Source of the DNA: Mycobacterium sp. BK086
GTDB lineage: Bacteria; Actinomycetota; Actinomycetes; Mycobacteriales; Mycobacteriaceae
Reading direction: 5' to 3'
NCBI GenBank assembly: GCA_004362315.1
Contig: SNWL01000008.1
Span: 310,001 to 374,000, forward strand
Length of the DNA stretch: 64,000 nt
Shown here: in pieces, positions 1 through 64,000 of the stretch
How positions within the stretch are numbered: the stretch's first letter is position 1
Layout of the letters: each line of letters begins with the position of its first letter
Translations under genes and position numbers: made by a program
Notes under the pieces: model-generated
The model's input: only the letters and a program-made list of their open reading frames with translations
Databases searched by the model: none
What the model was told of the DNA's origin: nothing

Positions 1-595
1 GCAGGTCCAAACCGCCTTCGCCCCAGCCACGCCGGTCGTATTCGGTGATCAGGGTTTTGAGCACCTCGCTGCCGTCGGGCCGGGTGATGCGCTCCTGGAC
101 GCGACGGATCGGAAGCTGCCAGCAGATCTCGGGTTTCATCGTCAGCGGCTCGACGCCGAGTTTGAGTGCCTTGGTGTGCAGCGCGCAGCCGATGCCCGTC
201 GGGAAGCCCGGCCGATTCAGGAAGATGCAGGCGCCCTTGTACTTGCGGGTGCGCAGTGCGGGCTCGTCGTCGTACTCGTCCTGTTCGAGGTAGCCCTTGC
301 GGCCCAGCCCCTTCTCCCGGAACTGCCAATCGTCGTCGGTCAACTGTTTGACCGCCTCGTCGAGGTTGGCGCGGTCGTCGTCATCGGACAGGAACGCTCC
401 GTGCGAGCAGCAGCCGTCGTCCGGGCGTCCCTCGACCGTGCCCTTGCAGGCCGGCGTCCCGAAGACACACGTCCAATGCGACAGCAGCCAGGTCATATCC
501 GCGGCGATGAGATGTTCTGGATCGTCCGGGTCGTAGAACTCGACCCACTCGCGCGGGAAGTCCAGTTCGACCTCGCCTGGGTGCCCATGTGTCAC
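1..595 (-). CDS. Conserved Cys-rich protein, Rv0495c-like (3' end cut by window edge)
   Basis: Reading the minus strand from a GTG at 595 gives an open frame to the window edge, about 198 residues, beginning [17 protein letters not shown]. It closely resembles the N-terminal two thirds of M. tuberculosis Rv0495c as I recall it. Cysteines occur in conserved-looking clusters ([39 protein letters not shown]), which could bind metal, but no function is established. It is divergent from ppx, as in M. tuberculosis. The C-terminus lies outside the window. Family assignment is confident; function is unknown. Confidence 0.8.
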
Positions 596-691
596 AGCGC
601 CCAACGGTAGTCCACTTTCGCGCAGCCTTCTCGCCGGCTTTTGTGCCATGTCGCAAGTGGCGCGCATCGCTGTCGCGCTACGTTTGTCCAC

Positions 692-1708
692 GTGCGATTA
701 GGCGTCCTCGATGTGGGCAGCAACACGGTTCATCTGCTGGTGGTCGATGCGCACCGCGGCGGGCACCCGACTCCGATGAGTTCGACAAAGGCCGCGCTGC
801 GGCTCGCCGAGGCGATCGACGACTCCGGCAAGCTCACCCGCCGCGGCGCGGACAAGCTGATCGAGACCATCGACGAGTTCGCCAAGATCGCGGCCAGCTC
901 CGGCTGCGCCGACCTGATGGCCTTTGCCACGTCCGCGGTCCGCGACGCCAAGAATTCCGAGGACGTGCTGGCCCGGGTCCTGGCCGAGACTGGGGTGAAC
1001 CTGCAGGTTCTCTCGGGTGCCAACGAGTCCCGGCTGACGTTCTTGGCGGTGCGGCGCTGGTACGGCTGGAGTGCCGGGCGGATCATCAACCTCGACATCG
1101 GTGGCGGGTCACTCGAGCTGTCCAACGGTGTCGACGAGGCACCCGAGGTGGCGTTGTCGCTGCCGCTGGGGGCCGGCCGGCTCACCCGCGAATGGCTGCC
1201 CGACGATCCGCCGGGCCGGCGCCGGGTGGCCATGCTGCGGGACTGGCTGGACAACGAACTCGCCGAGGCCAGCGCGTTCGTCCTGGAGGCCGGCGTTCCG
1301 GACCTCGCGGTGGCGACCTCGAAGACGTTCCGCTCGCTGGCCCGCCTCACCGGCGCCGCCCCCTCGGGCGCCGGGCCCAGGGTCAAGCGGACGCTCACAG
1401 CCAACGGCCTGAGGCAGCTCATATCCTTCATCTCTAGGATGACGACGACAGATCGTGCCGAGTTGGAGGGAGTCAGCGCCGAGCGGGCGCCACAAATCGT
1501 GGCCGGCGCTCTGGTGGCGGAAGCAAGTATGCGAGCACTGTCACTGGAGTCCGTCGACATCTGTCCGTGGGCACTGCGCGAGGGCATCATCCTGCGGCGA
1601 CTCGATAGCGAAGCTGACGGAACTGCCCTGGTAGAAACCTCCGTGGGGGATGCTGGAGGCAAGGTTTTTGATCGGTCGACTGCCGCCCGATCGAGAGGCA
1701 CACGATGA
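692..1708 (+). CDS. ppx: Exopolyphosphatase/GppA-family phosphatase (Rv0496-like)
   Basis: Ppx/GppA phosphatase of the ASKHA fold, expected to hydrolyse inorganic polyphosphate or pppGpp. Visible motifs are the phosphate-1 loop [11 protein letters not shown] at the N-terminus, the segment FATSAVRDA near residue 90, and phosphate-2 [10 protein letters not shown] near residue 135. From the GTG at 692 the protein is 338 residues ([11 protein letters not shown]...), matching single-module mycobacterial Ppx1 proteins that lack the long C-terminal extension of E. coli Ppx. An ATG at 641 would add 17 residues not seen in homologues I recall. The stop overlaps the next start by 4 nt, so the genes are probably co-transcribed. 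Exact substrate cannot be read from sequence. Confidence 0.88.
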
Positions 1709-2745
1709 CTGCACCAGATGACAGCGAGAACAGCCGGCCGATCTCGGTCGCCGAGCTGCTCGCCAAGAACGGAACGATCGGCTCACCGCCGGTCGGGGGG
1801 CGGCGTCGCCGCCGGCGCGGTAACAGCGACGCGGTGACGGTAGCCGAGCTGACCGGCGAGATCCCGATCATTCGGACCGGCGAGATGCCGATCGTGCGTG
1901 ACGTCGAGGTCACCGACGTCGAGGTGACCGAGGAACCGGTCGACGAAGAGACCACCGCTCCCGAGCCGGCCGAGACGCCGGCCACCAACGGATCGGCCCC
2001 GGCGATCGAGCAGGTCGAAGAGGTCGAGGAGCCCGTCGAGGAAGAGCAAGAGCCGCCAGCGCGGCCCTTCGACGGTCCGCCCCCGCGCGCGGACAGCCCG
2101 CTGCCACGCCGCGAGAGCGGCCCCGAGCGCGGTTACGACCCGCGTCCGCTGCGCAGGCCCGAGCAGCAGCCGGTGGCCGCGGTAACGGCCGTCGACGGGG
2201 AGGAATCCTCGGACGCCGAACAGATGGCCTTCGACCCGCTCGACGAGGCTGCCCCTGCGCTGGACCTGGCCGCCGACGAGCAGGTCGACGAGGCTATTGA
2301 GGCCGCTGCGCTGCAGTCCTACCTCCGCTCCTCCGGCGGCACTCTGTTCGGCGGCCAGACGGTGGCCGACGACCTGGCCCGCCGCGGAATCGCCCTCGAC
2401 GACCAGCATGACGGCGACGCCATCGTGGTGGCGCCTGATAAAGACGCCGACGCCGAAGCGGAGTATCCCCGCGAGGGCAAGCTCACTGCCGTGTGGCGCG
2501 GCCTGCTGGTGGTGGGCCAGTCGATCCTGGCCGTCGCGTTCGGCGCCGGGCTGTTCATCGCCTTCGACCAGCTGTGGCGGTGGAACAACATCGTCGCGCT
2601 GGTGCTGTCGGTATTGGTGATCCTTGGCCTGGTGGTGGCTGTCCGAATCGTCCGGAAAACCGAGGACATCGCCAGCACTCTGATCGCGGTGGCGGTCGGG
2701 GCGCTGGTCACACTCGGACCGCTGGCGCTGCTGCAATCGACCTGA
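1705..2745 (+). CDS. Acidic/Pro-rich membrane protein, Rv0497-like
   Basis: 346-residue protein with a long low-complexity cytoplasmic-type N-terminus (an RRRRRG patch near residue 35, repeats of E-V-T-D/E and Pro/Glu-rich stretches to about residue 260) followed by about three hydrophobic helices (WRGLLVVGQSILAVAFGAGLFIAF; VALVLSVLVILGLVVAV; LIAVAVGALVTLGPLALL). It starts within the ppx stop (ATGA) and is followed 7 nt later by the TIM-barrel gene. The architecture matches mycobacterial Rv0497. Function unknown; topology suggests a membrane anchor with a disordered cytoplasmic arm. Confidence 0.82.
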   Translation: MTAPDDSENSRPISVAELLAKNGTIGSPPVGGRRRRRRGNSDAVTVAELTGEIPIIRTGEMPIVRDVEVTDVEVTEEPVDEETTAPEPAETPATNGSAPAIEQVEEVEEPVEEEQEPPARPFDGPPPRADSPLPRRESGPERGYDPRPLRRPEQQPVAAVTAVDGEESSDAEQMAFDPLDEAAPALDLAADEQVDEAIEAAALQSYLRSSGGTLFGGQTVADDLARRGIALDDQHDGDAIVVAPDKDADAEAEYPREGKLTAVWRGLLVVGQSILAVAFGAGLFIAFDQLWRWNNIVALVLSVLVILGLVVAVRIVRKTEDIASTLIAVAVGALVTLGPLALLQST

Positions 2746-2752
2746 TTCATCA

Positions 2753-3598
2753 GTGCGCCCCGCAATCAAGGTCGGTCTGTCGACGGCCTCGGTCTATCCG
2801 CTGAGGACCGAGGCCGCTTTCGAGTACGCGGCCGAATTGGGTTACGACGGTGTCGAACTCATGGTGTGGGCCGAGACCGTCAGCCAGGACATCGGCGCCA
2901 TCGCGAAGCTGTCGCGCCGCTACAACATGCCGGTGTTGTCGGTGCATGCGCCGTGTCTGCTGATCTCCCAACGCGTCTGGGGTGCCAACCCCATCCCGAA
3001 GCTGACCCGCAGTGTGCAGGCCGCCGAGCGGCTCGGCGCGCAGACGGTGGTGGTGCACCCGCCGTTTCGATGGCAGCGCCGCTATGCCGACGGATTCAGC
3101 GAGCAGGTCGCGGAGCTGGAGAGTCGCAGCGATGTGCTGGTCGCGGTGGAGAACATGTTCCCCTTCCGCGCCGACCGGTTCTTCGGCTCGGGGGACCCGT
3201 CGATCGAGCGGATGCGCAAGCGTGGTGGCCGTCCCGGCGTTGGCATTTCGGCGTTCGCGCCGTCGTATGACCCGCTCGACGGTAATCACGCGCACTACAC
3301 GCTGGATCTCTCGCATACCGCGACCGCGGGCACCGACGCTCTGGAGATGGCCGAGCGGATGGGCTCCGGGCTGGTGCACCTGCATCTGTGTGACGGAAGC
3401 GGTGCGTCGACCGACGAACACCTGGTGCCTGGCCGCGGGACCCAGCCCACCGTCGAGGTGTGCCAGATGCTGGCCGCCAGCGACTTCACCGGACATGTGA
3501 TCCTCGAGGTCACCACGTCGGGTGCGCGTACCAAAGCCGAGCGGGAGGGCTTGCTCACCGAGTCGCTCCAGTTCGCGCGGACTCACCTGTTGCGTTGA
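2753..3598 (+). CDS. TIM-barrel sugar phosphate isomerase/epimerase-like protein (Rv0498-like)
   Basis: 281-residue AP-endonuclease-2/xylose-isomerase-type TIM barrel. Consistent features are the N-terminal strand VGLSTASVYP, GYDGVELMVW, the metal-site-type segments VHAPCL, VVVHPPF, VAVENMFPF, TLDLSHT, LVHLHLCDG, and the C-terminal GHVILEV. Family members are Mn/Zn-dependent isomerases, epimerases or endonucleases; the exact substrate is not inferable. The GTG start sits 7 nt after the previous stop, in a tight operon with ppx. High confidence on fold, low on reaction. Confidence 0.82.
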   Translation: MRPAIKVGLSTASVYPLRTEAAFEYAAELGYDGVELMVWAETVSQDIGAIAKLSRRYNMPVLSVHAPCLLISQRVWGANPIPKLTRSVQAAERLGAQTVVVHPPFRWQRRYADGFSEQVAELESRSDVLVAVENMFPFRADRFFGSGDPSIERMRKRGGRPGVGISAFAPSYDPLDGNHAHYTLDLSHTATAGTDALEMAERMGSGLVHLHLCDGSGASTDEHLVPGRGTQPTVEVCQMLAASDFTGHVILEVTTSGARTKAEREGLLTESLQFARTHLLR

Positions 3599-3613
3599 GC
3601 GAGAAGGGCATTG

Positions 3614-4411
3614 ATGTACCCCCGGTTCGATGAAGTGATGAAGCTGATCCCGGTTGACGAGGGCTTCGAGGCAAACCTCAACGAGCACTGGACAATTGGC
3701 CCGAAGATCCACGGCGGCGTGATGCTGGCGTTGTGCGCCAAGGCCGCTCGCGACGCGTATGGCAATGCGGATTTCCAGCCGGTCGCGGTGTCGGCCGACT
3801 TTCTGTCCGCTCCCGATCCCGGGGCGGTACGGCTCGTCACGACCGTGCAGAAGCGCGGTCGCCGCATCGGTCTGGTGGATGTGGCACTCGCCCAGGGCGA
3901 GCGCACCTGCGTGCGCGCGGTGGTCACCCTCGGCGATCCCGAGCACCATGTCGAGCCCCTGCTGTCGGCCAGTCCGGTGACGGCACTGATGAGCGTGGAG
4001 CCGCCCGCGCAGATCGAGCCGATCGGACCTGGACATCCCGCGGCCGCCATCAACAACCTGGCCCGCGGCTGCGATATCCGGCCGGAGCTCACCGAGACGG
4101 TCACCGAGTCCGGCGCGCCGGTGTTCAAGATCTGGGTCCGGCCCAAGGAGGGACCGGTGGACGTTCTGTTCGCGCTCATGTGCGGCGACATCTCCGTTCC
4201 GGTCTGCTACGCCGTGAACCGGCGCGGCTGGGCGCCCACCGTGCAGATGACCGCCTACCTGAGGGGCATGCCCGACGACGGCTGGCTGCGGGTGGCCTGT
4301 ACGACCACCCAGATCGGTCAGGACTGGTTCGACGAGGACCACACCGTGGTCGACAGCGCGGGGCGCATCATCGTGCAGACGCGCCAGCTGGCCTTGGTGC
4401 CGACCGAATAG
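3614..4411 (+). CDS. Acyl-CoA thioesterase-like hotdog protein (Rv0499-like)
   Basis: 265-residue double-hotdog thioesterase-family protein. The N-terminal hotdog includes NEHWTIGPKIHGGVMLALCAKAA followed by VSADFLSAPDPGAVRL, and the second domain includes GWAPTVQMTAYLRGMPDDGWLRV, typical of TesB-like and TesB-C regions. ATG 3614 is preferred over the adjacent TTG 3611 because GAGAAGGG at 3601-3608 gives a usable ribosome binding site. It lies 15 nt after the TIM-barrel gene and 21 nt before proC. Substrate unknown. Confidence 0.78.
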   Translation: MYPRFDEVMKLIPVDEGFEANLNEHWTIGPKIHGGVMLALCAKAARDAYGNADFQPVAVSADFLSAPDPGAVRLVTTVQKRGRRIGLVDVALAQGERTCVRAVVTLGDPEHHVEPLLSASPVTALMSVEPPAQIEPIGPGHPAAAINNLARGCDIRPELTETVTESGAPVFKIWVRPKEGPVDVLFALMCGDISVPVCYAVNRRGWAPTVQMTAYLRGMPDDGWLRVACTTTQIGQDWFDEDHTVVDSAGRIIVQTRQLALVPTE

Positions 4412-4432
4412 CCGTTCTATAGGGTTCCCCGC

Positions 4433-5296
4433 ATGGCCAGAATCGCGATCATCGGCGGCGGCAGTATGGGCGAGGCGATCCTTGCGGGGCTGCTTCGGGC
4501 GGGCCGGCAGGTCAAGGACCTGGTGGTGTCCGAGCGGATGCCGGAGCGAGCCCGCTACCTGGGCGAGAAGTACTCGGTGCGGATGGCGACGGTCGCCGAG
4601 GCGGTCGAGACCGCCGCGTTCGTGATCGTCGCCGTCAAACCGGCTGATGCCGAGACAGTCATCGCCGAGATCGCCGAGGCGGCCGCGCAGGCCGACAGCG
4701 ACACCGTCGAGCAGGTCTTCGTGACCGTCCTGGCCGGCGTGACGATCGGCTTCTACGAGGCCCGGCTGCCCGCCGGCTCACCGGTGGTGCGCGTGATGCC
4801 CAACGCCCCGGCCCTGGTCGGTGCGGGCGTCAGCGCGCTGGCTGCGGGCCGGTTTGCCACGCCTGAGCAGCTGGCCGACGTCGCGGGCGTGTTCAAGTGC
4901 ATCGGCGACGTGCTGACGGTGCCCGAAAGCCAGCTCGATGCGGTCACCGCGGTCTCCGGTTCGGGGCCCGCGTACTTCTTCCTTTTCGTCGAAGCGTTGG
5001 TCGACGCGGCGGTCGCAAACGGGCTCGGCAGGGCCGTCGCGACCGATCTGGCGGTGCAGACGATGGCCGGATCGGCGGCCATGCTCCTGGAACGCCTCGA
5101 CAGCGAACGAGCGGCTGGCGAAGACACCGGCCTGGACACGTCGGCGGCCCGGCTGCGGGCGATGGTCACCTCCCCGGGCGGGACCACGGCCGCTGGCCTG
5201 CGGGAACTTGAGAAGGGTGGGGTCCGCGCGGCCATCGCGGCCGCCATCGACGCCGCGAAAACACGCTCTGAGCAGCTAGGAATTACATCAGAGTAG
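4433..5296 (+). CDS. proC: Pyrroline-5-carboxylate reductase
   Basis: 287-residue P5C reductase, catalysing the NAD(P)H-dependent last step of proline synthesis. The N-terminal Rossmann motif is IAIIGGGSMGEAIL. Family signatures VMPNAPALVGAGVSAL and VSGSGPAYFFLFVEALVDAA are present, as is the C-terminal MVTSPGGTTAAGLRELE signature. Length is normal for the family. The gene follows the thioesterase gene by 21 nt and precedes the HTH gene by about 140 nt, the same order as Rv0499-proC-Rv0500A. Confidence 0.96.
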   Translation: MARIAIIGGGSMGEAILAGLLRAGRQVKDLVVSERMPERARYLGEKYSVRMATVAEAVETAAFVIVAVKPADAETVIAEIAEAAAQADSDTVEQVFVTVLAGVTIGFYEARLPAGSPVVRVMPNAPALVGAGVSALAAGRFATPEQLADVAGVFKCIGDVLTVPESQLDAVTAVSGSGPAYFFLFVEALVDAAVANGLGRAVATDLAVQTMAGSAAMLLERLDSERAAGEDTGLDTSAARLRAMVTSPGGTTAAGLRELEKGGVRAAIAAAIDAAKTRSEQLGITSE

Positions 5297-5435
5297 TTCA
5301 ACAATTTTCTGATGGATCTACCCACACCCGTCGCAGTAACCCCATCCGCCACGCTATTCTCCTCGTGTATGCACGGCTGGGTGCCAGCGGTGGGGAAGCC
5401 GCTGGAACTGCCCGTGCCTGACGGATTGGGTTGCG

Positions 5436-5699
5436 ATGACGTCTATGAACGGGCCATCGGCGCGGGATTCGGCTGGAAAATCGGCGCGGGATGCCGGTGG
5501 CGCCGATAGCCCGCCGGCCGCCAGAGCTCAATTTCTCACCGTCGCCGAAGTTGCTTCACTGATGCGCGTCAGCAAGATGACGGTGTATCGCCTGGTGCAC
5601 AACGGCGAGCTGCCCGCGGTGCGGGTCGGCCGCTCGTTCCGGGTGCACGCCAAGGCCGTCCACGACTTGCTGGAGACGTCGTACTTCGACGCCGGCTAG
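5436..5699 (+). CDS. Excisionase-type winged-HTH DNA-binding protein (Rv0500A-like)
   Basis: 87-residue protein with a disordered N-terminus (about 30 residues) and a single HTH_17/excisionase-type domain: FLTVAEVASLMRVSKMTVYRLVHNG, then the wing ELPAVRVGRSFRVHAKAV. The name excisionase reflects fold only; no integrase or phage gene lies nearby. Its conserved placement between proC and the bS22 gene suggests a housekeeping regulator. Targets are unknown. Confidence 0.85.
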   Translation: MTSMNGPSARDSAGKSARDAGGADSPPAARAQFLTVAEVASLMRVSKMTVYRLVHNGELPAVRVGRSFRVHAKAVHDLLETSYFDAG

Positions 5700-5812
5700 T
5701 CGCCGTCGCGCGAGGCCGTTTTCCGTTCTGCATGCCTGCTTAGGTAAGGTGTTCGGGACATAGAGACGCCTGCTCTGGTGCAGGCACTGCAAAGACTTAG
5801 GTAGCGGATTTC

Positions 5813-5914
5813 ATGGGTTCAGTCATCAAGAAGCGGCGCAAGCGCATGTCGAAGAAGAAGCACCGCAAGCTGCTGCGTCGTACCCGGGTCCAGCGCAGAA
5901 AACTCGGTAAGTAG
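5813..5914 (+). CDS. Small ribosomal subunit protein bS22 (AURKAIP1/COX24-type, 33 aa)
   Basis: A 33-residue, extremely basic ORF (starts [19 protein letters not shown], ends VQRRKLGK), too short for most gene callers. It matches M. tuberculosis Rv0500B and the mycobacterial ribosomal protein bS22, which is related to mitochondrial mS38/AURKAIP1 and sits near the decoding centre of the 30S subunit. Its 5' leader holds a 6-bp stem (GCCTGC at 5768-5773, GCAGGC at 5780-5785) and two CTTAGGTA direct repeats (5739-5746, 5796-5803). No strong ribosome binding site is seen. Confidence is high because the sequence is almost invariant in the order. Confidence 0.92.
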
Positions 5915-5998
5915 CCGCTCTACCGGGCCGCGACGATCTCGAGCCCGGTGAGATGTCGAGCCGCGCCGGGCTCCGTTGCAAGCCGATAGGCTGTCCAG

Positions 5999-7072
5999 AT
6001 GGATTCCGGCGGTACCGACTCCGAAACCCCGCACTACCCGAAGGTTGTGCTGGTCACGGGCGCCTGTCGTTTTCTCGGCGGATACCTGACTGCGCGGTTG
6101 GCGCAGAATCCGTTGATCAACAAGGTCATCGCCGTCGACGCTGTCGCGCCGAGCAAGGATCTGCTTCGCCGGATGGGGCGGGCTGAGTTCGTCCGCGCCG
6201 ACATCCGAAACCCGTTTATCGCCAAGGTGATCCGGAACGGCGAAGTCGACACCGTCGTGCATGCCGCTGCGGCCTCCTACGCCCCGCGCTCGGGTGGCCG
6301 CGCCACGTTGAAGGAAATCAACGTGATGGGCGCCATGCAGCTGTTCGCGGCCTGCCAGAAGGCGCCCTCGGTGCGCCGGGTGATCCTCAAGTCGACCTCC
6401 GAGGTCTACGGCTCCCATGCCCACGACCCGGTGGTCTATACCGAGGACAGCAGCAGCCGCAGGCCGCCGGGCGAGGGCTTCGCCCGCGACAGCATCGACA
6501 TCGAGGGCTACGTGCGCGGGCTGGGGCGGCGCAGGCCCGATATCGCGGTGACGATCTTGCGGCTGGCCAACATGATTGGCCCCGGAATGGACACCGCCCT
6601 GTCGCGGTATCTGGCCGGCCCCGTGGTGACCACCGTGCTCGGCCACGACGCACGGCTGCAGCTGCTGCACGAGCAGGACGCTCTCGGGGCGCTGGAGCGC
6701 GCGACGATGGCCGGCAAGTCGGGCACGTTCAACATCGGCGCCGACGGCGTGATCATGATGTCGCAGGCGATCCGGCGAGCCGGCCGCGTTGCGCTTCCGT
6801 TGCCGAATCCCGGCTTTTGGGCACTGAATTCGTTGCGAAGGACCGGCCGGAGTTCCGACCTCAACCGCGACCACATGGACTGGCTTAATTACGGGCGCGT
6901 CATGGACACCACGAGAATGCGCTCCGAGTTGGGCTTTGCGCCGAAATGGACGACGATAGAGGCGTTCGACGACTACGTGCGCGGCAGAGGATTAACCCCG
7001 ATCATCGATCCGAAATGGGTACGATCTGTGGAGAGTCGCGCCGTTGCCGTTGCGCAGCGATGGGGCGGCTGA
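5999..7072 (+). CDS. Divergent extended SDR (NAD-dependent epimerase family), Rv0501/GalE2-like
   Basis: 357-residue extended short-chain dehydrogenase/reductase. The nucleotide-binding segment is VLVTGACRFLGGYL (residues 17-30), where the second Gly of the usual TGxxGxxG is Arg24. The active-site region keeps KSTSEVYG (131-138), but the Tyr at 171 is followed by VRGL, so the Lys of YxxxK is absent (Leu175). The fold is clear, but catalysis as a sugar epimerase is doubtful. It is followed 27 nt later by the acyltransferase gene, a pairing I recall from other mycobacteria. The galE2 annotation used for Rv0501 should be treated with caution. Confidence 0.85.
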   Translation: MDSGGTDSETPHYPKVVLVTGACRFLGGYLTARLAQNPLINKVIAVDAVAPSKDLLRRMGRAEFVRADIRNPFIAKVIRNGEVDTVVHAAAASYAPRSGGRATLKEINVMGAMQLFAACQKAPSVRRVILKSTSEVYGSHAHDPVVYTEDSSSRRPPGEGFARDSIDIEGYVRGLGRRRPDIAVTILRLANMIGPGMDTALSRYLAGPVVTTVLGHDARLQLLHEQDALGALERATMAGKSGTFNIGADGVIMMSQAIRRAGRVALPLPNPGFWALNSLRRTGRSSDLNRDHMDWLNYGRVMDTTRMRSELGFAPKWTTIEAFDDYVRGRGLTPIIDPKWVRSVESRAVAVAQRWGG

Positions 7073-7099
7073 TGAGCCGATGGTGGGGAAGAGGTAACC

Positions 7100-8164
7100 G
7101 TGGCGGGTGATTCCAAAGCGAAAGTGATTCCGCTGCACTCGAATTCAAGTCGTGCGGCGGCCGCCCGACGGGCTGCGCTGCGCGCCGAGGCCGCCCGCCG
7201 ACATCCCTCCCTGCTGTCCGATCCCGGCACTCGCGCCTCGGCGGAAGAAATTGCCGCTGTCGTAAGGGAAATCGACGGGCGCCGCGGCGCGGCCTCTATA
7301 GGCCGCCCTGATGAGGCTCCTAATGAACTGGCGCAACGCATTTCGGCGATTGCCGATTTTGTGTCCAAGCGTCTCGCCGGCGATTACTCGGTCGACGAAT
7401 TCGGTTTCGACCCGCAGTTCAACAACGCACTCGTCCTGCCTTTGCTGCGCTTCTTTTTCCAGAATTGGTTCCGGGTCGAGGTCAGCGGAATCGAAAACCT
7501 GCCGAAGAATGGCGCGGGCCTGCTGGTCGCCAATCACGCCGGCACGTTGCCGTTCGACGGGTTGATGCTGTCGGTGGCTGTGCATGATCACCACCCGAAG
7601 AACAGGGACCTGCGGTTGCTGGCCGCGGACATGGTGTTCGACATGCCGATGATGGGCCCGATCGCCCGCAAGGCCGGCCACACGATGGCGTCCACCGTCG
7701 ATGCCCACCGGCTGCTGGTCGGCGGCGAGCTGACGGCGGTCTTCCCCGAGGGCTACAAGGGCCTGGGCAAGCCGTTCAAGGACCGCTACAAGCTGCAGCG
7801 ATTCGGCCGTGGTGGGTTCGTCTCGGCGGCGCTGCGAACCAAGGCGCCGATCATCCCGTGCTCGATCGTCGGGTCCGAGGAGATCTACCCGATGATCACC
7901 GACGTGAAGCTGCTCGCACGGGTGCTGGGGTTGCCGTACTTCCCGATCACCCCGCTGTTCCCGCTGGCCGGCCCGGCCGGGCTTGTCCCGCTACCGTCCA
8001 AGTGGCACATCGCATTTGGGACGCCGATCGAGACGGCTGACTACGACGAATCCGCGGCCGACGATCCGATGGTCACATTCGACCTGACCGACCAGGTGCG
8101 CGAGACCATCCAGCAGACGCTCTATCAGTTGCTGACCAAGCGCCGCAATATGTTCTTGGGCTGA
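7100..8164 (+). CDS. PlsC-type phospholipid/glycerol acyltransferase (Rv0502-like)
   Basis: 354-residue acyltransferase. After a basic Ala-rich N-terminus (about 90 residues) the PlsC-like domain shows NHAGTLPFDG (motif I, with six rather than four residues between His and Asp), ADMVFDMPMMGPIARKAG, and VFPEGYKGLGKPF (motif III). The C-terminal part contains IIPCSIVGSEEIYPM (motif IV type). It starts at GTG 7100, 27 nt after the SDR. It probably transfers a fatty acyl chain to a lipid acceptor at the inner membrane; the acceptor is unknown. In M. tuberculosis cmaA2 follows here, but in this window the next gene is only 10 nt away on the other strand. Confidence 0.85.
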   Translation: MAGDSKAKVIPLHSNSSRAAAARRAALRAEAARRHPSLLSDPGTRASAEEIAAVVREIDGRRGAASIGRPDEAPNELAQRISAIADFVSKRLAGDYSVDEFGFDPQFNNALVLPLLRFFFQNWFRVEVSGIENLPKNGAGLLVANHAGTLPFDGLMLSVAVHDHHPKNRDLRLLAADMVFDMPMMGPIARKAGHTMASTVDAHRLLVGGELTAVFPEGYKGLGKPFKDRYKLQRFGRGGFVSAALRTKAPIIPCSIVGSEEIYPMITDVKLLARVLGLPYFPITPLFPLAGPAGLVPLPSKWHIAFGTPIETADYDESAADDPMVTFDLTDQVRETIQQTLYQLLTKRRNMFLG

Positions 8165-8174
8165 GCCCGGGGAA

Positions 8175-8687
8175 TCAGCGCGGCGTTTGCCGGCCCAGCG
8201 CTGCCGCGGCGATCGCCGCCACCTGAGCATTGGTCGCTTCGTCGCTCTCGGCTTCACCGATCATGGTGACGACGGTCGTCATCACCGGTTTGCCTTCTTC
8301 GTCGGTGACTTCGCTGCGCAATTCACTGATGACGGTGCCGAACGATTCGACCACCGAATCCAGCCAGGAATCGAAGAACAATTTGTCGCCGGCCACGATC
8401 GGTCGGTGGAAAAGGATCTTCTGGTCGCGGTGAATGACGCGGGCGATATTGACCCCGACATCGAAGTTCAAGAAGATGTCGAGCTGCACCTGGCGTCCCG
8501 CGATCGCGATGAACGTCAGCGGGGCCACCACGTCGGAGTAACCGGCCGCCTTGGCGGCGTCCTCGTCGAAGTGCAGCGGATCATCCGACTGGATCGCCTT
8601 GGCGTACTCGCGGATCTTCTCCCGCCCGACCAGGTAATAGTCCGGGTAGCGGTAATGGGTTCCGATGATGTCGTTGGCGATTGACAC
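8175..8687 (-). CDS. MaoC-type dehydratase, HadA-like N-terminal domain protein (Rv0504c-like)
   Basis: 170-residue protein of the UPF0336/HadA family (N-terminal MaoC hotdog): [51 protein letters not shown] and [22 protein letters not shown]. HadA subunits of mycolate FAS-II pair with a catalytic HadB/HadC partner. No such partner is adjacent, so this is a paralogue of unknown partner and may bind acyl chains without full dehydratase activity. It converges with the acyltransferase gene. Confidence 0.85.
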
Positions 8688-8726
8688 TCGGGGAGCCTAT
8701 CAGCGGGTATGGCGGCGGCTGTGTGG

Positions 8727-9662
8727 TCAGTGCTCGTGCCTGCGTGACACCGCCGCCGCAAGCGCTCCACCGATCGCACCCAGCGCCAGCGCCGAGGGCA
8801 CCCCGATGCGGGCCGCTTTGCGCGCAGTCCGGAAATCGCGGATCTCCCAACCCCGCTCGCGGGCCAGTTCGCGCAAGTTGGCGTCCGGGTTGATCGCGAC
8901 GGCCGTGCCGACCAGGGACAGCATCGGCACGTCGTTGTAGCTGTCGGAGTAGGCGGTGCAGCGTTTGAGGTTCAGGCCCTCGCGAACGGCCAGCTGTCGC
9001 ACCGCGTGCGCCTTGCCGACGCCGTGCAGGATGTCGCCGACCAGACGGCCGGTGAAAACCCCGTCTGCCGACTCCGCGACCGTGCCCAGCGCGCCGGTCA
9101 GGCCCAGCCGCCGGGCGATCGTGTCGGCCAGCTCGTAGGGCGTCGCGGTGACCAGCCAGACCTGCTGGCCGGCATCCAGATGCATCTGGGCCAGCGCGCG
9201 GGTCCCCTGCCAGATCTTGTCGGCGATGATGTCGTCGTAGATCTCCTCGCCGACCGCGATCAGCTCGGCGGTCGAGCGGCCCTCGATGAAGGCCAGCGCC
9301 TTGGCCCTGCCCTCGGCCACGTCGTCGCTGTTCTCCCGGCCGGTCAGCTGGAACTTGGCCTGCGCGTAGATGAATTTGGCCATGTCGGCGTAGGTGAAGT
9401 ACTTGCGGGCGGCCAGGCCGCGACCGAAGTGCACCAGCGACGAGCCCTGCACCAACGTGTTGTCCACGTCGAAGAACGCCGCCGCCGTGAGGTCGGCGGG
9501 CGGCGGCTCGGCCGGCTCGGCGGCCTGTGGGCTGGGCTCGCGACGCGCGGCGATGCTGGCGTCGCGTGCCACGGCGCTGGCCTGCTCGGCGACCAACTCG
9601 TCGACGGCCCGCTCGGCGCTCGCATCGCCCGCGAGTTCCTGGTCGTGGTCCCCGGGCCCCAT
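8727..9662 (-). CDS. serB1: HAD-IB phosphatase, SerB1-like (Rv0505c)
   Basis: 311-residue HAD-superfamily IB phosphatase. It has an N-terminal Ala/Glu-rich extension (about 55 residues), the nucleophile motif [16 protein letters not shown], motif [12 protein letters not shown], and motif [19 protein letters not shown]. These fit the phosphoserine phosphatase-like/PlsC-associated HAD family. A hydrophobic C-terminus ([21 protein letters not shown]) suggests membrane association. Divergent from the glutaredoxin-like gene, as in Rv0505c/Rv0508; the mmpS2-mmpL2 pair of M. tuberculosis is missing. Activity as a true phosphoserine phosphatase is not proven by sequence. Confidence 0.85.
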
Positions 9663-9692
9663 GGGACAACCCTAACTGCGACACTTGCTCGC

Positions 9693-9953
9693 GTGAGCCG
9701 CGCACACGTCGAGCTGTTGACCCGGGCCGGATGCTCCCTGTGCCAGCAGGTCCACGACCGGCTGACCGAGCTGGCCGCCGAGCTCGATTTCGAGCTCTCG
9801 GCCACCGACGTCGACGCCGCCGCGGCAGCCGGAGACAGCTCTCTACGAGCCGAATTCGGCGATCGGCTGCCTGTTGTCCTGCTCGACGGCCGCGAGCACA
9901 GTTACTGGGATGTGGACGTTCCGCGGTTACGAGCGGATCTCGCTGCGCGGTGA
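9693..9953 (+). CDS. Glutaredoxin-like protein (Rv0508-like)
   Basis: 86-residue thioredoxin-fold protein from GTG 9693 (VSRAHVELLTRAGCSLCQQV). The CSLC redox motif lies at residues 14-17 and a cis-Pro-type segment GDRLPVVLLDG near residue 60. It matches the glutaredoxin-like DUF836 family found upstream of hemA in mycobacteria. The open frame extends far upstream across the opposite gene, but the GTG just outside serB1 is the sensible start. It may act in thiol redox control; partner unknown. Confidence 0.8.
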   Translation: MSRAHVELLTRAGCSLCQQVHDRLTELAAELDFELSATDVDAAAAAGDSSLRAEFGDRLPVVLLDGREHSYWDVDVPRLRADLAAR

Positions 9954-10060
9954 ACGACCGCTGGAATTTGGCCAGCCGCCTGCGCAGCGTTTACCGTGGA
10001 AGTAAGTTTCACTAACGGAGCATTCCGTGACAGCAAGGGAGCGGGCCAGGTGATCGTGCC

Positions 10061-11428
10061 GTGAGCGTGCTGCTGTTCGGGGTGTCGCATCGAAGCGCCC
10101 CCGTTTCTGTCCTTGAGCAGTTGTCCACGGACGAGTCCGACCAGGTCAAAATCATCGACCAGATCCTCCAGTCGTCGCTGGTGACCGAGGCGATGGTGCT
10201 GTCCACCTGCAACCGGGTCGAGGTCTACGCGGTGGTCGACGCCTTCCACGGCGGGCTGTCGGCGATCGGCCAGGTGCTGGCCGAGCATTCCGGTATGTCG
10301 ATGGGCGATCTGACCAAGTACGCCTACGTCCGCTACAGCGAGGCCGCTGTCGAGCACCTCTTCGCCGTCGCGAGTGGTCTGGACAGCGCGGTGATCGGCG
10401 AGCAGCAGGTGCTCGGCCAGGTCCGCCGTGCCTATGCCAACGCCGAGACCAACAAGACCGTCGGGCGGGTGCTGCACGACCTGGCCCAGCGTGCGCTGTC
10501 GGTGGGCAAGCGGGTGCACTCCGAGACTTCGATCGACGCCGCGGGGGCCAGTGTGGTGTCCGTCGCACTCGACATTGCCGGATCACGGCTCAGCGGGCTC
10601 GGTGGGCGCACCGCCACCGTCGTCGGCGCCGGCTCCATGGGCGGCCTGTCGGTGGCGCACCTGCTGCGCGCCGGCGTCACCCACATCGACGTCGTCAACC
10701 GCTCGCTGCCCCGCGCCGAGCGGCTGGCCGAGAACATCCGCGCGCAGGGTGCCACCGCGCAGGCGCTGACCCTCGAGCATCTCCCGGAAGCACTGGCCGC
10801 CGCCGATGTGGTGGTCAGCTGTACCGGCGCGGTCCGCCCGGTGGTGTCGCTGGCCGACGTGCACAACGCACTGGCCACCACCCGCCGCGACGAGACCGCC
10901 CCGCCGCTGGTCCTCTGCGACCTCGGAATGCCCCGCGATGTCGACCCCGCCGTGGCCGGCTTGCCCGGTGTTTCGGTCATCGACATGGACCGGGTGCAGC
11001 GTGAACCGTCCGCCCGGGCCGCGGCCACCGACGCCGAAGCTGCCCGCCAGATCGTCGCCGCCGAGGTTGCCAGCTACCTGACCGGACAGCGGATGTCCGA
11101 GGTCACCCCCACTGTCACCGCCCTTCGCCAGCGCGCCGCCGACGTCGTCGAGGCCGAGCTGTTGCGGCTGGACAACCGGCTGCCGGGCCTGGACGACTCG
11201 CAGCGCGACGAGGTCGCCCGTACCGTGCGCCGAGTGGTCGACAAGCTGCTGCACGCCCCGACTGTGCGGGTCAAGCAGCTGGCCAGCGCGCCCGGTGGCG
11301 ACAGCTACGCCGAGGCGTTGCGGGAACTCTTCGAACTCGATCCACAGGCCGTCGACGCCGTCGCCGCGGGTGAATTGCCCCTGCCGGCAACGGAATTCGA
11401 TCAAGGCCGAGCAGACGGTACCGGGTAG
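10061..11428 (+). CDS. hemA: Glutamyl-tRNA reductase
   Basis: 455-residue GluTR, first committed step of C5-pathway tetrapyrrole synthesis, reducing glutamyl-tRNA(Glu) to glutamate-1-semialdehyde with NADPH. The N-terminal domain starts [20 protein letters not shown]; the catalytic Cys is C50 in [26 protein letters not shown] follows, then a Rossmann domain [11 protein letters not shown] and a dimerisation tail. It begins the hemA-hemC-hemD-hemB operon and works with HemL encoded at 27.5 kb. A GTG start at 10061 is used. Upstream lies a TTAC/GTAA inverted repeat (9991-10005) of unknown meaning. Confidence 0.96.
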
Positions 11429-11433
11429 CGCGG

Positions 11434-12405
11434 TTGGCCAGCAGTAACGACGCGGTAATCCGGATCGGTACCCGGGGCAGCCTGCTGGCGACAACGCAGG
11501 CCGGGACCATTAGAGACCAACTCATCGAGCGCGGGCATCCCGCCGAGCTGGTCATCATCAGCACCGAGGGTGACCGATCGGACAAGCCGGTCGCCGAGAT
11601 CGGGGTGGGCGTGTTCACCGCCGCCCTGCGTGAAGCCATCGCCGACGGCCGCGTGGACATGGCCGTGCACTCGTACAAGGATTTGCCGACGGCTCCCGAC
11701 GACCGGTTCGTCATCGCCGCCATCCCTCCTCGGCAGGACGCCCGCGACGCGTTGGTGGCGCGCGACGGGATGGTCCTGGGGGAGTTGCCGACCGGCTCGG
11801 TGATCGGCACGAGCTCCGTGCGACGGGCGGCACAGCTTAGAGCACTGGGTCTCGGTTTGGAAATCCGCCCCCTAAGAGGCAACCTAGATACCAGGTTGAA
11901 CAGGGTAAGCAGTGGTGATCTCGACGCCATCGTGGTTGCCCGGGCGGGCCTGGCCCGCCTCGGACGACTCGGCGATGTCACCGAGACGCTGGAGCCGGTA
12001 CAGATGTTGCCAGCGCCGGCTCAAGGTGCGCTCGCGGTCGAGTGCCGCGCAGGCGACACCGAGCTCGCGACGCTGTTGGGAGAGCTGGACGATCCCGACA
12101 CCCGCGCCGCGGTCACCGCCGAGCGAACCCTGCTGGCCGAACTGGAGGCGGGTTGTTCCGCACCGGTGGGCGCGATCGCCGAGGTCGTCGAGTCCATCGA
12201 TGACGACGGCCGCGTCTTCGACGAGCTGTCACTACGCGCATGCGTGGCGGCAGCAGACGGATCCGACGTGATTCGTGCGTCCGGTATCGGCACTCCCGGC
12301 CGGTCCGCAGAGCTGGGGCTCTCGGTCGCCGCGGAGTTGTTCGAACTCGGTGCGCGCGAGGTCATGTCGGTACAACTCCGCGATGAAGCGGTAGAGCGGG
12401 AGTGA
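11434..12405 (+). CDS. hemC: Porphobilinogen deaminase (hydroxymethylbilane synthase)
   Basis: 323-residue HMBS that condenses four porphobilinogens. Key segments: [66 protein letters not shown], and the dipyrromethane-cofactor Cys in [11 protein letters not shown]. The only credible start is TTG 11434, 5 nt after hemA. Codon use is unusual between about 11835 and 11913, with AGA, AGG and CTA codons clustered in an otherwise GC-rich gene. Followed 4 nt later by hemD. Confidence 0.95.
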
Positions 12406-12409
12406 AGCG

Positions 12410-14074
12410 ATGACTGGGCATGTGAGCGGTCGGGGACGTAAGGCGAAGCCGGGACACATCACGTTCGTCGGCTCGGGTCCAGGTGACCCCAACCTGTTGA
12501 CGACGCGTGCCCGCACCGTGTTGGCCAATGCCGCGCTGGTGTTCACCGACCCGGACGTGCCACCGGCCATCCTGGCCGTGGTCGGCACCGATCTGCCGCC
12601 CGCCGTCGGCCCCGCCCCGGCGCCCGCCCCCGACGAAGCTGTCCAGGGCCATGACGAGACCGCGCCGCCGGTCGTCAACGTCGGCCCCGACATCCGCCCC
12701 GCCCTCGGTGATCCGGCCGAGGTGGCCAAGACCCTGGTGACCGAGGCCAAGACCGGCTTCGACGTGGTGCGCCTGGTCGCCGGTGATCCGCTGTCGGTCG
12801 ATTCGGTGATCACCGAGGTCAACGCGGTGGCCCGAGCCCACGCCGAGTTCGAGATCGTCCCCGGCCTGCCCGCCACCAGCGCGGTGCCCACCTACGCGGG
12901 ACTGCCGCTGGGTTCGGCGCACACCGTCGCCGACGTGCGCGGCGAGGTCGACTGGGCGGCGCTGGCCGCCGCCCCCGGCCCGCTGATCCTGACCGCGAGC
13001 GCCTCGCACCTGCCCGAGGCCGCCCGCACCCTGATCGAGTACGGCCTGGCCGACGGCACCCCGTGCGTGGTCACCTCCAACGGCACCACCTGCGCGCAGC
13101 GGTCGGTGGAGACCACCCTGCAGGGACTGACCGATCGCGCCACCCTGGCCTGCAACAGTGATCCGGCCGGCCCGCTGACCGGCACGCTGGTCGCCACCAT
13201 CGGCAAGACCGTGGCGCACCGCGCGAAGCTGAACTGGTGGGAGAGCCGGGCCCTGTACGGCTGGACCGTGCTGGTGCCGCGCACCAAGGATCAGGCCGGC
13301 GAGATGAGCGACCGGCTGGTCGGCCATGGCGCCCTGCCCATCGAGGTGCCGACCATCGCGGTCGAGCCGCCGCGTAGCCCGGCCCAAATGGAAAGGGCCG
13401 TCAAGGGTTTGGTCGACGGTCGCTACCAGTGGGTGGTCTTCACCTCCACCAACGCGGTACGCGCGGTGTGGGAGAAGTTCGGTGAGTTCGGTCTGGACGC
13501 TCGTGCCTTCTCCGGCGTGAAGATCGCCTGCGTCGGCGAGTCGACCGCCGACCGGGTCCGCGCCTTCGGCGTGAGCCCCGAGCTGGTGCCCGCAGGCGAA
13601 CAGTCATCGCTGGGTCTGCTCGACGAATTCCCGGAGTACGACAGCATTTTCGATCCGGTGAACCGGGTGCTGCTGCCGCGTGCCGACATCGCCACCGAGA
13701 CACTGGCCGAGGGTCTGCGTGACCGTGGCTGGGAGATCGAGGACGTCACCGCCTACCGCACCGTGCGCGCGGCACCGCCGCCGGCGGAGACCCGCGAGAT
13801 GATCAAGACCGGCGGTTTCGACGCGGTGTGCTTCACCTCCAGCTCGACCGTTCGCAACCTGGTCGGCATCGCGGGTAAGCCGCACGCTCGCACCATCGTG
13901 GCGTGCATCGGCCCGAAGACGGCGGAGACCGCTGCGGAATTCGGTCTGCGGGTGGACGTTCAGCCCGAGACGGCCGCGGTCGGCCCACTGGTCGACGCGC
14001 TGGCCGAGCATGCCGCCCGGCTTCGTGCCGAGGGGGCGTTGCCTCCGCCGCGCAAAAAGAGCCGACGCCGCTAG
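12410..14074 (+). CDS. hemD: Uroporphyrinogen-III methyltransferase-like/uroporphyrinogen-III synthase fusion
   Basis: 554-residue two-domain protein. The N-terminal part (to about 260) is a tetrapyrrole methylase fold with HITFVGSGPGDPNLLTTRA, VVRLVAGDPLS and VPGLPATSAVP. The C-terminal HemD domain (about 270-545) has the GWTVLVPRTKDQ start, WVVFTSTNAVRAVWE and FDAVCFTSSSTVRNL, with a basic tail KKSRRR. HemD cyclises hydroxymethylbilane to uroporphyrinogen III. The methylase part departs from canonical SUMT motifs (AGDP for GGDP, interrupted PGxTSA), so its activity is uncertain. The same fusion occurs in Rv0511. Operon position between hemC and hemB is standard. Confidence 0.93.
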   Translation: MTGHVSGRGRKAKPGHITFVGSGPGDPNLLTTRARTVLANAALVFTDPDVPPAILAVVGTDLPPAVGPAPAPAPDEAVQGHDETAPPVVNVGPDIRPALGDPAEVAKTLVTEAKTGFDVVRLVAGDPLSVDSVITEVNAVARAHAEFEIVPGLPATSAVPTYAGLPLGSAHTVADVRGEVDWAALAAAPGPLILTASASHLPEAARTLIEYGLADGTPCVVTSNGTTCAQRSVETTLQGLTDRATLACNSDPAGPLTGTLVATIGKTVAHRAKLNWWESRALYGWTVLVPRTKDQAGEMSDRLVGHGALPIEVPTIAVEPPRSPAQMERAVKGLVDGRYQWVVFTSTNAVRAVWEKFGEFGLDARAFSGVKIACVGESTADRVRAFGVSPELVPAGEQSSLGLLDEFPEYDSIFDPVNRVLLPRADIATETLAEGLRDRGWEIEDVTAYRTVRAAPPPAETREMIKTGGFDAVCFTSSSTVRNLVGIAGKPHARTIVACIGPKTAETAAEFGLRVDVQPETAAVGPLVDALAEHAARLRAEGALPPPRKKSRRR

Positions 14075-14083
14075 GAGGCGTGT

Positions 14084-15064
14084 GTGCCGTATCCGAGACA
14101 GCGTCCGCGCCGGCTGCGCTCAACCCCGGCACTGCGCCGGTTGGTGGCCGAAACATCTTTGGAGCCAAGGCATTTGGTGCTTCCGATGTTCGTCGCCGAC
14201 GGGATATCGGAATCGCGGCCCATCGCTTCCATGCCGGGCGTCGTCCAGCACACCCGTGAGTCGCTGCGCCGTGCCGCCGCCCAGGCCGTCGATGCCGGCG
14301 TCGGCGGGCTGATGTTGTTCGGGGTGCCGCGAGAATCGGACAAGGACGCGACCGGGTCGTGCGGTGTGGATCCCGACGGCATCCTCAACGTTGCGCTGCG
14401 CGACCTGGCCAAGGATCTCGGCGAGGACACCGTGCTGATGGCCGACACCTGCCTGGACGAGTTCACCGACCACGGACATTGCGGCGTGATCGACGCGCGT
14501 GGCCGCGTCGATAACGACGCCACCAACGCTCAGTACGTCAAACTCGCTGTGGCCCAGGCTGAATCGGGTGCGCGAGTGGTCGGGCCGAGCGGCATGATGG
14601 ACGGTCAGGTGGCCGCCATCCGCGACGGACTCGACGCGGCCGGGTTCACCGACGTGCTGATCCTGGCGTACGCGGCGAAGTTCGCGTCGGCGTTCTACGG
14701 CCCGTTCCGCGACGCGGTGGCCTCCAGCCTGCAGGGGGACCGGCGTACCTACCAGCAAGAGAGCGGTAACGCGCGAGAGGCGTTGCGCGAGATCACACTC
14801 GACATCGAAGAGGGTGCCGACATCATCATGGTCAAGCCCGCCATGTCCTATCTGGACGTCGTGCGCGCGGCCGCCGACGTCTCGCCGGTGCCCGTTGCCG
14901 CCTACCAGGTATCGGGGGAGTACGCGATGATCAGCGCCGCCGCGGCCAACGGCTGGATCGACGGCCGGGCCGCCGCACTCGAGTCGTTGACCAGTATCCG
15001 GCGGGCCGGAGCGGACATCGTCCTGACCTACTGGGCTGCCGACGTGGCGGGCTGGCTGGCGTGA
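14084..15064 (+). CDS. hemB: Delta-aminolevulinic acid dehydratase (porphobilinogen synthase)
   Basis: 326-residue ALAD that condenses two ALA molecules. Schiff-base lysines are K199 (YAAKFASAFYGPF) and K251 (MVKPAMSYLD). The metal-binding region reads ADTCLDEFTDHGHCG, with C123 and C133 but Asp125 in place of the middle Cys of the Zn-type triad. A start at GTG 14084 is supported by AGGAGG at 14073-14078. It overlaps the next membrane-protein start by 4 nt. This completes the early haem pathway encoded in the window. Confidence 0.96.
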   Translation: MPYPRQRPRRLRSTPALRRLVAETSLEPRHLVLPMFVADGISESRPIASMPGVVQHTRESLRRAAAQAVDAGVGGLMLFGVPRESDKDATGSCGVDPDGILNVALRDLAKDLGEDTVLMADTCLDEFTDHGHCGVIDARGRVDNDATNAQYVKLAVAQAESGARVVGPSGMMDGQVAAIRDGLDAAGFTDVLILAYAAKFASAFYGPFRDAVASSLQGDRRTYQQESGNAREALREITLDIEEGADIIMVKPAMSYLDVVRAAADVSPVPVAAYQVSGEYAMISAAAANGWIDGRAAALESLTSIRRAGADIVLTYWAADVAGWLA

Positions 15065-15483
15065 GTCACCAACAGCCGTCCGAGGCTCCCGCGCGTCCGG
15101 CCGATGTCGACACCGGATTCTGGCTGTGGCTCATCGCGCTGCCGTTGATGGTGATCGGCTACGTGGCCAACGCCTACTTCGCGGCGGGTAAGCAGGCCTC
15201 GTTCCTGGTCGTCGGCGTCAGCGTGCTGATCGCGCTCACGGTGGCCGCCGTGGTCGTCACGTTCCTGTTCTTGATGCGGTCCGGGTATCGCTGGACCCGC
15301 ACACTGCTGACCGGTGGTGGGCTGGCCACCGTGATCTACACCGGGGCCAATCTGTTCGGCGCCGACCGCGACCCCGTGCAGGCGGTGATCTTCGCGGTCA
15401 CCGGCATCATCGGGTCGGTGCTGATCCTGGGTGGCGCGTTCCTGTTGCACCGGCAGGACGCCCAAGGGTTCTTCACCAAGTGA
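15061..15483 (+). CDS. Four-helix membrane protein of unknown function
   Basis: 140-residue protein with about four hydrophobic segments (FWLWLIALPLMVIGYVANAYF; FLVVGVSVLIALTVAAVVVTFLFL; TLLTGGGLATVIYTGANLF; AVIFAVTGIIGSVLILGGAFLL). The GTG start overlaps the hemB stop by 4 nt, so it is co-transcribed with the haem genes. I do not recognise a characterised family. A link to haem or membrane redox is only inferred from position. Confidence 0.75.
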   Translation: MSHQQPSEAPARPADVDTGFWLWLIALPLMVIGYVANAYFAAGKQASFLVVGVSVLIALTVAAVVVTFLFLMRSGYRWTRTLLTGGGLATVIYTGANLFGADRDPVQAVIFAVTGIIGSVLILGGAFLLHRQDAQGFFTK

Positions 15484-15503
15484 ACCGATAGGCTGGCCCG
15501 ACC

Positions 15504-15896
15504 ATGACCGCAACCCAACCCAGGCCTCGCGCCTTCAACGTCGCGTTTTGGCTGCTAATGGTCGGTTCCGTGATGCTCATGGGCGGTGGCCTGATCGCTG
15601 CGACCGCGAACATCCCGGTCCTATTCCGAGGCGCAGGCATTATCTGCGTCGTTGCAGGGGCGCTGATCGCGTTTCTGGCTGGGCGGGTCCGTAAGACTGA
15701 TGACCCGCGATTTCGTCGCGCTACCTTGGCCCTCTCGTTCATGGTCGTCGTCTTGGTGTCGGTGGTCGCAGCGCTCGGCATCGTCCACCTCCTCGCGCTG
15801 TTGTCGGTCTTGCCCCTCTTGGTAGGGGCGATGCTGCTGAGCCGACCCGCCGCCACAGGGTGGGCTGTTGAAGACTCGGCGAAGCCCGATGCTTGA
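15504..15896 (+). CDS. Small hypothetical membrane protein
   Basis: 130-residue protein with about four hydrophobic helices (VAFWLLMVGSVMLMGGGLIAA; GAGIICVVAGALIAFLAG; LSFMVVVLVSVVAALGIVHLL; LLSVLPLLVGAMLL). It is slightly less GC-rich than its neighbours and is inserted between two members of the hemB-linked membrane gene run. No recognised family. It overlaps the next start by 8 nt. Confidence 0.65.
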   Translation: MTATQPRPRAFNVAFWLLMVGSVMLMGGGLIAATANIPVLFRGAGIICVVAGALIAFLAGRVRKTDDPRFRRATLALSFMVVVLVSVVAALGIVHLLALLSVLPLLVGAMLLSRPAATGWAVEDSAKPDA

Positions 15897-16395
15897 GGAT
15901 CAGCCGATCGAACAGCCGGAGCGGCTGTTCTTCGAGAACGGCGCCAGCTGGTACTGGCTGCTGGCCGGTCCGGTGTCGGCGATCGCGATGCTGCTCATCC
16001 AGTTCAAGGGCGGCGTCGGCTTTCAGCCGTGGGTTCCGTTGATCTTCCTGGTGCTGGTGACGGGCTTCCTCGGCCTACAGGTCAAGGCCGCGCGGATCCA
16101 CACCAGCGTCGAGCTGACCCGTGACGCCCTGCGCGAGGGCACCGAGGTCACTCCGTTGACCCACATCGTCGGGGTGTTTCCCGAAGCCGAGTACTCGGTG
16201 AAATCCCGTGGGCCACTGGAGAAATGGCAGCAGGCGCGGGCGCTCGGCGAATTGTCCGGGGTGCCGCGCGGCCGTACCGGGATCGGTGTCGAGCTCTCCG
16301 GCAAGCGCACCGCGCAGGCATGGGCGCGCAATCATCGGGGCCTGCGGGCCGCGCTCACCGAACTGGTCGGGGAGAAGACGGCGAGCGCTCAGTGA
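15889..16395 (+). CDS. Membrane-anchored protein, DUF3093-like, Rv0513-like
   Basis: 168-residue protein from ATG 15889 (MLEDQPIEQPERLFFENGASW). Two closely spaced helices (WYWLLAGPVSAIAMLLIQF; WVPLIFLVLVTGFLGLQV) are followed by a soluble domain of about 100 residues ending in ALTELVGEKTASAQ. Size and position behind hemB fit Rv0513. A TTG at 15868 is possible but has no better support. The domain label is tentative; function unknown. Confidence 0.72.
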   Translation: MLEDQPIEQPERLFFENGASWYWLLAGPVSAIAMLLIQFKGGVGFQPWVPLIFLVLVTGFLGLQVKAARIHTSVELTRDALREGTEVTPLTHIVGVFPEAEYSVKSRGPLEKWQQARALGELSGVPRGRTGIGVELSGKRTAQAWARNHRGLRAALTELVGEKTASAQ

Positions 16396-16679
16396 GGCAT
16401 GTCATCCAGCTGGTGCTGGCCGTGCTGGCGTCGGCGGGCGCGGTCATCACCACGTTGCAGGCCCGCAGTGTGGTCTCGGTGGCGCCGGTCGCCGACGGTC
16501 AGCCCTCGACGACATCGTTCGCTTTCGATCCGCCGCTGATGATGTTGACCTGGCTCTTGATCACCGCGGCCGGCGTGCTGGCCGTGCTGGGCATCGCGGG
16601 TCTGGTCCGGGCCAGGAAGGCCCGTGAGGCCGTGCTCAGTACACCCGCGTCTGCCCCTCCAGCACCGGAACCGTCGTAG
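16392..16679 (+). CDS. Two-helix membrane protein, Rv0514-like
   Basis: 95-residue protein from GTG 16392, overlapping the preceding stop by 4 nt. Helices are VIQLVLAVLASAGAVITTL and MLTWLLITAAGVLAVLGIAGLV, separated by a short polar loop, with a Pro/Ala tail. Size and position behind hemB match Rv0514. The 3' 44 nt overlap the convergent amidohydrolase gene. Function unknown. Confidence 0.72.
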   Translation: MRHVIQLVLAVLASAGAVITTLQARSVVSVAPVADGQPSTTSFAFDPPLMMLTWLLITAAGVLAVLGIAGLVRARKAREAVLSTPASAPPAPEPS

Positions 16680-17790
16680 GCAGCTTGTAGGTCTGCACGC
16701 CGTTACGCCACATCACGGCGTCGCGGGCGTGCTCGGGCAGGTGCTTGACCAGCCAGCGCGGATCGTCGAACGTCCAGTGCGGGTAGTCGCTGGAGAACAG
16801 CAGGATCTTTTCGCATTCCATCCACTCGAAGGCGCGCAGCAGCTCGGTCTTGTCCTCGGGGTAGTCCAGCGGCTGAGTGGTGAACTTGATGTGGTCCTTG
16901 ACGTAGTCGGACGGTTTGCGCTTGATACCGGTCCACGAGGGACGGGCGGCGTAGATGGCGTCCATCCGCCACATCAGCGGAAGGATCCAGTTGAACGCGT
17001 GCTCGACGAACACGATGCGCAGGGTGGGATAGCGATCGAAGACCCCGTCGAAGATCAGGCTCATCACCTGGTTGGCGGCCAGAAGCGAGTAGGTGACCAT
17101 GAAGTCGTGGTTGTAGCTGGGTAGGCCGACCGGCGGGATCGGCAGGTTCTCGTACTTGCCGCGGCCCAGGTGGCAGCTGACGGCGATGTCGTGTTTGGTG
17201 GCGGCCGCCCACACGGGGTCGTAGCGCGGGTCTCCCCATGACGGGCGGGGTTCGGCCTTGATCAGGATCTGTGCCATGTACGGGTGGCCGGCCCATGTCT
17301 CGATTTCGCGGGCCGCCCCGTCGGGATCCTCGATAGCCACCGAGATCGATCCGCGCCAGCGTTCGTGCCAGTTGTTGCGGCTGTCCAGCCAGTGCTCGTC
17401 GAGCCAGAGGTTCGTCGCGATGGCCGCGGCCTGGGCCGCGTCGGCCAGCCGGGCGCCGGGAGCCAGCGGCTCCAGGATGCAGATATCGGCGCCGGCCTCC
17501 ATGACCAGCTGGCGAAACGCCAGGTCAGGGTCGCTGCCGGCGAACTCGCCGTCGTCAGGGAACGTGTCGGTGCGCATCGCGAAGGCGTGCGCGTAATCGG
17601 GGGCGTCGTAGTAGATCTGTTCGCCGACGGGGTGGCTGAGGAAGTAGGTCGAACGCCAGGGCTCGGGGATGTAGTCGATCAGCACGCCACGCCGCGGCAC
17701 CGGGTGGACATCGGAGTCCACGCACCGTACGGCGATGTGTTCGGTCGGCGCCGACCGCTGCTCGATATGCGTCAGAGTCATGCCGGTCAT
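16636..17790 (-). CDS. Amidohydrolase-2 family metal-dependent hydrolase
   Basis: 384-residue TIM-barrel protein of the amidohydrolase-related (ACMSD-like) family. Likely metal-site segments are CVDSDVHPV near the N-terminus, DIAVSCHLG in the middle, RIVFVEHAFNW and LLFSSDYPHWTFDD. These match the D-x-H, H, H/E, D ligand order of the family. Relatives decarboxylate or hydrolyse aromatic or aliphatic acids in degradation pathways; substrate here is unknown. Its 3' end overlaps the Rv0514-like gene by 44 nt. No adjacent pathway partner is evident. Confidence 0.85.
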   Translation of the reverse strand: MTGMTLTHIEQRSAPTEHIAVRCVDSDVHPVPRRGVLIDYIPEPWRSTYFLSHPVGEQIYYDAPDYAHAFAMRTDTFPDDGEFAGSDPDLAFRQLVMEAGADICILEPLAPGARLADAAQAAAIATNLWLDEHWLDSRNNWHERWRGSISVAIEDPDGAAREIETWAGHPYMAQILIKAEPRPSWGDPRYDPVWAAATKHDIAVSCHLGRGKYENLPIPPVGLPSYNHDFMVTYSLLAANQVMSLIFDGVFDRYPTLRIVFVEHAFNWILPLMWRMDAIYAARPSWTGIKRKPSDYVKDHIKFTTQPLDYPEDKTELLRAFEWMECEKILLFSSDYPHWTFDDPRWLVKHLPEHARDAVMWRNGVQTYKLPTTVPVLEGQTRVY

Positions 17791-18004
17791 CTCTTCGTCG
17801 TCGTTGCCGTCATTGTCCCACCGACGTGCGCGTGGTTCGCCGCAAAAATGAAGTAGTCACCTACGCATGTCGTGAGCAGGGTTATGCGGGACAGTTGATG
17901 ACGGGGGAGCGACAGTGCCGTTGCCGCGACGGGAATGAATTCAAACCTGTTCTGCGACAGGGTGATACGTAGATCGACGCACGATCGTGGCGCGAGGAGG
18001 GGGC

Positions 18005-18658
18005 ATGGAGCGCATCCGCGGGCTGTCCACCGAGGTCTCGCCCGTGCCGACCACGCTTCATGGCCAGCTGTTCTTGCTGGCGTACGACCCCAAACTGGGC
18101 CGATTCGACGGGCACGATTCCACGCTGTTCGGGTTCGCTCTGCGTGCGGCGATGCTGGCCGACCTCTACCTGCAGGGGTACCTGGTCGAACGCGCAGGGT
18201 GCGCCGTCCCGGGCCGGGCCGCGAGCCCCGACGATCCCGCGCTTCGTGCCGCATTTGCTCAGGTCGGTGTGCACAATCGGGCGACCTGGGCCCAGTTGAT
18301 CGCCGGCAACGGCTACGAGGCCATCTCGGTGGTCCGGGAGCAGTTGGTCACCGAGGGTTGGTTGCGCACCGGCCGCCATGCCGTCCTGGCGGTGCCGGCC
18401 GCGAGCCTCGAGCCCTATGACCCGTGCCGGGTCGGCGCGCTGGCCGACGACGTCATCGGTGAGCTTCGGAACGCGATCGCGGAACGGCCGGCCGAGCCGT
18501 GGCTGCTGGCGGTGGGGTTGTTGGCTTTCCTGGCCCAATTGCCCGGCGTGGCTGACTTCGCCGCGACCGTCGACCGCCATCGGCTGCAAGACCTGGCGCG
18601 CGACGGCATCGCGCCCGTTTCCGGGCTGGCCGAAGCGATCCGGAGTGGGTCGGCATGA
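18005..18658 (+). CDS. GPP34 (Golgi phosphoprotein 3-like) domain protein
   Basis: 217-residue GPP34-family protein (LHGQLFLLAYDPKLGRF; LFGFALRAAMLADLYLQGYLV; a C-terminal helical bundle with LLAVGLLAFLAQLPGV). Eukaryotic GOLPH3 binds PI4P at the Golgi; bacterial homologues are uncharacterised and widespread in actinobacteria. ATG 18005 is chosen over GTG 17987 because GAGGAGGGGG at 17994-18003 lies just upstream of it. It overlaps a small Pro/Glu-rich ORF by 4 nt. A role in binding acidic lipid is a family-based inference. Confidence 0.82.
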   Translation: MERIRGLSTEVSPVPTTLHGQLFLLAYDPKLGRFDGHDSTLFGFALRAAMLADLYLQGYLVERAGCAVPGRAASPDDPALRAAFAQVGVHNRATWAQLIAGNGYEAISVVREQLVTEGWLRTGRHAVLAVPAASLEPYDPCRVGALADDVIGELRNAIAERPAEPWLLAVGLLAFLAQLPGVADFAATVDRHRLQDLARDGIAPVSGLAEAIRSGSA

Positions 18659-18783
18659 CCGGCAACGAGCGTCGGCATCTGCATCTGGTTCCGCCACCGA
18701 GCAGCGCCGAGGAGGACCCCGAACCGCCCGAACCGGACGATCCCGAGCCGCCGGACGAGCACTTACGCGTGTTGTTGTGGTGA
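18655..18783 (+). CDS. Small Pro/Glu-rich ORF (42 aa)
   Basis: Starts with ATGA overlapping the GPP34 stop and encodes 42 residues: MTGNERRHLHLVPPP followed by an acidic Pro-rich run (EEDPEPPEPDDPEPP) and DEHLRVLLW. The overlap, the coding-like composition and the end shortly before the copper operator argue for translation. No family is recognised. It could be a short acidic partner of the GPP34 protein. Confidence 0.55.
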   Translation: MTGNERRHLHLVPPPSSAEEDPEPPEPDDPEPPDEHLRVLLW

Positions 18784-18804
18784 GCGGACGAGGCACTGGA
18801 CAAC

Positions 18805-18821
18805 ATACCCCCTAGGGGTAT
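18805..18821. promoter_or_regulatory. CsoR-type copper operator
   Basis: Inverted repeat ATACCCC-CTA-GGGGTAT (7-bp perfect arms, 3-nt spacer), 10 nt upstream of the P1B ATPase ATG. It matches the general form of CsoR/RicR-type operators known upstream of copper efflux genes. No csoR gene is adjacent, so the repressor would act in trans. Its closeness to the start implies it covers the core promoter. Confidence 0.8.
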
Positions 18822-18831
18822 CATCTGAGGT

Positions 18832-20943
18832 ATGGCGACGACCGACCTCCAGTTGACCGGCATGAGCTGCGCGTCCTGCGCGGCCAGGATCGAACGCGGC
18901 CTCAACGACTTGGACGGTGTGCAGGCCACGGTGAACTTCGCCGTCGAGCGCGCACACGTCGAGCACGGGCCGCAGGTCTCCGAGCACGACCTCATTCACG
19001 CAGTGGAATCCACCGGCTACCACGCGTCGGTGGTGGACCACTCCGGCCCCGCCCACGACCACATGAACCACGACGTCCCCACCGAACAGTTGCGCCCCCG
19101 GCTCATCGGCTCGTCGGTGCTGGCGGTGCCGGTGGTGGCGCTCTCGATGGTGATGCCGTGGCAGTTCCCCGGCTGGCTGTGGGTGGTGCTGGCGCTGACG
19201 ACGCCGATCGTGTTCTGGGGCGGCTATCCGTTCCACAAGGCCGCGTTGAACAGCGCGCGGCACGGATCTTCGACGATGGACACCCTGGTGTCGATCGGCA
19301 CGCTGGCCGCCTACCTCTGGTCGCTGTACGCGGTGCTGACGGGGGCCGCCGAGCACGGGCATGGCCACGTGTATTTCGAGGTCGCCGCGGCGGTGACGGT
19401 GTTCCTGCTGGCCGGCCGGTACGCCGAGGCCAAAGCGAAGCGCTCGGCGGGAGCCGCCCTGCGCGCCCTGCTGTCGCTCGGCGCCAAGGACGCCACGGTG
19501 CTGCGCGACGGCGCCGAGGTGCGAATCCCGGTGAGCGAGTTGCGGGTTGGCGACGTGATCGTGGTGCGCCCCGGTGAGCGGGTGGCCACCGACGGGGTCG
19601 TGGTGGACGGCGCCTCGGCGCTGGACACCTCGGCGATGACGGGTGAGTCGGTGCCTGTCGACGTGCGCGCCGGTGCCGAGGTGCTCGGCGGTGCGGTGAA
19701 CACCTATGGGCGAATCCTGGTACGTGCCAGCCGGGTTGGCGCCGATACCCAACTGGCGCGAATGGCTCGGATGGTCACCGACGCACAGAGCGGCAAGGCT
19801 TCGATCCAGCGGCTGGCCGATCGGGTGTCCGGCGTCTTCGTCCCGGTGGTGCTGGCCATCGCCGTGATCACCTTGGCTGCTTGGCTTCTCGCGGGTGGGC
19901 CGGTCACGGCGGCATTCACCGCCGCGGTGGCGGTGTTGATCATTGCCTGCCCGTGTGCGCTCGGCCTGGCGACGCCCACCGCGATTCTGGTCGGCACCGG
20001 TCGCGGCGCGCAGCTCGGCGTGTTGATCAAGGAGCCGCAGGTGCTCGAGACCGTCACCGGTATCGATGCCGTCGTGCTGGACAAGACCGGCACCGTCACC
20101 ACCGGCACGATGACGGTCGCGGCCGTCGAAACCGACCCCGGCGCCGACAGCGACGTCGTGTTGGCCTGGGCCGCGGCTGTCGAGTCGGCCTCCGAGCACC
20201 CGGTGGCCGCCGCGATCGTGGCCGCCGCCCGCGAGCGCGGCCTGAACGTGCCCGCCGTCAGCGACTTCGCCAACGACCCCGGCACCGGGGTCAGCGGGGT
20301 TGTCGACGGGGTGACGGTCCGGGTGGCCCGCGCCTCGGATGACGACGGCCGCACCAGCGTGGCCGTGACCTGGGACGGTGCCCAGCGCGGGGTCATCCGG
20401 CTGGTCGACGCCGTCAAACCGACCAGCGCTGAGGCGATCGCCGAACTGAAGACCATGGGCATCACCCCGATCCTGCTGACTGGTGACAATCCGGCCGTCG
20501 CGGCGCAGGTGGCTACCGAGGTGGGCATCGCGCCCGAGAACGTCATCGCCGGTGTGCTGCCGTCGGAGAAGGCCGAGGCGATCACGCGCCTGCAGGCACA
20601 GGGCCGCAAGGTCGCGATGGTCGGCGACGGGGTCAACGACTCCGTGGCGCTGGCCACCGCCGACGTCGGCATGGCGATGGGCACCGGCACCGACGCCGCG
20701 ATCGAGGCCGGCGACATCACGCTGGTCCGCGGTGACCTGCGGACGGTTCCGACCGCGCTACGGCTGTCGTCGCGCACGCTGCGGATCATCAAGCAGAACC
20801 TGTTCTGGGCGTTCGGCTACAACGTGGCGGCCATTCCGCTGGCAGCGCTGGGCTTGTTGAACCCGATGATCGCCGGCGCCGCGATGGCGTTCTCCTCGGT
20901 CCTGGTGGTGACGAACAGCCTGCGCCTCAAGCGCTTCAAGTGA
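18832..20943 (+). CDS. Copper-type P1B ATPase (CopA/CtpV-like)
   Basis: 703-residue heavy-metal-translocating P-type ATPase. The N-terminal HMA domain has GMSCASCAARIE (C13, C16). A His-rich linker HSGPAHDHMNHD and a periplasmic loop EHGHGH follow. The TGES actuator motif, membrane CPC (IIACPCALGLATP), phosphorylation DKTGTVTTG, SEHP and MVGDGVNDS motifs are present. CPC plus CxxC and the CsoR-type operator upstream indicate Cu(I) export. The hinge reads GDGVNDSVAL rather than the common GDGINDAPAL. The gene stands alone between the GPP34 pair and DUF2236. Confidence 0.93.
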   Translation: MATTDLQLTGMSCASCAARIERGLNDLDGVQATVNFAVERAHVEHGPQVSEHDLIHAVESTGYHASVVDHSGPAHDHMNHDVPTEQLRPRLIGSSVLAVPVVALSMVMPWQFPGWLWVVLALTTPIVFWGGYPFHKAALNSARHGSSTMDTLVSIGTLAAYLWSLYAVLTGAAEHGHGHVYFEVAAAVTVFLLAGRYAEAKAKRSAGAALRALLSLGAKDATVLRDGAEVRIPVSELRVGDVIVVRPGERVATDGVVVDGASALDTSAMTGESVPVDVRAGAEVLGGAVNTYGRILVRASRVGADTQLARMARMVTDAQSGKASIQRLADRVSGVFVPVVLAIAVITLAAWLLAGGPVTAAFTAAVAVLIIACPCALGLATPTAILVGTGRGAQLGVLIKEPQVLETVTGIDAVVLDKTGTVTTGTMTVAAVETDPGADSDVVLAWAAAVESASEHPVAAAIVAAARERGLNVPAVSDFANDPGTGVSGVVDGVTVRVARASDDDGRTSVAVTWDGAQRGVIRLVDAVKPTSAEAIAELKTMGITPILLTGDNPAVAAQVATEVGIAPENVIAGVLPSEKAEAITRLQAQGRKVAMVGDGVNDSVALATADVGMAMGTGTDAAIEAGDITLVRGDLRTVPTALRLSSRTLRIIKQNLFWAFGYNVAAIPLAALGLLNPMIAGAAMAFSSVLVVTNSLRLKRFK

Positions 20944-20961
20944 CGCTGGTCACGAACCCGT

Positions 20962-20987
20962 TGGTACAAAGTGCGAAATCTGTAACA
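20962..20987. promoter_or_regulatory. Imperfect inverted repeat upstream of the DUF2236-TetR operon
   Basis: TGGTACA (20962-20968) and TGTAACA (20981-20987) form an imperfect inverted repeat (6 of 7 pairs) with a 12-nt spacer, ending 8 nt before the DUF2236 start. Because the TetR gene is the second gene of this operon, the repeat is a plausible autoregulatory operator. This is inferred from position only. Confidence 0.35.
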
Positions 20988-20995
20988 CTGTCCCA

Positions 20996-21859
20996 ATGAC
21001 CGACCTCGCCGAGCCTCAGTCCGCGACCGACGCCCTGCCGCTGGGCCCGCGGTCACTGGTGTGGCGCTACTTCGGCGACAACCGGATGTTCCTCATCGGG
21101 CCCCGTCCGGCGGTGCTGCAGAACATGCTGGCCGAGCTGGGTCAGGGCGTCCTGGACCATTCGGTGTTCTTCGCCGACACCGCGGCGCGGGTCAAGCGTT
21201 CACTGCCGCCGATCTTCATGACCGTCTACGGCGCCGACGACGACAATGCCGGCGCCAGCGTCCGCGACTTCCACCACAACATCAAGGGCGATATGCCCGA
21301 CGGCAAGCGCTATCACGCGCTGGATCCCGACACCTACTTCTGGGCGCACGCCACCTTCTTCGACCAGGCGCTCTACTTCGCGGACACCTTCGTCAAACGG
21401 CTCTCGCGCGAGGAGAAGGAGCAGATGTACCTGGAGTCCAAGACGTGGTACCGCCGCTACGGCGTCAGCGATCGCCCGATGCCCGCCGACTACGCGGAGT
21501 TCGAGCGCTACTGGGATCGCATGATCGACGAGGTGCTGGTCGCCCACTCCACCGCCAAGTACGGCGTCGGCTACGTCACCAAGGGATTCCCGAAGCCCAA
21601 GGGCGTCAGCCCGTTGGCGTGGCGGCTGGTGTCGCCGGTGTTCAACCCTGTCGCGGCGTTCCTGACCACCGGCGGGATGCCACCGCGCACCCGCGAGCTG
21701 CTCGGCCTGCCCTGGAGCGAGCGCAAGGAACGCAACTATCAGCGCTTCGCGGCGCTGTGGCGCTCGCGTCCGGTCAACTGGCTGTGGGATCATCTCCCGA
21801 TGGACGTGCGCTACAACCGATACGCCGCAAAGGGTTTCGCGCAGGCAGGGCATGCCTGA
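20996..21859 (+). CDS. DUF2236 (oxygenase MpaB-family) protein
   Basis: 287-residue DUF2236/ER-bound oxygenase mpaB-like protein. It contains [60 protein letters not shown] and a C-terminal helical part with [12 protein letters not shown]. Some family members (latex-clearing protein Lcp) are haem b oxygenases; His residues in FHHN and WAHATF are candidate ligands or catalytic residues. The stop overlaps the TetR start by 8 nt, a pairing I recall as common in mycobacteria. Substrate unknown. Confidence 0.85.
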
Positions 21860-22439
21860 CCAGGCGACCGAAGCGATCCTCGACGCCGCGCTCGTCGAGT
21901 TCGACCAGCATGGCATCCGCCGGGTCGCCCTCGATGACGTCGCCCGCCGGGCCGGGGTGAGCCGCACGACGATCTATCGCCGCTTCGCCAACAAGGACGA
22001 TCTGGTGTCCGCCGTGGTGGACCGCGAGAACGTGCAGCTGTTCGCCGATATCGCCGAAGAGCTCAAAAGCAAACGGCCGCAATCCAACTACTATGTCGAG
22101 GCATTCACTCAGGCGCTCCTGCGTGGCCGCAAGCACCGAGTGCTCAACCGGATGGTGCACGACGAACCGGCCTTGACACTCGAGCTGGCCCGCAGGCATT
22201 ACGCGGCGGCGGTGCAGCGCATCGAGGTCGCCTTGCACGTGATCTTCCCGCCCGGCTTCGCCGACCGGATCGGCCCGGAAGCCGTGCATGAACTGGCCGA
22301 CAACATCTGGCGGTACACGATCATGGCGGCGCTACTGCCCGGACCGGATCCGATCGAAACCGTGGACGATATAAGAGCTTTCGCCACCAAGCATTTCCTG
22401 CCCAGCCTGCCCGAGGCGCTGCGCGCGGTTCCGGTCTAG
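21852..22439 (+). CDS. TetR-family transcriptional regulator
   Basis: 195-residue regulator with an N-terminal TetR HTH ([44 protein letters not shown]) and a ligand-binding C-terminal domain. It overlaps the DUF2236 gene, so it probably controls that gene and itself, possibly via the repeat at 20962-20987. Its TAG stop shares a CTAG tetranucleotide (22436-22439) with the stop of the convergent small gene. Confidence 0.88.
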
Positions 22440-22657
22440 TTGCCGGCGGGGCAGTCCAGGTCGACATAGGCGGTTGGTGACGATCGGTGCACGTCTGTGA
22501 CCGTGCACTGAGTCAGATCTCCGTTCGGTGAGCCGTTGAACTGCACCGTGAAGCCTTGACTCTGTAGTTCGCTGACGATGTCGGTCGTCGACCCGCTCCC
22601 CGAGGAAACGATATGGGCGACGCTGATGAGTGCTGCTCCAATGATGTTGCTGTACAT
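22436..22657 (-). CDS. Small exported mycobacterial protein (two Cys)
   Basis: 73-residue protein with an N-terminal hydrophobic segment ([16 protein letters not shown]) resembling an uncleaved signal or anchor. A small domain follows: [18 protein letters not shown], then [11 protein letters not shown] and [12 protein letters not shown]. The two Cys could form a disulfide outside the cell. It belongs to a family of short mycobacterial exported proteins of unknown function. The region 22664-22684 just upstream is nearly identical to the sigma-gene promoter, which suggests membership of the ECF regulon. Confidence 0.72.
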
Positions 22658-22663
22658 GCCTTT

Positions 22664-22684
22664 AGATAGGCGGGGAGGTTACAC
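22664..22684 (-). promoter_or_regulatory. Shared ECF-locus promoter element, copy 1
   Basis: On the minus strand this reads GTGTAACC, then TCCCCG, then CCTATCT, ending 6 nt before the small gene ATG. It matches the element at 23963-23983 at 19 of 21 positions. The TATCT part is placed where a -10 element of a leaderless transcript would be. Whether GTGTAACC is a sigma -35 or a repressor half-site is not decided by sequence. Confidence 0.6.
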
Positions 22685-22693
22685 GACCGTTCG

Positions 22694-23398
22694 CTAAGTC
22701 GTTTGCGTCGGGGGAGCCAGGACTTCCACCACGCCGTTTTGCTCACGGACCTCGAAGTGGGGCAACGGCTTCGGGGCGATCGGCAGGGCATGGGTGACGA
22801 CCATCCCGGTCGGCGAGAACGACGTCGAGTGGCACGGGCAGCGCAGCCGGTCGACGGTCTGGTCGAACCACAGCTTGCAGCCCTGGTGGGTGCACACGCC
22901 CGACACCGCCTGCACCGTGCCGTTCACCCGGCCGACGAAACCACTGACCGAACCCAGGTCGAAGGCGTGCATTCCGCCCTCGGACACCTGCGCGCTGGAC
23001 GCCACGGTCTGCCAGGATCCGTCGAGGGGCACCATATGGGGGTCGGCGACCGGGGGTTCGCCGGTTGTGGGGCGCAGCACCAGCCGGTCGACGGATACCG
23101 CCGCCACCGCCGCCGTTGCGGCGGCGGTGGTGCCGACGATCACCTGCCTGCGGGTGGCCGACGGCGCCGCCTTGGGCGGCACTGCGACGGGTGCCGGCTC
23201 TGACGACATCTCGCCGGCCAATCGCGCCCTGAGCCCGGCCACGAATTCCGGTCGGGGCTCGCTCGCGTCGTCGCGAGCGGCGGTCAGGTCGATGGCGGTG
23301 CGCAGCTGTGCGGCCTCGAAGTCGTCCGGGCTGAAGCTCTTCGGCTGGCGCCCGGCCAGCATGTCGTCGATGTAGCGACGCAGTTCACGGCGGGTCAT
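22694..23398 (-). CDS. Membrane-anchored Rieske [2Fe-2S] protein, candidate anti-sigma factor
   Basis: 234-residue protein. Residues 1-80 are hydrophilic and predicted cytoplasmic; a single helix follows a twin-Arg (TRRQVIVGTTAAATAAVAAVSV, about 82-103); the outer part is a Rieske domain with CTHQGC (C169, H171, C174) and CPCH (C187, C189, H190). These supply the two Cys and two His cluster ligands plus a disulfide pair as in bc1-type Rieske proteins. It starts within the sigma-factor stop (4-nt overlap). Cytoplasmic N-terminus plus external sensor domain is the topology of an anti-sigma factor, but there is no zinc-type HxxxCxxC motif, so that role is inferred. Confidence 0.85.
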   Translation of the reverse strand: MTRRELRRYIDDMLAGRQPKSFSPDDFEAAQLRTAIDLTAARDDASEPRPEFVAGLRARLAGEMSSEPAPVAVPPKAAPSATRRQVIVGTTAAATAAVAAVSVDRLVLRPTTGEPPVADPHMVPLDGSWQTVASSAQVSEGGMHAFDLGSVSGFVGRVNGTVQAVSGVCTHQGCKLWFDQTVDRLRCPCHSTSFSPTGMVVTHALPIAPKPLPHFEVREQNGVVEVLAPPTQTT

Positions 23399-23955
23399 GG
23401 ATGTGCCCCCTCGCTGATCTGCGCGGCCAGTCGCAGCGCCCGGTGTTGCAGCACTTTGGCATTCGCGACGCTGATGCCGAGGGTACTGGCCGCCTCGCGC
23501 ACCGAACAGCCTTGAAGGAAGCGGAGTTCGAGCACGCGTCGGTAGTTGTCGGGAAGAGCCTCCAGCAGTGCGGCGACGCGTTGGGGTGCGGTGCTCGGGG
23601 CCGCCGGACCGAAGACGGTGGCGGGCAGGTCCTCGATGGTGGTGATCTCAGTCCCCAGGGTGGCCCGCCAGTGCGCGGCCAGCACAGTGCGCGCGGTGGC
23701 CCGCAGGTAGGCCCGCACCTCGGGGATGCTGGCCGTCAGGCGCAGTGGCCGCATGGCGGCCAGGAAGACCTCCGAGGTCAGGTCTTCGGCGTCGGCTCGA
23801 TTTCCGACCCGGCCGAAGATCATCCGGTACACCCACGTCACGTTGTCGTCGTAGACGGCTTCCCAATCCGGATAGTGCGCATCGGGGACCAGACGCAGGT
23901 CTGGTCGCGGGCGCCGATCGTCGTCCGCCGCCATCGTCGTTTGCCTTCCGCTCAT
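23395..23955 (-). CDS. ECF-type RNA polymerase sigma factor
   Basis: 186-residue sigma-70 family ECF factor from ATG 23955. Region 2 is about residues 35-95 (YDDNVTWVYRMIFGRVGNRADAEDLTSEVFLAA) and region 4 about 130-178 (LPDNYRRVLELRFLQGCSVREAASTLGISVANAKVLQHRAL). It is translationally coupled to the Rieske protein. The start is placed so the shared promoter element ends 7 nt upstream, consistent with a leaderless transcript. An ATG at 23934 is an alternative. Probably directs itself, the small gene at 22436 and perhaps the cupredoxin operon. Confidence 0.9.
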   Translation of the reverse strand: MSGRQTTMAADDDRRPRPDLRLVPDAHYPDWEAVYDDNVTWVYRMIFGRVGNRADAEDLTSEVFLAAMRPLRLTASIPEVRAYLRATARTVLAAHWRATLGTEITTIEDLPATVFGPAAPSTAPQRVAALLEALPDNYRRVLELRFLQGCSVREAASTLGISVANAKVLQHRALRLAAQISEGAHP

Positions 23956-23962
23956 CACCCAG

Positions 23963-24000
23963 AGATAGGCGGCGGGGTTACACAGCCGTCCGTGTAACCC
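23963..24000. promoter_or_regulatory. Bidirectional ECF-locus control region with 9-bp inverted repeat
   Basis: GGGTTACAC (23975-23983) and GTGTAACCC (23992-24000) form a perfect 9-bp inverted repeat with an 8-nt spacer. On the minus strand the inner arm continues into CCTATCT seven nt before the sigma start. On the plus strand the other arm continues into CTACCTC toward the cupredoxin gene, 64 nt away. The site therefore faces both divergent operons and shares its core with 22664-22684. Confidence 0.6.
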
Positions 24001-24064
24001 GCGCCCTACCTCTTGATGAGACGGTCCGCGCCGCGGACATGGTTCAGCCGAGGAGGCAGATTTC

Positions 24065-24520
24065 ATGCACTACTCCCGTACCGCGCTCGCCTGCGTCGCG
24101 GTCGCAGTTGGCGTCGCCGGGTGCTCAGCCCCGGCGAAAGCGCCCACACCGACGGTCGATTTCGGCTCCAACGGCGGCACATCGGTCGGCATGCCCGGGA
24201 TGTCGGGCATGCCCGCCATGGGGCCGATGTCGTCGGCCTCGACGTCGACGCCACCGGCCGCGCCGGTCGCCGGCACCGCGGTGAACATCACCAACTTCGC
24301 GTTCGCCCCGGCCAACCTGACCGTCAAGGTCGGCGACACCGTCACGTGGACCAACAAGGACGAGGAGCCCCACAACGTGGTCGCCAACGACGGAGCGTTC
24401 CGATCGCCTGGGATGGACGCCAACGCCACGTTCACCTACACCTTCACCAAGGCGGGCAGCTTCGACTACATCTGTGGCATCCACCCGTTCATGCACGGCA
24501 CCGTGGTGGTGACCGCGTGA
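24065..24520 (+). CDS. Cupredoxin (plastocyanin-like) lipoprotein with Met-rich linker
   Basis: 151-residue exported lipoprotein. It has a signal peptide with lipobox VAGC (C20), then a Met-rich linker (VGMPGMSGMPAMGPM, about residues 41-55). The cupredoxin domain has type-1 copper ligands H103 (EEPHNVV), C137, H140 and M143 (YICGIHPFMHG). GAGGAGGC lies upstream of the ATG. The Met-rich segment could bind Cu(I). It heads an operon with a metallophosphatase and a membrane protein, divergent from the ECF/Rieske pair. Probable role: copper or electron-transfer chemistry at the outer face of the membrane. Confidence 0.9.
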   Translation: MHYSRTALACVAVAVGVAGCSAPAKAPTPTVDFGSNGGTSVGMPGMSGMPAMGPMSSASTSTPPAAPVAGTAVNITNFAFAPANLTVKVGDTVTWTNKDEEPHNVVANDGAFRSPGMDANATFTYTFTKAGSFDYICGIHPFMHGTVVVTA

Positions 24521-25440
24521 ACGGCGATCCGCAGCAGATGAGCAGGCGCCAGCTCATGCGCCACGGTGCCTGGTTCGGTGCCGCGGTGGGTCTGGCGGTC
24601 GTCGGCGGCGAGGTGCTCTCCCATGTCGCCGCCGCCCCGGCGGCCACCCCGGCCCGGCCGAGTCTGCGGTTCGCGCAGATCAGCGACAGTCACATCGGGT
24701 TCAACGGCACCGCCAACCCCGATGTGGTGGGCTCCTTCGAGCGGGCCATCAAGCAGATCAACAACCTCGGCTACACACCGGATTTCGTCATCCACACCGG
24801 TGATCTGACCCATCTGGCCACACCGGCCCAGTTCGATCAGGTCAACCAGATGATGGGCAGCCTCAACACCCCGCACGTCTTCACCGTGCCCGGCGAGCAT
24901 GACTCGGTCGACGACGCCGGGCAGAAGTACCGTTCGGTCTTCGGGGCAGGCACCCGTGGTGACGGTTGGTACAGCTTCGACATCGCCGGTGTCCACGTCA
25001 TCGGACTGGTCAACACGCTGAATCTCAAGAAGCTGGGCCATCTCGGAGCCGATCAGTTGGAGTTCGTCGAAAAGGACGTGGCGGCACTGTCGTCCGACAC
25101 CCCGATCATCGTGTTCAGCCACATCCCGCTGTTCGCGATGTACCCGGACTGGGGCTGGGGCACCGACGACGCCACCCAGGCGCTGAGCTACCTGCGCCGG
25201 TTCTCGTCGGTCACCTGCCTGAACGGCCATGTCCACCAGTTGTTTTCGAAGACCGAGGACAACGTCACGTTTTACAGCGGCACCACCACGGCCTACCCGC
25301 TGCCGCATCCTGGCGATGGCCCGGCGCCCAAGCCGCTCACCCTGCCGGCCGGCCAACTGCATGACGCGCTCGGCATCCGCGAGGTCAGCTACACCAAGGG
25401 CCAGACCATGCTGGCGCTGAAAGAGGAGACGCTGCAATGA
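24517..25440 (+). CDS. Tat-exported metallophosphoesterase
   Basis: 307-residue calcineurin-like phosphoesterase. A twin-arginine signal is visible (SRRQLMRHGAWFGAAVGLAVV). Metal motifs are FAQISDSHIG, VIHTGDLTH, VPGEHDS, VFSHIPL and LNGHVHQ. The usual GNH(D/E) appears as GEHD, so the bridging Asn is Glu. GTG 24517 overlaps the cupredoxin stop by 4 nt; ATG 24538 is an alternative start. Substrate unknown; localisation with the cupredoxin outside the cytoplasm is predicted. Confidence 0.86.
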   Translation: MNGDPQQMSRRQLMRHGAWFGAAVGLAVVGGEVLSHVAAAPAATPARPSLRFAQISDSHIGFNGTANPDVVGSFERAIKQINNLGYTPDFVIHTGDLTHLATPAQFDQVNQMMGSLNTPHVFTVPGEHDSVDDAGQKYRSVFGAGTRGDGWYSFDIAGVHVIGLVNTLNLKKLGHLGADQLEFVEKDVAALSSDTPIIVFSHIPLFAMYPDWGWGTDDATQALSYLRRFSSVTCLNGHVHQLFSKTEDNVTFYSGTTTAYPLPHPGDGPAPKPLTLPAGQLHDALGIREVSYTKGQTMLALKEETLQ

Positions 25441-25820
25441 CCCGGCTCATCAACTTCGGCATCGCGGCCGGCCTTCTGGTCAGCGCTGCCAGCCACGGCT
25501 ACCTGTTCCTGCACGGGTACCAGTACATCCCGGCGATAGGCCCCGGATTCCTGGTCCTGACAAGCGTTTCCGTCGCGCTGGCAATCCTGATCGCACTCGG
25601 CGGGCCCGGCTGGCTGCGGATGGCCGCGTTGCTGGTCTCCCTCGGCGCGCTCGGCGCCTTCGCGCTTTCGCGCACGATCGGGGTGATGGGCTTCATCGAA
25701 CGGGGTTGGGAGGCGCCGCACGGGCCGATCAGTGTGCTCGCCGAAGCCGCCACGGTCGTGCTGTGTGCGTGGTCGCTGGTCCGGCGCGGGGCACCAGTCC
25801 CCGCTGGTCAATTCGAGTAG
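25437..25820 (+). CDS. Four-helix membrane protein of the cupredoxin operon
   Basis: 127-residue protein with about four hydrophobic helices (LINFGIAAGLLVSAASHGYLFL; GFLVLTSVSVALAILIALGG; MAALLVSLGALGAFALS; ISVLAEAATVVLCAWSLV). The ATG overlaps the phosphoesterase stop by 4 nt, so it is a member of the operon. A His (SHGYLFLHGYQY) lies at the end of helix 1. I do not recognise a characterised family. Confidence 0.75.
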   Translation: MTRLINFGIAAGLLVSAASHGYLFLHGYQYIPAIGPGFLVLTSVSVALAILIALGGPGWLRMAALLVSLGALGAFALSRTIGVMGFIERGWEAPHGPISVLAEAATVVLCAWSLVRRGAPVPAGQFE

Positions 25821-25865
25821 GGCACTACTGAGGCGTCGCGCGCCTCGCGCGCCTACCGTTGCAGG

Positions 25866-26645
25866 ATGCCACTCCACTGGCTCCGGGCTGCCGCGGTGAT
25901 GCTGGCCGTCCTGGCGGCGGTCTCGGGATGTGCGCGTGAAAAACCCGTGGCAACACTGAATTACGACCCGCCGCCGTCAGCGGCGATCGTCGAAGATCCG
26001 CCTGATCCGCACCTCGTCGAGCACCCGATCGTTGCGACTGTCAGGCCGAGTGTCGTCGCAGTTAGAGCGGTGGCCTGCCACCAGGTGACCGGCGGCAGCG
26101 GCTTCGTGATCGGGCCGCATCGAGTGATCACCCTGGCGACGGCGGTCGCCGGAAGCGCCGTGGTGGGAGTCTTCGCCGACGGCAAGAGCTATGCCGCACG
26201 AGTGGTGGGCTTCGATCCTCGAGGGAACGTCGCCATCCTCGACGTGCCGAAGCTGACCGTCCCACCGCTATCACTCGCCTCGGCACGCGCTCAAAGCGGC
26301 GCCGATGCGTTGATATTGAACTACCCGAACAGGTCCGGGCCTGAGGCGATTGCCGCACGCATCCGCCACTTCACGATTGTGGGCGGTTCGGACATCTATC
26401 ACGGTGAGACGGTCAACAGGGAGGCCTACGAGATCAACGCCGTCATGAATTCCCGCAGTGCGGGTGGCCCGCTCATCAATATGAACGGCGGTGTGCTGGG
26501 CTTGGTACTCGGCCGCGAGATTCAACGGCCGGAGGTGGTTCTGGTGTTGACCGCACGCGAGATCTCGGTGCGCCTGGAGAAGGTCGGCAACAATGCGCTG
26601 ACCGTGCCGACCGGACGTTGCATCACCCCACCGACGGGACTCTGA
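25866..26645 (+). CDS. MarP-like trypsin-fold lipoprotein lacking the catalytic triad (pseudoprotease)
   Basis: 259-residue lipoprotein: signal with lipobox VSGC (C22), then a chymotrypsin-type domain closely resembling the periplasmic protease domain of MarP. All three catalytic positions are altered. The His of TNAHVVAG is Thr92 (TLATAVAG), the Asp of DVAIL is Asn121 (GNVAIL), and the nucleophile of GNSGGPL is Ala199 (RSAGGPL). C71 and C252 could form the MarP-type disulfide. The membrane helices of MarP are replaced by a lipid anchor. It probably binds peptides or regulates a protease rather than cleaving. Confidence 0.85.
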   Translation: MPLHWLRAAAVMLAVLAAVSGCAREKPVATLNYDPPPSAAIVEDPPDPHLVEHPIVATVRPSVVAVRAVACHQVTGGSGFVIGPHRVITLATAVAGSAVVGVFADGKSYAARVVGFDPRGNVAILDVPKLTVPPLSLASARAQSGADALILNYPNRSGPEAIAARIRHFTIVGGSDIYHGETVNREAYEINAVMNSRSAGGPLINMNGGVLGLVLGREIQRPEVVLVLTAREISVRLEKVGNNALTVPTGRCITPPTGL

Positions 26646-26660
26646 GTGGCTCCGACGACC

Positions 26661-27065
26661 TCAGCTTCGCGTCAGCAGTACCGCGCTCTCGAACGGCAAC
26701 ATCGCGAAGACCGGCCGCCAGAGACCCGAAACATGAGGGGCGGCTTCGGCTTTGGACATCACCCGCGGATTGCTGACGGTGAAGGTCCGGCCGTAGCGCT
26801 TGAGCCGGCCGCCTCCGGTGGCGGTGATGTTCTTCAGCCAGTCCCGATCGGGCCCGTAGGTCAGCAGGATCGCGATGCCCTCGTCGGTGCTGAACACCGT
26901 CAGCGGGGTGCGGTAGTGCGCGCCGGAGCGGCGGCCGATGTGTTCGAGGATGCCCATCGTCGGGACGAACCCCGCCCACAACCGCTGGATCGGGTTGGTG
27001 ACGTGCCGGTTGAACCTGGCCAACCATTGCGGCAGCTGCATCACCCAATCAAACTCTGAAGACAT
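26661..27065 (-). CDS. Deazaflavin (F420)-dependent nitroreductase-family protein
   Basis: 134-residue split-barrel protein of the DDN/DUF385 family: MGILEHIGRRSGAHYRTPLTVF, GIAILLTYGPDRDWLKNITATGGGRL. These segments contact F420 in Ddn-type enzymes. Its ATG shares bases with the ATG of the divergent gene (CATG at 27063-27066), with GAGGTAGG upstream as ribosome binding site. Likely an F420H2-dependent quinone or ester reductase; substrate unknown. Confidence 0.82.
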   Translation of the reverse strand: MSSEFDWVMQLPQWLARFNRHVTNPIQRLWAGFVPTMGILEHIGRRSGAHYRTPLTVFSTDEGIAILLTYGPDRDWLKNITATGGGRLKRYGRTFTVSNPRVMSKAEAAPHVSGLWRPVFAMLPFESAVLLTRS

Positions 27066-27459
27066 GGCCTACCTCAAGCCTCCGTGGTTCACCGTCAAGG
27101 TGTTCAACAAGATCGCGATGGCCACCGGCGTCTCGGGCACCGAGACGCTCACGGTGACGGCCCGCGCCAGCGGGCAGGAGCAGAAGATCCCGGTGATCAC
27201 CGTCGACGTCGACGGCGTCCGACACCTGGTGTCGACGCGGGGTGAGTCGCAATGGGTGAAGAACGTGCGGGCCAACCCGGTGGTGACGCTGGACACCAAG
27301 GTCGGCTCAGTGCGGTTCACCGCCGCTGAGCTGCCGGTTGCCGAGCGCGGGCCGGTGCTGGCGGCCTACCGCGCCAAGGCGGGAAAGACCGTCGACGGCT
27401 ACTTCGCCAAGCTCCCCGACCCCGCCGACCACCCGGTTTTCGGCCTCGAACCGGTGTGA
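27064..27459 (+). CDS. Deazaflavin-dependent oxidoreductase-family protein
   Basis: 131-residue split-barrel protein of the same superfamily as its divergent neighbour (MAYLKPPWFTVKVFNKIAMATGVSGTETLTV; HLVSTRGESQWVKNVRANPVVTL). The ATG at 27064 overlaps the opposing ATG. The frame remains open upstream, so a longer start inside the opposite gene cannot be excluded, but the domain begins here. No clear ribosome binding site. Probably binds F420 or FMN. Confidence 0.75.
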   Translation: MAYLKPPWFTVKVFNKIAMATGVSGTETLTVTARASGQEQKIPVITVDVDGVRHLVSTRGESQWVKNVRANPVVTLDTKVGSVRFTAAELPVAERGPVLAAYRAKAGKTVDGYFAKLPDPADHPVFGLEPV

Positions 27460-27540
27460 GTCGGGTCGGCCGCTGGGGGAGAACCCGGACTCCTACACCC
27501 TGTAGTTGACCATCCCCGGCTGCCTGGGACACTGGTGGCC

Positions 27541-28857
27541 ATGAACAGCACCGATCAGGCCGCCTCGACCGCGGCGTCGGCCAGGCTGTTCGCCGACGCC
27601 TGCGAGGTCATCCCCGGTGGAGTGAACTCCCCGGTCCGGGCCTTCAACTCCGTCGGCGGCACGCCCCGCTACATCACCTCGGCCAACGGCTACTGGCTCA
27701 CCGACGCCGACGGCAATCGCTTCATCGACCTGGTCTGCTCGTGGGGCCCGATGATCCTGGGCCACGCTCACCCCGCTGTCGTCGAGGCCGTGCAGCGCGC
27801 CGCCGCCGATGGGCTGTCGTTCGGTGCGCCCACCCCCGGCGAGACCGAGCTGGCCGCCGAGATCATCGCTCGGATGCAACCGGTCGAGCGGGTGCGGCTG
27901 GTGAACTCCGGCACCGAAGCCACCATGAGCGCGGTGCGCCTGGCCCGCGGCTTCACCGGCCGGTCCAAGGTCGTCAAGTTCTCCGGGTGCTACCACGGCC
28001 ACGTCGACGCCCTGCTGGCCGACGCCGGCTCCGGTGTTGCGACGCTGGGCCTGCCGTCGTCTCCGGGTGTCACCGGCGCCACCGCCGCCGATACGATCGT
28101 GTTGCCCTACAACGACATCGCCGCCGTCGAGGAGTCGTTTGCGGCGTTCGGTGACACCATCGCCGCGGTGATCACCGAGGCGTGCCCGGGCAACATGGGT
28201 GCGGTTCCGCCGCTGCCCGGCTACAACGCCGCACTGCGGCGGATCACCGCCGAACACGGCGCCCTGCTGATCATCGACGAGGTGATGACCGGCTTCCGGA
28301 TGAGCCGAAGTGGTTGGTACGGAATCGATCCCGTCGACGCCGACCTGTTCACCTTCGGCAAGGTGATGAGTGGCGGCCTGCCCGCGGCCGCGTTCGGTGG
28401 CCGCCGCGATGTGATGGAGCGCCTCGCCCCGCTGGGCCCGGTGTACCAAGCCGGCACCCTGTCGGGTAACCCGGTGGCGGTGGCCGCCGGGCTGGCCACC
28501 CTGCGCAACGCCGACGATGCCGTGTACGCCGCGCTCGACGCCAACGCCGACCGGCTGGCCGGTCTACTCTCCGACGCGCTCACCCAAGTCGGTCTGGCCC
28601 ATCAGGTTCCGCGGGCGGGCAACTTCCTGTCGGTGTTCTTCACCGATACGCCGGTCACCAACTTCGCCGAGGCGAAAGCCAGTGAGACGTGGCGGTTCCC
28701 GGCGTTCTTCCACGCGCTGCTCGATGCCGGCGTCTACGCACCGCCGAGTGCCTTCGAAACCTGGTTCGTCTCAGCCGCTCTCGACGACGCGGCCTTCGAC
28801 CGGATCGCCGAGGCCCTCCCGGGTGCGGCCCGCGCGGCCGCGGAGGCCAAACAGTGA
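27541..28857 (+). CDS. hemL: Glutamate-1-semialdehyde 2,1-aminomutase
   Basis: 438-residue PLP enzyme converting GSA to 5-aminolevulinate, the step after HemA. Key features: [53 protein letters not shown] and the PLP lysine K274 ([11 protein letters not shown]). ATG 27541 is preferred to GTG 27535. The stop overlaps the next start, beginning a run of tightly coupled genes into cytochrome c maturation. Confidence 0.96.
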
Positions 28858-29462
28858 GCAACCGCACGATCGTCCACGTGATGCGTCACGGCGAGGTGCA
28901 CAACCCGGACGGCATCCTCTACGGCCGACTGCCCGACTTCCACCTCTCGGACCGTGGCCGCGCGCAAGCCGAAGCGGTGGCCGGCTGGCTGGCCGCTCGC
29001 GACATCGCCTATGTGGTGGCCTCACCCCTGGAGCGGGCGCAGGAGACCGCCACGCCGATCGCCGCCCATCACGGCCTGGTTGTCGACACCGACGACGAAC
29101 TCATCGAGTCGGAGAACATCTTTCAGGGCGAGCGCGTGTCCCCGGGCGACGGCGCCCTGCGCGACCCACGCAACTGGTGGCACCTGCGTAACCCGCGCAC
29201 ACCGTCGTGGGGCGAGCCGTATCGCCAGATCGCTGACCGGATGGAGCGGGCGCTGGGCCGGGCCCGCGTCAAGGGGGCCGGTCACGAGGCGGTCTGCGTC
29301 AGCCACCAGCTACCCGTCGAAACCCTGCGACGGGCGATGACGGGCGCCAACCTGCATCACTTCCCGACCCGGAGACTGTGCAACCTGGCGTCGCTGACCT
29401 CGTTCTACTACGACGGGGATGACTACATCGGCTGGGGATACACGGAGCTAGCCGGGCGGTGA
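28854..29462 (+). CDS. Phosphoglycerate-mutase-like histidine phosphatase (Rv0525-like)
   Basis: 202-residue branch-1 histidine phosphatase: [13 protein letters not shown] (phosphohistidine H12), [14 protein letters not shown], and a second His in [13 protein letters not shown] 28854 overlaps the hemL stop by 4 nt, and its own stop overlaps the TlpA-like gene. Substrate is unknown; position between hemL and the cytochrome c genes matches Rv0525. Confidence 0.88.
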
Positions 29463-30055
29463 AGCGGCTGTTGGTCCTCCTGGTGGCGGCAATGGTGTTG
29501 GCCGGCTGCTCCACCGGTGACGACGCCGTCGCCCAGGGTGGCACGTTCGAGTTCGTCGCTCCGGGCGGCAAGACCGACATCGTCTACGACCCGCCGGCCA
29601 GCCGCGGGACGCCGGGGCCGATCTCCGGTCCGGAGCTGATGGACCCGTCGAAGACGTTGTCGCTGAAAGACTTCGAGGGCAAGGTCGTCGTCATCAACGT
29701 GTGGGGCCAGTGGTGCGGACCGTGCCGGTCCGAGATCACCCAGCTGGAGAAGGTCTACAACCAGACCCGCGACTCGGGCGTGGCATTCCTCGGAATCGAC
29801 GTGCGGGACAACGACATCACCGCACCGCAGGACTTTGTCACCGACCGCAAGGTCACGTTCCCGTCGATCTACGACCCCGCGATGCGCACGATGATCGCCT
29901 TCGGCGGCAAGTACCCCGCGACGGTGATCCCATCGACAGTCGTGCTCGACCGGGAACACCGGGTGGCCGCGGTGTTCCTGCGCGAACTGTTGGCCGAGGA
30001 CCTGCTGCCGGTGGTGCAGCGACTTGCGGCCGAGCCGAAACCGGCTACGCCATGA
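29459..30055 (+). CDS. TlpA/ResA-like thioredoxin lipoprotein (Rv0526-like)
   Basis: 198-residue lipoprotein with lipobox LAGC (C17) and a thioredoxin-fold domain containing VWGQWCGPCRSE (C86, C89). ResA-type proteins reduce the CxxCH cysteines of apocytochrome c outside the membrane, receiving electrons from CcdA, which is the next gene. GTG start, 4-nt overlap on both sides. System II cytochrome c maturation. Confidence 0.92.
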   Translation: MKRLLVLLVAAMVLAGCSTGDDAVAQGGTFEFVAPGGKTDIVYDPPASRGTPGPISGPELMDPSKTLSLKDFEGKVVVINVWGQWCGPCRSEITQLEKVYNQTRDSGVAFLGIDVRDNDITAPQDFVTDRKVTFPSIYDPAMRTMIAFGGKYPATVIPSTVVLDREHRVAAVFLRELLAEDLLPVVQRLAAEPKPATP

Positions 30056-30822
30056 CCGGTTTCGCGCAGACCGCCGCCGCGGGCCCGCTGCTGCTGGCCC
30101 TGGGCATCTGCGTGCTGGCCGGGCTGGTGTCGTTCGCGTCGCCGTGCGTGGTTCCCCTGGTGCCCGGTTATCTGTCTTATCTCGCGGCCGTCGTCGGCGT
30201 CGACGACACCGCCGGACCGGTCGCACTGCGCACCCAGCGCCTACGGGTGGCCGGATCGGCGCTGCTCTTCGTGGTCGGCTTCACCGCGGTGTTCGTCCTC
30301 GGCACCGTGGCGGTGCTGGGCATGACCACCTCCCTGATCACCAATCAGCTTGTATTGCAACGGGTCGGGGGCGTGCTGACCATCGTCATGGGCCTGGCGT
30401 TCATCGGCTTCATCCCGGCGCTGCAGCGCCAGGCGCGCTTCACGCCGAAAAGGCTCGCCGGCGTGGCGGGCGCGCCGCTGCTCGGCGCGGTGTTCGGGCT
30501 GGGGTGGACCCCCTGCCTCGGCCCGACGCTGACCGGGGTGATCACGGTCGCGTCAGCCACCGACGGCGCCAGCGTCGCGCGCGGTGTGGCGCTGGTGATC
30601 GCCTACTGCCTTGGCCTCGGTATCCCGTTCGTCGTGCTGGCACTCGGATCGGGTTGGGCGGTCAACGGATTCGGCTGGTTGCGCCGTCACACCAGGACCA
30701 TCCAGATCATCGGGGGTGTGCTGCTGATCGCCGTCGGCCTGGCCCTGGTGACCGGGCTCTGGGCCGATTTCATCTCCTGGGTGCGCGACGCCTTCGTCTC
30801 GGACGTGAGGCTGCCGATTTGA
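30052..30822 (+). CDS. ccdA: Thiol-disulfide transporter CcdA
   Basis: 256-residue membrane protein with about six helices that carries reducing equivalents across the membrane to the ResA-like lipoprotein. The paired redox cysteines are in SFASPCVVPLVPGYLSYL and GLGWTPCLGPTLTGV, the classical CcdA positions. The start overlaps the preceding stop by 4 nt (ATGA), as does the next gene. Confidence 0.94.
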   Translation: MTGFAQTAAAGPLLLALGICVLAGLVSFASPCVVPLVPGYLSYLAAVVGVDDTAGPVALRTQRLRVAGSALLFVVGFTAVFVLGTVAVLGMTTSLITNQLVLQRVGGVLTIVMGLAFIGFIPALQRQARFTPKRLAGVAGAPLLGAVFGLGWTPCLGPTLTGVITVASATDGASVARGVALVIAYCLGLGIPFVVLALGSGWAVNGFGWLRRHTRTIQIIGGVLLIAVGLALVTGLWADFISWVRDAFVSDVRLPI

Positions 30823-32390
30823 GATCCGTTGTCACACTGATCCGCACCCTCTGGCGCGCGCTCACCTCGATGGGTACCGCGCTGGTGCTGCTGTTCCTGC
30901 TCGCCCTTGCGGCCGTACCCGGCGCGCTGCTGCCGCAGCGCAGCCTCAACGAGTCCAAGGTCAAGGAGTACCTCGCCGAGCACACCGTCATCGGTCCGTG
31001 GCTGGATCGCCTGCAGTTGTTCGATGTGTTCTCCAGCTTCTGGTTCACCGCCATCTATGTGCTGCTGTTCATCTCGCTGGTGGGCTGTCTGACGCCGCGG
31101 ATGGTCGAGCACGTCAAAAGCCTTCGCGCAGTGCCGGTGCCGGCCCCGCGCAACCTGTCCCGGCTACCCAAGTACGCCATCGCCGAGGTCACCGGGACCC
31201 CGGAACACGTGGCTGCCACGATCACGCGGCGCCTCAAAGGCTGGCGACGGGTCACCCGCGAGACGGACGGGGTCACCGAGATCTCGGCCGAGAAGGGCTA
31301 CCTGCGCGAGTTCGGCAATATCGTCTTCCACTTCTCCCTGCTCGGCCTGCTGGTCGCGATCGCGGTCGGCAAGCTGTTCGGCTACGAGGGCAACGTCATC
31401 GTCGTCGCGAACGGCGGCCCCGGCTTCTGCTCGGCGTCGCCTGCCGCGTTCGACTCGTTCCGGGCGGGCAACAGCGTCGACGGCACCTCGCTGTATCCGA
31501 TGTGCCTGAAGGTCAACGACTTCCAGGCCCATTACCTGCCCAGCGGGCAGGCACTGTCGTTCGCCTCGGACATCGAGTACCAGGCCGGCGATGACCTGGC
31601 GAGCGGCACCTGGCGGTCTTACCGCCTCGAGGTCAACCACCCGCTGCGCATCGGCGGAGACCGGGTGTACATGCAGGGCCACGGTTACGCCCCGACCTTC
31701 ACCGTCACCTTCCCGAACGGCCAGCAGCGCACCCAGACCCTGCAGTGGCGTCCCGACGACCCGATCACGCTGCTGTCCTCCGGTGTGATCCGCGTCGACC
31801 CGCCCGGCGGGATGTACCCCGACGCCACCGAACGACGCAAGCATCAGCTCGCGATCATGGGCCTGTTCGCGCCCACCGCCCAGCTCGACGGAACCCTGCT
31901 GTCGTCGAGCTATCCGGCGGCCAACGACCCCGCGGTCGCCATCGACATCTACCGCGGCGACACCGGGCTGGATACCGGCCGCCCGCAGTCCCTGTTCACC
32001 CTGGACCCGCGGCTGATCGAGCAGAAGCGGCTCACCAAGGTCAAACGCACCAACCTCAAGCAGGGCGAAGAGGTCAAGCTCGACGACGGCACCGTGGTGC
32101 GGTTCGACGGTGCGACGCCGTTCGTGAACCTGCAGGTCTCCCACGACCCAGGTCAGGTATGGGTGCTGGTGTTCGCGATGTCGATGATGGCCGGGCTGGT
32201 GATCTCGCTGATCGTGCGGCGGCGCCGGGTGTGGGCCAGGATTGTCGCGGCAGAAGGGCAGCCCGGTACGGTAAACGTCGAGCTAGGCGGTTTGGCTCGC
32301 ACCGACAACTCGGGGTGGGGCAGCGAGTTCGAGAAGCTCACCGAGCGGATGTTGGCGGACGCGCCGGAGCCGTCGAAGGAGAAAGTGTGA
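30819..32390 (+). CDS. resB: Cytochrome c biogenesis protein ResB
   Basis: 523-residue ResB (Ccs1) protein: an N-terminal pair of helices (MGTALVLLFLLALAAVPGALLPQR; FWFTAIYVLLFISLVGCL), a third helix (IVFHFSLLGLLVAIAVGKLF), a large extracytoplasmic domain and a C-terminal helix (WVLVFAMSMMAGLVISLIV). It forms the haem-handling synthetase with CcsA/CcsB, the next gene. The best start is TTG 30819 (TTGA overlap with the ccdA stop); the frame is open much further upstream but overlaps ccdA. Rv0528-like. Confidence 0.92.
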   Translation: MRSVVTLIRTLWRALTSMGTALVLLFLLALAAVPGALLPQRSLNESKVKEYLAEHTVIGPWLDRLQLFDVFSSFWFTAIYVLLFISLVGCLTPRMVEHVKSLRAVPVPAPRNLSRLPKYAIAEVTGTPEHVAATITRRLKGWRRVTRETDGVTEISAEKGYLREFGNIVFHFSLLGLLVAIAVGKLFGYEGNVIVVANGGPGFCSASPAAFDSFRAGNSVDGTSLYPMCLKVNDFQAHYLPSGQALSFASDIEYQAGDDLASGTWRSYRLEVNHPLRIGGDRVYMQGHGYAPTFTVTFPNGQQRTQTLQWRPDDPITLLSSGVIRVDPPGGMYPDATERRKHQLAIMGLFAPTAQLDGTLLSSSYPAANDPAVAIDIYRGDTGLDTGRPQSLFTLDPRLIEQKRLTKVKRTNLKQGEEVKLDDGTVVRFDGATPFVNLQVSHDPGQVWVLVFAMSMMAGLVISLIVRRRRVWARIVAAEGQPGTVNVELGGLARTDNSGWGSEFEKLTERMLADAPEPSKEKV

Positions 32391-32421
32391 ACGTCAAGCG
32401 AGAAGCGAAGCGGGATCGCGC

Positions 32422-33396
32422 ATGAACACCGAGCACGTCGATATCGGACTGGCCCGTTACTCGGACTGGGCTTTCACGTCGTCGATCATCGTTCTTGTCG
32501 GCGCGCTGCTACTACTGGCCGTCGAGCTCGCCTACAGCCGCGGCCGCAAGGTCGAGGCGCGCGAGCTCGTCGGAGCGGGTGTGGCCGCCGACAGTGACCG
32601 CCCCGGAGTCGTCGTCGACAAGCCACGAGCCTCCGCCGACGAACGCATCGGCAAAGCCGGCCTGTCACTGGTCTACGTCGGCATCGCGCTGTTGTTCGCC
32701 TGCATCGTGTTGCGCGGGCTGGCCACCTCCCGGGTGCCGTGGGGCAACATGTACGAGTTCATCAACCTGACCAGCTTCTGCGGTCTGGTCGCGGCCGCGA
32801 TCGTGCTGCGCAAGCCGCAGTACCGCGCGCTGTGGGCGTTCGTGCTGCTGCCCGTGCTGATCCTGCTGGCCGTCTCTGGCAAGTGGCTGTATTCCAACGC
32901 CGCCCCGGTGATGCCCGCGCTGCAGTCCTATTGGTTGCCGATCCATGTGTCGGTGGTCAGCCTCGGCTCGGGTGTGTTCCTGGTCGGCGGCGTGGCGAGC
33001 ATCTTGTTCCTGCTGAAGATGTCGCCGCTGGCGGCCCCCGAGAGGGACGGCGCGCTCGCCCGAATCGTGCAGCGCCTGCCCGACGCCCAGACATTGGACC
33101 GAATCGCTTACCGCACCACGATTTTCGCGTTCCCGATCTTCGGATTCGGTGTGATCTTCGGCGCGATTTGGGCCGAAGAGGCCTGGGGCCGCTACTGGGG
33201 CTGGGACCCCAAGGAGACGGTCGCCTTCATCGCCTGGGTGGTGTACGCCGCGTATCTCCACGCCCGCTCGACCGCAGGCTGGCGGGACAAGAAGGCCGCG
33301 TGGATCAACGTCGTCGGCTTTGTCGCGATGGTCTTCAACCTGTTTTTCATCAATCTGGTGGTGACCGGTCTGCACTCCTACGCCGGAGTGGGCTGA
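32422..33396 (+). CDS. ccsB: Cytochrome c biogenesis protein CcsB (CcsA family)
   Basis: 324-residue polytopic protein with the haem-binding tryptophan-rich segment WAEEAWGRYWGWDPKETVAFIAW and about eight helices. The first His-type site is near LPIHVSVVSLGSGVFL and the last near VVTGLHSYAGVG. With ResB it attaches haem to apocytochrome c. It follows resB by 31 nt. Rv0529-like, completing the System II set together with the TlpA-like protein and CcdA. Confidence 0.94.
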   Translation: MNTEHVDIGLARYSDWAFTSSIIVLVGALLLLAVELAYSRGRKVEARELVGAGVAADSDRPGVVVDKPRASADERIGKAGLSLVYVGIALLFACIVLRGLATSRVPWGNMYEFINLTSFCGLVAAAIVLRKPQYRALWAFVLLPVLILLAVSGKWLYSNAAPVMPALQSYWLPIHVSVVSLGSGVFLVGGVASILFLLKMSPLAAPERDGALARIVQRLPDAQTLDRIAYRTTIFAFPIFGFGVIFGAIWAEEAWGRYWGWDPKETVAFIAWVVYAAYLHARSTAGWRDKKAAWINVVGFVAMVFNLFFINLVVTGLHSYAGVG

Positions 33397-33472
33397 CCCG
33401 ACGTTGCGCTAGGGTCGGAAGGACACCCACGAAAACACCCAACCCGAAACGAAATGTCAGGGGGAAGTGCCC

Positions 33473-34645
33473 GTGTCCAATCCTGCGCCCCGTCAGGGCC
33501 ACGAATTGACTGATGCGACAACGGTGTTCCGCACCGAACAGCGGTTCACCGACCCTGCGACCGCGACGTCGCAGCCCGAACCGGACTGGCTGGCCCCGAC
33601 GCCACCCATCGGTATCCCGCTGGATCCGCTGCCGGCCGGAGCTCCGTTGTTCAACCAGTACGTGACCGAACACCCGCCGTCATACCGGCCCGAAGTGCCC
33701 TCGACGCCGTATCCGGATCTGTCGACCAGCGCGCTGCTGCGACAGGTCAAGCCGGCGCCGACCGATGGCTGGCGCAGGTGGCTGTATCTGGTGTCGGGCA
33801 AGCTGATCAATGTCGGCGACGGCCCGCGCGCGGCGCGCCAGCACGCTCTCACCACGCAGGTGAACCGCCCGCTGCCGGGGTGCTACAAGATCGCACTGCT
33901 ATCGCTGAAGGGCGGTGTCGGCAAGACGACCATCACCGCCACTCTCGGCGGCACGTTCGCCACGATCCGGGGCGACCGGGTGGTGGCGGTCGATGCCAAT
34001 CCCGACCGCGGCACATTGAGCCAGAAGGTTCCGCTGGAGACCCCCGCCACCGTCCGTCATCTGTTGCGTGACGTCGACGGCATCCAGCGCTACAGCGACG
34101 TCCGCGGCTACACCTCGCAGGGCCCGAGCCGGCTGGAAGTGCTGGCGTCCGACAACGACCCCACCGTCTCCGAGGAATTCAGCGCCGACGACTACGACCG
34201 GACGCTGACGGTGCTGGAGCGCTACTACAGCCTGGTGCTCACCGACTGCGGTCCCGGGCTTCTGCATTCGGCGATGGCCTCGGTACTGAAGCAGGCCGAC
34301 ACCCTGATCGTGGTCAGTTCGGGTTCGGTGGACGGCGCCCGCAGCGCGTCGGCGACGCTGGATTGGCTGGACGCGCACGGCCACGAAGATCTGGTCCGCC
34401 GGTCGGTATGCGTGGTCAACTCGGTGCGGCCGCGCGCAGGCAAGGTCGATATGCAGAAGGTCGTCGACCACTTCTCCCGGCGCTGCCGCGCGGTGTGCGT
34501 CGTGCCGTTCGACCCGCATCTGGAGGAAGGTGCCGAGATCGATCTCGAGCGGCTGAAGCCCAAGACCCGGGAGGCGCTGGTCCACTTGGCCGCGGTGGTG
34601 GCCGACGGGTTCCCCGCCACGGACACCACCGAGCGGTTCGGCTAG
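33473..34645 (+). CDS. MinD/ParA-like P-loop ATPase (Rv0530-like)
   Basis: 390-residue protein with a disordered Pro-rich N-terminus (about 110 residues) and a deviant-Walker ATPase domain: LLSLKGGVGKTTITATLGGTFA, VVAVDANPDRGTLS, LVLTDCGPGLL. This resembles EspI/MinD-type proteins. GTG 33473 is chosen over GTG 33467 because AGGGGGA at 33459-33465 is spaced 7 nt from it. Possible roles are polar or membrane positioning; no partner gene (ESX, ParB) is adjacent. Its TAG stop shares CTAG with the convergent small gene. Confidence 0.85.
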   Translation: MSNPAPRQGHELTDATTVFRTEQRFTDPATATSQPEPDWLAPTPPIGIPLDPLPAGAPLFNQYVTEHPPSYRPEVPSTPYPDLSTSALLRQVKPAPTDGWRRWLYLVSGKLINVGDGPRAARQHALTTQVNRPLPGCYKIALLSLKGGVGKTTITATLGGTFATIRGDRVVAVDANPDRGTLSQKVPLETPATVRHLLRDVDGIQRYSDVRGYTSQGPSRLEVLASDNDPTVSEEFSADDYDRTLTVLERYYSLVLTDCGPGLLHSAMASVLKQADTLIVVSSGSVDGARSASATLDWLDAHGHEDLVRRSVCVVNSVRPRAGKVDMQKVVDHFSRRCRAVCVVPFDPHLEEGAEIDLERLKPKTREALVHLAAVVADGFPATDTTERFG

Positions 34646-34803
34646 CGCGGGTTGTTGTCTCCGTGGCTCAGTCGCCACAGGAAGTCCGGATCGTCGTCGG
34701 GTCCGACGACCCTGGTCCTCGTCCGGGTCGACTGGGCGCGGATCGCACGCCAGCCGACATAGACGGCCACGGCGATGATCAGGACCACGAGCAGGTACAG
34801 CAC
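34642..34803 (-). CDS. Small membrane protein, Rv0530A-like (53 aa)
   Basis: 53-residue ORF from GTG 34803 with a strong ribosome binding site (AAAGGAGG upstream). One helix (VLYLLVVLIIAVAVYVGWRAIR) is followed by an Arg/Thr-rich and acidic tail ending DDDPDFLWRLSHGDNNPR. It converges on the ATPase gene, sharing the CTAG stop tetranucleotide at 34642-34645. Position matches Rv0530A of M. tuberculosis. Function unknown. Confidence 0.8.
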   Translation of the reverse strand: MLYLLVVLIIAVAVYVGWRAIRAQSTRTRTRVVGPDDDPDFLWRLSHGDNNPR

Positions 34804-34850
34804 GAAAACCTCCTTTGTCCGAATATACGCGCGTCGGTAGGCTCGGCGCC

Positions 34851-35174
34851 GTGTCGGACAATTCGGACAATCAGACCTCGGGCTCGGCGGCTCGCCTGGC
34901 CCGTGACGTCGTCATCTATACCCTCGCGCGGATCGCTTTGGTGGTCGCCCTCACGGCTGTGATCTATTACGTCGCGCAGCTGATCGGGATCCGCGAGTTC
35001 CCTCTGGTCGTTGCTCTGTTGTTCGCGATCGTCATCGCCCTTCCGTTGGGAATCTGGATCCTGGCCCCGCTGCGCAAGCGCGCGACCGCGAGTATCGCGC
35101 TGGTCGACGAGCGCCGCCGACGGGACCGCGAGCAGTTGCAAGCCCGGCTTCGCGGCACCAAACCGAAGGACTAG
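34851..35174 (+). CDS. DUF4229 membrane protein (Rv0531-like)
   Basis: 107-residue protein from GTG 34851: [32 protein letters not shown] and [22 protein letters not shown] form two helices, followed by a basic coiled-coil-like tail ([20 protein letters not shown]). This is the DUF4229 pattern. TTG 34815 is less likely. Convergent with menA, sharing a CTAG (35171-35174). Function unknown. Confidence 0.8.
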
Positions 35175-36040
35175 CCGAAGCTCAAGGCAAGGGCCACCGC
35201 GACGGACCACACCAGCATGGTCAGGCCGGTGTCGCGCAGGACCGGGATGAGTTCACGGCCCCCGAGGCCGCGACGCACCGGTCCGGCCGCGCGCAGCGCC
35301 AGCGGCGCCGCAACCAACCCGGCCGCGCACCACGGCGTCGCCAGCATCAGGACCAGCGTCAGCACTCCGGCCAGCGCGAGCAGCGACTGATAGAAGACCC
35401 GGGTGCGGCCATCGCCGAGGCGGACCGCCAGGGTCAGCTTGCCCGCCACCCGGTCGGTCGGGATATCGCGCAGGTTGTTGGCGACCAGCACTGCCGAGGA
35501 CAACGCCCCGGTCGCAACCGCGAGGCTCAAGCCGACCCAGTCCACCCGCAGCGCCTGGGTGTACTGCGTGCCCAGCACGGCGACGAGCCCGAAGAACACG
35601 AACACCGCGATCTCACCGAAGCCGGCGTAGCCGTAGGGCCGCGAGCCGCCGGTGTACAGCCACGCCCCTGCGATACAGCCCACGCCGACCGCGATCAGCC
35701 ACGGGGCGCTGACGACGGCCAGCGCCAGCCCGGCGACCGCACCCACGGCGAGGCTGACGATCGCGGCGGTCAGGACGGCGCGCGGTGTCGCCAGCTTGGA
35801 GCCGACCAGACGCAGCGGACCCGCGCGCTCGTCGTCGGTGCCGCGGATGCCGTCGGAGTAGTCGTTGGCGAAGTTGACGCCGACGATCAGTGCGAGTGAG
35901 ACGGCAAGTGCCAGTAGCGCCTTCCACCACACGGCGGCGTGCAACCATGCCGCCCCGCCGGTGCCCGCGATCACCGGCGCCACCGCGTTGGGCAGGGTTC
36001 TGGGCCTGGCCCCTTCGATCCACTGCGCGATGCTCGCCAT
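35171..36040 (-). CDS. menA: 1,4-dihydroxy-2-naphthoate octaprenyltransferase
   Basis: 289-residue UbiA-family prenyltransferase of menaquinone synthesis, attaching the polyprenyl chain to DHNA. The Asp-rich motif is [17 protein letters not shown] near residue 60, a second Asp-containing region is NNLRDIPTD, and about eight to nine helices are predicted. ATG 36040 ([20 protein letters not shown]) is preferred to GTG 36061. In M. tuberculosis fabH lies next to menA; here it is absent. The menE and menB genes for the same pathway lie at 51-57 kb. Confidence 0.94.
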
Positions 36041-36664
36041 GACCGCAATCGTCGCACGCACCGGGTTCGGCGACGCCGGGGCGCAGGGCTGGCGGGGATC
36101 AGGGATTTGCTGGTTCCGCGTGATCCTGGCTCGCCGTACGTAGCTGCCGATCCTGGCAACTGACTGGACACTCGTTAGCCAGGTGTTGTGTCTGTCCCGA
36201 TCCGAGCGGCGCGGGCCGCTGCTGAAAACGCCTCACCGGGAGCGATCGCCTTTGCCGATGGATCACGCGGCACGATTGCCGTGATCGATTAGCTGAATTA
36301 AGCATCTGCGTACGACGGCATGTCAGGAACAACTTGATTCAGCAAACTACCGATATCCGCATTACGGGTGGTAGGCGGTGGGTGGTGACAGGTATGCAAA
36401 AGTGTTCAGTTAATAAAAACTCCGGCGATAACAGGTTTCAGTCCGGATCTGGACTAGTTGCGGCCCTAAAACATTTAGGAGCACGATCTTGTTTGCTCTG
36501 GCGTTGAATTCAATCGCCCACCAGCGACTCTGCGAACTCCGGCGATTGCACGGGGCCCGGGGGTGCTGACGGACACGTAAGCACTTCTCTGAATGCATCC
36601 TTTTCTCAGATTCTCCTCAGCTACTGTTTGCCGCGTCCAAGTGAGTGCCTTGACGGGAGTAAAC
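36041..36664. other. AT-richer intergenic region without a supported gene
   Basis: About 620 bp between menA (minus) and the GjpA-like gene (plus) with visibly lower GC than the flanks and no credible coding frame. It holds a hairpin with a 2-nt bulge (GATCACGCGGC, loop, GCCGTGATC; 36261-36286) lacking a T-run, and a perfect palindrome CCTAAA-ACA-TTTAGG (36465-36479). It occupies the place where fabH sits in M. tuberculosis. It probably carries the promoter and long leader of the exported-protein gene. Confidence 0.6.
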
Positions 36665-37759
36665 ATGCACATAGCTGTGCGGTCCACCGTTGCGACCGGG
36701 GTAGCGCTGGTCGGAGCCAGTGCCATCGCGTTGTCACCGATTCAGCCAGTCGGTTCGGTCGCCCTGCCGTTGTCGGAAGTCAATGTCTCCGCTGCCGTTT
36801 CGAATGTTGCGGTGGAACTCGCCGCGCTGCCCAACCCCATCGCGCCATGGGTGGACGTGTTCACCGCGGCCGTCACCAACGCGGGTGTGCTCGGCTCCGC
36901 GTGGCTCGCCGACCCCGCACCGATCCTTCGCCAGACCGCGTCGAACTGGATCGGGTACGGCAAGATCGTCGCGACCGCACTCGGCGATGGAGCCAAGGCT
37001 GCGGTCGACTACTTCACGACGACCTTCCCCCAAGCTCTCCAGACCGCGTTCCAGCAGCTCCGCGACGGGAATCCGGCAGGGGCGGCATCGACCTTGAGTG
37101 ACGCGGTCCTGGGCATCGTCTTGAACGTCGGGCTGCCGTTCTTCCCGGTTGTCGCGATCCCCGGTCAGATCACCACCAACCTCAACGCCGCAGTCCAGGC
37201 GGCGACGGGTCTCGAGTCGCTGCTCGGTCTGGTCCTCGGTGTGGTCGGGCCGGTCGGCGGCGTGATCCGGGCGACCGGTGACACTGCGCAGGCCTTCCTC
37301 GACGCAATCAATGACAAGGACTACTCGGCGGCCGCCCAGGCGTTCTTCGACCTCGGGCCGAACATCACGACCGCGATCATCAACGGCTACACGACCACTG
37401 ACGGGACCCTGTACCCGGGCTTGCTCACTCCGCCGGATACCTCCGGCTTCAACCAGGGCCTCGTGTACTCGTTGCTGGTGTCGATTCCGCAGGCGATCGC
37501 CACTGCGATCGGTGCCCCGGCACCCAGCGGTGCGGCCAACCGGGCAGCCAAGTCGGCGGCCGCGGCCGAGTCTGCCGCGGCGCCCTCGGGCGTCGCCGGA
37601 TCGGCGAGGACCGCGCGTGCCGGTGCGCCGCAGGCGAGCAGTAAGAAGGCCACCAAGGCCGACCGTGCTGCCGCAGGCGCCAAGAAGTCGACGGGCGCCA
37701 AGACGTCGACCGGAGCCAAGAGCGCACGGCCGCACCGCGGTGGTAGCGCAGCGGGGTAG
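36665..37759 (+). CDS. Exported GjpA-like (putative outer membrane porin family) protein
   Basis: 364-residue protein with an N-terminal signal (MHIAVRSTVATGVALVGASAIALSP). The central domain (about 30-280) has APWVDVFTAAVTNAGVLGSAWLADPAPILRQ, then VLGIVLNVGLPFFPVV. The Ala/Lys-rich tail includes repeats of STGAK. This matches a large mycobacterial family annotated as GjpA-type porin, a name derived from a Gordonia protein; porin function is not shown by sequence. GGGAG precedes the ATG. A long AT-rich upstream region suggests complex regulation. Confidence 0.72.
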   Translation: MHIAVRSTVATGVALVGASAIALSPIQPVGSVALPLSEVNVSAAVSNVAVELAALPNPIAPWVDVFTAAVTNAGVLGSAWLADPAPILRQTASNWIGYGKIVATALGDGAKAAVDYFTTTFPQALQTAFQQLRDGNPAGAASTLSDAVLGIVLNVGLPFFPVVAIPGQITTNLNAAVQAATGLESLLGLVLGVVGPVGGVIRATGDTAQAFLDAINDKDYSAAAQAFFDLGPNITTAIINGYTTTDGTLYPGLLTPPDTSGFNQGLVYSLLVSIPQAIATAIGAPAPSGAANRAAKSAAAAESAAAPSGVAGSARTARAGAPQASSKKATKADRAAAGAKKSTGAKTSTGAKSARPHRGGSAAG

Positions 37760-37767
37760 ACCACTCG

Positions 37768-38358
37768 ATGCATCATGACGATGCGGATAGCGGGTCCTCT
37801 GCCCAATGGGTGGAGGACCCGCTGCCCGGGTATGAGTGGGAACCGAACGCCGGCAACGGTTTTCGCCCCGCGTACCAGCGGTATCTGAGTCTCGGCTTCG
37901 ACGAACTCGAGGCCAGTGCGTGGCTGCATTTCGATTCGGTGGCCACAGCGCTGCAATCCGTCGTCAACCGCGGTCTGCTGCACCAACACAAGCTGAGCCT
38001 GGCCGACGTTCAGCTGCTGTCGCATCTGAAGAGCAACGGCCCCAGCCAGATGGGCGTCCTCGCCGAGATGCTGATGGTCACTCCCAGCGCCCTGACCCAG
38101 CAGACCCAGCGCCTGGAGCGGCGCCGGCTGGTGAGCCGGGAGGCGAGCAGTGACGACGGGCGACGGGTGCTGGCGACGATCACCAGGGAAGGCGTGCGGC
38201 TGACCACGGCCTCGCTGGAGACGTACGCCCGGTTGGTGCGCGCGCACTTTCTGGATGACTTGAGCAGACGGCAGATGATTGCTCTGGGTGACGGGTGCCG
38301 CCGGATCAGCGCCCGGCTGAGGGCGACCGATTCGGCACCTGATCTTACGGATCCCTGA
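37768..38358 (+). CDS. MarR-family transcriptional regulator
   Basis: 196-residue regulator. After an unusual 50-residue N-terminus it has the MarR winged helix: LSLADVQLLSHLKSNGPSQMGVLAEMLMVTPSALTQQTQRLERRRLVSREASSDDGRRVLATITREG. It begins 8 nt after the exported-protein gene and may control it or the following nucleoside phosphorylase. Ligand unknown. Confidence 0.86.
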   Translation: MHHDDADSGSSAQWVEDPLPGYEWEPNAGNGFRPAYQRYLSLGFDELEASAWLHFDSVATALQSVVNRGLLHQHKLSLADVQLLSHLKSNGPSQMGVLAEMLMVTPSALTQQTQRLERRRLVSREASSDDGRRVLATITREGVRLTTASLETYARLVRAHFLDDLSRRQMIALGDGCRRISARLRATDSAPDLTDP

Positions 38359-38399
38359 CGAGACGCCGGCTGCCACGCCCGATCCTTCACAATGGTCGA

Positions 38400-39176
38400 A
38401 TGCTCGGAGTCATCGGCGGCAGCGGTTTCTACTCATTCTTCGGGTCCGACGCGCGAAGCGTGAACCTGGACACTCCATACGGTGAGCCGAGTGCGCCGAT
38501 CACCGTCGGCCGAGTCGGTGATCATGAGGTCGCCTTCCTGCCGCGACATGGTCTGACTCATGAGTTCTCGCCGCACACCGTGCCGTATCGGGCCAACATG
38601 TGGGCGCTGCGCGCACTGGGAGTGCGACGGGTTTTCGGGCCGTGCGCGGTCGGCAGTCTCACATCGGAGCTGGGTCCCGGCGCGGTCGTCGTACCCGATC
38701 AGCTGGTCGACCGGACGCGAGGCCGCGCCGATACCTACTTCGACTCCGGCGGCATTCACGTCGGGTTCGCCGACCCGTACTGCCCGACACTGCGTGCGGT
38801 GGCCGCTGATCTGCCCGGGGTTGTCGACGGCGGCACCATGGTGGTGGTGCAGGGGCCGCGGTTCTCCACTCGAGCCGAGAGCCAGTGGTTCGCGCGCGAA
38901 GGGTTCACGTTGATCAACATGACCGGATATCCCGAGACTGTCTTGGCGCGTGAGCTGGAAATGTGTTATGCAGCAATAGCTTTGGTCACCGATCTGGATG
39001 CCGGCGTCGACCTCGGTGCTGGGGTGCGCGCCGTAGACGTCTTCGCGGAATTCGAGAAGAACATGGGGCCGTTCAAGAAGCTGGTGCTCGAGGCCATCGA
39101 TCAGGTTCCTTCTGACCGTGCGTGCACACATTGCCTCGCCCATGATGGTGTCGAGTTGCCCTTCGACCTGCCATGA
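38400..39176 (+). CDS. mtnP: S-methyl-5'-thioadenosine phosphorylase/purine nucleoside phosphorylase (Rv0535-like)
   Basis: 258-residue MTAP/PNP-2 family enzyme: MLGVIGGSGFYSFF, AFLPRHGLTHEFSPHTVPYRANMWALRALG, QGPRFSTRAESQWF and INMTGYPETVLARELEMCYA. It phosphorolyses methylthioadenosine or a related purine nucleoside in salvage. Its stop overlaps the following epimerase start by 4 nt, as with Rv0535-Rv0536. Confidence 0.93.
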   Translation: MLGVIGGSGFYSFFGSDARSVNLDTPYGEPSAPITVGRVGDHEVAFLPRHGLTHEFSPHTVPYRANMWALRALGVRRVFGPCAVGSLTSELGPGAVVVPDQLVDRTRGRADTYFDSGGIHVGFADPYCPTLRAVAADLPGVVDGGTMVVVQGPRFSTRAESQWFAREGFTLINMTGYPETVLARELEMCYAAIALVTDLDAGVDLGAGVRAVDVFAEFEKNMGPFKKLVLEAIDQVPSDRACTHCLAHDGVELPFDLP

Positions 39177-40204
39177 GGGTGTTGCTCACCGGCGCAGCCG
39201 GATTCATCGGGAGCCGGATCCGCGCCAGGCTTCAGGACGCCGGGCACGAGGTGGTGGCGGCCGACGTCATGCTCGATGCTGCTCATGGGCCGGCTGCCGT
39301 GTTGCCCGACGGCTGCCACCGGGTCGACGTGCGCGACGCGGATGCGTTGTCGCGTTTGATTTCCGGAATCGACGTCGTGTGCCATCAAGCGGCGGTGGTG
39401 GGTGCGGGAGTCAATGCCGCCGACGCGCCGTCCTACGCCTCACACAATGACCACGGCACGGCGGTGTTGTTGTCGCAGATGTACGCCGCGGGGGTCCAGC
39501 GGCTGGTACTGGCATCGTCGATGGTGGTCTACGGACAAGGCGGATACCGCTGTCCGGATCACGGAGCGGTCGAGCCGCTCGCGCGTACGCGCGCCGATCT
39601 GGACGCCGGGGTGTTCGAGCATCGGTGTCCGGTTGGCGGAGAAGAACTCTCGTGGCAGCTCGTCGGCGAGGAGGCTCCGTTGCGCCCGCGCAGCCTGTAC
39701 GCCGCCAGCAAGGTGGCCCAGGAGCACTATGCGCTGGCGTGGGCGGAGTCGACGGGTGGCTCCGTCGTCGCGTTGCGCTACCACAATGTGTACGGCCCGG
39801 GCATGCCGCGCGACACCCCGTATTCCGGAGTGGCCGCAATATTTCGGTCGTCCCTCGAAAAGGGTGAACCCCCAAGAGTTTACGAGGACGGCGGCCAGAT
39901 GCGTGATTTCGTCCACGTCGACGATGTCGCCGCAGCCAACGTCGCCGCCATCCAATCGGATGCGGGCGGCTTTCTGGCTGCCAACGTCTGCTCGGGCAAA
40001 CCGATCTCGATCATGACCGTGGCCACCCGGCTGTGTGAGGCTCGCGGGGGAGCCGCCCCGGTGGTCACCGGCCAGTATCGCAGCGGCGATGTCCGCCACA
40101 TCGTCGCCGATCCGACCCTGGCTGCCGAGTCGCTCGGGTTCCGGGCCGCGATCGATCCCGATCAGGGGTTGCGGAACTTCGCGTTCGAGCCGCTGCGTGC
40201 GTGA
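39173..40204 (+). CDS. NAD-dependent epimerase/dehydratase (GalE3/Rv0536-like)
   Basis: 343-residue extended SDR with a canonical TGAAGFIG glycine motif and active-site SSMVVYG plus YAASK (catalytic Tyr/Lys present). This contrasts with the divergent SDR at 5999. Also typical are RYHNVYGPGMPRDTPYSGVAAIF and RDFVHVDDVA. A sugar-nucleotide epimerase or dehydratase is likely, substrate undefined. Translationally coupled to mtnP. Confidence 0.9.
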   Translation: MRVLLTGAAGFIGSRIRARLQDAGHEVVAADVMLDAAHGPAAVLPDGCHRVDVRDADALSRLISGIDVVCHQAAVVGAGVNAADAPSYASHNDHGTAVLLSQMYAAGVQRLVLASSMVVYGQGGYRCPDHGAVEPLARTRADLDAGVFEHRCPVGGEELSWQLVGEEAPLRPRSLYAASKVAQEHYALAWAESTGGSVVALRYHNVYGPGMPRDTPYSGVAAIFRSSLEKGEPPRVYEDGGQMRDFVHVDDVAAANVAAIQSDAGGFLAANVCSGKPISIMTVATRLCEARGGAAPVVTGQYRSGDVRHIVADPTLAAESLGFRAAIDPDQGLRNFAFEPLRA

Positions 40205-40275
40205 CCCGCGCCACAGCCATTAAATCCCCTCTCTCCGTGGGTATTTGAACCGCGAGGACGGCGGTCCCCGGAACT

Positions 40276-40291
40276 GGTGACAATGGTCACC
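40276..40291. promoter_or_regulatory. Crp/FNR-family type palindrome upstream of ahpC
   Basis: GGTGAC-AATG-GTCACC, a perfect 6-bp inverted repeat that contains GTGA-N6-TCAC, the core recognised by mycobacterial Crp (Rv3676-type) proteins. It is centred about 97 nt upstream of the ahpC start and follows the epimerase gene. cAMP-Crp control of the peroxidase genes is therefore possible. Confidence 0.55.
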
Positions 40292-40379
40292 TTCCGGTGC
40301 CGAGGCCTGACCAAACGCCACCACGCCTGGCAGAATCTGGAATGGTTCCAATTTAGATATTCGAGGAGTGGTGATACCC

Positions 40380-40967
40380 ATGGCGCTATTGACAATCGGT
40401 GATCAATTCCCGGCCTACGACCTGAAGGCGGTTGTCGGTGGTGACCTGTCCAAGGTCGACGCCAAGCAGCCCGACGATTATTTCATCCAGGTGACGAGCT
40501 CGGACAGCCCGGGGAAGTGGCGCATTATCTTCTTCTGGCCCAAGGACTTCACGTTCGTCTGCCCCACCGAGATCGCCGCCTTCGGCAAACTCAACGATGA
40601 GTTCGAGGACCGCGACGCGCAGGTTCTCGGAGTGTCGGTGGACAACGAGTTCGTGCACTTCCAGTGGCGGGCGCAGCACGAGGACCTCAAGAAGCTGCCG
40701 TTCCCGATGGTGTCGGATCTCAAGCGCGAACTGTGCTTGGCGACGGGCGTGCTCAATGCCGACGGTGTTGCCGATCGCGCGACCTTCATCGTCGACCCCA
40801 ACAACGAGATCCAGTTCGTGTCGGTGACCGCCGGGTCGGTCGGCCGCAACGTCGACGAGGTGTTGCGCGTGCTCGACGCGCTGCAGTCCGACGAGTTGTG
40901 TGCGTGCAACTGGAAGAAGGGCGATCCGACGATCGACGCCGGTGAGCTTCTGGCCGAGGCGGTCTGA
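40380..40967 (+). CDS. ahpC: Alkyl hydroperoxide reductase AhpC (2-Cys peroxiredoxin)
   Basis: 195-residue peroxiredoxin very similar to mycobacterial AhpC: peroxidatic C61 in [12 protein letters not shown] and resolving cysteines in [12 protein letters not shown]. It reduces organic peroxides and peroxynitrite using AhpD or thioredoxin. ATG 40380 is used; GTG codons at 40368 and 40371 lie closer to GAGGAG at 40363-40368 but extend into sequence not found in homologues. No oxyR or furA gene is adjacent. Confidence 0.96.
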
Positions 40968-40968
40968 C

Positions 40969-41502
40969 ATGAGCATCGACGCCATCAAAGAGGCGTTGCC
41001 CGAGTACGCCAAGGATCTCAAGCTCAACCTGGGCAGCATCGCCCGTTCGACCGAGCTGACCGAACAGCAGTTGTGGGGCGCGCTGGTGGCGACCGCCGCG
41101 GCGACCAAGTCCGAGCAGCTGCTGCGCGAGGTCACCGAGGACGCTCTCGACGTGTTGTCCGAGGAGGCCTATCACGCCGCGCTGGGTGCCGCCGCCATCA
41201 TGGGGATGAACAATGTGTTCTACCGCACCCGTCACCAGCTGGACGGCCGTTACGACGACTTGCGAGCGGGGCTGCGGATGAACATCATCGCCAATCCTGG
41301 TGTGGCCAAGGCAGATTTCGAACTGTGGTCGCTGGCGGTGTCGGCGATCAACGGCTGCGATCAGTGCCTGGCCGCCCACGAGAAGGAGCTCCGGGACGCC
41401 GAGGTGTCCCGCACGGTGATCTTCGAGGCCATCCGGCTCGCGTCGATCGTGGCCGGGGTGGCGCAGGCGCTGATAGCGACCCAGGCGCTGGCCACCGCCT
41501 GA
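40969..41502 (+). CDS. ahpD: Alkyl hydroperoxidase AhpD
   Basis: 177-residue AhpD with the catalytic CxxC in [16 protein letters not shown] (C130, C133, H137). It accepts electrons from the lipoamide/SucB-Lpd system and passes them to AhpC. The ATG lies directly after the ahpC stop (1-nt spacing), so the two are co-translated. Length and motif are standard. Confidence 0.96.
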
Positions 41503-41576
41503 CCGGAGTTACGCGCTCGGCCCCCTTCTCAACCCGGTGGTTGGTCGGGAGGGGGGCTGAGCGCATACTGGGGCTC

Positions 41577-42701
41577 GTGAAGACCGAGATCTGCGACCAG
41601 TTCGGCATCGATTTCCCCTTGTTCGCCTTCAGCCACTGCCGCGATGTCGTCGCGGCAGTCACCAACGCCGGCGGCTTCGGCGTGCTGGGCGGCACCGCCT
41701 ACACCCCAGATCAGCTCGACCAGGAACTCAGCTGGATCGACGAGCAGGTGAAGGGCAAGCCGTACGGCGTCGACATCATCGTGCCCGCCAAATTCGAGGG
41801 CAAGGGCGAGAACCTCTCGTTCGGTCAGCTCACCGAGCGCATCCCCGACGACTTCCGGGCGTTCATCGACGAGCTGCTGGCCGCCCACGATATCGACATC
41901 AGCGACCAGCCGCGGATGGCCGCATCGTCACTGAGTGGGGACACCGGCGCGAGCCTGCTCGAAGTCTCGCTGAATCATCCGATCAAGTTGATGGCCAACG
42001 CACTTGGCGTTCCGCCGGACTACATGATCGAGGCCGGCAAGCAGACCGGTATCCCGGTGGCCGCACTCGTCGGCGCCAAAGAGCACGCGGTCAAACAGGT
42101 CAATGCGGGCGTCGATCTGATCGTCGCGCAAGGCACCGAGGCCGGCGGGCACTGCGGAGAGGTGACGACGCTGGTCCTCATTCCCGAAGTCATCGAAGCC
42201 ATCAAGCCGATCCGCGAGGTCCCGGTGCTGGCGGCCGGGGGGATCGTGACCGGCCGGCAGATGGCCGCATCGGTGGCGCTCGGCGCCGCGGGTGCGTGGA
42301 CGGGATCGGTATGGCTGACCACGGAGGAGGCCGAGACCGCACCGCACACCGTGCAGAAGTTCTTGGCCGCGACGTCGCGGGACACGGTGCGATCGGCCGG
42401 ACGCACCGGAAAGCCGTCACGGCAACTGGTTTCGGATTGGACCGATGCGTGGACGCCGCACGAGGGCGGTCGGCAGCCGCTGCCGTTACCTCTGCAGAAC
42501 ATGATCGCCGAGCCGGTGTTGCGCCGGATCGACAAGCTGGCCGAGGGCGGGCACCCGGGGGCGCAAGCTCTGGCGACCTACTTCGTCGGCCAGGGTGTGG
42601 GCCTGATGAACAAGGTCAAGCCCGCCCGTGAGGTGGTCCTGGAGTTCATCGAGGACTACCTGGCCGCCGCCGAGCGGCTCAGCAGGTCACTCGACGACTG
42701 A
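41577..42701 (+). CDS. Nitronate monooxygenase-family FMN protein
   Basis: 374-residue 2-nitropropane dioxygenase/NMO-family TIM barrel: CDQFGIDFPLFAFSHCRDVVAAVTNAGGFGVLGG, DLIVAQGTEAGGHCGEVTTLVLIPEV, VPVLAAGGIVTGRQMAASVALGAAGAWTGSVWL. These are FMN-phosphate-binding and active-site segments. GTG 41577 is the start at the domain boundary. It detoxifies alkyl nitronates or acts in enoyl-type redox; substrate unproven. 75 nt after ahpD. Confidence 0.88.
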   Translation: MKTEICDQFGIDFPLFAFSHCRDVVAAVTNAGGFGVLGGTAYTPDQLDQELSWIDEQVKGKPYGVDIIVPAKFEGKGENLSFGQLTERIPDDFRAFIDELLAAHDIDISDQPRMAASSLSGDTGASLLEVSLNHPIKLMANALGVPPDYMIEAGKQTGIPVAALVGAKEHAVKQVNAGVDLIVAQGTEAGGHCGEVTTLVLIPEVIEAIKPIREVPVLAAGGIVTGRQMAASVALGAAGAWTGSVWLTTEEAETAPHTVQKFLAATSRDTVRSAGRTGKPSRQLVSDWTDAWTPHEGGRQPLPLPLQNMIAEPVLRRIDKLAEGGHPGAQALATYFVGQGVGLMNKVKPAREVVLEFIEDYLAAAERLSRSLDD

Positions 42702-42702
42702 T

Positions 42703-43323
42703 CTACAGACCCTTGGGTGCGGCCTGCACGGCCCGCACGACCTCCGGGTCGCCGCTGAAGTCGACGCGGGCCAGCCGCCCGGTGGAGAACAGCAGCAATT
42801 CCTCGGGTGCGCCGGTCACCGTGACGGCCGGGCCGTGTCCGGCGACCAGCAAGGTCTCCCCGTCCGGGGTGCGCAGTTGCACCCGGGCCGGCATCTTCGA
42901 CAGGGTGAGCCGGGCCATCATCGACAGGGTGCGGCGCAGCCGGCCGGCCAGATCGGAATCCAGGCTCCGAGGTTCCCAGTTCGGCTGGGCGCGGCGGATG
43001 TCCTCATGGTGGATGAACATCTCGGCGACGTTGGCGACCGAGTCGACGAGCTTGAGCGGCGAATAGAGCGGCGGTCCGGCCGCCACCTTGCCCACCAGGG
43101 CGTCCCACTCGGTGTGCTCGGCCACGTCATCCTGCACCTTGGCGGTGTGGGCAGCGAAGCGGGGGATGAGGATGCCCGGTGCGGCATCGACGCGGTACTC
43201 GCGAACCATCAAGTGGGCAGCCAGGTCTCGGGCATCCCACCCCTCGCACAGGGTGGGGGCGTCCGGACCGACGTCGCGCAGAGCGGCGACCAGGGCGGCG
43301 CGTTCGCGCTGAGCTACCGACAT
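42703..43323 (-). CDS. TIGR03085-type mycothiol-dependent isomerase-like protein
   Basis: 206-residue protein of the DinB/maleylpyruvate-isomerase N-terminal family: MSVAQRERAALVAALRDVGPDAPTLCEGWDARDLAAHLMVREYRVD, with a His triad (AAHLMVRE, and MFIHHEDIRRAQP). These His normally bind divalent metal. ATG 43323 has GGGAGAA upstream. Family members may use mycothiol; reaction unknown. It converges with the NMO gene, 1 nt between stops. Confidence 0.82.
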   Translation of the reverse strand: MSVAQRERAALVAALRDVGPDAPTLCEGWDARDLAAHLMVREYRVDAAPGILIPRFAAHTAKVQDDVAEHTEWDALVGKVAAGPPLYSPLKLVDSVANVAEMFIHHEDIRRAQPNWEPRSLDSDLAGRLRRTLSMMARLTLSKMPARVQLRTPDGETLLVAGHGPAVTVTGAPEELLLFSTGRLARVDFSGDPEVVRAVQAAPKGL

Positions 43324-43371
43324 CAATGTTCTCCCTTCGGACACCACAGACGGGTATCAGGCTACCGACAG

Positions 43372-44394
43372 CTAGCCGGCGTGCGGCAGACGGACCTCGA
43401 ACCGAGCGCCGTGTTCGGTGTTGTGCGCCGACAGTGTGCCCCGGTGGGCCTGCACCAAACCTGCCGCGATCGCCAGACCGAGGCCAGATCCGCTCGGCAG
43501 TGACGAATCTTCGCGCGGGACACGGCTATTCGACCCGCGGTAGGCAATGTCGAAGACCCGGGGAAGGTCGGCCTCGTCGATGCCGACTCCGGTGTCGTCC
43601 ACCCGGGCCCACGCCGCGTCGTCGTCCGTACCGAGCGCAAGCGTCACCGTCCCGCCGGCCGGGGTATGCGCAATCGCATTCGCCACCAGATTGGACAGCA
43701 CCCGTACCAGTGCCCGGTCGCTGCCCATCACACGTACCGGCTCGGCGGGGACCGAGGCGGCCAGGCTGACGCCGGCGCGTTCGGCGGCGATCTTGTGGGC
43801 GGCGATGACGTCGTCGACGACCTCGTCGAGCGCCACTTTCTCATACGGGGCCTGCACCGCTCCGGCGTTGATCTTCGACATCTCGAACAGGTCGTCGACC
43901 ATCTCGGACAGCCGAATTGATTCGTGTTCAATGTTTTTGGCCTGCACCCGGACTTCACCGTTGCTGACGACCCCGTCGGCGATGGCTTCGGCCAGGGCCC
44001 GGATGCCGGCCAGCGGGGTGCGCAAGTCATGGCTCACGAACGCCACCAGTTGTCGTCGGGACTGTTCGGCCATTCGCTCCGAATCGCGGATTTCCTTTTC
44101 CCACACGGTTCTTCGGGCCTGATAGCGGGCCAGCATGACCGCCGCGGGCACCGTCACGATCGCCACGATGAGCAGGACGATGGCAATCGAGGTGAACGTG
44201 CTGGTGATCATGAACCCGCTGGCGCCCAGGACTCCGGTCAGTGTCGCCAGGGTCGGGATCAGCACCAGCACCGCCATCGTCACGGTCATCGACAGCGACC
44301 GGGCCAGCCGAATCACCAACGCCCCCAGCAGGACAACGGGCAGCGAGCAGGCCAGCGCCAGTACCGCCATCCTGGCGAGTTCATGCGGGGGCAT
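43372..44394 (-). CDS. Sensor histidine kinase
   Basis: 340-residue kinase with about three or four N-terminal helices and almost no extracytoplasmic domain (VLALACSLPVVLLGALVIRL; VTMAVLVLIPTLATLTGVLGASGFMI; IAIVLLIVAIVTVPAAVML). H-box FVSHDLRTPLAGIRALAEA (H122), N-box NLVANAIAHTP, and G-boxes DDTGVGID and GSGLGLAIA follow. ATG 44394 overlaps the response regulator gene by 14 nt. The short loops suggest sensing within the membrane. Cognate regulator is the adjacent gene. Confidence 0.9.
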   Translation of the reverse strand: MPPHELARMAVLALACSLPVVLLGALVIRLARSLSMTVTMAVLVLIPTLATLTGVLGASGFMITSTFTSIAIVLLIVAIVTVPAAVMLARYQARRTVWEKEIRDSERMAEQSRRQLVAFVSHDLRTPLAGIRALAEAIADGVVSNGEVRVQAKNIEHESIRLSEMVDDLFEMSKINAGAVQAPYEKVALDEVVDDVIAAHKIAAERAGVSLAASVPAEPVRVMGSDRALVRVLSNLVANAIAHTPAGGTVTLALGTDDDAAWARVDDTGVGIDEADLPRVFDIAYRGSNSRVPREDSSLPSGSGLGLAIAAGLVQAHRGTLSAHNTEHGARFEVRLPHAG

Positions 44395-45085
44395 GGTGGC
44401 CTCCTCCGGCCTCGCCGAGCCACAGATACCCGCGGCCCCAGACTGTTTGGATGCGGTGATGCTCGCCGAGCTTGGCGCGCAACCGCTTGACGTGCACGGT
44501 GACCGTCGACAGGTCACCGAAGTCCCAGTGCCACACCATCTGCAGTAGATCCTCGCGGGAGAACACGGTGTCGGGGTGGGTCAGGAAGAACACCAGGAGT
44601 TCGAATTCGCGGTTGGTCAGACCGACCGGCTGGCCCGCGACGTAGACGGAGCGCGCGGCGGTCGACACTTTCAGCTCACCCACCGCGTACTCCAGTGGCA
44701 GCGCCGCCGCCGGAGCTGGCGATCGCCGCAACACCGAACGCACCCGCAGCGCCAGCTCGCGCGGACTGAACGGTTTGGTGAGGTAATCGTCGGCGCCGGC
44801 TTCCAGACCGGCGATGCGGTCGTCCTCTTCGCCGAGTGCGGTCAGCAGGATCACCGGCACGCTGTAGTCGCCGCCCTGACGCAGAGTGCGGCAAAGGGAC
44901 AGACCGTCCGGTCCGGGCATCATCACGTCCAGCACCGCCAGGTCGATCCGTTCGGTACCCAGCACCCGTAGTGCCTCGGTGCCGTCGCCGGCAACGGTCA
45001 CCTCGAGGCCGTCGCGCTCCAGGTAGCGGCGCACGACGTCACGGACGACGGTGTCGTCGTCGGCGATCAGGACCCTGGGCGTCAT
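44381..45085 (-). CDS. OmpR-family response regulator
   Basis: 234-residue regulator: receiver domain with acidic pocket DDD (residues 9-11), phosphoacceptor D53 (AVLDVMMPGPDG), Thr and Lys switch residues (LLTALG, YLTKPF), then a winged-helix effector (LTNREFELLVFFLTHPDTVFSREDLLQMVWHWDFGDLSTVTVHVKRLRAKL). It precedes the kinase and is divergent from the glycosyltransferase cluster. Direct TGTCAT repeats in the 93-bp intergenic space are its likely target. Confidence 0.93.
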   Translation of the reverse strand: MTPRVLIADDDTVVRDVVRRYLERDGLEVTVAGDGTEALRVLGTERIDLAVLDVMMPGPDGLSLCRTLRQGGDYSVPVILLTALGEEDDRIAGLEAGADDYLTKPFSPRELALRVRSVLRRSPAPAAALPLEYAVGELKVSTAARSVYVAGQPVGLTNREFELLVFFLTHPDTVFSREDLLQMVWHWDFGDLSTVTVHVKRLRAKLGEHHRIQTVWGRGYLWLGEAGGGHHAPA

Positions 45086-45126
45086 AGCTCAACACCGTAA
45101 CCAACAGCGGCCGCCACCTGCGTCGA

Positions 45127-45172
45127 TGTCATTGTTTTGTCATCCACTCGGACGGACCCGCGCGGTTAGGTT
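45127..45172. promoter_or_regulatory. Candidate response-regulator site and leaderless promoter of the glycosyltransferase cluster
   Basis: TGTCAT occurs at 45127-45132 and again at 45138-45143, an 11-bp direct repeat typical of OmpR-family dimers. Further on, TAGGTT (45167-45172) fits the mycobacterial -10 consensus TANNNT and ends 6 nt before the glycosyltransferase ATG, implying a leaderless transcript. The region separates the two-component genes from the plus-strand cluster. Confidence 0.5.
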
Positions 45173-45178
45173 GGGTGC

Positions 45179-45835
45179 ATGCCCGAGTGTGCCGTCACCG
45201 TGGTGCTGCCCTGTCTGAACGAAGCGGATTCCCTGCCCGCTGTTCTCGCTGCGATACCGGCTGGATATCGCGCCCTCGTGGTCGACAACAACAGCACCGA
45301 CGGGACGGCCGAGGTTGCCCGACGCCACGGTGCCGATGTGGTCAGCGAAGCACGGCCGGGCTACGGCTCGGCTGTGCACGCCGGTGTGGTCGCCGCGCAG
45401 ACACCCGTCGTCGCGGTGCTCGACGGTGATGGTTCGCTGAACCCGGCCGATCTGCCGCGCCTGATAGGCGAATTGGAGCGTGGCGCCGACATGGTGACGG
45501 GTCGTCGCCGGCCGGCACGTGGCCTGAAGTGGCCCTGGCATGCGCGGCTGGGCACCGCCGCCGTGTGCTGGCGGTTGCGCAGCCGGCACGGTCTGGCGGT
45601 GCATGACATCGCACCGATGAGGGTGGCCAATCGTGCTGCGTTGCTGGCGCTCGGGGTTGCCGACCGCCGTTCGGGGTATCCGCTCGAATTACTGGTCCGA
45701 GCCGCGGCCGCAGGTTGGCGCGTGGTGGAGGTCGACGTCGATTACGGTCCGCGCACCGGCGGGAAGTCGAAGGTCAGCGGATCGGTGCGAGGAAGTCTCA
45801 CCGCTGCCGTCGACTTCTGGAAGGTCATCTCGTGA
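45179..45835 (+). CDS. Family 2 glycosyltransferase (Rv0539-like)
   Basis: 218-residue GT-A fold transferase similar to dolichyl-phosphate sugar synthases: VTVVLPCLNEADSLPAVLAAIP, LVVDNNSTDGTAEVARRHGA, metal-binding VAVLDGDGSLNPADLP, and YGPRTGGKSKVSGSVRG near the end. It lacks membrane helices. Translationally coupled to the DUF2064 protein. Probably transfers a sugar from a nucleotide donor to a lipid carrier or small acceptor; acceptor unknown. Confidence 0.88.
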   Translation: MPECAVTVVLPCLNEADSLPAVLAAIPAGYRALVVDNNSTDGTAEVARRHGADVVSEARPGYGSAVHAGVVAAQTPVVAVLDGDGSLNPADLPRLIGELERGADMVTGRRRPARGLKWPWHARLGTAAVCWRLRSRHGLAVHDIAPMRVANRAALLALGVADRRSGYPLELLVRAAAAGWRVVEVDVDYGPRTGGKSKVSGSVRGSLTAAVDFWKVIS

Positions 45836-46509
45836 CAGACAGTCCGGGCCGAATGCCGGTCACCGCGTTGGTGGTGGCCAAGGCGCCGGTGCCGGGACTG
45901 GCGAAGACCCGACTCGCGGCGACGCTCGGTGACCGCCGCGCCGCTGACATCGCCGCCGCGGCCTTGCTGGACACCCTCGACGCGGTGGCCGCTACGCCGG
46001 TCACGCATCGGGTGGTGGCGATGACCGGCGATCTCGCTCGGGCCTGCCGTGCCGGGGACATCCGTGACCGACTGAGCGCGTTCACTGTGATCGGCCAGCG
46101 CGGCGACGGCTTTGGCGACCGCCTGGCCAATGCCCACGCGGACGCCGCCGCGGCCACGTCGCACCAGCCTGTCCTGCAGATCGGGATGGACACCCCGCAG
46201 GTGAGCGCGGACCTGTTGACCGACTGTGCCCGCGAGTTGCTCGCTGTGCCAGCCCTACTCGGGATGGCTCGCGACGGCGGCTGGTGGGTGCTGGGGGTCG
46301 CTGACGCCGCGGCCGCTGAATGCCTGCGGAATGTCCCGATGTCACGGTCCGACACGGGCGCCGTAACGCTGGCCGCCCTCCGGCACACACAGATATCTGT
46401 GCACCTCGTCGAAGAGCTTCACGATGTCGACACCGTCGACGACATACCACCCGTCCGTGCGGCCTGCCGATCATCGAGCCGGTTCGCCCAAGTCACCCAA
46501 GGGGTTTGA
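45832..46509 (+). CDS. DUF2064/TIGR04282-type nucleotidyl- or glycosyltransferase-like protein (Rv0540-like)
   Basis: 225-residue protein: VTALVVAKAPVPGLAKTRLAATLGDRRAA, with the CofC-like KTRL motif, then DGFGDRLANAHADAA, LQIGMDTPQVSADLL and MARDGGWWVLGV. This is the TIGR04282 family, which commonly neighbours a GT2 gene. GTG 45832 overlaps the GT2 stop by 4 nt. It may make the activated donor used by the GT2 protein; that is inference. Confidence 0.85.
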   Translation: MTDSPGRMPVTALVVAKAPVPGLAKTRLAATLGDRRAADIAAAALLDTLDAVAATPVTHRVVAMTGDLARACRAGDIRDRLSAFTVIGQRGDGFGDRLANAHADAAAATSHQPVLQIGMDTPQVSADLLTDCARELLAVPALLGMARDGGWWVLGVADAAAAECLRNVPMSRSDTGAVTLAALRHTQISVHLVEELHDVDTVDDIPPVRAACRSSSRFAQVTQGV

Positions 46510-46510
46510 C

Positions 46511-47140
46511 ATGCTGGGACAGCTCTACGATCGGGCGTTGACAGGTGAGCGATGTTGGCTGCGCCATGACGACGGCGCTGTGCATCGCCTTCCGGTGCAC
46601 AGCTGGCTGGGCGGCCACGGCGCCGATACCAAGTTCGACGCCGCAGTGGTGGCGATGTGCGACGGGCCGACGATCGACTTGGGTTGCGGTCCAGGGCGTT
46701 TGGTGGCCAACCTGGTCCAGCGGGGGATTCCCGCACTGGGGGTCGACCAGTCGGCGACGGCGGTGCGGCTCGCGCGGCACAGCGGGGCCCCCGCCCTGTT
46801 GCGCGATGTCTTCGAGCCGCTGCCGGGCACCGGCCGTTGGCAGACTGTGCTTCTCGCCGACGGGAACGTCGGCCTGGCCGGCGACCCGCGCAGGATCCTG
46901 CAGCGGGCCGGTGAGTTGTTGCGGGCCGGTGGTCACTGCGTGGCGGAGTTCGATCCGGGCACGGTTGGTGTGCAAACCAGGTGGGTGCGGCTGGAATCGT
47001 CGCGCAGCGTCGGGCCGTGGTTCAGATGGGCGTCGGTGGGCGTCGACTGTGCGGCGGCACTGGCCGAAGAGGTCGGGTTGGCCGTGGCCGGGTTTCACTC
47101 GATCGGGCATCGGGTCGTGGCGACCCTCGCGCTGAGATGA
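46511..47140 (+). CDS. Class I SAM-dependent methyltransferase
   Basis: 209-residue methyltransferase with motif I TIDLGCGPGRLVANLVQRG, LGVDQSATAVRLAR, an acidic motif VLLADGNVGLAGDP and FRWASVGVDCAAALAEEVGLAVAG. It starts at ATG 46511 directly after the DUF2064 stop and its own stop overlaps the cytochrome b-Mo gene. Substrate is unknown, presumably the product of the two upstream transferases. Confidence 0.85.
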   Translation: MLGQLYDRALTGERCWLRHDDGAVHRLPVHSWLGGHGADTKFDAAVVAMCDGPTIDLGCGPGRLVANLVQRGIPALGVDQSATAVRLARHSGAPALLRDVFEPLPGTGRWQTVLLADGNVGLAGDPRRILQRAGELLRAGGHCVAEFDPGTVGVQTRWVRLESSRSVGPWFRWASVGVDCAAALAEEVGLAVAGFHSIGHRVVATLALR

Positions 47141-48267
47141 CGCCGCGGTCGGGGACGAACGGCCACGTGGGCTTGCGTGGCACCGCTGTGACGGCCCGGG
47201 TCGGCCTCGCCCTGGGCGTCGCGGTGACGATCTGCTTCGTCACGGGGCTGATCAGTCACTTCATCCAGCACCCTGCGCCGTGGTTCTTCTGGCCCACCCG
47301 GCCGGTGTGGCTGTACCGGGTGACGCAGGGGCTGCATGTGATCTCCGGAATCGCTGCGATCCCGCTTCTACTCGTCAAGCTGTGGTCGGTGTACCCCAAG
47401 CTGTTCGAACGCCCCATCATCGGCGGGCTGACCCGTCAGATCGAGCGGGCTTCGATCCTGGTTCTCGTGGGCTCCATGATCTTTCAGCTGTCCACCGGCC
47501 TGATGAACATTGCCCAGTGGTACGCGTTCAAATTCTTTTTCACCACCAGCCACTACGCGATGGCCTACGTGGCGGCCGGTGCCGTGCTCGTGCACATCGG
47601 TGTCAAACTCCCGGTGATCCGGCGGGCACTCGGCGAACCACTGGAGCCCATTCCGGCTGGTGTTGTCAACGAGGGACCGAGCCGGCGCGCCGTGCTGCAC
47701 GGTACCTGGATCGCCGTCGGGGTGGCGACGATCCTGACTGCGGGGCAGACGATTCCGTGGCTGCGCCGAGTCTCACTGCTGGCACCGCGGTCAGGGGACG
47801 GTCCCCAGGGTGTCCCGGTGAACCGCTCGGCGTTCGCTGCCGGTGTACTCGGCAGCGCACCCTCGCCCGACTACCGGCTGACCGTCACCAACGGCGACAC
47901 CGTGAAGACATTCAGCGTTCAGGAACTGGCAGCCCTGCCCCAAGTCACACACCAGCTGCCCATCGCCTGCGTCGAAGGCTGGAGCGCCAATGCCGAGTGG
48001 ACCGGAGTGGTCCTCGCGGACCTGATCAAAACAGTTGGGGCCGAACCGGACTCCGACGTCCGGATGATCTCGCTGGAACCACCCGGCCCCTATTCCCGCA
48101 CGGTGTTGCCGGCCCGCCACACCCGCGACGCGCAGACCTTGATCGCGCTCAAAGTCAACGGTCAGACCCTCGACCTCGACCATGGCTACCCGTGCCGACT
48201 GATCGCGCCGACGAGACCGGGTGTGCTGCAAACGAAGTGGCTGTCGCGTATCGAGGTTGTCGAATGA
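47137..48267 (+). CDS. Cytochrome b561-like/molybdopterin oxidoreductase fusion (MsrQ-MsrP-like)
   Basis: 376-residue protein. Residues 20-165 contain about four helices with His residues suited to b-type haem (H67, H139, H153). A twin-Arg helix follows (PSRRAVLHGTWIAVGVATILTAG). The C-terminal half is a sulfite-oxidase-fold molybdopterin domain with the Mo-ligand Cys C278 in PIACVEGWSANAEWTGVVLADLI. It joins in one chain the parts that are separate as MsrQ (haem membrane subunit) and MsrP (Mo enzyme). Likely an extracytoplasmic reductase or oxidase; substrate unknown. Coupled to the methyltransferase gene by 4 nt. Confidence 0.86.
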   Translation: MTPRSGTNGHVGLRGTAVTARVGLALGVAVTICFVTGLISHFIQHPAPWFFWPTRPVWLYRVTQGLHVISGIAAIPLLLVKLWSVYPKLFERPIIGGLTRQIERASILVLVGSMIFQLSTGLMNIAQWYAFKFFFTTSHYAMAYVAAGAVLVHIGVKLPVIRRALGEPLEPIPAGVVNEGPSRRAVLHGTWIAVGVATILTAGQTIPWLRRVSLLAPRSGDGPQGVPVNRSAFAAGVLGSAPSPDYRLTVTNGDTVKTFSVQELAALPQVTHQLPIACVEGWSANAEWTGVVLADLIKTVGAEPDSDVRMISLEPPGPYSRTVLPARHTRDAQTLIALKVNGQTLDLDHGYPCRLIAPTRPGVLQTKWLSRIEVVE

Positions 48268-48782
48268 CCGCCGTGCGGGTGTTCTTGATGATAATCGGGA
48301 TCGCCGTGGGCGCCTATGGTGTGATGTTGGTGATGGACAACACGACCGAGGTCATCATCCGCATCGTGACGTGGGCATTGATCGGTGTGCTGCTGCACGA
48401 TGCGGTGTTTGCACCCGTCTGCGTGGCGTTGGGGTTCGCGGGCCGTCGCGTCTTGCCGCACAAATGGTGGACACCGGTCCTGGTGGCCGCCTTGACCACG
48501 GTGGTGCTGGTACTGCTGGCCATCCCGGTATTCGACAAGCCGGGCCAGCACCTGGACAACCCGAGTGTGCTGGACCGAAATTATGAAGCCGGCTTCTGGA
48601 TAGCGCTGGGCGTGGTCTGGGGCGCTGCGCTGCTGTATCTGGTCGGTGACCGGGTGCTACCAGTTCGTCAGGATGAAGTGGTTGAGAGCCAGGGCGCCGA
48701 TCACGTTGAGGCTCAACCACCATCGTTGAGCCCGGACGGGAAGCAGGGCGCCGGCGGCAGTGAGCCAGACCTCGAACGGTAG
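48264..48782 (+). CDS. Four-helix membrane protein ending the glycosyltransferase cluster
   Basis: 172-residue protein from ATG 48264 with helices VFLMIIGIAVGAYGVMLVM, ITWALIGVLLHDAVFAPVCVALGF, WWTPVLVAALTTVVLVLLAIPVF and AGFWIALGVVWGAALLYLV. The last 42 codons (VVESQGADHVEAQ...) overlap the convergent membrane gene and are low-complexity. Coupled to the Mo-protein gene by 4 nt; a partner of that protein is possible. Family not recognised. Confidence 0.75.
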   Translation: MTAVRVFLMIIGIAVGAYGVMLVMDNTTEVIIRIVTWALIGVLLHDAVFAPVCVALGFAGRRVLPHKWWTPVLVAALTTVVLVLLAIPVFDKPGQHLDNPSVLDRNYEAGFWIALGVVWGAALLYLVGDRVLPVRQDEVVESQGADHVEAQPPSLSPDGKQGAGGSEPDLER

Positions 48783-50012
48783 CCAGATCCGTTCCGTTTC
48801 GGCCTTGGACAACATCGACAGATCGGCGAACACGATCGCGATCAGCGCGGCCAGGACGAGCAGGTGTAGTCCAGAGCGCCGTTTGATCGCCGCGATGTCG
48901 AACACCCGCCCGATGCCGGCGACGGTGCCCAGGCCGACCGCGCACACCACCGACGCGAAATTGGCCCAGCTCCAGTACTGGAATGGCCGGTTCAGGGCGA
49001 TGCCCTGCCAATAGCGCTGCTGCACAAGTGTGTAGCCGTCGAACCACCAGAATCCAGCGATGGCGAACACGCCGACCACGGCGAGCGCACCCAATGCCGC
49101 GGGAACCAACGTACGAACGGCATCGCGCCAGGACGCCGCGCAGATCAGGACCGCCAGCGCGGGAATGGCCATCAACGCCAGGCCGTAGTTGAGGAAGATC
49201 GCCCAACCCAGCACCAGCCCCGCCGCCACAGCCGCCGGCATCGGCCAGCGCACAGTTCGGCGAACGGCCAAGGCCAGCAAAGCAATACCCCACGCAGCGA
49301 CTCCGGCGAAGTAGCCATCAGCGGAGACCGCGATCCAGATCGCGGTCGGGGCCACCGCGACGAACGGCGCTACCAACCGGGCTGTTCCTTCGTCGCTGAG
49401 GGCTCGCACGGCCACCAGTACCGCAGCCGCGGCCGACGACCCGAACAGCAGGCACCACAGGCCGGCCCAGGCGCCGCCGCCCAGCCCGATCCGGTCCAGC
49501 CAGACGAACGTCAGGAGCGCGCCGGGAGGGTGGCCGGAGACGTGGGTGATCCACGAATTCGGCTGGAAATCAAGGATTCGGCTGGCAAACGTGCGCACGG
49601 CTTCGGGAATGTCGGTGATCGTCGGCACCTGATTCAGGTACTCGTGGCGGGCGGTGAGCCGCCCCGCGAAACCGCGCTGCCAGCCGTCGATCATCGCCAG
49701 CGCGAAGGCCCACGACAACGACGTCGCCCACACCGTCAGCGTCAGCGCCCGCCACGACAGGCGATTGGCGATCGACGCTCCCCACACCACGACGGCGGCG
49801 CCGATCAGGATCGCCGGAATCGTGCCCCAGCCGACGTGGGCGTTCCACCAGCCGAAGATGGGCGCGGTGTCGGCGAAGCTCTTGATCTGTTCGGGGGTGC
49901 TGTTGATCAGCGGAGTGACGATGCCGAGGTGAAGGTGCGGCACGACGAACGCCGCGACAACCAGGACAACTCCGACGGTTACCGCGATCGCTTCCTTGCG
50001 ACCGATGCTCAC
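48657..50012 (-). CDS. Polytopic membrane protein, possible GT-C glycosyltransferase (Rv0541c-like)
   Basis: 451-residue protein with about eleven or twelve helices. The first extracytoplasmic loop (NSTPEQIKSFADTAPIFGWWNAHVGWG) and a later loop WITHVSGHPPGALLTF resemble GT-C-fold enzymes that use lipid-linked sugars, but no clear DxD is placed. Matches Rv0541c in size and position upstream of menE. Its 3' end overlaps the convergent membrane gene by 126 nt. Function unproven. Confidence 0.8.
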   Translation of the reverse strand: MSIGRKEAIAVTVGVVLVVAAFVVPHLHLGIVTPLINSTPEQIKSFADTAPIFGWWNAHVGWGTIPAILIGAAVVVWGASIANRLSWRALTLTVWATSLSWAFALAMIDGWQRGFAGRLTARHEYLNQVPTITDIPEAVRTFASRILDFQPNSWITHVSGHPPGALLTFVWLDRIGLGGGAWAGLWCLLFGSSAAAAVLVAVRALSDEGTARLVAPFVAVAPTAIWIAVSADGYFAGVAAWGIALLALAVRRTVRWPMPAAVAAGLVLGWAIFLNYGLALMAIPALAVLICAASWRDAVRTLVPAALGALAVVGVFAIAGFWWFDGYTLVQQRYWQGIALNRPFQYWSWANFASVVCAVGLGTVAGIGRVFDIAAIKRRSGLHLLVLAALIAIVFADLSMLSKAETERIWLPFEVWLTAAGALLPVRAQRWWLSLNVIGALALNHFILTNW

Positions 50013-50112
50013 AACTCTCCAGCGTACGGGCGGTCAGCCGCATTCCGGTCGCGAGATCGGCACCAGGGCTGTGGAATCGCGAGATTCGCAGCCGTGAGGT
50101 CGATTTCGGCGC

Positions 50113-50514
50113 CTAGCAGCCCCAGGACGACCATTGATCGACGTCCACCGCGATCACCGGGCCATCCAGCGGAACATACTGATACTGAGGGTATTTCGCA
50201 CGCAGCAACTCGTAACCACGCTCGCAGGCCGATCCGTTGTGATGGATCGTGGCGATGCCGTCGGCCCGCACCCACCACAGCTGCGACCAGTCGTCGTCAT
50301 AGTGGTCGACAAGGATGCTCACCCGCGGGTTGGCCTCGATATTGGCCAGCCGCCGGAGGCGTTGGGTGGTCTTCGGCTTACCGTCCACCGCGGTGTAGAC
50401 GGATCCCTCGGCGACGGCGAAGACGATAGGCACCAAGTGCGGGGGGCCATCGGGAGTGACGGTGGCCAGCCTGGCGACCGTGGCGGTCGCGAAGCGGTCG
50501 GCCGCGGCGCTCAC
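50113..50514 (-). CDS. PPOX-class F420-dependent split-barrel protein (TIGR03668-like)
   Basis: 133-residue split-barrel protein from GTG 50514: [82 protein letters not shown]. This is characteristic of actinobacterial F420-binding PPOX-type proteins. It overlaps the stop of the upstream alpha/beta hydrolase by 4 nt. Possible reactions are biliverdin or F420 oxidoreduction; substrate unknown. Confidence 0.83.
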
Positions 50515-51380
50515 GCCTGGGTGGCGGGCTGTTCGATATCCGCGCCCACCGTGGTGGACATGAAGTCGTCGATCAGGTCGACCACGTCGCTGGGGCACTC
50601 GGCCTGCGGGAAGTGCCCGACACCGGGCAGGACCTCGAGTCGGACGTCGGGGCGCGCCTCGGCGGCGGCGTAGGCGTGCTCGACGGGGATGATGGCGTCC
50701 TGATCGCCCCAGATGACCATGACCGGCATCTCGGCGATGTGCAGTCGGTTCAACGCGCTGACGGCCTGCCCGCGGTAGTCGACCACCGCGCGCAGCGTGC
50801 GGATGAACGCCTGCCGGGTCTCGGCATCGGCGAAGGAGCTGTAGGCGCTCCAGATCTCCCCGCCGCGCGGCGACCGGATGCCCATCTTGCCGAACAGCGA
50901 GCGCACGCGTTCACCGGCGCTCAGCACCGGTGGGGGCGCGATGATCGGCATGATCAGCTCGGCTCCGGGTGCCGACAGCAGCCGCAGCGTCCAGCCGACG
51001 TCCGGGCCGAGGCCGCCGCTGTTCATCAGGATCAGTCGGCGGCAGTAGTCGGGGTGCTGGTAGATGAATTGCATCGCGATCCCGCCGCCCAGCGACTGTC
51101 CGACGACGGTGACCTGGGATATCCCGAGCTCGTCGAGGAAGTCGCGCAGTGACACCGCGAACGCGCCGAGTGAGTAGTCGCTGCGTGGTTTGGCCGAATT
51201 GCCGTGGCCGAGCAGGTCGGGTGCGATGACGCGGTACTTGCGGGCCAACGGCCGCAATACCCGCCGCCAGGTCTGCGAGCTACCGGCCATGCCGTGCAGC
51301 AGCAGGATCACGTCGCCCTGGCCTTCGTCCAGGTAGGCCACCCGGTTGCCGTGGAGGTCGAGATACTTCAGCTCGTCCAT
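50511..51380 (-). CDS. Alpha/beta hydrolase
   Basis: 289-residue hydrolase with oxyanion segment [13 protein letters not shown], nucleophile elbow [14 protein letters not shown] (Ser), acid in [14 protein letters not shown] (Asp) and catalytic His in [14 protein letters not shown]. Complete triad in the normal order. ATG 51380 is chosen at the domain start. It is coupled to the F420-type gene and follows menE by 40 nt. Substrate unknown. Confidence 0.88.
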
Positions 51381-51420
51381 TACTGTCCTGTCCCCTCTAT
51401 GCGGCGGTGCAAACCATTGT

Positions 51421-52566
51421 TCACCAGCCGTAGCCGCCGGGTAGGTCACCGCCGTTGGCGAATCGCTCGCGTAGCGCGCGGCGATCCAGTTTGCCGATGC
51501 CGCGCCGCGGCAGCTCATCGACAATGTGCAGTTCGCGGGGGGCGGCCGTCGGGTCGAGCGACTCGCCGAGGTAGTCCCTGATGTGGTCGAGCGTCGGCTC
51601 GAGCGCGCCGGTGACAAGCACCACAGCGGCCGCAACACGCTCGCCGAGACGGTCGTCCTCGATGCCGAACACCGCGCAGTCGGCGATGGCCGGATGCCGG
51701 GACAGGACGGCTTCGACCGGCGTAGGCATCACAGTCAACCCGCCGGTGCTGATCGCTTCGTCGACCCGCCCGAGAACCCGCAGCGCGCCGTGCTCGTCGA
51801 GGGTGCCGAGATCGTCGGTGCGGAACCAACCGGGTTCGTCGAAGGGGTCAGGGTCCGGCCGGTTGCGGTAACCCAGCGCGAGGGTCGGTCCGCCGATGAC
51901 GATGCGTCCTTCGCCGGGCTGGGCGCCGTCGTCGAGCCGGATCGTCACCCCGTCCAGCGGCACCCCGTCGTAGACGCAGCCGCCTGCGGTCTCGCTGGAG
52001 CCATACGTGCGGACCACCGCGATCCCCGCGGCCGCCGCGCCGTCCAGCACCGGCCGGGGGGCGGGACCACCGCCGAGCAGCACCGCGTCGAGTTCCGCCA
52101 GAGCCGCGGTGGCCTCGGGGTCGAGCAGTGCCTTCGCGAGCTGGGTGGCGACCAGCGAGGTGTAGCGGCGCCCGGAGCCGAGTTGTGCGATGGCTGTAGG
52201 CAATTCGGTGGGATCGAAGCCAGCGGACACGTCCAGCTCGACCGGCACGGTGCCGGCCTGCAGGCTGCGTACCAGAACCTGGATGCCGGCGATGTGGTGG
52301 CTCGGCAGTGCGAGCAGCCAGGTGCCGGGGCCACCGAGGCGGTCGTGAGTGGCCGACGCGCTCGCGACCAGTGCCGCGGGGGTGAGCATCGCGCCCTTGG
52401 GGGTTCCGGTCGTGCCCGACGTCGACACCACGAGTGCGACGTCGTCGGCGATCTCCTCACCGACCCGCAAAGACGTTGTCAGCAACTCGCTTTCACGCAA
52501 GTCGCCGGCCGGGATGGGAACCAGAGGTGCGTCACGTCCGTCGAGGACGCCATCCAAGGCAGCCAT
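51421..52566 (-). CDS. menE: O-succinylbenzoate-CoA ligase
   Basis: 381-residue (from ATG 52566) adenylate-forming enzyme activating o-succinylbenzoate for menaquinone synthesis. P-loop STSGTTGTPKGAML, YGSSETAGGCVYDG, GWFRTDDLG, hinge GRVDEAISTGG and the C-terminal catalytic Lys in GIGKLDRRAL are present. The frame continues upstream as TTLRALAIPPGPSAQSV, which looks coding, but the expected start at 52620 reads ATA instead of ATG, overlapping the DUF3349 TAA stop. The true start is therefore uncertain. Position matches Rv0542c. Confidence 0.92.
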   Translation of the reverse strand: MAALDGVLDGRDAPLVPIPAGDLRESELLTTSLRVGEEIADDVALVVSTSGTTGTPKGAMLTPAALVASASATHDRLGGPGTWLLALPSHHIAGIQVLVRSLQAGTVPVELDVSAGFDPTELPTAIAQLGSGRRYTSLVATQLAKALLDPEATAALAELDAVLLGGGPAPRPVLDGAAAAGIAVVRTYGSSETAGGCVYDGVPLDGVTIRLDDGAQPGEGRIVIGGPTLALGYRNRPDPDPFDEPGWFRTDDLGTLDEHGALRVLGRVDEAISTGGLTVMPTPVEAVLSRHPAIADCAVFGIEDDRLGERVAAAVVLVTGALEPTLDHIRDYLGESLDPTAAPRELHIVDELPRRGIGKLDRRALRERFANGGDLPGGYGW

Positions 52567-52616
52567 GACTGACTGCGCCGACGGGCCGGGCGGGATGGCG
52601 AGCGCTCGCAGAGTGG

Positions 52617-52919
52617 TTATTCGACGTCCTCACTGTCTCGTGGATCATCAAGCGGCCAGCCGAAAGCCGCGAGCTTGTCGTGAACCCGGTCGATGTCGTC
52701 TGGGGTAGGCAACGCATCGGTGATCTCGGTGATCAGTACCCCGATGTCGATGTGGTCGAACGCGCCGCGGTCGAGAAGCGCGGTGGCGACGGCGATGACC
52801 TCTTCGTCGCTCAAACGTCTGCGGAGCAGCGCCAGCAGCGGCACCTGGTCGGGATGCGGAACCCCGTCCGGGTAGCCGGCCTTGATCCAGGCCACGATCT
52901 TGGTGAGGAATTTGGTCAC
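52617..52919 (-). CDS. DUF3349 protein (Rv0543c-like)
   Basis: 100-residue helical protein from GTG 52919: FLTKIVAWIKAGYPDGVPHPDQVPLLALLRRRLSDEEVIAVATAL, ending in FGWPLDD. It is the DUF3349 family, known from structures to be a small helical bundle of unknown function. A paralogue lies at 54723-55031 on the other strand. It is upstream of menE and nearly overlaps it. Confidence 0.88.
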   Translation of the reverse strand: MTKFLTKIVAWIKAGYPDGVPHPDQVPLLALLRRRLSDEEVIAVATALLDRGAFDHIDIGVLITEITDALPTPDDIDRVHDKLAAFGWPLDDPRDSEDVE

Positions 52920-53147
52920 CGCGGCATCTCCCTGGCGGGGGCGTGTGGACGCCCAGTGGAATACCCAGATGGTAGTCGGCAGGAACATGCCGCGCCTCTG
53001 TGGTACCCCCGATCCGGCGGCCCAGCCGAACCGTGGATGGCTTCAAGGTAAACCAGGAATGAACAGCAGCGGGACGTTCGCAAATGTGCAGTTCGAGGAC
53101 TTTCGGCCGCTGGTCAAAGGACCCTCTCAACCACCACAATCTGACTT

Positions 53148-54404
53148 ATGAGCGCGGAGATGATCATCCTGGTGCTGCTGATCGCCACGGCACTGGCTTT
53201 CGATTTCACCAACGGCTTCCACGACACCGGCAACGCCATGGCCACCTCGATCGCCACGGGTGCGCTCAAGCCCAAGACGGCGGTGCTCCTGGCCGGCATC
53301 CTGAACCTGGTCGGCGCCTTCCTCTCCGTCGAGGTCGCGGTGACGGTGACGACGTCGGTCCTGAAGGTCCAGGACGGCAAGACGGGTCACCTGCTACCGG
53401 GTATCGATGCGTCGATGGGGTTGACCATCATCTTCGCCGGTCTGATCGGCGGCATCCTGTGGAACCTGCTGACCTGGCTGTTCGGCATCCCGTCCAGCTC
53501 CTCACACGCCCTGTTCGGTGGCCTGATCGGCGCCGGCCTGGCCGCGCTCGGCACCAGCGGCGTCAACTGGGCCGGTGTCACGCAGAAGGTGCTCGTCCCG
53601 GCCATCGCCGCGCCGGTCATCGCCGGCCTGGTCGCCGCGTGTGGCACCTGGCTGGTGTACCGCATCACCCGCAAGGTTCTTGTGAAGCGCCGCGAAGAAG
53701 GTTTCCGCTGGGGACAGATCGCCACCGCCTCGCTGGTCGCGCTCTCGCACGGCACCAACGACGCGCAGAAGACGATGGGTGTCATCGCGCTGGCCTTGAT
53801 CACCACCGGCCACCTGACCGGCGATGTGAAGAAGGACGGCCTGCCGTTCTGGATCATCCTCAGCTGTGCGCTGGCGATCGGCCTTGGCACCTACATCGGC
53901 GGCTGGCGGGTCATCCGCACGCTGGGCAAGGGCCTCGTGGAGATCGAGTCGCCGCAGGGCCTGGCCGCCGAAGCCTCTTCGGCCGCAATCATTCTCAGCT
54001 CCAGCGCTGCCGGTATGGCGCTGTCCACCACTCACGTCGCCACCGGGTCGATCCTCGGTAGCGGTGTCGGCAAGCCGGGCGCCGAGGTGCGCTGGGCGGT
54101 CGCCGGCCGCATGGCGGTGGCGTGGTTGGTCACGCTGCCCGCGGCCGCTCTGGTCGGCGCGCTGTCCTACTGGCTGTCCTACGTCGTGAAGGACGTCAGC
54201 GGTTCGCAGCTGATGGGCGATGGCCTGATCTTCTTGGTCCTCGTCGGCCTCTCGTTCTACATGTGGTGGCGCGCCCAGCAGCAGAAGGTCGACTCCTCGA
54301 ACGTCAACGCAGATTGGGATTCGTCGACCAACTCCGTGGTGCCCGCCGATGTCCGCGCGGCCGCAAAGGACGCCAAGCCGGCCGAGCCGACCGCCACGGT
54401 CTGA
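53148..54404 (+). CDS. pitA: Low-affinity inorganic phosphate transporter PitA
   Basis: 418-residue PiT-family permease with about ten helices. The two signature repeats are DFTNGFHDTGNAMATSIATGALKP (N-terminal) and ALSHGTNDAQKTMGVIALAL (C-terminal), with SSSSHALFGGLIGAGLA and STTHVATGSILGSGVG also typical. It imports Pi-metal complexes driven by the proton gradient. It lies in the opposite orientation to menE and menB, whereas pitA (Rv0545c) is co-oriented with them in M. tuberculosis. Confidence 0.95.
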   Translation: MSAEMIILVLLIATALAFDFTNGFHDTGNAMATSIATGALKPKTAVLLAGILNLVGAFLSVEVAVTVTTSVLKVQDGKTGHLLPGIDASMGLTIIFAGLIGGILWNLLTWLFGIPSSSSHALFGGLIGAGLAALGTSGVNWAGVTQKVLVPAIAAPVIAGLVAACGTWLVYRITRKVLVKRREEGFRWGQIATASLVALSHGTNDAQKTMGVIALALITTGHLTGDVKKDGLPFWIILSCALAIGLGTYIGGWRVIRTLGKGLVEIESPQGLAAEASSAAIILSSSAAGMALSTTHVATGSILGSGVGKPGAEVRWAVAGRMAVAWLVTLPAAALVGALSYWLSYVVKDVSGSQLMGDGLIFLVLVGLSFYMWWRAQQQKVDSSNVNADWDSSTNSVVPADVRAAAKDAKPAEPTATV

Positions 54405-54433
54405 TCACCAAAGACAAGCAAAAGGACACGTTG

Positions 54434-54715
54434 ATGACGTACTTCGAAGCCATCTTCAAGGTGCTGGTGGTCGGACTCATTCTCGGTGCCGGCCTGCCCG
54501 CGATCTTCGCGACCGGCATGCTGGCCTACTCGTTCGGCGCCGGCGGTGAGGAAGCCGACCATGAGATCCACAAGGCCAACCCGGCGCTGAAGTATCTCGG
54601 GATCCTGCTCTTCATCTTCGTCGGGTTGGTGATCCTGACCGCCGTCGCGTGGATCACCAGGTCGACGATCATCCATCACTTCGGTGTGGACCTCTTCCCG
54701 ATGCTCAAGAAGTGA
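54434..54715 (+). CDS. Two-helix membrane protein linked to pitA (Rv0544c-like)
   Basis: 93-residue protein: helix VLVVGLILGAGLPAIFATGMLAYSF, an acidic loop EEADHEIHKANPALK, and helix LGILLFIFVGLVILTAVAWIT. It follows pitA by 29 nt and precedes DUF3349 by 7 nt. In M. tuberculosis the same trio (Rv0545c-Rv0544c-Rv0543c) is transcribed in this order. Possibly an accessory subunit of PitA. Confidence 0.83.
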   Translation: MTYFEAIFKVLVVGLILGAGLPAIFATGMLAYSFGAGGEEADHEIHKANPALKYLGILLFIFVGLVILTAVAWITRSTIIHHFGVDLFPMLKK

Positions 54716-54722
54716 TGCTGCG

Positions 54723-55031
54723 ATGACTGTCGAACCGCAGCACTCGCCTTTCGAAAACATCCTCGGCTGGTTGCGCAAGGGCTATCCCGAAGGTGTTCCG
54801 CCCAAGGACTATTACCCGCTGCTGGCCCTGCTGAAGAGGTCGCTGTCAGAGGATGAGGTCGTGCAGGCGGCCCACTCGATCCTTCGGGAAATCGACTTCG
54901 ACGCTCCGGTGACCGAGGAACAGATCCACAACGCGGTCCGTGAGGTCATCGAGAAGGAACCCAATCCCGAAGAGCTGAACCAGGTTGCCGCGCGGCTGGC
55001 CTCGGTGGGCTGGCCGCTCGAAACGCACTAG
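54723..55031 (+). CDS. DUF3349 protein, second copy
   Basis: 102-residue paralogue of the protein at 52617 (ENILGWLRKGYPEGVPPKDYYPLLALLKRSLSEDEVVQAAHSIL ... VGWPLETH). It is third in the pitA cassette. Having one copy beside menE and one beside pitA on opposite strands suggests duplication with inversion. Function unknown. Confidence 0.87.
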   Translation: MTVEPQHSPFENILGWLRKGYPEGVPPKDYYPLLALLKRSLSEDEVVQAAHSILREIDFDAPVTEEQIHNAVREVIEKEPNPEELNQVAARLASVGWPLETH

Positions 55032-55035
55032 CCCA

Positions 55036-55425
55036 CTAGCCGCGCGTATCGCGGCGCAGCGGGTGATCGTCGGGCACCTGCACGAAGATCAGTGTCATGC
55101 CGTCGGGATCGCTGACGTGCATCTCGTGCAGGCCCCAGGGTTCGTGACGGGCCTCGCGCGCGATGTCCACACCTCGTTCCCGCAGCTGCGTTTGGGTGGC
55201 GTAGAGATCGCGGACCTGTAGCCACAACGACACCGGAAGCGGGCCGGTCCCGGAATCCTCGGGTGCACCGTGGCCCGCCAGTTCGATCAGCGATTGCCCG
55301 GCGTAGAACACGGTGCCGCCGCTGTACTCACGGGCGATCGCCAGGCCGAGCGCATCCCGGTAGAACGACACCGAGCATGCGTAATCCGCTGGGCGGAGCA
55401 GCATCCGGCTCGCGAGGATCTCCAT
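55036..55425 (-). CDS. Glyoxalase/bleomycin-resistance fold protein (Rv0546c-like)
   Basis: 129-residue vicinal-oxygen-chelate protein: ILASRMLLRPADYACSVSFYRDALGLAIAREY, TVFYAGQSLIELAGHG, EPWGLHEMHVSDPDGMTLIFVQ. Potential metal ligands include the Glu in LIELAGHG, the His in LHEMHV and a C-terminal acidic residue. Converges with DUF3349 with 4 nt between stops. Substrate unknown. Confidence 0.86.
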   Translation of the reverse strand: MEILASRMLLRPADYACSVSFYRDALGLAIAREYSGGTVFYAGQSLIELAGHGAPEDSGTGPLPVSLWLQVRDLYATQTQLRERGVDIAREARHEPWGLHEMHVSDPDGMTLIFVQVPDDHPLRRDTRG

Positions 55426-55440
55426 GCCGTTGTGTTTACC

Positions 55441-56289
55441 TCAGTTGGGCTGTAGGCGCTGACGCTTCATCACCCGGCTGATGACACCGGGGGCGACGAT
55501 GTCCAGCGCGCGGGCCGTCACGGCGATGCGGGGAGCGATGCGGACCGGGCGATGCCGGGCGGCGTCGATCATCCACTGGCCGGCTTCTTCGGGGGTCAGG
55601 GCGGCCAGGCCGTCGTATTCCTTGGTCGGCGCGATCATCGGGGTCGCCACCAGCGGGTAGTACAGGGTCGTCGAATGCACGCCGTGGCCCGACCATTCGG
55701 TTTCGATGACCCTGCTGACCGAGCTGAACGCGGACTTCGACGCGTTGTACGCACCGAACAGCGGGGAGGCCTCGCTGAACACGCCCCACGTCGCGACATT
55801 GATGATGTGGCCATCCCCGCGCTCGATCATGCCGGGCGCCAGGCCGCGGATCAGCCGCAGCGGCGAGAAGTAGTTGAGCTGCATCGTGCGCTCAACGTCA
55901 TGCCATCGGTCCAGCGACTCGGCCAGCGGCCTGCGGATCGAGCGGCCGGCATTGTTCACCAGGATGTCGACGGCGCCGACCTCGTCGGCCAGGGCATCGA
56001 CGGCGTCGAGATCGGACAGGTCGCACGTGATCGCACTCGCGCGTCCGCCCGCGTCGGTGATGCGATCGACGACCTCGGCGAGCAGGTCGGCTCGCCGTGC
56101 GACCACCACGACATCGCAGCCCTGTGCGGCGAACAGCTCGGCACCGGCCGCGCCGATCCCTGACGACGCGCCCGTCACCAGCACCCGCTTACCGCGCAGG
56201 TCGATGTTGATGCCGGTCGGCATGCTCAGCGGCGGGCGCATGCCGGTCAGGGCGATGGCGTCGGTCAGTCTGCGGCGCAGGGGATTCAC
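55441..56289 (-). CDS. Short-chain dehydrogenase/reductase (Rv0547c-like)
   Basis: 282-residue classical SDR with TGASSGIG cofactor motif, NNAG, and YNASK active site (Tyr, Lys); the catalytic Ser position is less clear (NVATWGVFSEASPLFGAYNASKSA). A C-terminal extension is present. Likely NADP(H)-dependent; substrate unknown. 15 nt downstream of the glyoxalase-fold gene start, same strand. Confidence 0.88.
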   Translation of the reverse strand: MNPLRRRLTDAIALTGMRPPLSMPTGINIDLRGKRVLVTGASSGIGAAGAELFAAQGCDVVVVARRADLLAEVVDRITDAGGRASAITCDLSDLDAVDALADEVGAVDILVNNAGRSIRRPLAESLDRWHDVERTMQLNYFSPLRLIRGLAPGMIERGDGHIINVATWGVFSEASPLFGAYNASKSAFSSVSRVIETEWSGHGVHSTTLYYPLVATPMIAPTKEYDGLAALTPEEAGQWMIDAARHRPVRIAPRIAVTARALDIVAPGVISRVMKRQRLQPN

Positions 56290-56360
56290 GGCTGTCGAGT
56301 CTATTCCGAGCGCTTCGGCGCGTTTTCCGCCGCTGAGCGAACGAAACCGCGCCGAAACCG

Positions 56361-57263
56361 CTAGAAGTAGCGGGGGAACGGCGTCCAGTCGGGGTCACGC
56401 TTCTCCAGGAACGCGTCGCGGCCCTCGACGGCCTCGTCAGTCATATAGGCCAACCGGGTGGCTTCCCCGGCGAAAAGCTGCTGACCCACCAGGCCGTCGT
56501 CGAGCAGATTGAAGGCGAACTTCAGCATGCGTTGGGCCTGAGGCGATTTCCCGTTGATCTCCTTGGCCCACTGCACGCCCACGTTCTCCAGGTCGGCGTG
56601 GTCGACGACCTCGTTGACCGCACCCATGTGGTGCATCTGCTCGGCGGTGTAGGGCCTGCCCAGGAAGAAGATCTCGCGGGCGAACTTCTGCCCGACCTGG
56701 CGCGCCAGATACGCACTCCCGTAGCCCCCGTCAAAGCTGCCCACGTCGGCGTCGGTCTGCTTGAACCGGGCATGCTCGCGGCTGGCCAGCGTCAGGTCGC
56801 AGACCACGTGCAGACTGTGGCCACCGCCGGCCGCCCACCCGTTCACCAGGCAGATGACGACCTTGGGCATGAACCGGATCAGTCGCTGTACCTCGAGGAT
56901 GTGCAGCCGGCCGGCCCGTGCCGGATCGACGGTCTCGGCGGTTTCGCCCGCCGCGTACTGATAGCCGCTGCGGCCCCGGATGCGTTGATCGCCGCCCGAG
57001 CAGAACGCCCAGCCGCCGTCCTTGGGAGAGGGCCCGTTGCCGGTCAACAGCACCACGCCGACGTCCGGCGACATCCGGGCGTGGTCCAGGGTGCGGTACA
57101 GCTCGTCGACGGTGTGCGGGCGAAACGCGTTGCGCACCTCGGGCCGGTCGAACGCCACCCGCACCGTTCCGTCGGAGACGTGGCGGTGATACGTGATGTC
57201 GGTCAGGTCCTCGAAACCGTCGATCGTGCGCCACTGTGACGGGTCGAAGGGATTGTCACTCAA
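56361..57263 (-). CDS. menB: 1,4-dihydroxy-2-naphthoyl-CoA synthase
   Basis: 300-residue crotonase-family enzyme (from TTG 57263, LSDNPFDPSQWRTIDGF) closing the naphthoate ring in menaquinone synthesis. It shows AFDRPEVRNAFRPHTVDELYR, GGWAFCSGGDQRIRGRSGYQYA, VNGWAAGGGHSLHVVCDLTLAS, and the DADVGSFDGGYGSAYLARQ active-site region. TTG 57263 gives a TTGA overlap with the upstream stop; GTG 57314 would add 17 residues and match the longer M. tuberculosis annotation. The start is therefore unresolved. Confidence 0.95.
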   Translation of the reverse strand: MSDNPFDPSQWRTIDGFEDLTDITYHRHVSDGTVRVAFDRPEVRNAFRPHTVDELYRTLDHARMSPDVGVVLLTGNGPSPKDGGWAFCSGGDQRIRGRSGYQYAAGETAETVDPARAGRLHILEVQRLIRFMPKVVICLVNGWAAGGGHSLHVVCDLTLASREHARFKQTDADVGSFDGGYGSAYLARQVGQKFAREIFFLGRPYTAEQMHHMGAVNEVVDHADLENVGVQWAKEINGKSPQAQRMLKFAFNLLDDGLVGQQLFAGEATRLAYMTDEAVEGRDAFLEKRDPDWTPFPRYF

Positions 57264-57742
57264 GGTGTTTGAACTCCATCCTGGGTTACGGGGTCGAATC
57301 GGAACACCGCGCACCGGCCGGCCAGTGCTTCGAATTCCTCGGGCCTGCCTTCGGTGACCAGGCCGGCGTTCTTCATGAAGCTGACGCCGGTGGGCACCAG
57401 CGTCGGGAACGCCCGCAGCAGCGGGCGCGCGTCGTCTACGGAGAGCTCGACCATGCGCACTTGCTCACGTTTCTTGCCCTGCGTAAGGGTCGCGACGTCT
57501 GCCGCGCGGGCATTGAGCACCCAGTCGGCGCCGGGGAACCCGCCGACCACATAACGCTGGCCGTCCACAGTGAACGGTGTGATCGGCGTGGACCGGGGTT
57601 TGCCCGACTTGCGGCCCACGACGGTCAGCACCAACGGTGACTCGCCGCCGAAGCGGGCCAGACCGAGCCGCATCGCCAGCATGAAGACCTTGTTCATCGG
57701 CTTGAGCCACCACGGCGGTGCGATGCGCTCGGAGTCGGCCAT
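57260..57742 (-). CDS. Deazaflavin (F420)-dependent nitroreductase-family protein
   Basis: 160-residue DDN/DUF385-type split-barrel protein: PLVLTVVGRKSGKPRSTPITPFTVDGQRYVVGGFPGADWVLNARAADVATL. These segments form the F420 pocket in relatives. It lies immediately upstream of menB and may be co-transcribed with it; Ddn-type enzymes can reduce menaquinone, which would fit, but this is inference. ATG 57742 is used. Confidence 0.85.
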   Translation of the reverse strand: MADSERIAPPWWLKPMNKVFMLAMRLGLARFGGESPLVLTVVGRKSGKPRSTPITPFTVDGQRYVVGGFPGADWVLNARAADVATLTQGKKREQVRMVELSVDDARPLLRAFPTLVPTGVSFMKNAGLVTEGRPEEFEALAGRCAVFRFDPVTQDGVQTP

Positions 57743-57757
57743 GCCCAAAAGGTACGC

Positions 57758-58447
57758 CTAGAGCAGCAGGCCCCGATCACGCAGCGGGTCGATCAGCCCG
57801 GTCGGGCGTTCGGCGACAGGCAGTGGGTCGACCAGGATGAAGCCGCAGCCGATCGCGCGGGCGGCACCGTCGTTCTCGTCGCTGTCACCGACCATCACGG
57901 CCTGCTCGGCGGTGACGTCGAGGCGCTCCAACGCCATGTGGAAGATCCGCGGATCGGGTTTGACCACACCGACTTCGAAGGACAGGACGAACTCGTCGGC
58001 ATCGGCGCCCGCGGCGCGGAACGCCGGGCGGATGTCGAAGGCGATATTGGAGACGATCGCGGTCCGCAGGCCGTTGGCCTTCAGCGACCGCAACACCTCG
58101 ACGGTGTCGGGGTAGGCCACCCAGGAGGCCGGGTCGATCGCCTGCCCGTAGAGCGATTCGGCGTGATCGTCGGGCAGCCCGGCGTCTCGCAGTGCATGAA
58201 GGTAGGCCTCGCGGTGCAGGGCAGGGGCGAGATCGCGGTTGACCCAAGCGCGGTGCGCTTCCTCGGTCCTGGTCACCGAACCCCCGGTGGGATGAGTGAG
58301 ACGTTCCATCAGCTCGGCCTGGGCGTGCTCGTCGACGGCCCGGCGCCCGTCCTCGTCGATCAATTCCATGCCGGCGAACCAACTGTCGTCCTCCTCGAGA
58401 CGAAACAGGGTGCCGGAGAAGTCGAACAGCACGGCGCGAACTGGCAT
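57758..58447 (-). CDS. HAD-superfamily hydrolase
   Basis: 229-residue HAD-IA-type protein: motif I VLFDFSGTLFRLEE, motif II AIVSNIAFDIR, motif III VVKPDPRIF with GDSDENDGAARAIG. Motif I has Ser rather than Asp at the +2 position (DFSGT), so classical general-acid phosphatase chemistry may be weakened. Substrate unknown. Confidence 0.84.
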   Translation of the reverse strand: MPVRAVLFDFSGTLFRLEEDDSWFAGMELIDEDGRRAVDEHAQAELMERLTHPTGGSVTRTEEAHRAWVNRDLAPALHREAYLHALRDAGLPDDHAESLYGQAIDPASWVAYPDTVEVLRSLKANGLRTAIVSNIAFDIRPAFRAAGADADEFVLSFEVGVVKPDPRIFHMALERLDVTAEQAVMVGDSDENDGAARAIGCGFILVDPLPVAERPTGLIDPLRDRGLLL

Positions 58448-58467
58448 TGCACCATCGTCGCACTGGT

Positions 58468-59001
58468 CTAGGGCGTGCTCCCCTCGATGCCCGGTGCTTC
58501 CGAGGTGGGGGCCGGGTGCTGCACCCCGTGCACGCCCGGCCAGCGTCGTGGCCCCTGTGTGTAGACCAGGAAGAGGAACAACGCGATGAGGGCGGCGCTC
58601 ACCACGACCTTGAGTACGAGTGTGACGGCGCGGGGCACGGCGGGAACCTTGATCTTGCTGCGGATCTTCGGACCGATCGGTTCCGAGCGCGGCATCGGCG
58701 GCTGTTCCTTCCGCCGAAGGAACAGCATCAGCACGTCGAGGGCCTTGTTGTACTGTTGCACGTCCACATAGAGCTGACGGCCGGCTCCGGGGCTGTTGAC
58801 GAGGCGCGGGCGGGCGGCGTATCCGCCGATATCGCTGTCGCTCAGGAGTTCCAGAACCGGTGTGACGTCAGCGGATTCGAGCTCGGCGATGATCACCCAG
58901 GTGTCCGCCCACACGTCGTTGTCCACGCCGCCGGGCGGCAGCCAGTACATCAGGTCCCGCTCTTTGAGGTACTCGAGCGGAATGACCCGGGACAACATCA
59001 C
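58468..59001 (-). CDS. Membrane-anchored hypothetical protein
   Basis: 177-residue protein with a soluble N-terminal region (VIPLEYLKERDLMYWLPPGGVDNDVWADTWVIIAELESADVTPVLELL) and one clear helix near the C-terminus (AVTLVLKVVVSAALIALFLFLVY). No family recognised. It lies between fadD8 and the HAD gene on the same strand. Confidence 0.72.
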   Translation of the reverse strand: MMLSRVIPLEYLKERDLMYWLPPGGVDNDVWADTWVIIAELESADVTPVLELLSDSDIGGYAARPRLVNSPGAGRQLYVDVQQYNKALDVLMLFLRRKEQPPMPRSEPIGPKIRSKIKVPAVPRAVTLVLKVVVSAALIALFLFLVYTQGPRRWPGVHGVQHPAPTSEAPGIEGSTP

Positions 59002-59065
59002 TCGAGTATGCGCCGCAGCCGACCTGTGGTCCTGCGTGGTCGACTACTCAATTTTCGCCGCCGGC

Positions 59066-60667
59066 TCAGCCGATGGCGCGTGACGAACCCTCCCAGAACT
59101 GCGCCCGCACGGCCTTCTTGTCCGGCTTGCCCAGCGCGGTCACCGGCACCGAGTCGACGATGATCACCTGCTTGGGCGACTGCACCGAACCCTTGCGATC
59201 CTTGACGGACGCCTGGATCTCTTCGGTCAGCTTGGCCACGGCAGCGTCGTCGCTGGGGTGGTCGGGCCGCAGCACGATGACCGCGGTGACGGCCTCGCCC
59301 CACTTCTCGTCCGGTGTCCCAATCACGCACACCTGCGCGACCGACGGATGCTCGGCGACGACGTCCTCGACCTCGCGCGGGAACACGTTGAACCCGCCGG
59401 TCACGATCATGTCCTTGACCCGGTCGACGATGAACCAGTAGCCGTCCTCGTCCTCGCGCGCCATGTCGCCGGTGTGCAGCCAGCCATCCTTGAACGTCTT
59501 GGCGGTCTCCTCCGGCAGGTTGTGGTACCCGCCGCTCAACAGTGGTCCGGAGACGCAGATCTCGCCGACCTCGCCCTGGGCCACCTCCTTACCGTCGGCA
59601 TCCAGCAGTGCGGTGCGGGCGAACAGCGTCGGGCGGCCGCAGGAGGTGAGCCGCTTCTCGTCGTGGTCCTTCTTACCCAGGTACGAGATCACCATCGGTG
59701 CTTCGGACTGTCCGTAGTACTGGGCGAAGATCGGGCCGAACCGGCGGATCGCCTCGGCCAGCCGCACCGGGTTCATCGCAGAGGCGCCGTAGTACACGGT
59801 CTCCAGCGACGACAGGTCGCGGGTCTTCGAGTCGGGGTGATCCATCAATGCGTAGATCATCGACGGCACGAGCATCGTCGCGGTGATCTTCTGCTCTTCG
59901 ATCACCCGCAGCACCTCGGCCGGGTCGAACTTCGTCAGCACCACCAGTTCGCCGCCCTTGACGACGGTCGGCACGAAGAACGCCGCGCCGGCGTGCGACA
60001 GCGGTGTGCACATCAGGAACCGCGGGTTGTCCGGCCACTCCCATTCGGCGAGCTGCGCCGTCGTCATCGTCGTGATCGACTGCGCGGTGCCCAGCACACC
60101 CTTGGGCTTGCCGGTCGTGCCACCGGTGTAGGCCATGCCGCCGACGTGATCGGGCGCGAGGTTGGCGGCGACCAACGGCTTGGGGGAGTACTTCGCGGCC
60201 TCGGCGATCAGGTCGACTGCGGAGTCGCCGAGTGCCTCGGGCACCGGGCCCAGTGTCAGCACCTGCTTGAGTGCGGGCACCTTCTCCAGCAGTCCCTGCG
60301 CCCGCTCGATGAAGGCCGGGTTGGGGTCGATGATCAGCGAGGTCACCCCGGCGTCGTTGAGCACATACGCGTGGTCGTCCAGCGAGCCGAGAGGGTGTAG
60401 TGCCACGCGCCGGTAACCCTGAGTCTGGCCGGCGCCGATGATCATCAGCACTTCCGGCCGGTTCAGCGACAAGAGCCCTGCCGTCGCGCCCGACCCCGCG
60501 CCGAGCGCTTCGAACGCCTGAATGTACTGGCTGATGCGGTCGGCGAGCTCGCCGCCGGTCAGCGTGGTGTCACCCAGGAACAGCACGGGCTTGTCCTTGT
60601 GGCGCTTCAGCGCGCCTACCGTCAGGTGTCCGGAATGAATGGGATGGCGCAGCAGCTCGTCACTCAT
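59066..60667 (-). CDS. fadD8: Acyl-CoA synthetase FadD8-like
   Basis: 533-residue adenylate-forming acyl-CoA ligase: P-loop AYTGGTTGKPKGVLG, YYGQSEAPMVISYLGKK, GWLHTGDMAREDEDGYWFIVDRVKDMIVTGGFNVFP, and C-terminal Lys in ALGKPDKKAVRAQ. It is Rv0551c-like. ATG 60667 is used rather than GTG 60676. A KstR-type palindrome (60679-60692) lies 11 nt upstream, hinting at control by sterol or fatty-acid repressors. Confidence 0.9.
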   Translation of the reverse strand: MSDELLRHPIHSGHLTVGALKRHKDKPVLFLGDTTLTGGELADRISQYIQAFEALGAGSGATAGLLSLNRPEVLMIIGAGQTQGYRRVALHPLGSLDDHAYVLNDAGVTSLIIDPNPAFIERAQGLLEKVPALKQVLTLGPVPEALGDSAVDLIAEAAKYSPKPLVAANLAPDHVGGMAYTGGTTGKPKGVLGTAQSITTMTTAQLAEWEWPDNPRFLMCTPLSHAGAAFFVPTVVKGGELVVLTKFDPAEVLRVIEEQKITATMLVPSMIYALMDHPDSKTRDLSSLETVYYGASAMNPVRLAEAIRRFGPIFAQYYGQSEAPMVISYLGKKDHDEKRLTSCGRPTLFARTALLDADGKEVAQGEVGEICVSGPLLSGGYHNLPEETAKTFKDGWLHTGDMAREDEDGYWFIVDRVKDMIVTGGFNVFPREVEDVVAEHPSVAQVCVIGTPDEKWGEAVTAVIVLRPDHPSDDAAVAKLTEEIQASVKDRKGSVQSPKQVIIVDSVPVTALGKPDKKAVRAQFWEGSSRAIG

Positions 60668-60678
60668 GCCGTCCACAC

Positions 60679-60692
60679 TAGAACGTGTTCCA
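60679..60692. promoter_or_regulatory. KstR-type palindrome between fadD8 and the DUF3253 gene
   Basis: TAGAACGTGTTCCA fits TNNAACNNGTTNNA, the consensus known for the KstR sterol-responsive TetR repressor. It lies in the 47-bp space between the divergent fadD8 and DUF3253 starts, 11 nt from the fadD8 ATG, so it could control both. No kstR gene is in the window. Confidence 0.6.
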
Positions 60693-60714
60693 GTTCGGAA
60701 GGAAGGGCGTCTCG

Positions 60715-60969
60715 ATGACTGACGTCGACAAGCGGCTACGCGACATGATTCTGAACCTGACGGCCGAGCGTGCGCCGAGGACCATCTGTCCCTCCGACGC
60801 CGCCCGCGCGGTGGACGCCGACGGCTGGCGCGACCTGATGGACACCGCGCGGAACCTCGCCCGCGAACTGGCCAGAAGCGGCGACGTCGTCATCACCCAG
60901 AAGGGCGAGGTACTCGACCCGGATGCCGAATGGCGCGGACCCATCCGGATACGGCGAACCGCGGATTAG
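60715..60969 (+). CDS. DUF3253 protein
   Basis: 84-residue protein: MTDVDKRLRDMILNLTAERAPRTICPSDAARAVDADGWRDLMDTARNLARELARSGDVVITQKGEVLDPDAEWRGPIRIRR, a winged-helix-like DUF3253 domain. ATG 60715 is supported by AAGGAAGGG at 60699-60707. It could bind nucleic acid but this is not established. It precedes the MFS gene by 9 nt. Confidence 0.82.
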   Translation: MTDVDKRLRDMILNLTAERAPRTICPSDAARAVDADGWRDLMDTARNLARELARSGDVVITQKGEVLDPDAEWRGPIRIRRTAD

Positions 60970-60978
60970 CATTCGCGA

Positions 60979-62508
60979 ATGCCGCAGCAGCAGGAGGTCA
61001 CCGGGCGCGCGGCGACCATGACCATCGTGGCCATGGGGCTCGGCTACAGCATCACCGCCGGCGATCCGACGATCCTGTCGGCCAACCTCGCCGAGGTACG
61101 CAAAGGTCTGGGATTCAGCCCCAGCACCGCCAGCTTCCTGGCCTGTCTGGCCACGCTCACGCTGGCCGCTGCGGTGCTCGGCGCCGGTGCGCTCGGCGAC
61201 GCGTTCGGCATGAAGCGGATGTTCGTCATCGGCTGCTGGGGCTCGATCGGATTCGGCGTTCTGGCCGCCGTGGCGCCCAACGTGGCGGTGCTGACGGTGG
61301 CGCGGGCCGGGGTGGGCATTGGCTTCGCGTTCGTGCTCGGCCTGTCGCTGGCCATCATCAACGCGGTGTTCCCGGCGGGACGACGCGCCGCGGCGATCGC
61401 GATGTATCTGGGGGTCGGTCACTTCCTGAGCGTCTTCCAGCCTGCGATCGGCAGCTGGCTCGCGACCCATTTCGGTTGGCGCGCCTGCTTTCTGGTGACC
61501 CCGGTGCTGGCCGTGGTCACGCTCGCGCTGACGTGGAAGTACGTGCCGGAGACACTGCGCTGGCAACGCAAGCTCGACGTCGTCGGGATCCTGTTGATCG
61601 CCGTCGGGCTGATCCTGCTGATCCTGGGTCTGACCCAGTTGCAGGGCGGCTTCCATGTCAGCGCGCTGGTGCAGATCCTGGTCGGGATCGCGCTGGCGGT
61701 GGCGTTCGTGTGGTGGGAGCGGCACACCGCTGCGCCGGCGCTGGATATGCGGATTTTCTCCTCGGGCCGGTTCAACGCCGCGGTGATCGCCGGTGCGGCG
61801 TTCAACTTCCTGCAGGGCGGCGCGACCATCCTGTTCGCCTACTACCTGGTGACGATCCGCGGTGAGTCACCCGAACTGCTGGGGCTGCTGCTGATTCCGG
61901 CGGTGCTGCTGGCCTCGCTGGCGGCGACGGCGGCGGGCCGGGCGGTCGCCGCGTTCGGGGAGCGCGCGGTGTTGGTGGCGGGCCTGGCCATTCTGCTGGT
62001 CGGCATGGTGATGCTGGTGGTGCTCGACGCCGAGACACCGATCGTGGTGATGGGTGTCGCGGTGGCACTCAACGCGATCGGCGGTGCGGTGGTGCAGACC
62101 CCGCAGTCGACGATCATGATGTCCAGTGCGCCCGCCGAGCTGGGCGGCGTCATCTCGGCGGTGAAACCCGCTGTCGGACAAGCCAGTTACTCGCTGGGTC
62201 CGGCGCTGTTCGCGTTGGTGGGCACGACGCTGTTCCTGCAAGACGGCCGGCACAAGCTGGAGGGATCGGGGATCACCGAGGAGCAGGCGCGCGACGCGTT
62301 GCGCGTCGCGCACGGCGGGGTGCCCGGCCCGGCGGCCGGCGCGGAGGTCCTGGACCCGGAGAAAGCCCGCTGGGTGGTGTCGGAGGCGACGCAGAGCTGG
62401 CTGACCGCCATCCACGACCTGAGCCTCATCATGGCGGTGGTGCCGGCCGTCGCGATCGTGGTCGCGTGGGTGCTGCTGCGGCCGAAGGCTGGCTCGCCGT
62501 CGACCTGA
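60979..62508 (+). CDS. MFS transporter (DHA2-type, 14 helices)
   Basis: 509-residue major facilitator with about 14 helices. It contains ITAGDPTILSANLAEVRKGLGFSPS and GALGDAFGMKRMFVIGCWGSIGFG (motif A), with a large loop near residue 430. Length and helix count fit DHA2 drug:H+ antiporters. It follows DUF3253 closely; substrate unknown. The long final loop GSGITEEQARDALRVAHGG is typical of mycobacterial relatives. Confidence 0.88.
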   Translation: MPQQQEVTGRAATMTIVAMGLGYSITAGDPTILSANLAEVRKGLGFSPSTASFLACLATLTLAAAVLGAGALGDAFGMKRMFVIGCWGSIGFGVLAAVAPNVAVLTVARAGVGIGFAFVLGLSLAIINAVFPAGRRAAAIAMYLGVGHFLSVFQPAIGSWLATHFGWRACFLVTPVLAVVTLALTWKYVPETLRWQRKLDVVGILLIAVGLILLILGLTQLQGGFHVSALVQILVGIALAVAFVWWERHTAAPALDMRIFSSGRFNAAVIAGAAFNFLQGGATILFAYYLVTIRGESPELLGLLLIPAVLLASLAATAAGRAVAAFGERAVLVAGLAILLVGMVMLVVLDAETPIVVMGVAVALNAIGGAVVQTPQSTIMMSSAPAELGGVISAVKPAVGQASYSLGPALFALVGTTLFLQDGRHKLEGSGITEEQARDALRVAHGGVPGPAAGAEVLDPEKARWVVSEATQSWLTAIHDLSLIMAVVPAVAIVVAWVLLRPKAGSPST

Positions 62509-62526
62509 CGTGGCACTCTGGCCGGT

Positions 62527-64000
62527 ATGCACGCACCCGAACCGCGTTTTCTCGACGACCGGCCGACCTATTGGGCGCAACACAAGCCCGATGGTGAGGC
62601 GGTCAGTTATCTCGGCCGCAGCTGGACCTGGGCGCAGTGGAACGACCGGATCCAACGGCTGGCCGGGGCACTGGTGGCGCGTGGCATCGGGCGCGGCGAC
62701 GTGGTGGCCTTCCTGGACAAGAACCATCCCGCCTGTGTCGAGCTGCAGCTGGCCGCCGCGTCGATCGGGGCGGCCACTGCCGTCATCAACTTCCGGCTGG
62801 CTGCCGACGAGATGGACTACGTCCTCAACGACTCCGGCGCCAAACTGCTGATCGTCGGCACCGAGCTGATCGGGGCGATCGACAAGATCCGCGACAAGCT
62901 GACCCATGTCACCGACGTCATCGAGGTGACGCCCGAAGGCACCGACGGCGACCAGTACGAGGCGCTGCTGGCCGCCGCGACACCTGTCGGCCGGCCCGCG
63001 GAGGTCGACCCCGAGGACACCTGCCTGATCATGTACTCCTCGGGCACGACGGGCCGGCCCAAGGGTGTGGTGTTGTCCCAGCGAAACATCTTGGCGCACA
63101 CGATCAATGCGGCCACCTTCGAGTTCGGCGAGGACGACAAGAACATGGTGGCGATGCCGCTGTTCCACGTCGGTGGTTCGGCCTACGTGCAGTACGGCAT
63201 CCACGCGGGCATCCCGACGATCATGACTCGCGAGGCCGACGGTGCGTCGCTGGCCGGTGCACTGCTGCAGGGCGCGAATCGCACGTTCCTGGTGCCGGCT
63301 GTCCTGGGCAAGGTGCTCGAGTCCGGCGAGGACGCGGTCAAATTGTTCAGCGGGCTGCGGACGTTCGTCTACGGCGCATCACCGATGCCGCCCGCGCTGC
63401 TGAAGTCCGCGCTGAAGGCGTGGCCGGACACCGATTTCATCCAGGTGTACGGGTTGACCGAGGTGTGCGGTGCGATCACGCAGCTCCCGCCGGAGGCGCA
63501 CCGCGACGAGTCCCGACCGGAGCGGATGCTCAGCGCGGGAAAGCCCGCCCGCGAGGCGGAGGTGCGGGTGGTCGACCCAGAGACCCTTGCCGACGTGCCG
63601 ACCGGTCAGCCCGGCGAATTGTGGTTCCGCTCACCGCAGTTGATGAAGGGATACCACAACAAGCCGGAAGCGACCGCGGCGACGATCACCGAGGAAGGCT
63701 GGTTCCGCAGCGGTGACATCGGCCGACTGGACGAGGACGGCTTCATCTTCGTCGAGGATCGTCTCAAGGACATGATCATCTCCGGCGGGGAGAACATCTA
63801 CTCCGTCGAGGTCGAGCGGGTGCTGACCGATCACCCCGCGGTGCTCGACGCCGCGGTGTTCGGCATCCCCGACGACAAGTGGGGCGAGTCGGTCAAGGCG
63901 GTCGTCGAATTGTCCGCCGGCGGTGAGACTTCCAGTGAGGAACTGGTCGCCTGGTGCCGGGAGCGGCTGGCGCATTACAAGTGCCCGCGCAGCGTTGAGA
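62527..64000 (+). CDS. Acyl-CoA ligase (AMP-binding family), cut by window edge
   Basis: Starts at ATG 62527 and runs in frame to the end of the window (491 codons). It has the P-loop MYSSGTTGRPKGVVLSQ, YGLTEVCGAITQL, GWFRSGDIGRLDEDGFIFVEDRLKDMIISGGENIYSVEVE and a C-terminal domain reaching VAWCRERLAHYKCPRSVE, just short of the catalytic Lys segment. It resembles medium or long-chain acyl-CoA synthetases used in degradation pathways. Starts 18 nt after the MFS gene stop. Confidence 0.9.
   Translation, partial: MHAPEPRFLDDRPTYWAQHKPDGEAVSYLGRSWTWAQWNDRIQRLAGALVARGIGRGDVVAFLDKNHPACVELQLAAASIGAATAVINFRLAADEMDYVLNDSGAKLLIVGTELIGAIDKIRDKLTHVTDVIEVTPEGTDGDQYEALLAAATPVGRPAEVDPEDTCLIMYSSGTTGRPKGVVLSQRNILAHTINAATFEFGEDDKNMVAMPLFHVGGSAYVQYGIHAGIPTIMTREADGASLAGALLQGANRTFLVPAVLGKVLESGEDAVKLFSGLRTFVYGASPMPPALLKSALKAWPDTDFIQVYGLTEVCGAITQLPPEAHRDESRPERMLSAGKPAREAEVRVVDPETLADVPTGQPGELWFRSPQLMKGYHNKPEATAATITEEGWFRSGDIGRLDEDGFIFVEDRLKDMIISGGENIYSVEVERVLTDHPAVLDAAVFGIPDDKWGESVKAVVELSAGGETSSEELVAWCRERLAHYKCPRSVE

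Follow-up and report, generated by a model that had tools for sequence, protein, structure and literature searches.

The ECF sigma factor encoded in a 64,000-nt stretch of DNA from Mycobacterium sp. BK086 (the window) has as its immediate neighbor a Rieske iron-sulfur protein which, on the sequence analysis set out here, is probably (we would put it at about two chances in three) the membrane-anchored anti-sigma factor of that sigma, with an extracytoplasmic [2Fe-2S] cluster as its sensor. Rieske clusters are known as carriers of electrons in respiration, photosynthesis and oxygenases. If the proposal is true, a Rieske sensor would add a kind of signal input new to ECF systems, through which the cell could directly read how oxidized its envelope is or what metals it holds. 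No printed description of a Rieske-type ECF anti-sigma factor was found, the main ECF classification paper being outside that search.

In the scheme we favor, an N-terminal three-helix domain would hold the sigma at the cytoplasmic face, while the Rieske domain would fold around its [2Fe-2S] cluster, leave by the Tat route and sit outside. A change in the cluster – its redox state, its loss, or a failure of its building or export – would free the sigma, and the freed sigma would transcribe, from GTAACC-N7-CTATCT promoters, its own operon, the facing operon for a cupredoxin, a metallophosphoesterase and a membrane protein and, within this clade, also a small ORF. Since the module is present in many mycobacteria, and its promoter-like element is sharply defined and scarce in each genome, sigma binding, the nature of the signal and the promoter spacing are all quickly testable. 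A fuller version, in which the outer cluster gates the sigma by its redox or assembly state, the induced cupredoxin resets the sensor as its partner in electron transfer, and the promoter's AAC box is shifted towards the −10 by roughly a turn of the helix, is offered tentatively, as a combination unlikely to hold.

The gene pair and its companions

The sigma gene (23395..23934, minus strand; 179 aa) and the Rieske gene (22694..23398, minus strand; 234 aa) overlap by 4 nt, the start of the latter with the stop of the former. The sigma, assigned from Pfam, NCBIfam and a conserved alignment, consists of regions 2 and 4 only (Pfam places Sigma70_r2 at residues 28-91 and Sigma70_r4_2 at residues 119-168), and an alternative in-frame start at 23955 would add 7 residues; the Rieske assignment comes from Pfam, AF2 and alignment. 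Facing the pair on the plus strand are genes for an amicyanin-like cupredoxin lipoprotein with complete type 1 copper ligands (24065..24520; Pfam and NCBIfam), a calcineurin-like metallophosphoesterase or MPE (24517..25440; Pfam and conservation) with a twin-arginine start, MSRRQLM from residue 8, and a small hydrophobic membrane protein (25437..25820) of unknown family, recognized by hydropathy and matching no Pfam family. The Pfam matches in the module are to Rieske (6e-14), Sigma70_r4_2, Sigma70_r2, Copper-bind and Metallophos. The preliminary description had reported this same layout, an overlapping ECF sigma/Rieske pair divergent from cupredoxin, metallophosphoesterase and membrane protein genes, and every one of these genes was recovered where it had placed them.

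How far does the arrangement extend? The 4-nt overlap is kept in all 80 loci fetched with Rieske ligand peptides as search queries, and so the arrangement is beyond chance. The most constant output among them is the MPE, present in all 80, ahead of the cupredoxin (77) and the membrane protein (73); in 14 more distant loci, where some stretches end at contig edges, the order is reversed, with the cupredoxin in 10 and the MPE in 8. The preliminary description had offered copper as an example of the signal; a copper ATPase adjoining the module is retained in only 11 of the 80. The sigma/Rieske pair itself is found in 14/14 of the distant loci despite differing neighbors (loci L159 and L175 are examples), and its 4-nt overlap in 11 of them by a simple start rule. 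Across 296 genomes drawn from the whole class, the sigma is accompanied by the N-terminal domain of the Rieske protein in 20 of 21 cases, the 21st sigma being at a contig end. The pair, its partner genes and the promoter-like element are recurrent in many mycobacteria and in some more distant actinobacteria. Distances of the sigma correlate with those of the Rieske protein at 0.87 and with those of the MPE at 0.56, though the correlation does not discriminate the N-terminal domain from the Rieske domain, each giving 0.87.

Could the Rieske protein simply be an electron carrier, working with the cupredoxin in a small extracytoplasmic redox chain, and its N-terminal domain be otherwise employed? 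Its cluster ligands are complete in 13/13 proteins reached through the sigma alone, and the type 1 copper ligands in 77/77 relatives of the cupredoxin, which is itself amicyanin-like. However, the Rieske gene follows the sigma gene with overlap in every one of the 80 loci, even where the output operon is divergent from the pair (19/80) or the cupredoxin is unmatched (3/80), and when the 20 best candidates were scored in each of the 296 genomes there was no strong match to the N-terminal domain without the sigma, nor any instance of that domain on another sensor protein. This makes the carrier role improbable. Weak matches to the N-terminal domain were seen once in genome G616 and once in G124, that of G616 sitting in an ORF which looks to be a molybdenum-cofactor guanylyltransferase.

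Layout of the Rieske protein

The order along the Rieske protein is a three-helix domain (residues 1-65), a variable linker, twin arginines at 83-84, a hydrophobic segment at 86-104 and the Rieske domain at about 125-230. The last of these has its cluster ligands complete, CTHQGC and CPCH, is confidently modeled by AF2 and finds Rieske structures with Foldseek (best E 1.3e-08), and is predicted to carry a [2Fe-2S] cluster. For the 80 loci we do not count complete ligands as evidence, since a search with ligand peptides makes that circular; in addition to the proteins reached through the sigma, both Rieske proteins of locus L159, which were reached by a Rieske profile, have complete ligands.

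The one hydrophobic segment, VIVGTTAAATAAVAAVSVD, comes after TRRQ and is weak, its mean hydropathy being 1.65; a twin arginine precedes such a segment in 81/81 aligned proteins. Domain order, twin arginine and segment fit a cytoplasmic N-terminus, one membrane helix and an outer Rieske domain, which is the topology we infer. With respect to the layout put forward in the preliminary description, domain order and ligands stand, and the single helix is less certain because the NCBIfam TAT_signal_seq model gives 13.7 bits, below its 16.7 cut-off, and AF2 models residues 66-121 at pLDDT <50 with no membrane helix.

If the protein does leave by the Tat route, the signal might be assembly itself: failure of Fe-S assembly or Tat export, through lack of iron, oxidants or copper, would leave immature Rieske protein retained or degraded and the sigma freed. 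On this reading the cluster would have to be inserted into the Rieske domain in the cytoplasm, ahead of export. The arginine pair and weakly hydrophobic segment of the 81 proteins are like those described for actinobacterial Rieske Tat substrates (PMC5449189), and the MPE likewise begins with a twin arginine. Against this, the Tat score of the Rieske protein is under the cut-off, its Tat export being a prediction. Many transmembrane anti-sigma factors, moreover, are read from outside, and we regard an assembly signal as unlikely.

The identity of a bc1 subunit, QcrA, was considered and rejected: on the NCBIfam model bc1_QcrA_actin, whose cut-off is 275 bits, the Rieske protein scores 26.8, and the genome has a separate QcrA scoring 385.6. 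The preliminary description had itself named a bc1 role among the contrary cases, and it is not supported. The other Rieske match of the genome, presumably a Rieske oxygenase, is unrelated to the module. Actinobacterial QcrA is also a twin-arginine Rieske protein but differs in having three helices ahead of its Rieske domain (PMC5449189).

The N-terminal domain and known anti-sigma factors

AF2 gives the N-terminal domain helices at residues 3-14, 24-41 and 50-65 (mean pLDDT 78). Residues 1-80 are free of cysteine and histidine, and therefore of HxxxCxxC; the candidate identity of a zinc anti-sigma (ZAS) domain was rejected, the motif being present in 0/81 aligned N-terminal domains and cysteine in none, in agreement with the earlier remark that a zinc-binding anti-sigma motif was lacking. 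Nor did Pfam, NCBIfam, PDB or Foldseek yield a match of note between this domain and a known anti-sigma domain.

Its nearest likeness may be to RsdA, the mycobacterial anti-sigma factor of SigD (structure 3vep), which was picked by eye before the profile comparison. There too the protein that follows an ECF sigma opens with a small helical domain and has a stretch rich in Arg and a segment rich in Ala/Gly, and the N-terminal domains are weakly alike by profile; the outer Rieske cluster domain, in contrast, is absent from RsdA homologues. The N-terminal profile scored 21.3 against that of RsdA, with 0/200 column-shuffled controls as high, and with a larger profile 1/200 shuffles scored higher. 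The alignment is weak, spanning 25-26 columns, with an hhalign probability of 10-22% for the N-terminal domain alone and of 43%, a figure without control, when the following segment is included. When 10 ECF-neighbor proteins were ranked together with 45 further ORFs of the window, the top two places went to ECF neighbors, one of which matched helix 3 while the second matched the stretch from helix 1 to helix 2; the remaining 8 of the 10 ranked among the background. The weak similarity is to parts of two ECF-partner proteins, RsdA and the protein of locus L225. A helix-3 motif, scanned for in 24 loci of the genome's other ECF neighbors, was clear in L225 and loosely present in L234, which are not enough alone as support.

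A partner of a sigma need not be its inhibitor, and the title of PMC7509140 gives RskA of SigK a dual function, as activator and inhibitor. A role of the Rieske protein in helping its sigma, or in tethering it to the membrane, is nevertheless very improbable, sequence giving nothing in favor of activation.

As an anti-sigma factor with a cluster the Rieske protein would have company. RsmA of Streptomyces coelicolor, anti-SigM, bears a [2Fe-2S] cluster, but it is HATPase_C-type, acts on a SigB homologue and has the cluster motif HX3CX2S (PMC3427169, PMC8346170), whereas here the Rieske domain is predicted to be outside. RshA of SigH is an ECF anti-sigma factor reported with [2Fe-2S] replacing zinc (PMC3427169); there the cluster is on cysteines of the ZAS-type protein itself, unlike the cysteine-free N-terminal domain of the Rieske protein. 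One ECF group has a conserved iron-sulfur neighbor that might regulate its sigma, but by description it is set apart, the neighbor being DUF3470 and not a Rieske membrane protein. For CorE and SigC ECF control is linked with copper; there an extension of the sigma itself or, it is proposed, its conformation does the regulating (PMC8999054).

A promoter-like element in the module

The sequence GTAACC-N7-CTATCT precedes both the sigma gene (23963..23981, minus strand) and a 73-codon small ORF (element 22664..22682, ORF 22436..22657, both minus strand) that starts 6 nt after its CTATCT, and GTAACC-N6-CTACCT, with a spacer one base shorter, precedes the cupredoxin operon (23994..24011, plus strand). 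The GTAACC halves of the sigma and cupredoxin elements form an inverted repeat. A GTAAC box lies upstream of the sigma in 79/80 loci and of the cupredoxin/MPE operon in 79/80, where shuffled windows average 12 and 15. Because the three sets of genes have the element in common, the facing operon is probably transcribed under the control of the sigma, and the part of the preliminary description that had the sigma inducing exported proteins is to this extent probably right.

In an ECF promoter some 16-18 bp normally separate the −10 from a −35 box of the AAC type. Here the distance from GTAACC to TATCT is 8 bp, and it might be supposed that GTAACC is bound by some regulator other than the sigma. 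That is rather unlikely, as the element accompanies the sigma and Rieske genes in 10/14 distant loci, including those with different neighbors such as L159, and among the neighbors examined no recognized DNA-binding family travels with the module (TetR is in 10/80).

With the sigma itself as the putative reader of the element, which part would be the −10? The cupredoxin start codon is close behind CTATCT in many loci, and CTATCT is therefore the likely −10. An in-frame start codon falls at element bases 20-32 in 46/58 same-strand loci, and in L069, L073, L077, L089, L091 and L115 it is the only in-frame ATG, GTG or TTG found; the argument is not valid for all loci, since just 4/19 of the divergent ones show it. 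Given the 46/58, we set aside the reading in which GTAACC serves as an ordinary −35 and the −10 follows at N16-17. Judged from the start codons, GTAACC would lie closer to the −10 than an ordinary −35 box does, by roughly one turn of the helix, and we know of no ECF promoter with an AAC box so near its −10.

In the 6.93 Mb genome the exact GTAACC-N7-CTATCT has only 2 copies, both within the module, and copies of the element outside the module, none of them exact, were also seen. A match to the small ORF is found ≤4 kb from the Rieske gene in 17/80 loci.

The sigma/Rieske pair as constant core

Gene calls and Pfam matches in the window bear out the genes named in the preliminary description and their placement: the ECF sigma and Rieske genes are on the minus strand with a 4-nt overlap, and the cupredoxin, metallophosphoesterase (MPE) and membrane-protein genes, here termed the output operon, have the opposite orientation. 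A 73-codon ORF (22436-22657, minus strand) is counted with the module because the same upstream element precedes it. The nearest named relatives of the locus are Mycobacterium and Mycolicibacterium records, and the adjoining copper P-type ATPase, MPAB/Lcp-type protein and TetR genes (18832-22439, plus strand) are beside the module in this clade only, at 10-11 of 80 loci.

In the family sample of 201 genomes, BK086 included, the Rieske protein was matched in 149 (E 0.001), mostly across its Rieske part, and near full length in 13. Wider stretches of the other 12 of these have sigma, cupredoxin and MPE in every case and the membrane protein in 10; sigma is absent at four further family loci having partial Rieske matches only. 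The module comes in two gene-order forms, divergent and one-directional. The counts use the best 80 out of 244 relatives confirmed in named genomes: sigma is upstream of Rieske with the 4-nt overlap in 80/80, and within 4 kb are MPE (80/80), cupredoxin (77/80), membrane protein (73/80) and copper ATPase (11/80). The output operon shares the strand of the pair at 61 loci and is divergent from it at 19.

Is the pairing peculiar to this clade? Across a class-wide sample of 296 genomes, where the sigma and N-terminal-domain searches scored no more than the top 12 or 20 candidates of each genome, the sigma profile found 21 genomes. A profile restricted to Rieske residues 1-65 matched 20 of those 21, the remaining sigma being at a contig end; one extra weak match was chance-like. 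In this sample the pair is exclusive. Fourteen of the sigma genes are outside the family and the surroundings of 13 were read, with L159, reached by way of a Rieske-profile match, bringing the distant loci to 14. Sigma and Rieske are paired in all 14, and cupredoxin was matched in 10 and MPE in eight, some stretches ending at contig edges. At L159 (6756-8860, minus strand) sigma is followed by two tandem Rieske genes, both with the N-terminal domain, and the element precedes sigma and a membrane-protein gene. At L175 (5318-7784, minus strand) a twin-arginine gene, resembling one for a vanadium haloperoxidase, precedes the pair in one apparent operon, and neither cupredoxin nor MPE was matched in the surroundings. 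The constant core of the module is the sigma/Rieske pair. Evolutionary distances for sigma agree more closely with those for Rieske (0.87) than with those for MPE (0.56), and equally for the N-terminal and Rieske parts.

The Rieske protein and its N-terminal domain

Residues 1-65, modelled alone, are predicted to form three helices (mean pLDDT 78, pTM 0.37), less surely when the whole protein is modelled. This part is without cysteine in 81/81 aligned proteins and is followed by a variable linker, then RR (81/81), then one Ala-rich, weakly hydrophobic segment (top 19-residue mean 1.65). RR with such a segment resembles the pattern for actinobacterial Tat-dependent Rieske proteins in PMC5449189; counting against it, the Tat model score is under that model's cut-off and AF2 gives no helix at the segment, residues 66-121 being below pLDDT 50. 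The Rieske domain itself is modelled mostly above pLDDT 90 and matched solved Rieske proteins, and the cluster ligands are complete in 13/13 relatives reached via sigma and in both Rieske proteins of L159. Identity as a bc1 subunit is rejected on the bc1 family score and on the presence of a separate QcrA, the bc1 Rieske subunit, in the genome.

Neither a curated family nor a fold was matched by the N-terminal domain. A profile of 17 diverse members scored 21.3 over 25 columns against homologues of RsdA, the anti-SigD factor with structure 3vep, a score reached by 0/200 column-shuffled controls; enlarging the profile to 102 members gave 21.5, which 1/200 controls exceeded. A ranking of 55 proteins, comprising 10 ECF neighbours chosen from 24 scanned loci plus 45 other window ORFs, put two ECF neighbours first and second, a protein at L225, elsewhere in BK086 (20.3), and RsdA (17.9), with the best background at 14.5; the other eight ECF neighbours ranked amid background. 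For RsdA the matched stretch, residues 7-32, covers helix 1 and runs into the beginning of helix 2. Since RsdA had been spotted by eye beforehand, this likeness is suggestive only. The L225 protein matches residues 46-64, helix 3, which its start, carrying PDPAFAARLRARL, resembles; its gene is overlapped by that of another ECF sigma (neighbourhood G000:C5:36449), its later part is presumably glyoxalase-like, and it is a candidate soluble anti-sigma factor.

A promoter-like element

The bipartite element, GTAACC-N7-CTATCT, has copies at 23963-23981 (minus), 23994-24011 (plus) and 22664-22682 (minus), with GTAACC 6-7 bases from CTATCT or CTACCT. TGTAAC-N8-STAYCT occurs twice in the 6.93-Mb BK086 genome, both times within the module. 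GTAACC-N7-CTAYCT has 26 matches in 13 module genomes, 18 inside the module, and five in 12 genomes chosen as lacking it; a reversed control pattern has three and four respectively. At the 80 loci the strict pattern precedes the cupredoxin/MPE operon in 68 and sigma in 35, with six matches outside in 1.2 Mb of flanks. Under a relaxed rule a GTAAC box precedes sigma in 79/80 (at 39 loci at least 4/6 CTATCT letters follow at a fixed distance, and 40 have a GATATT-like variant) and the output operon in 79/80 (69 at fixed distance, 10 one base shorter). Shuffled windows gave means of 12 (sigma) and 15 (operon) of 80 for the box alone, maxima 22 and 23, and below 1 for the box with 4/6 letters, maxima 2 and 4. 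The element is present in 10 of the 14 distant loci, in several families, and was not found at L175, L180, L181 and L182.

At same-strand loci an in-frame start codon is at element bases 20-32 in 46/58, mostly ATG at base 25 and often followed by a lipoprotein-like signal; at divergent loci this holds for 4/19. Because these starts are so close behind CTATCT, the mRNA at such loci is probably leaderless with CTATCT as the -10, and GTAACC would therefore be at about -25 to -20. ECF -35 boxes typically have such an AAC core, but in a normal promoter the distance to the -10 is greater by roughly one helical turn. This sigma may recognise an unusual promoter; alternatively, GTAACC may be the site of a different factor.

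Proposed mechanism and further element copies

The most economical reading of these sequences is that the Rieske protein would be an anti-sigma factor with its cluster outside the cell as predicted sensor, and that sigma would control its own operon and a small regulon. What might the cluster report? Its redox state, an attack by metals, or the course of its own assembly and export would each fit. Copper may be involved, since all 77 of 77 cupredoxins retain the type 1 copper ligand pattern; the MPE, which shows distant similarity to the phosphohydrolase structures 2dxl and 2zo9, has its metal motifs in 77/80. Known Fe-S anti-sigma factors are RsmA and, as reported, RshA (PMC3427169). Literature searches pairing Rieske with anti-sigma factors, ECF sigma factors or cupredoxins gave no such system among the matches listed, outside the ECF reclassification, which may already list a Rieske-neighbour group. 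Rieske is unnamed in the accessible parts of PMC7406223, PMC8103513 and the non-canonical ECF review PMC8999054, where ECF58 has an iron-sulfur neighbour.

Element copies also occur outside the module. At L162 and L163 (around base 4000, minus strand), and probably L165, one is just before a gene whose product we take to be a PPE protein; in these two genomes, perhaps three, the regulon may have this gene as a further member. At L160 and L161, from one genus, an identical copy (around base 4000) precedes a large ORF, presumably for a serine/threonine protein kinase.
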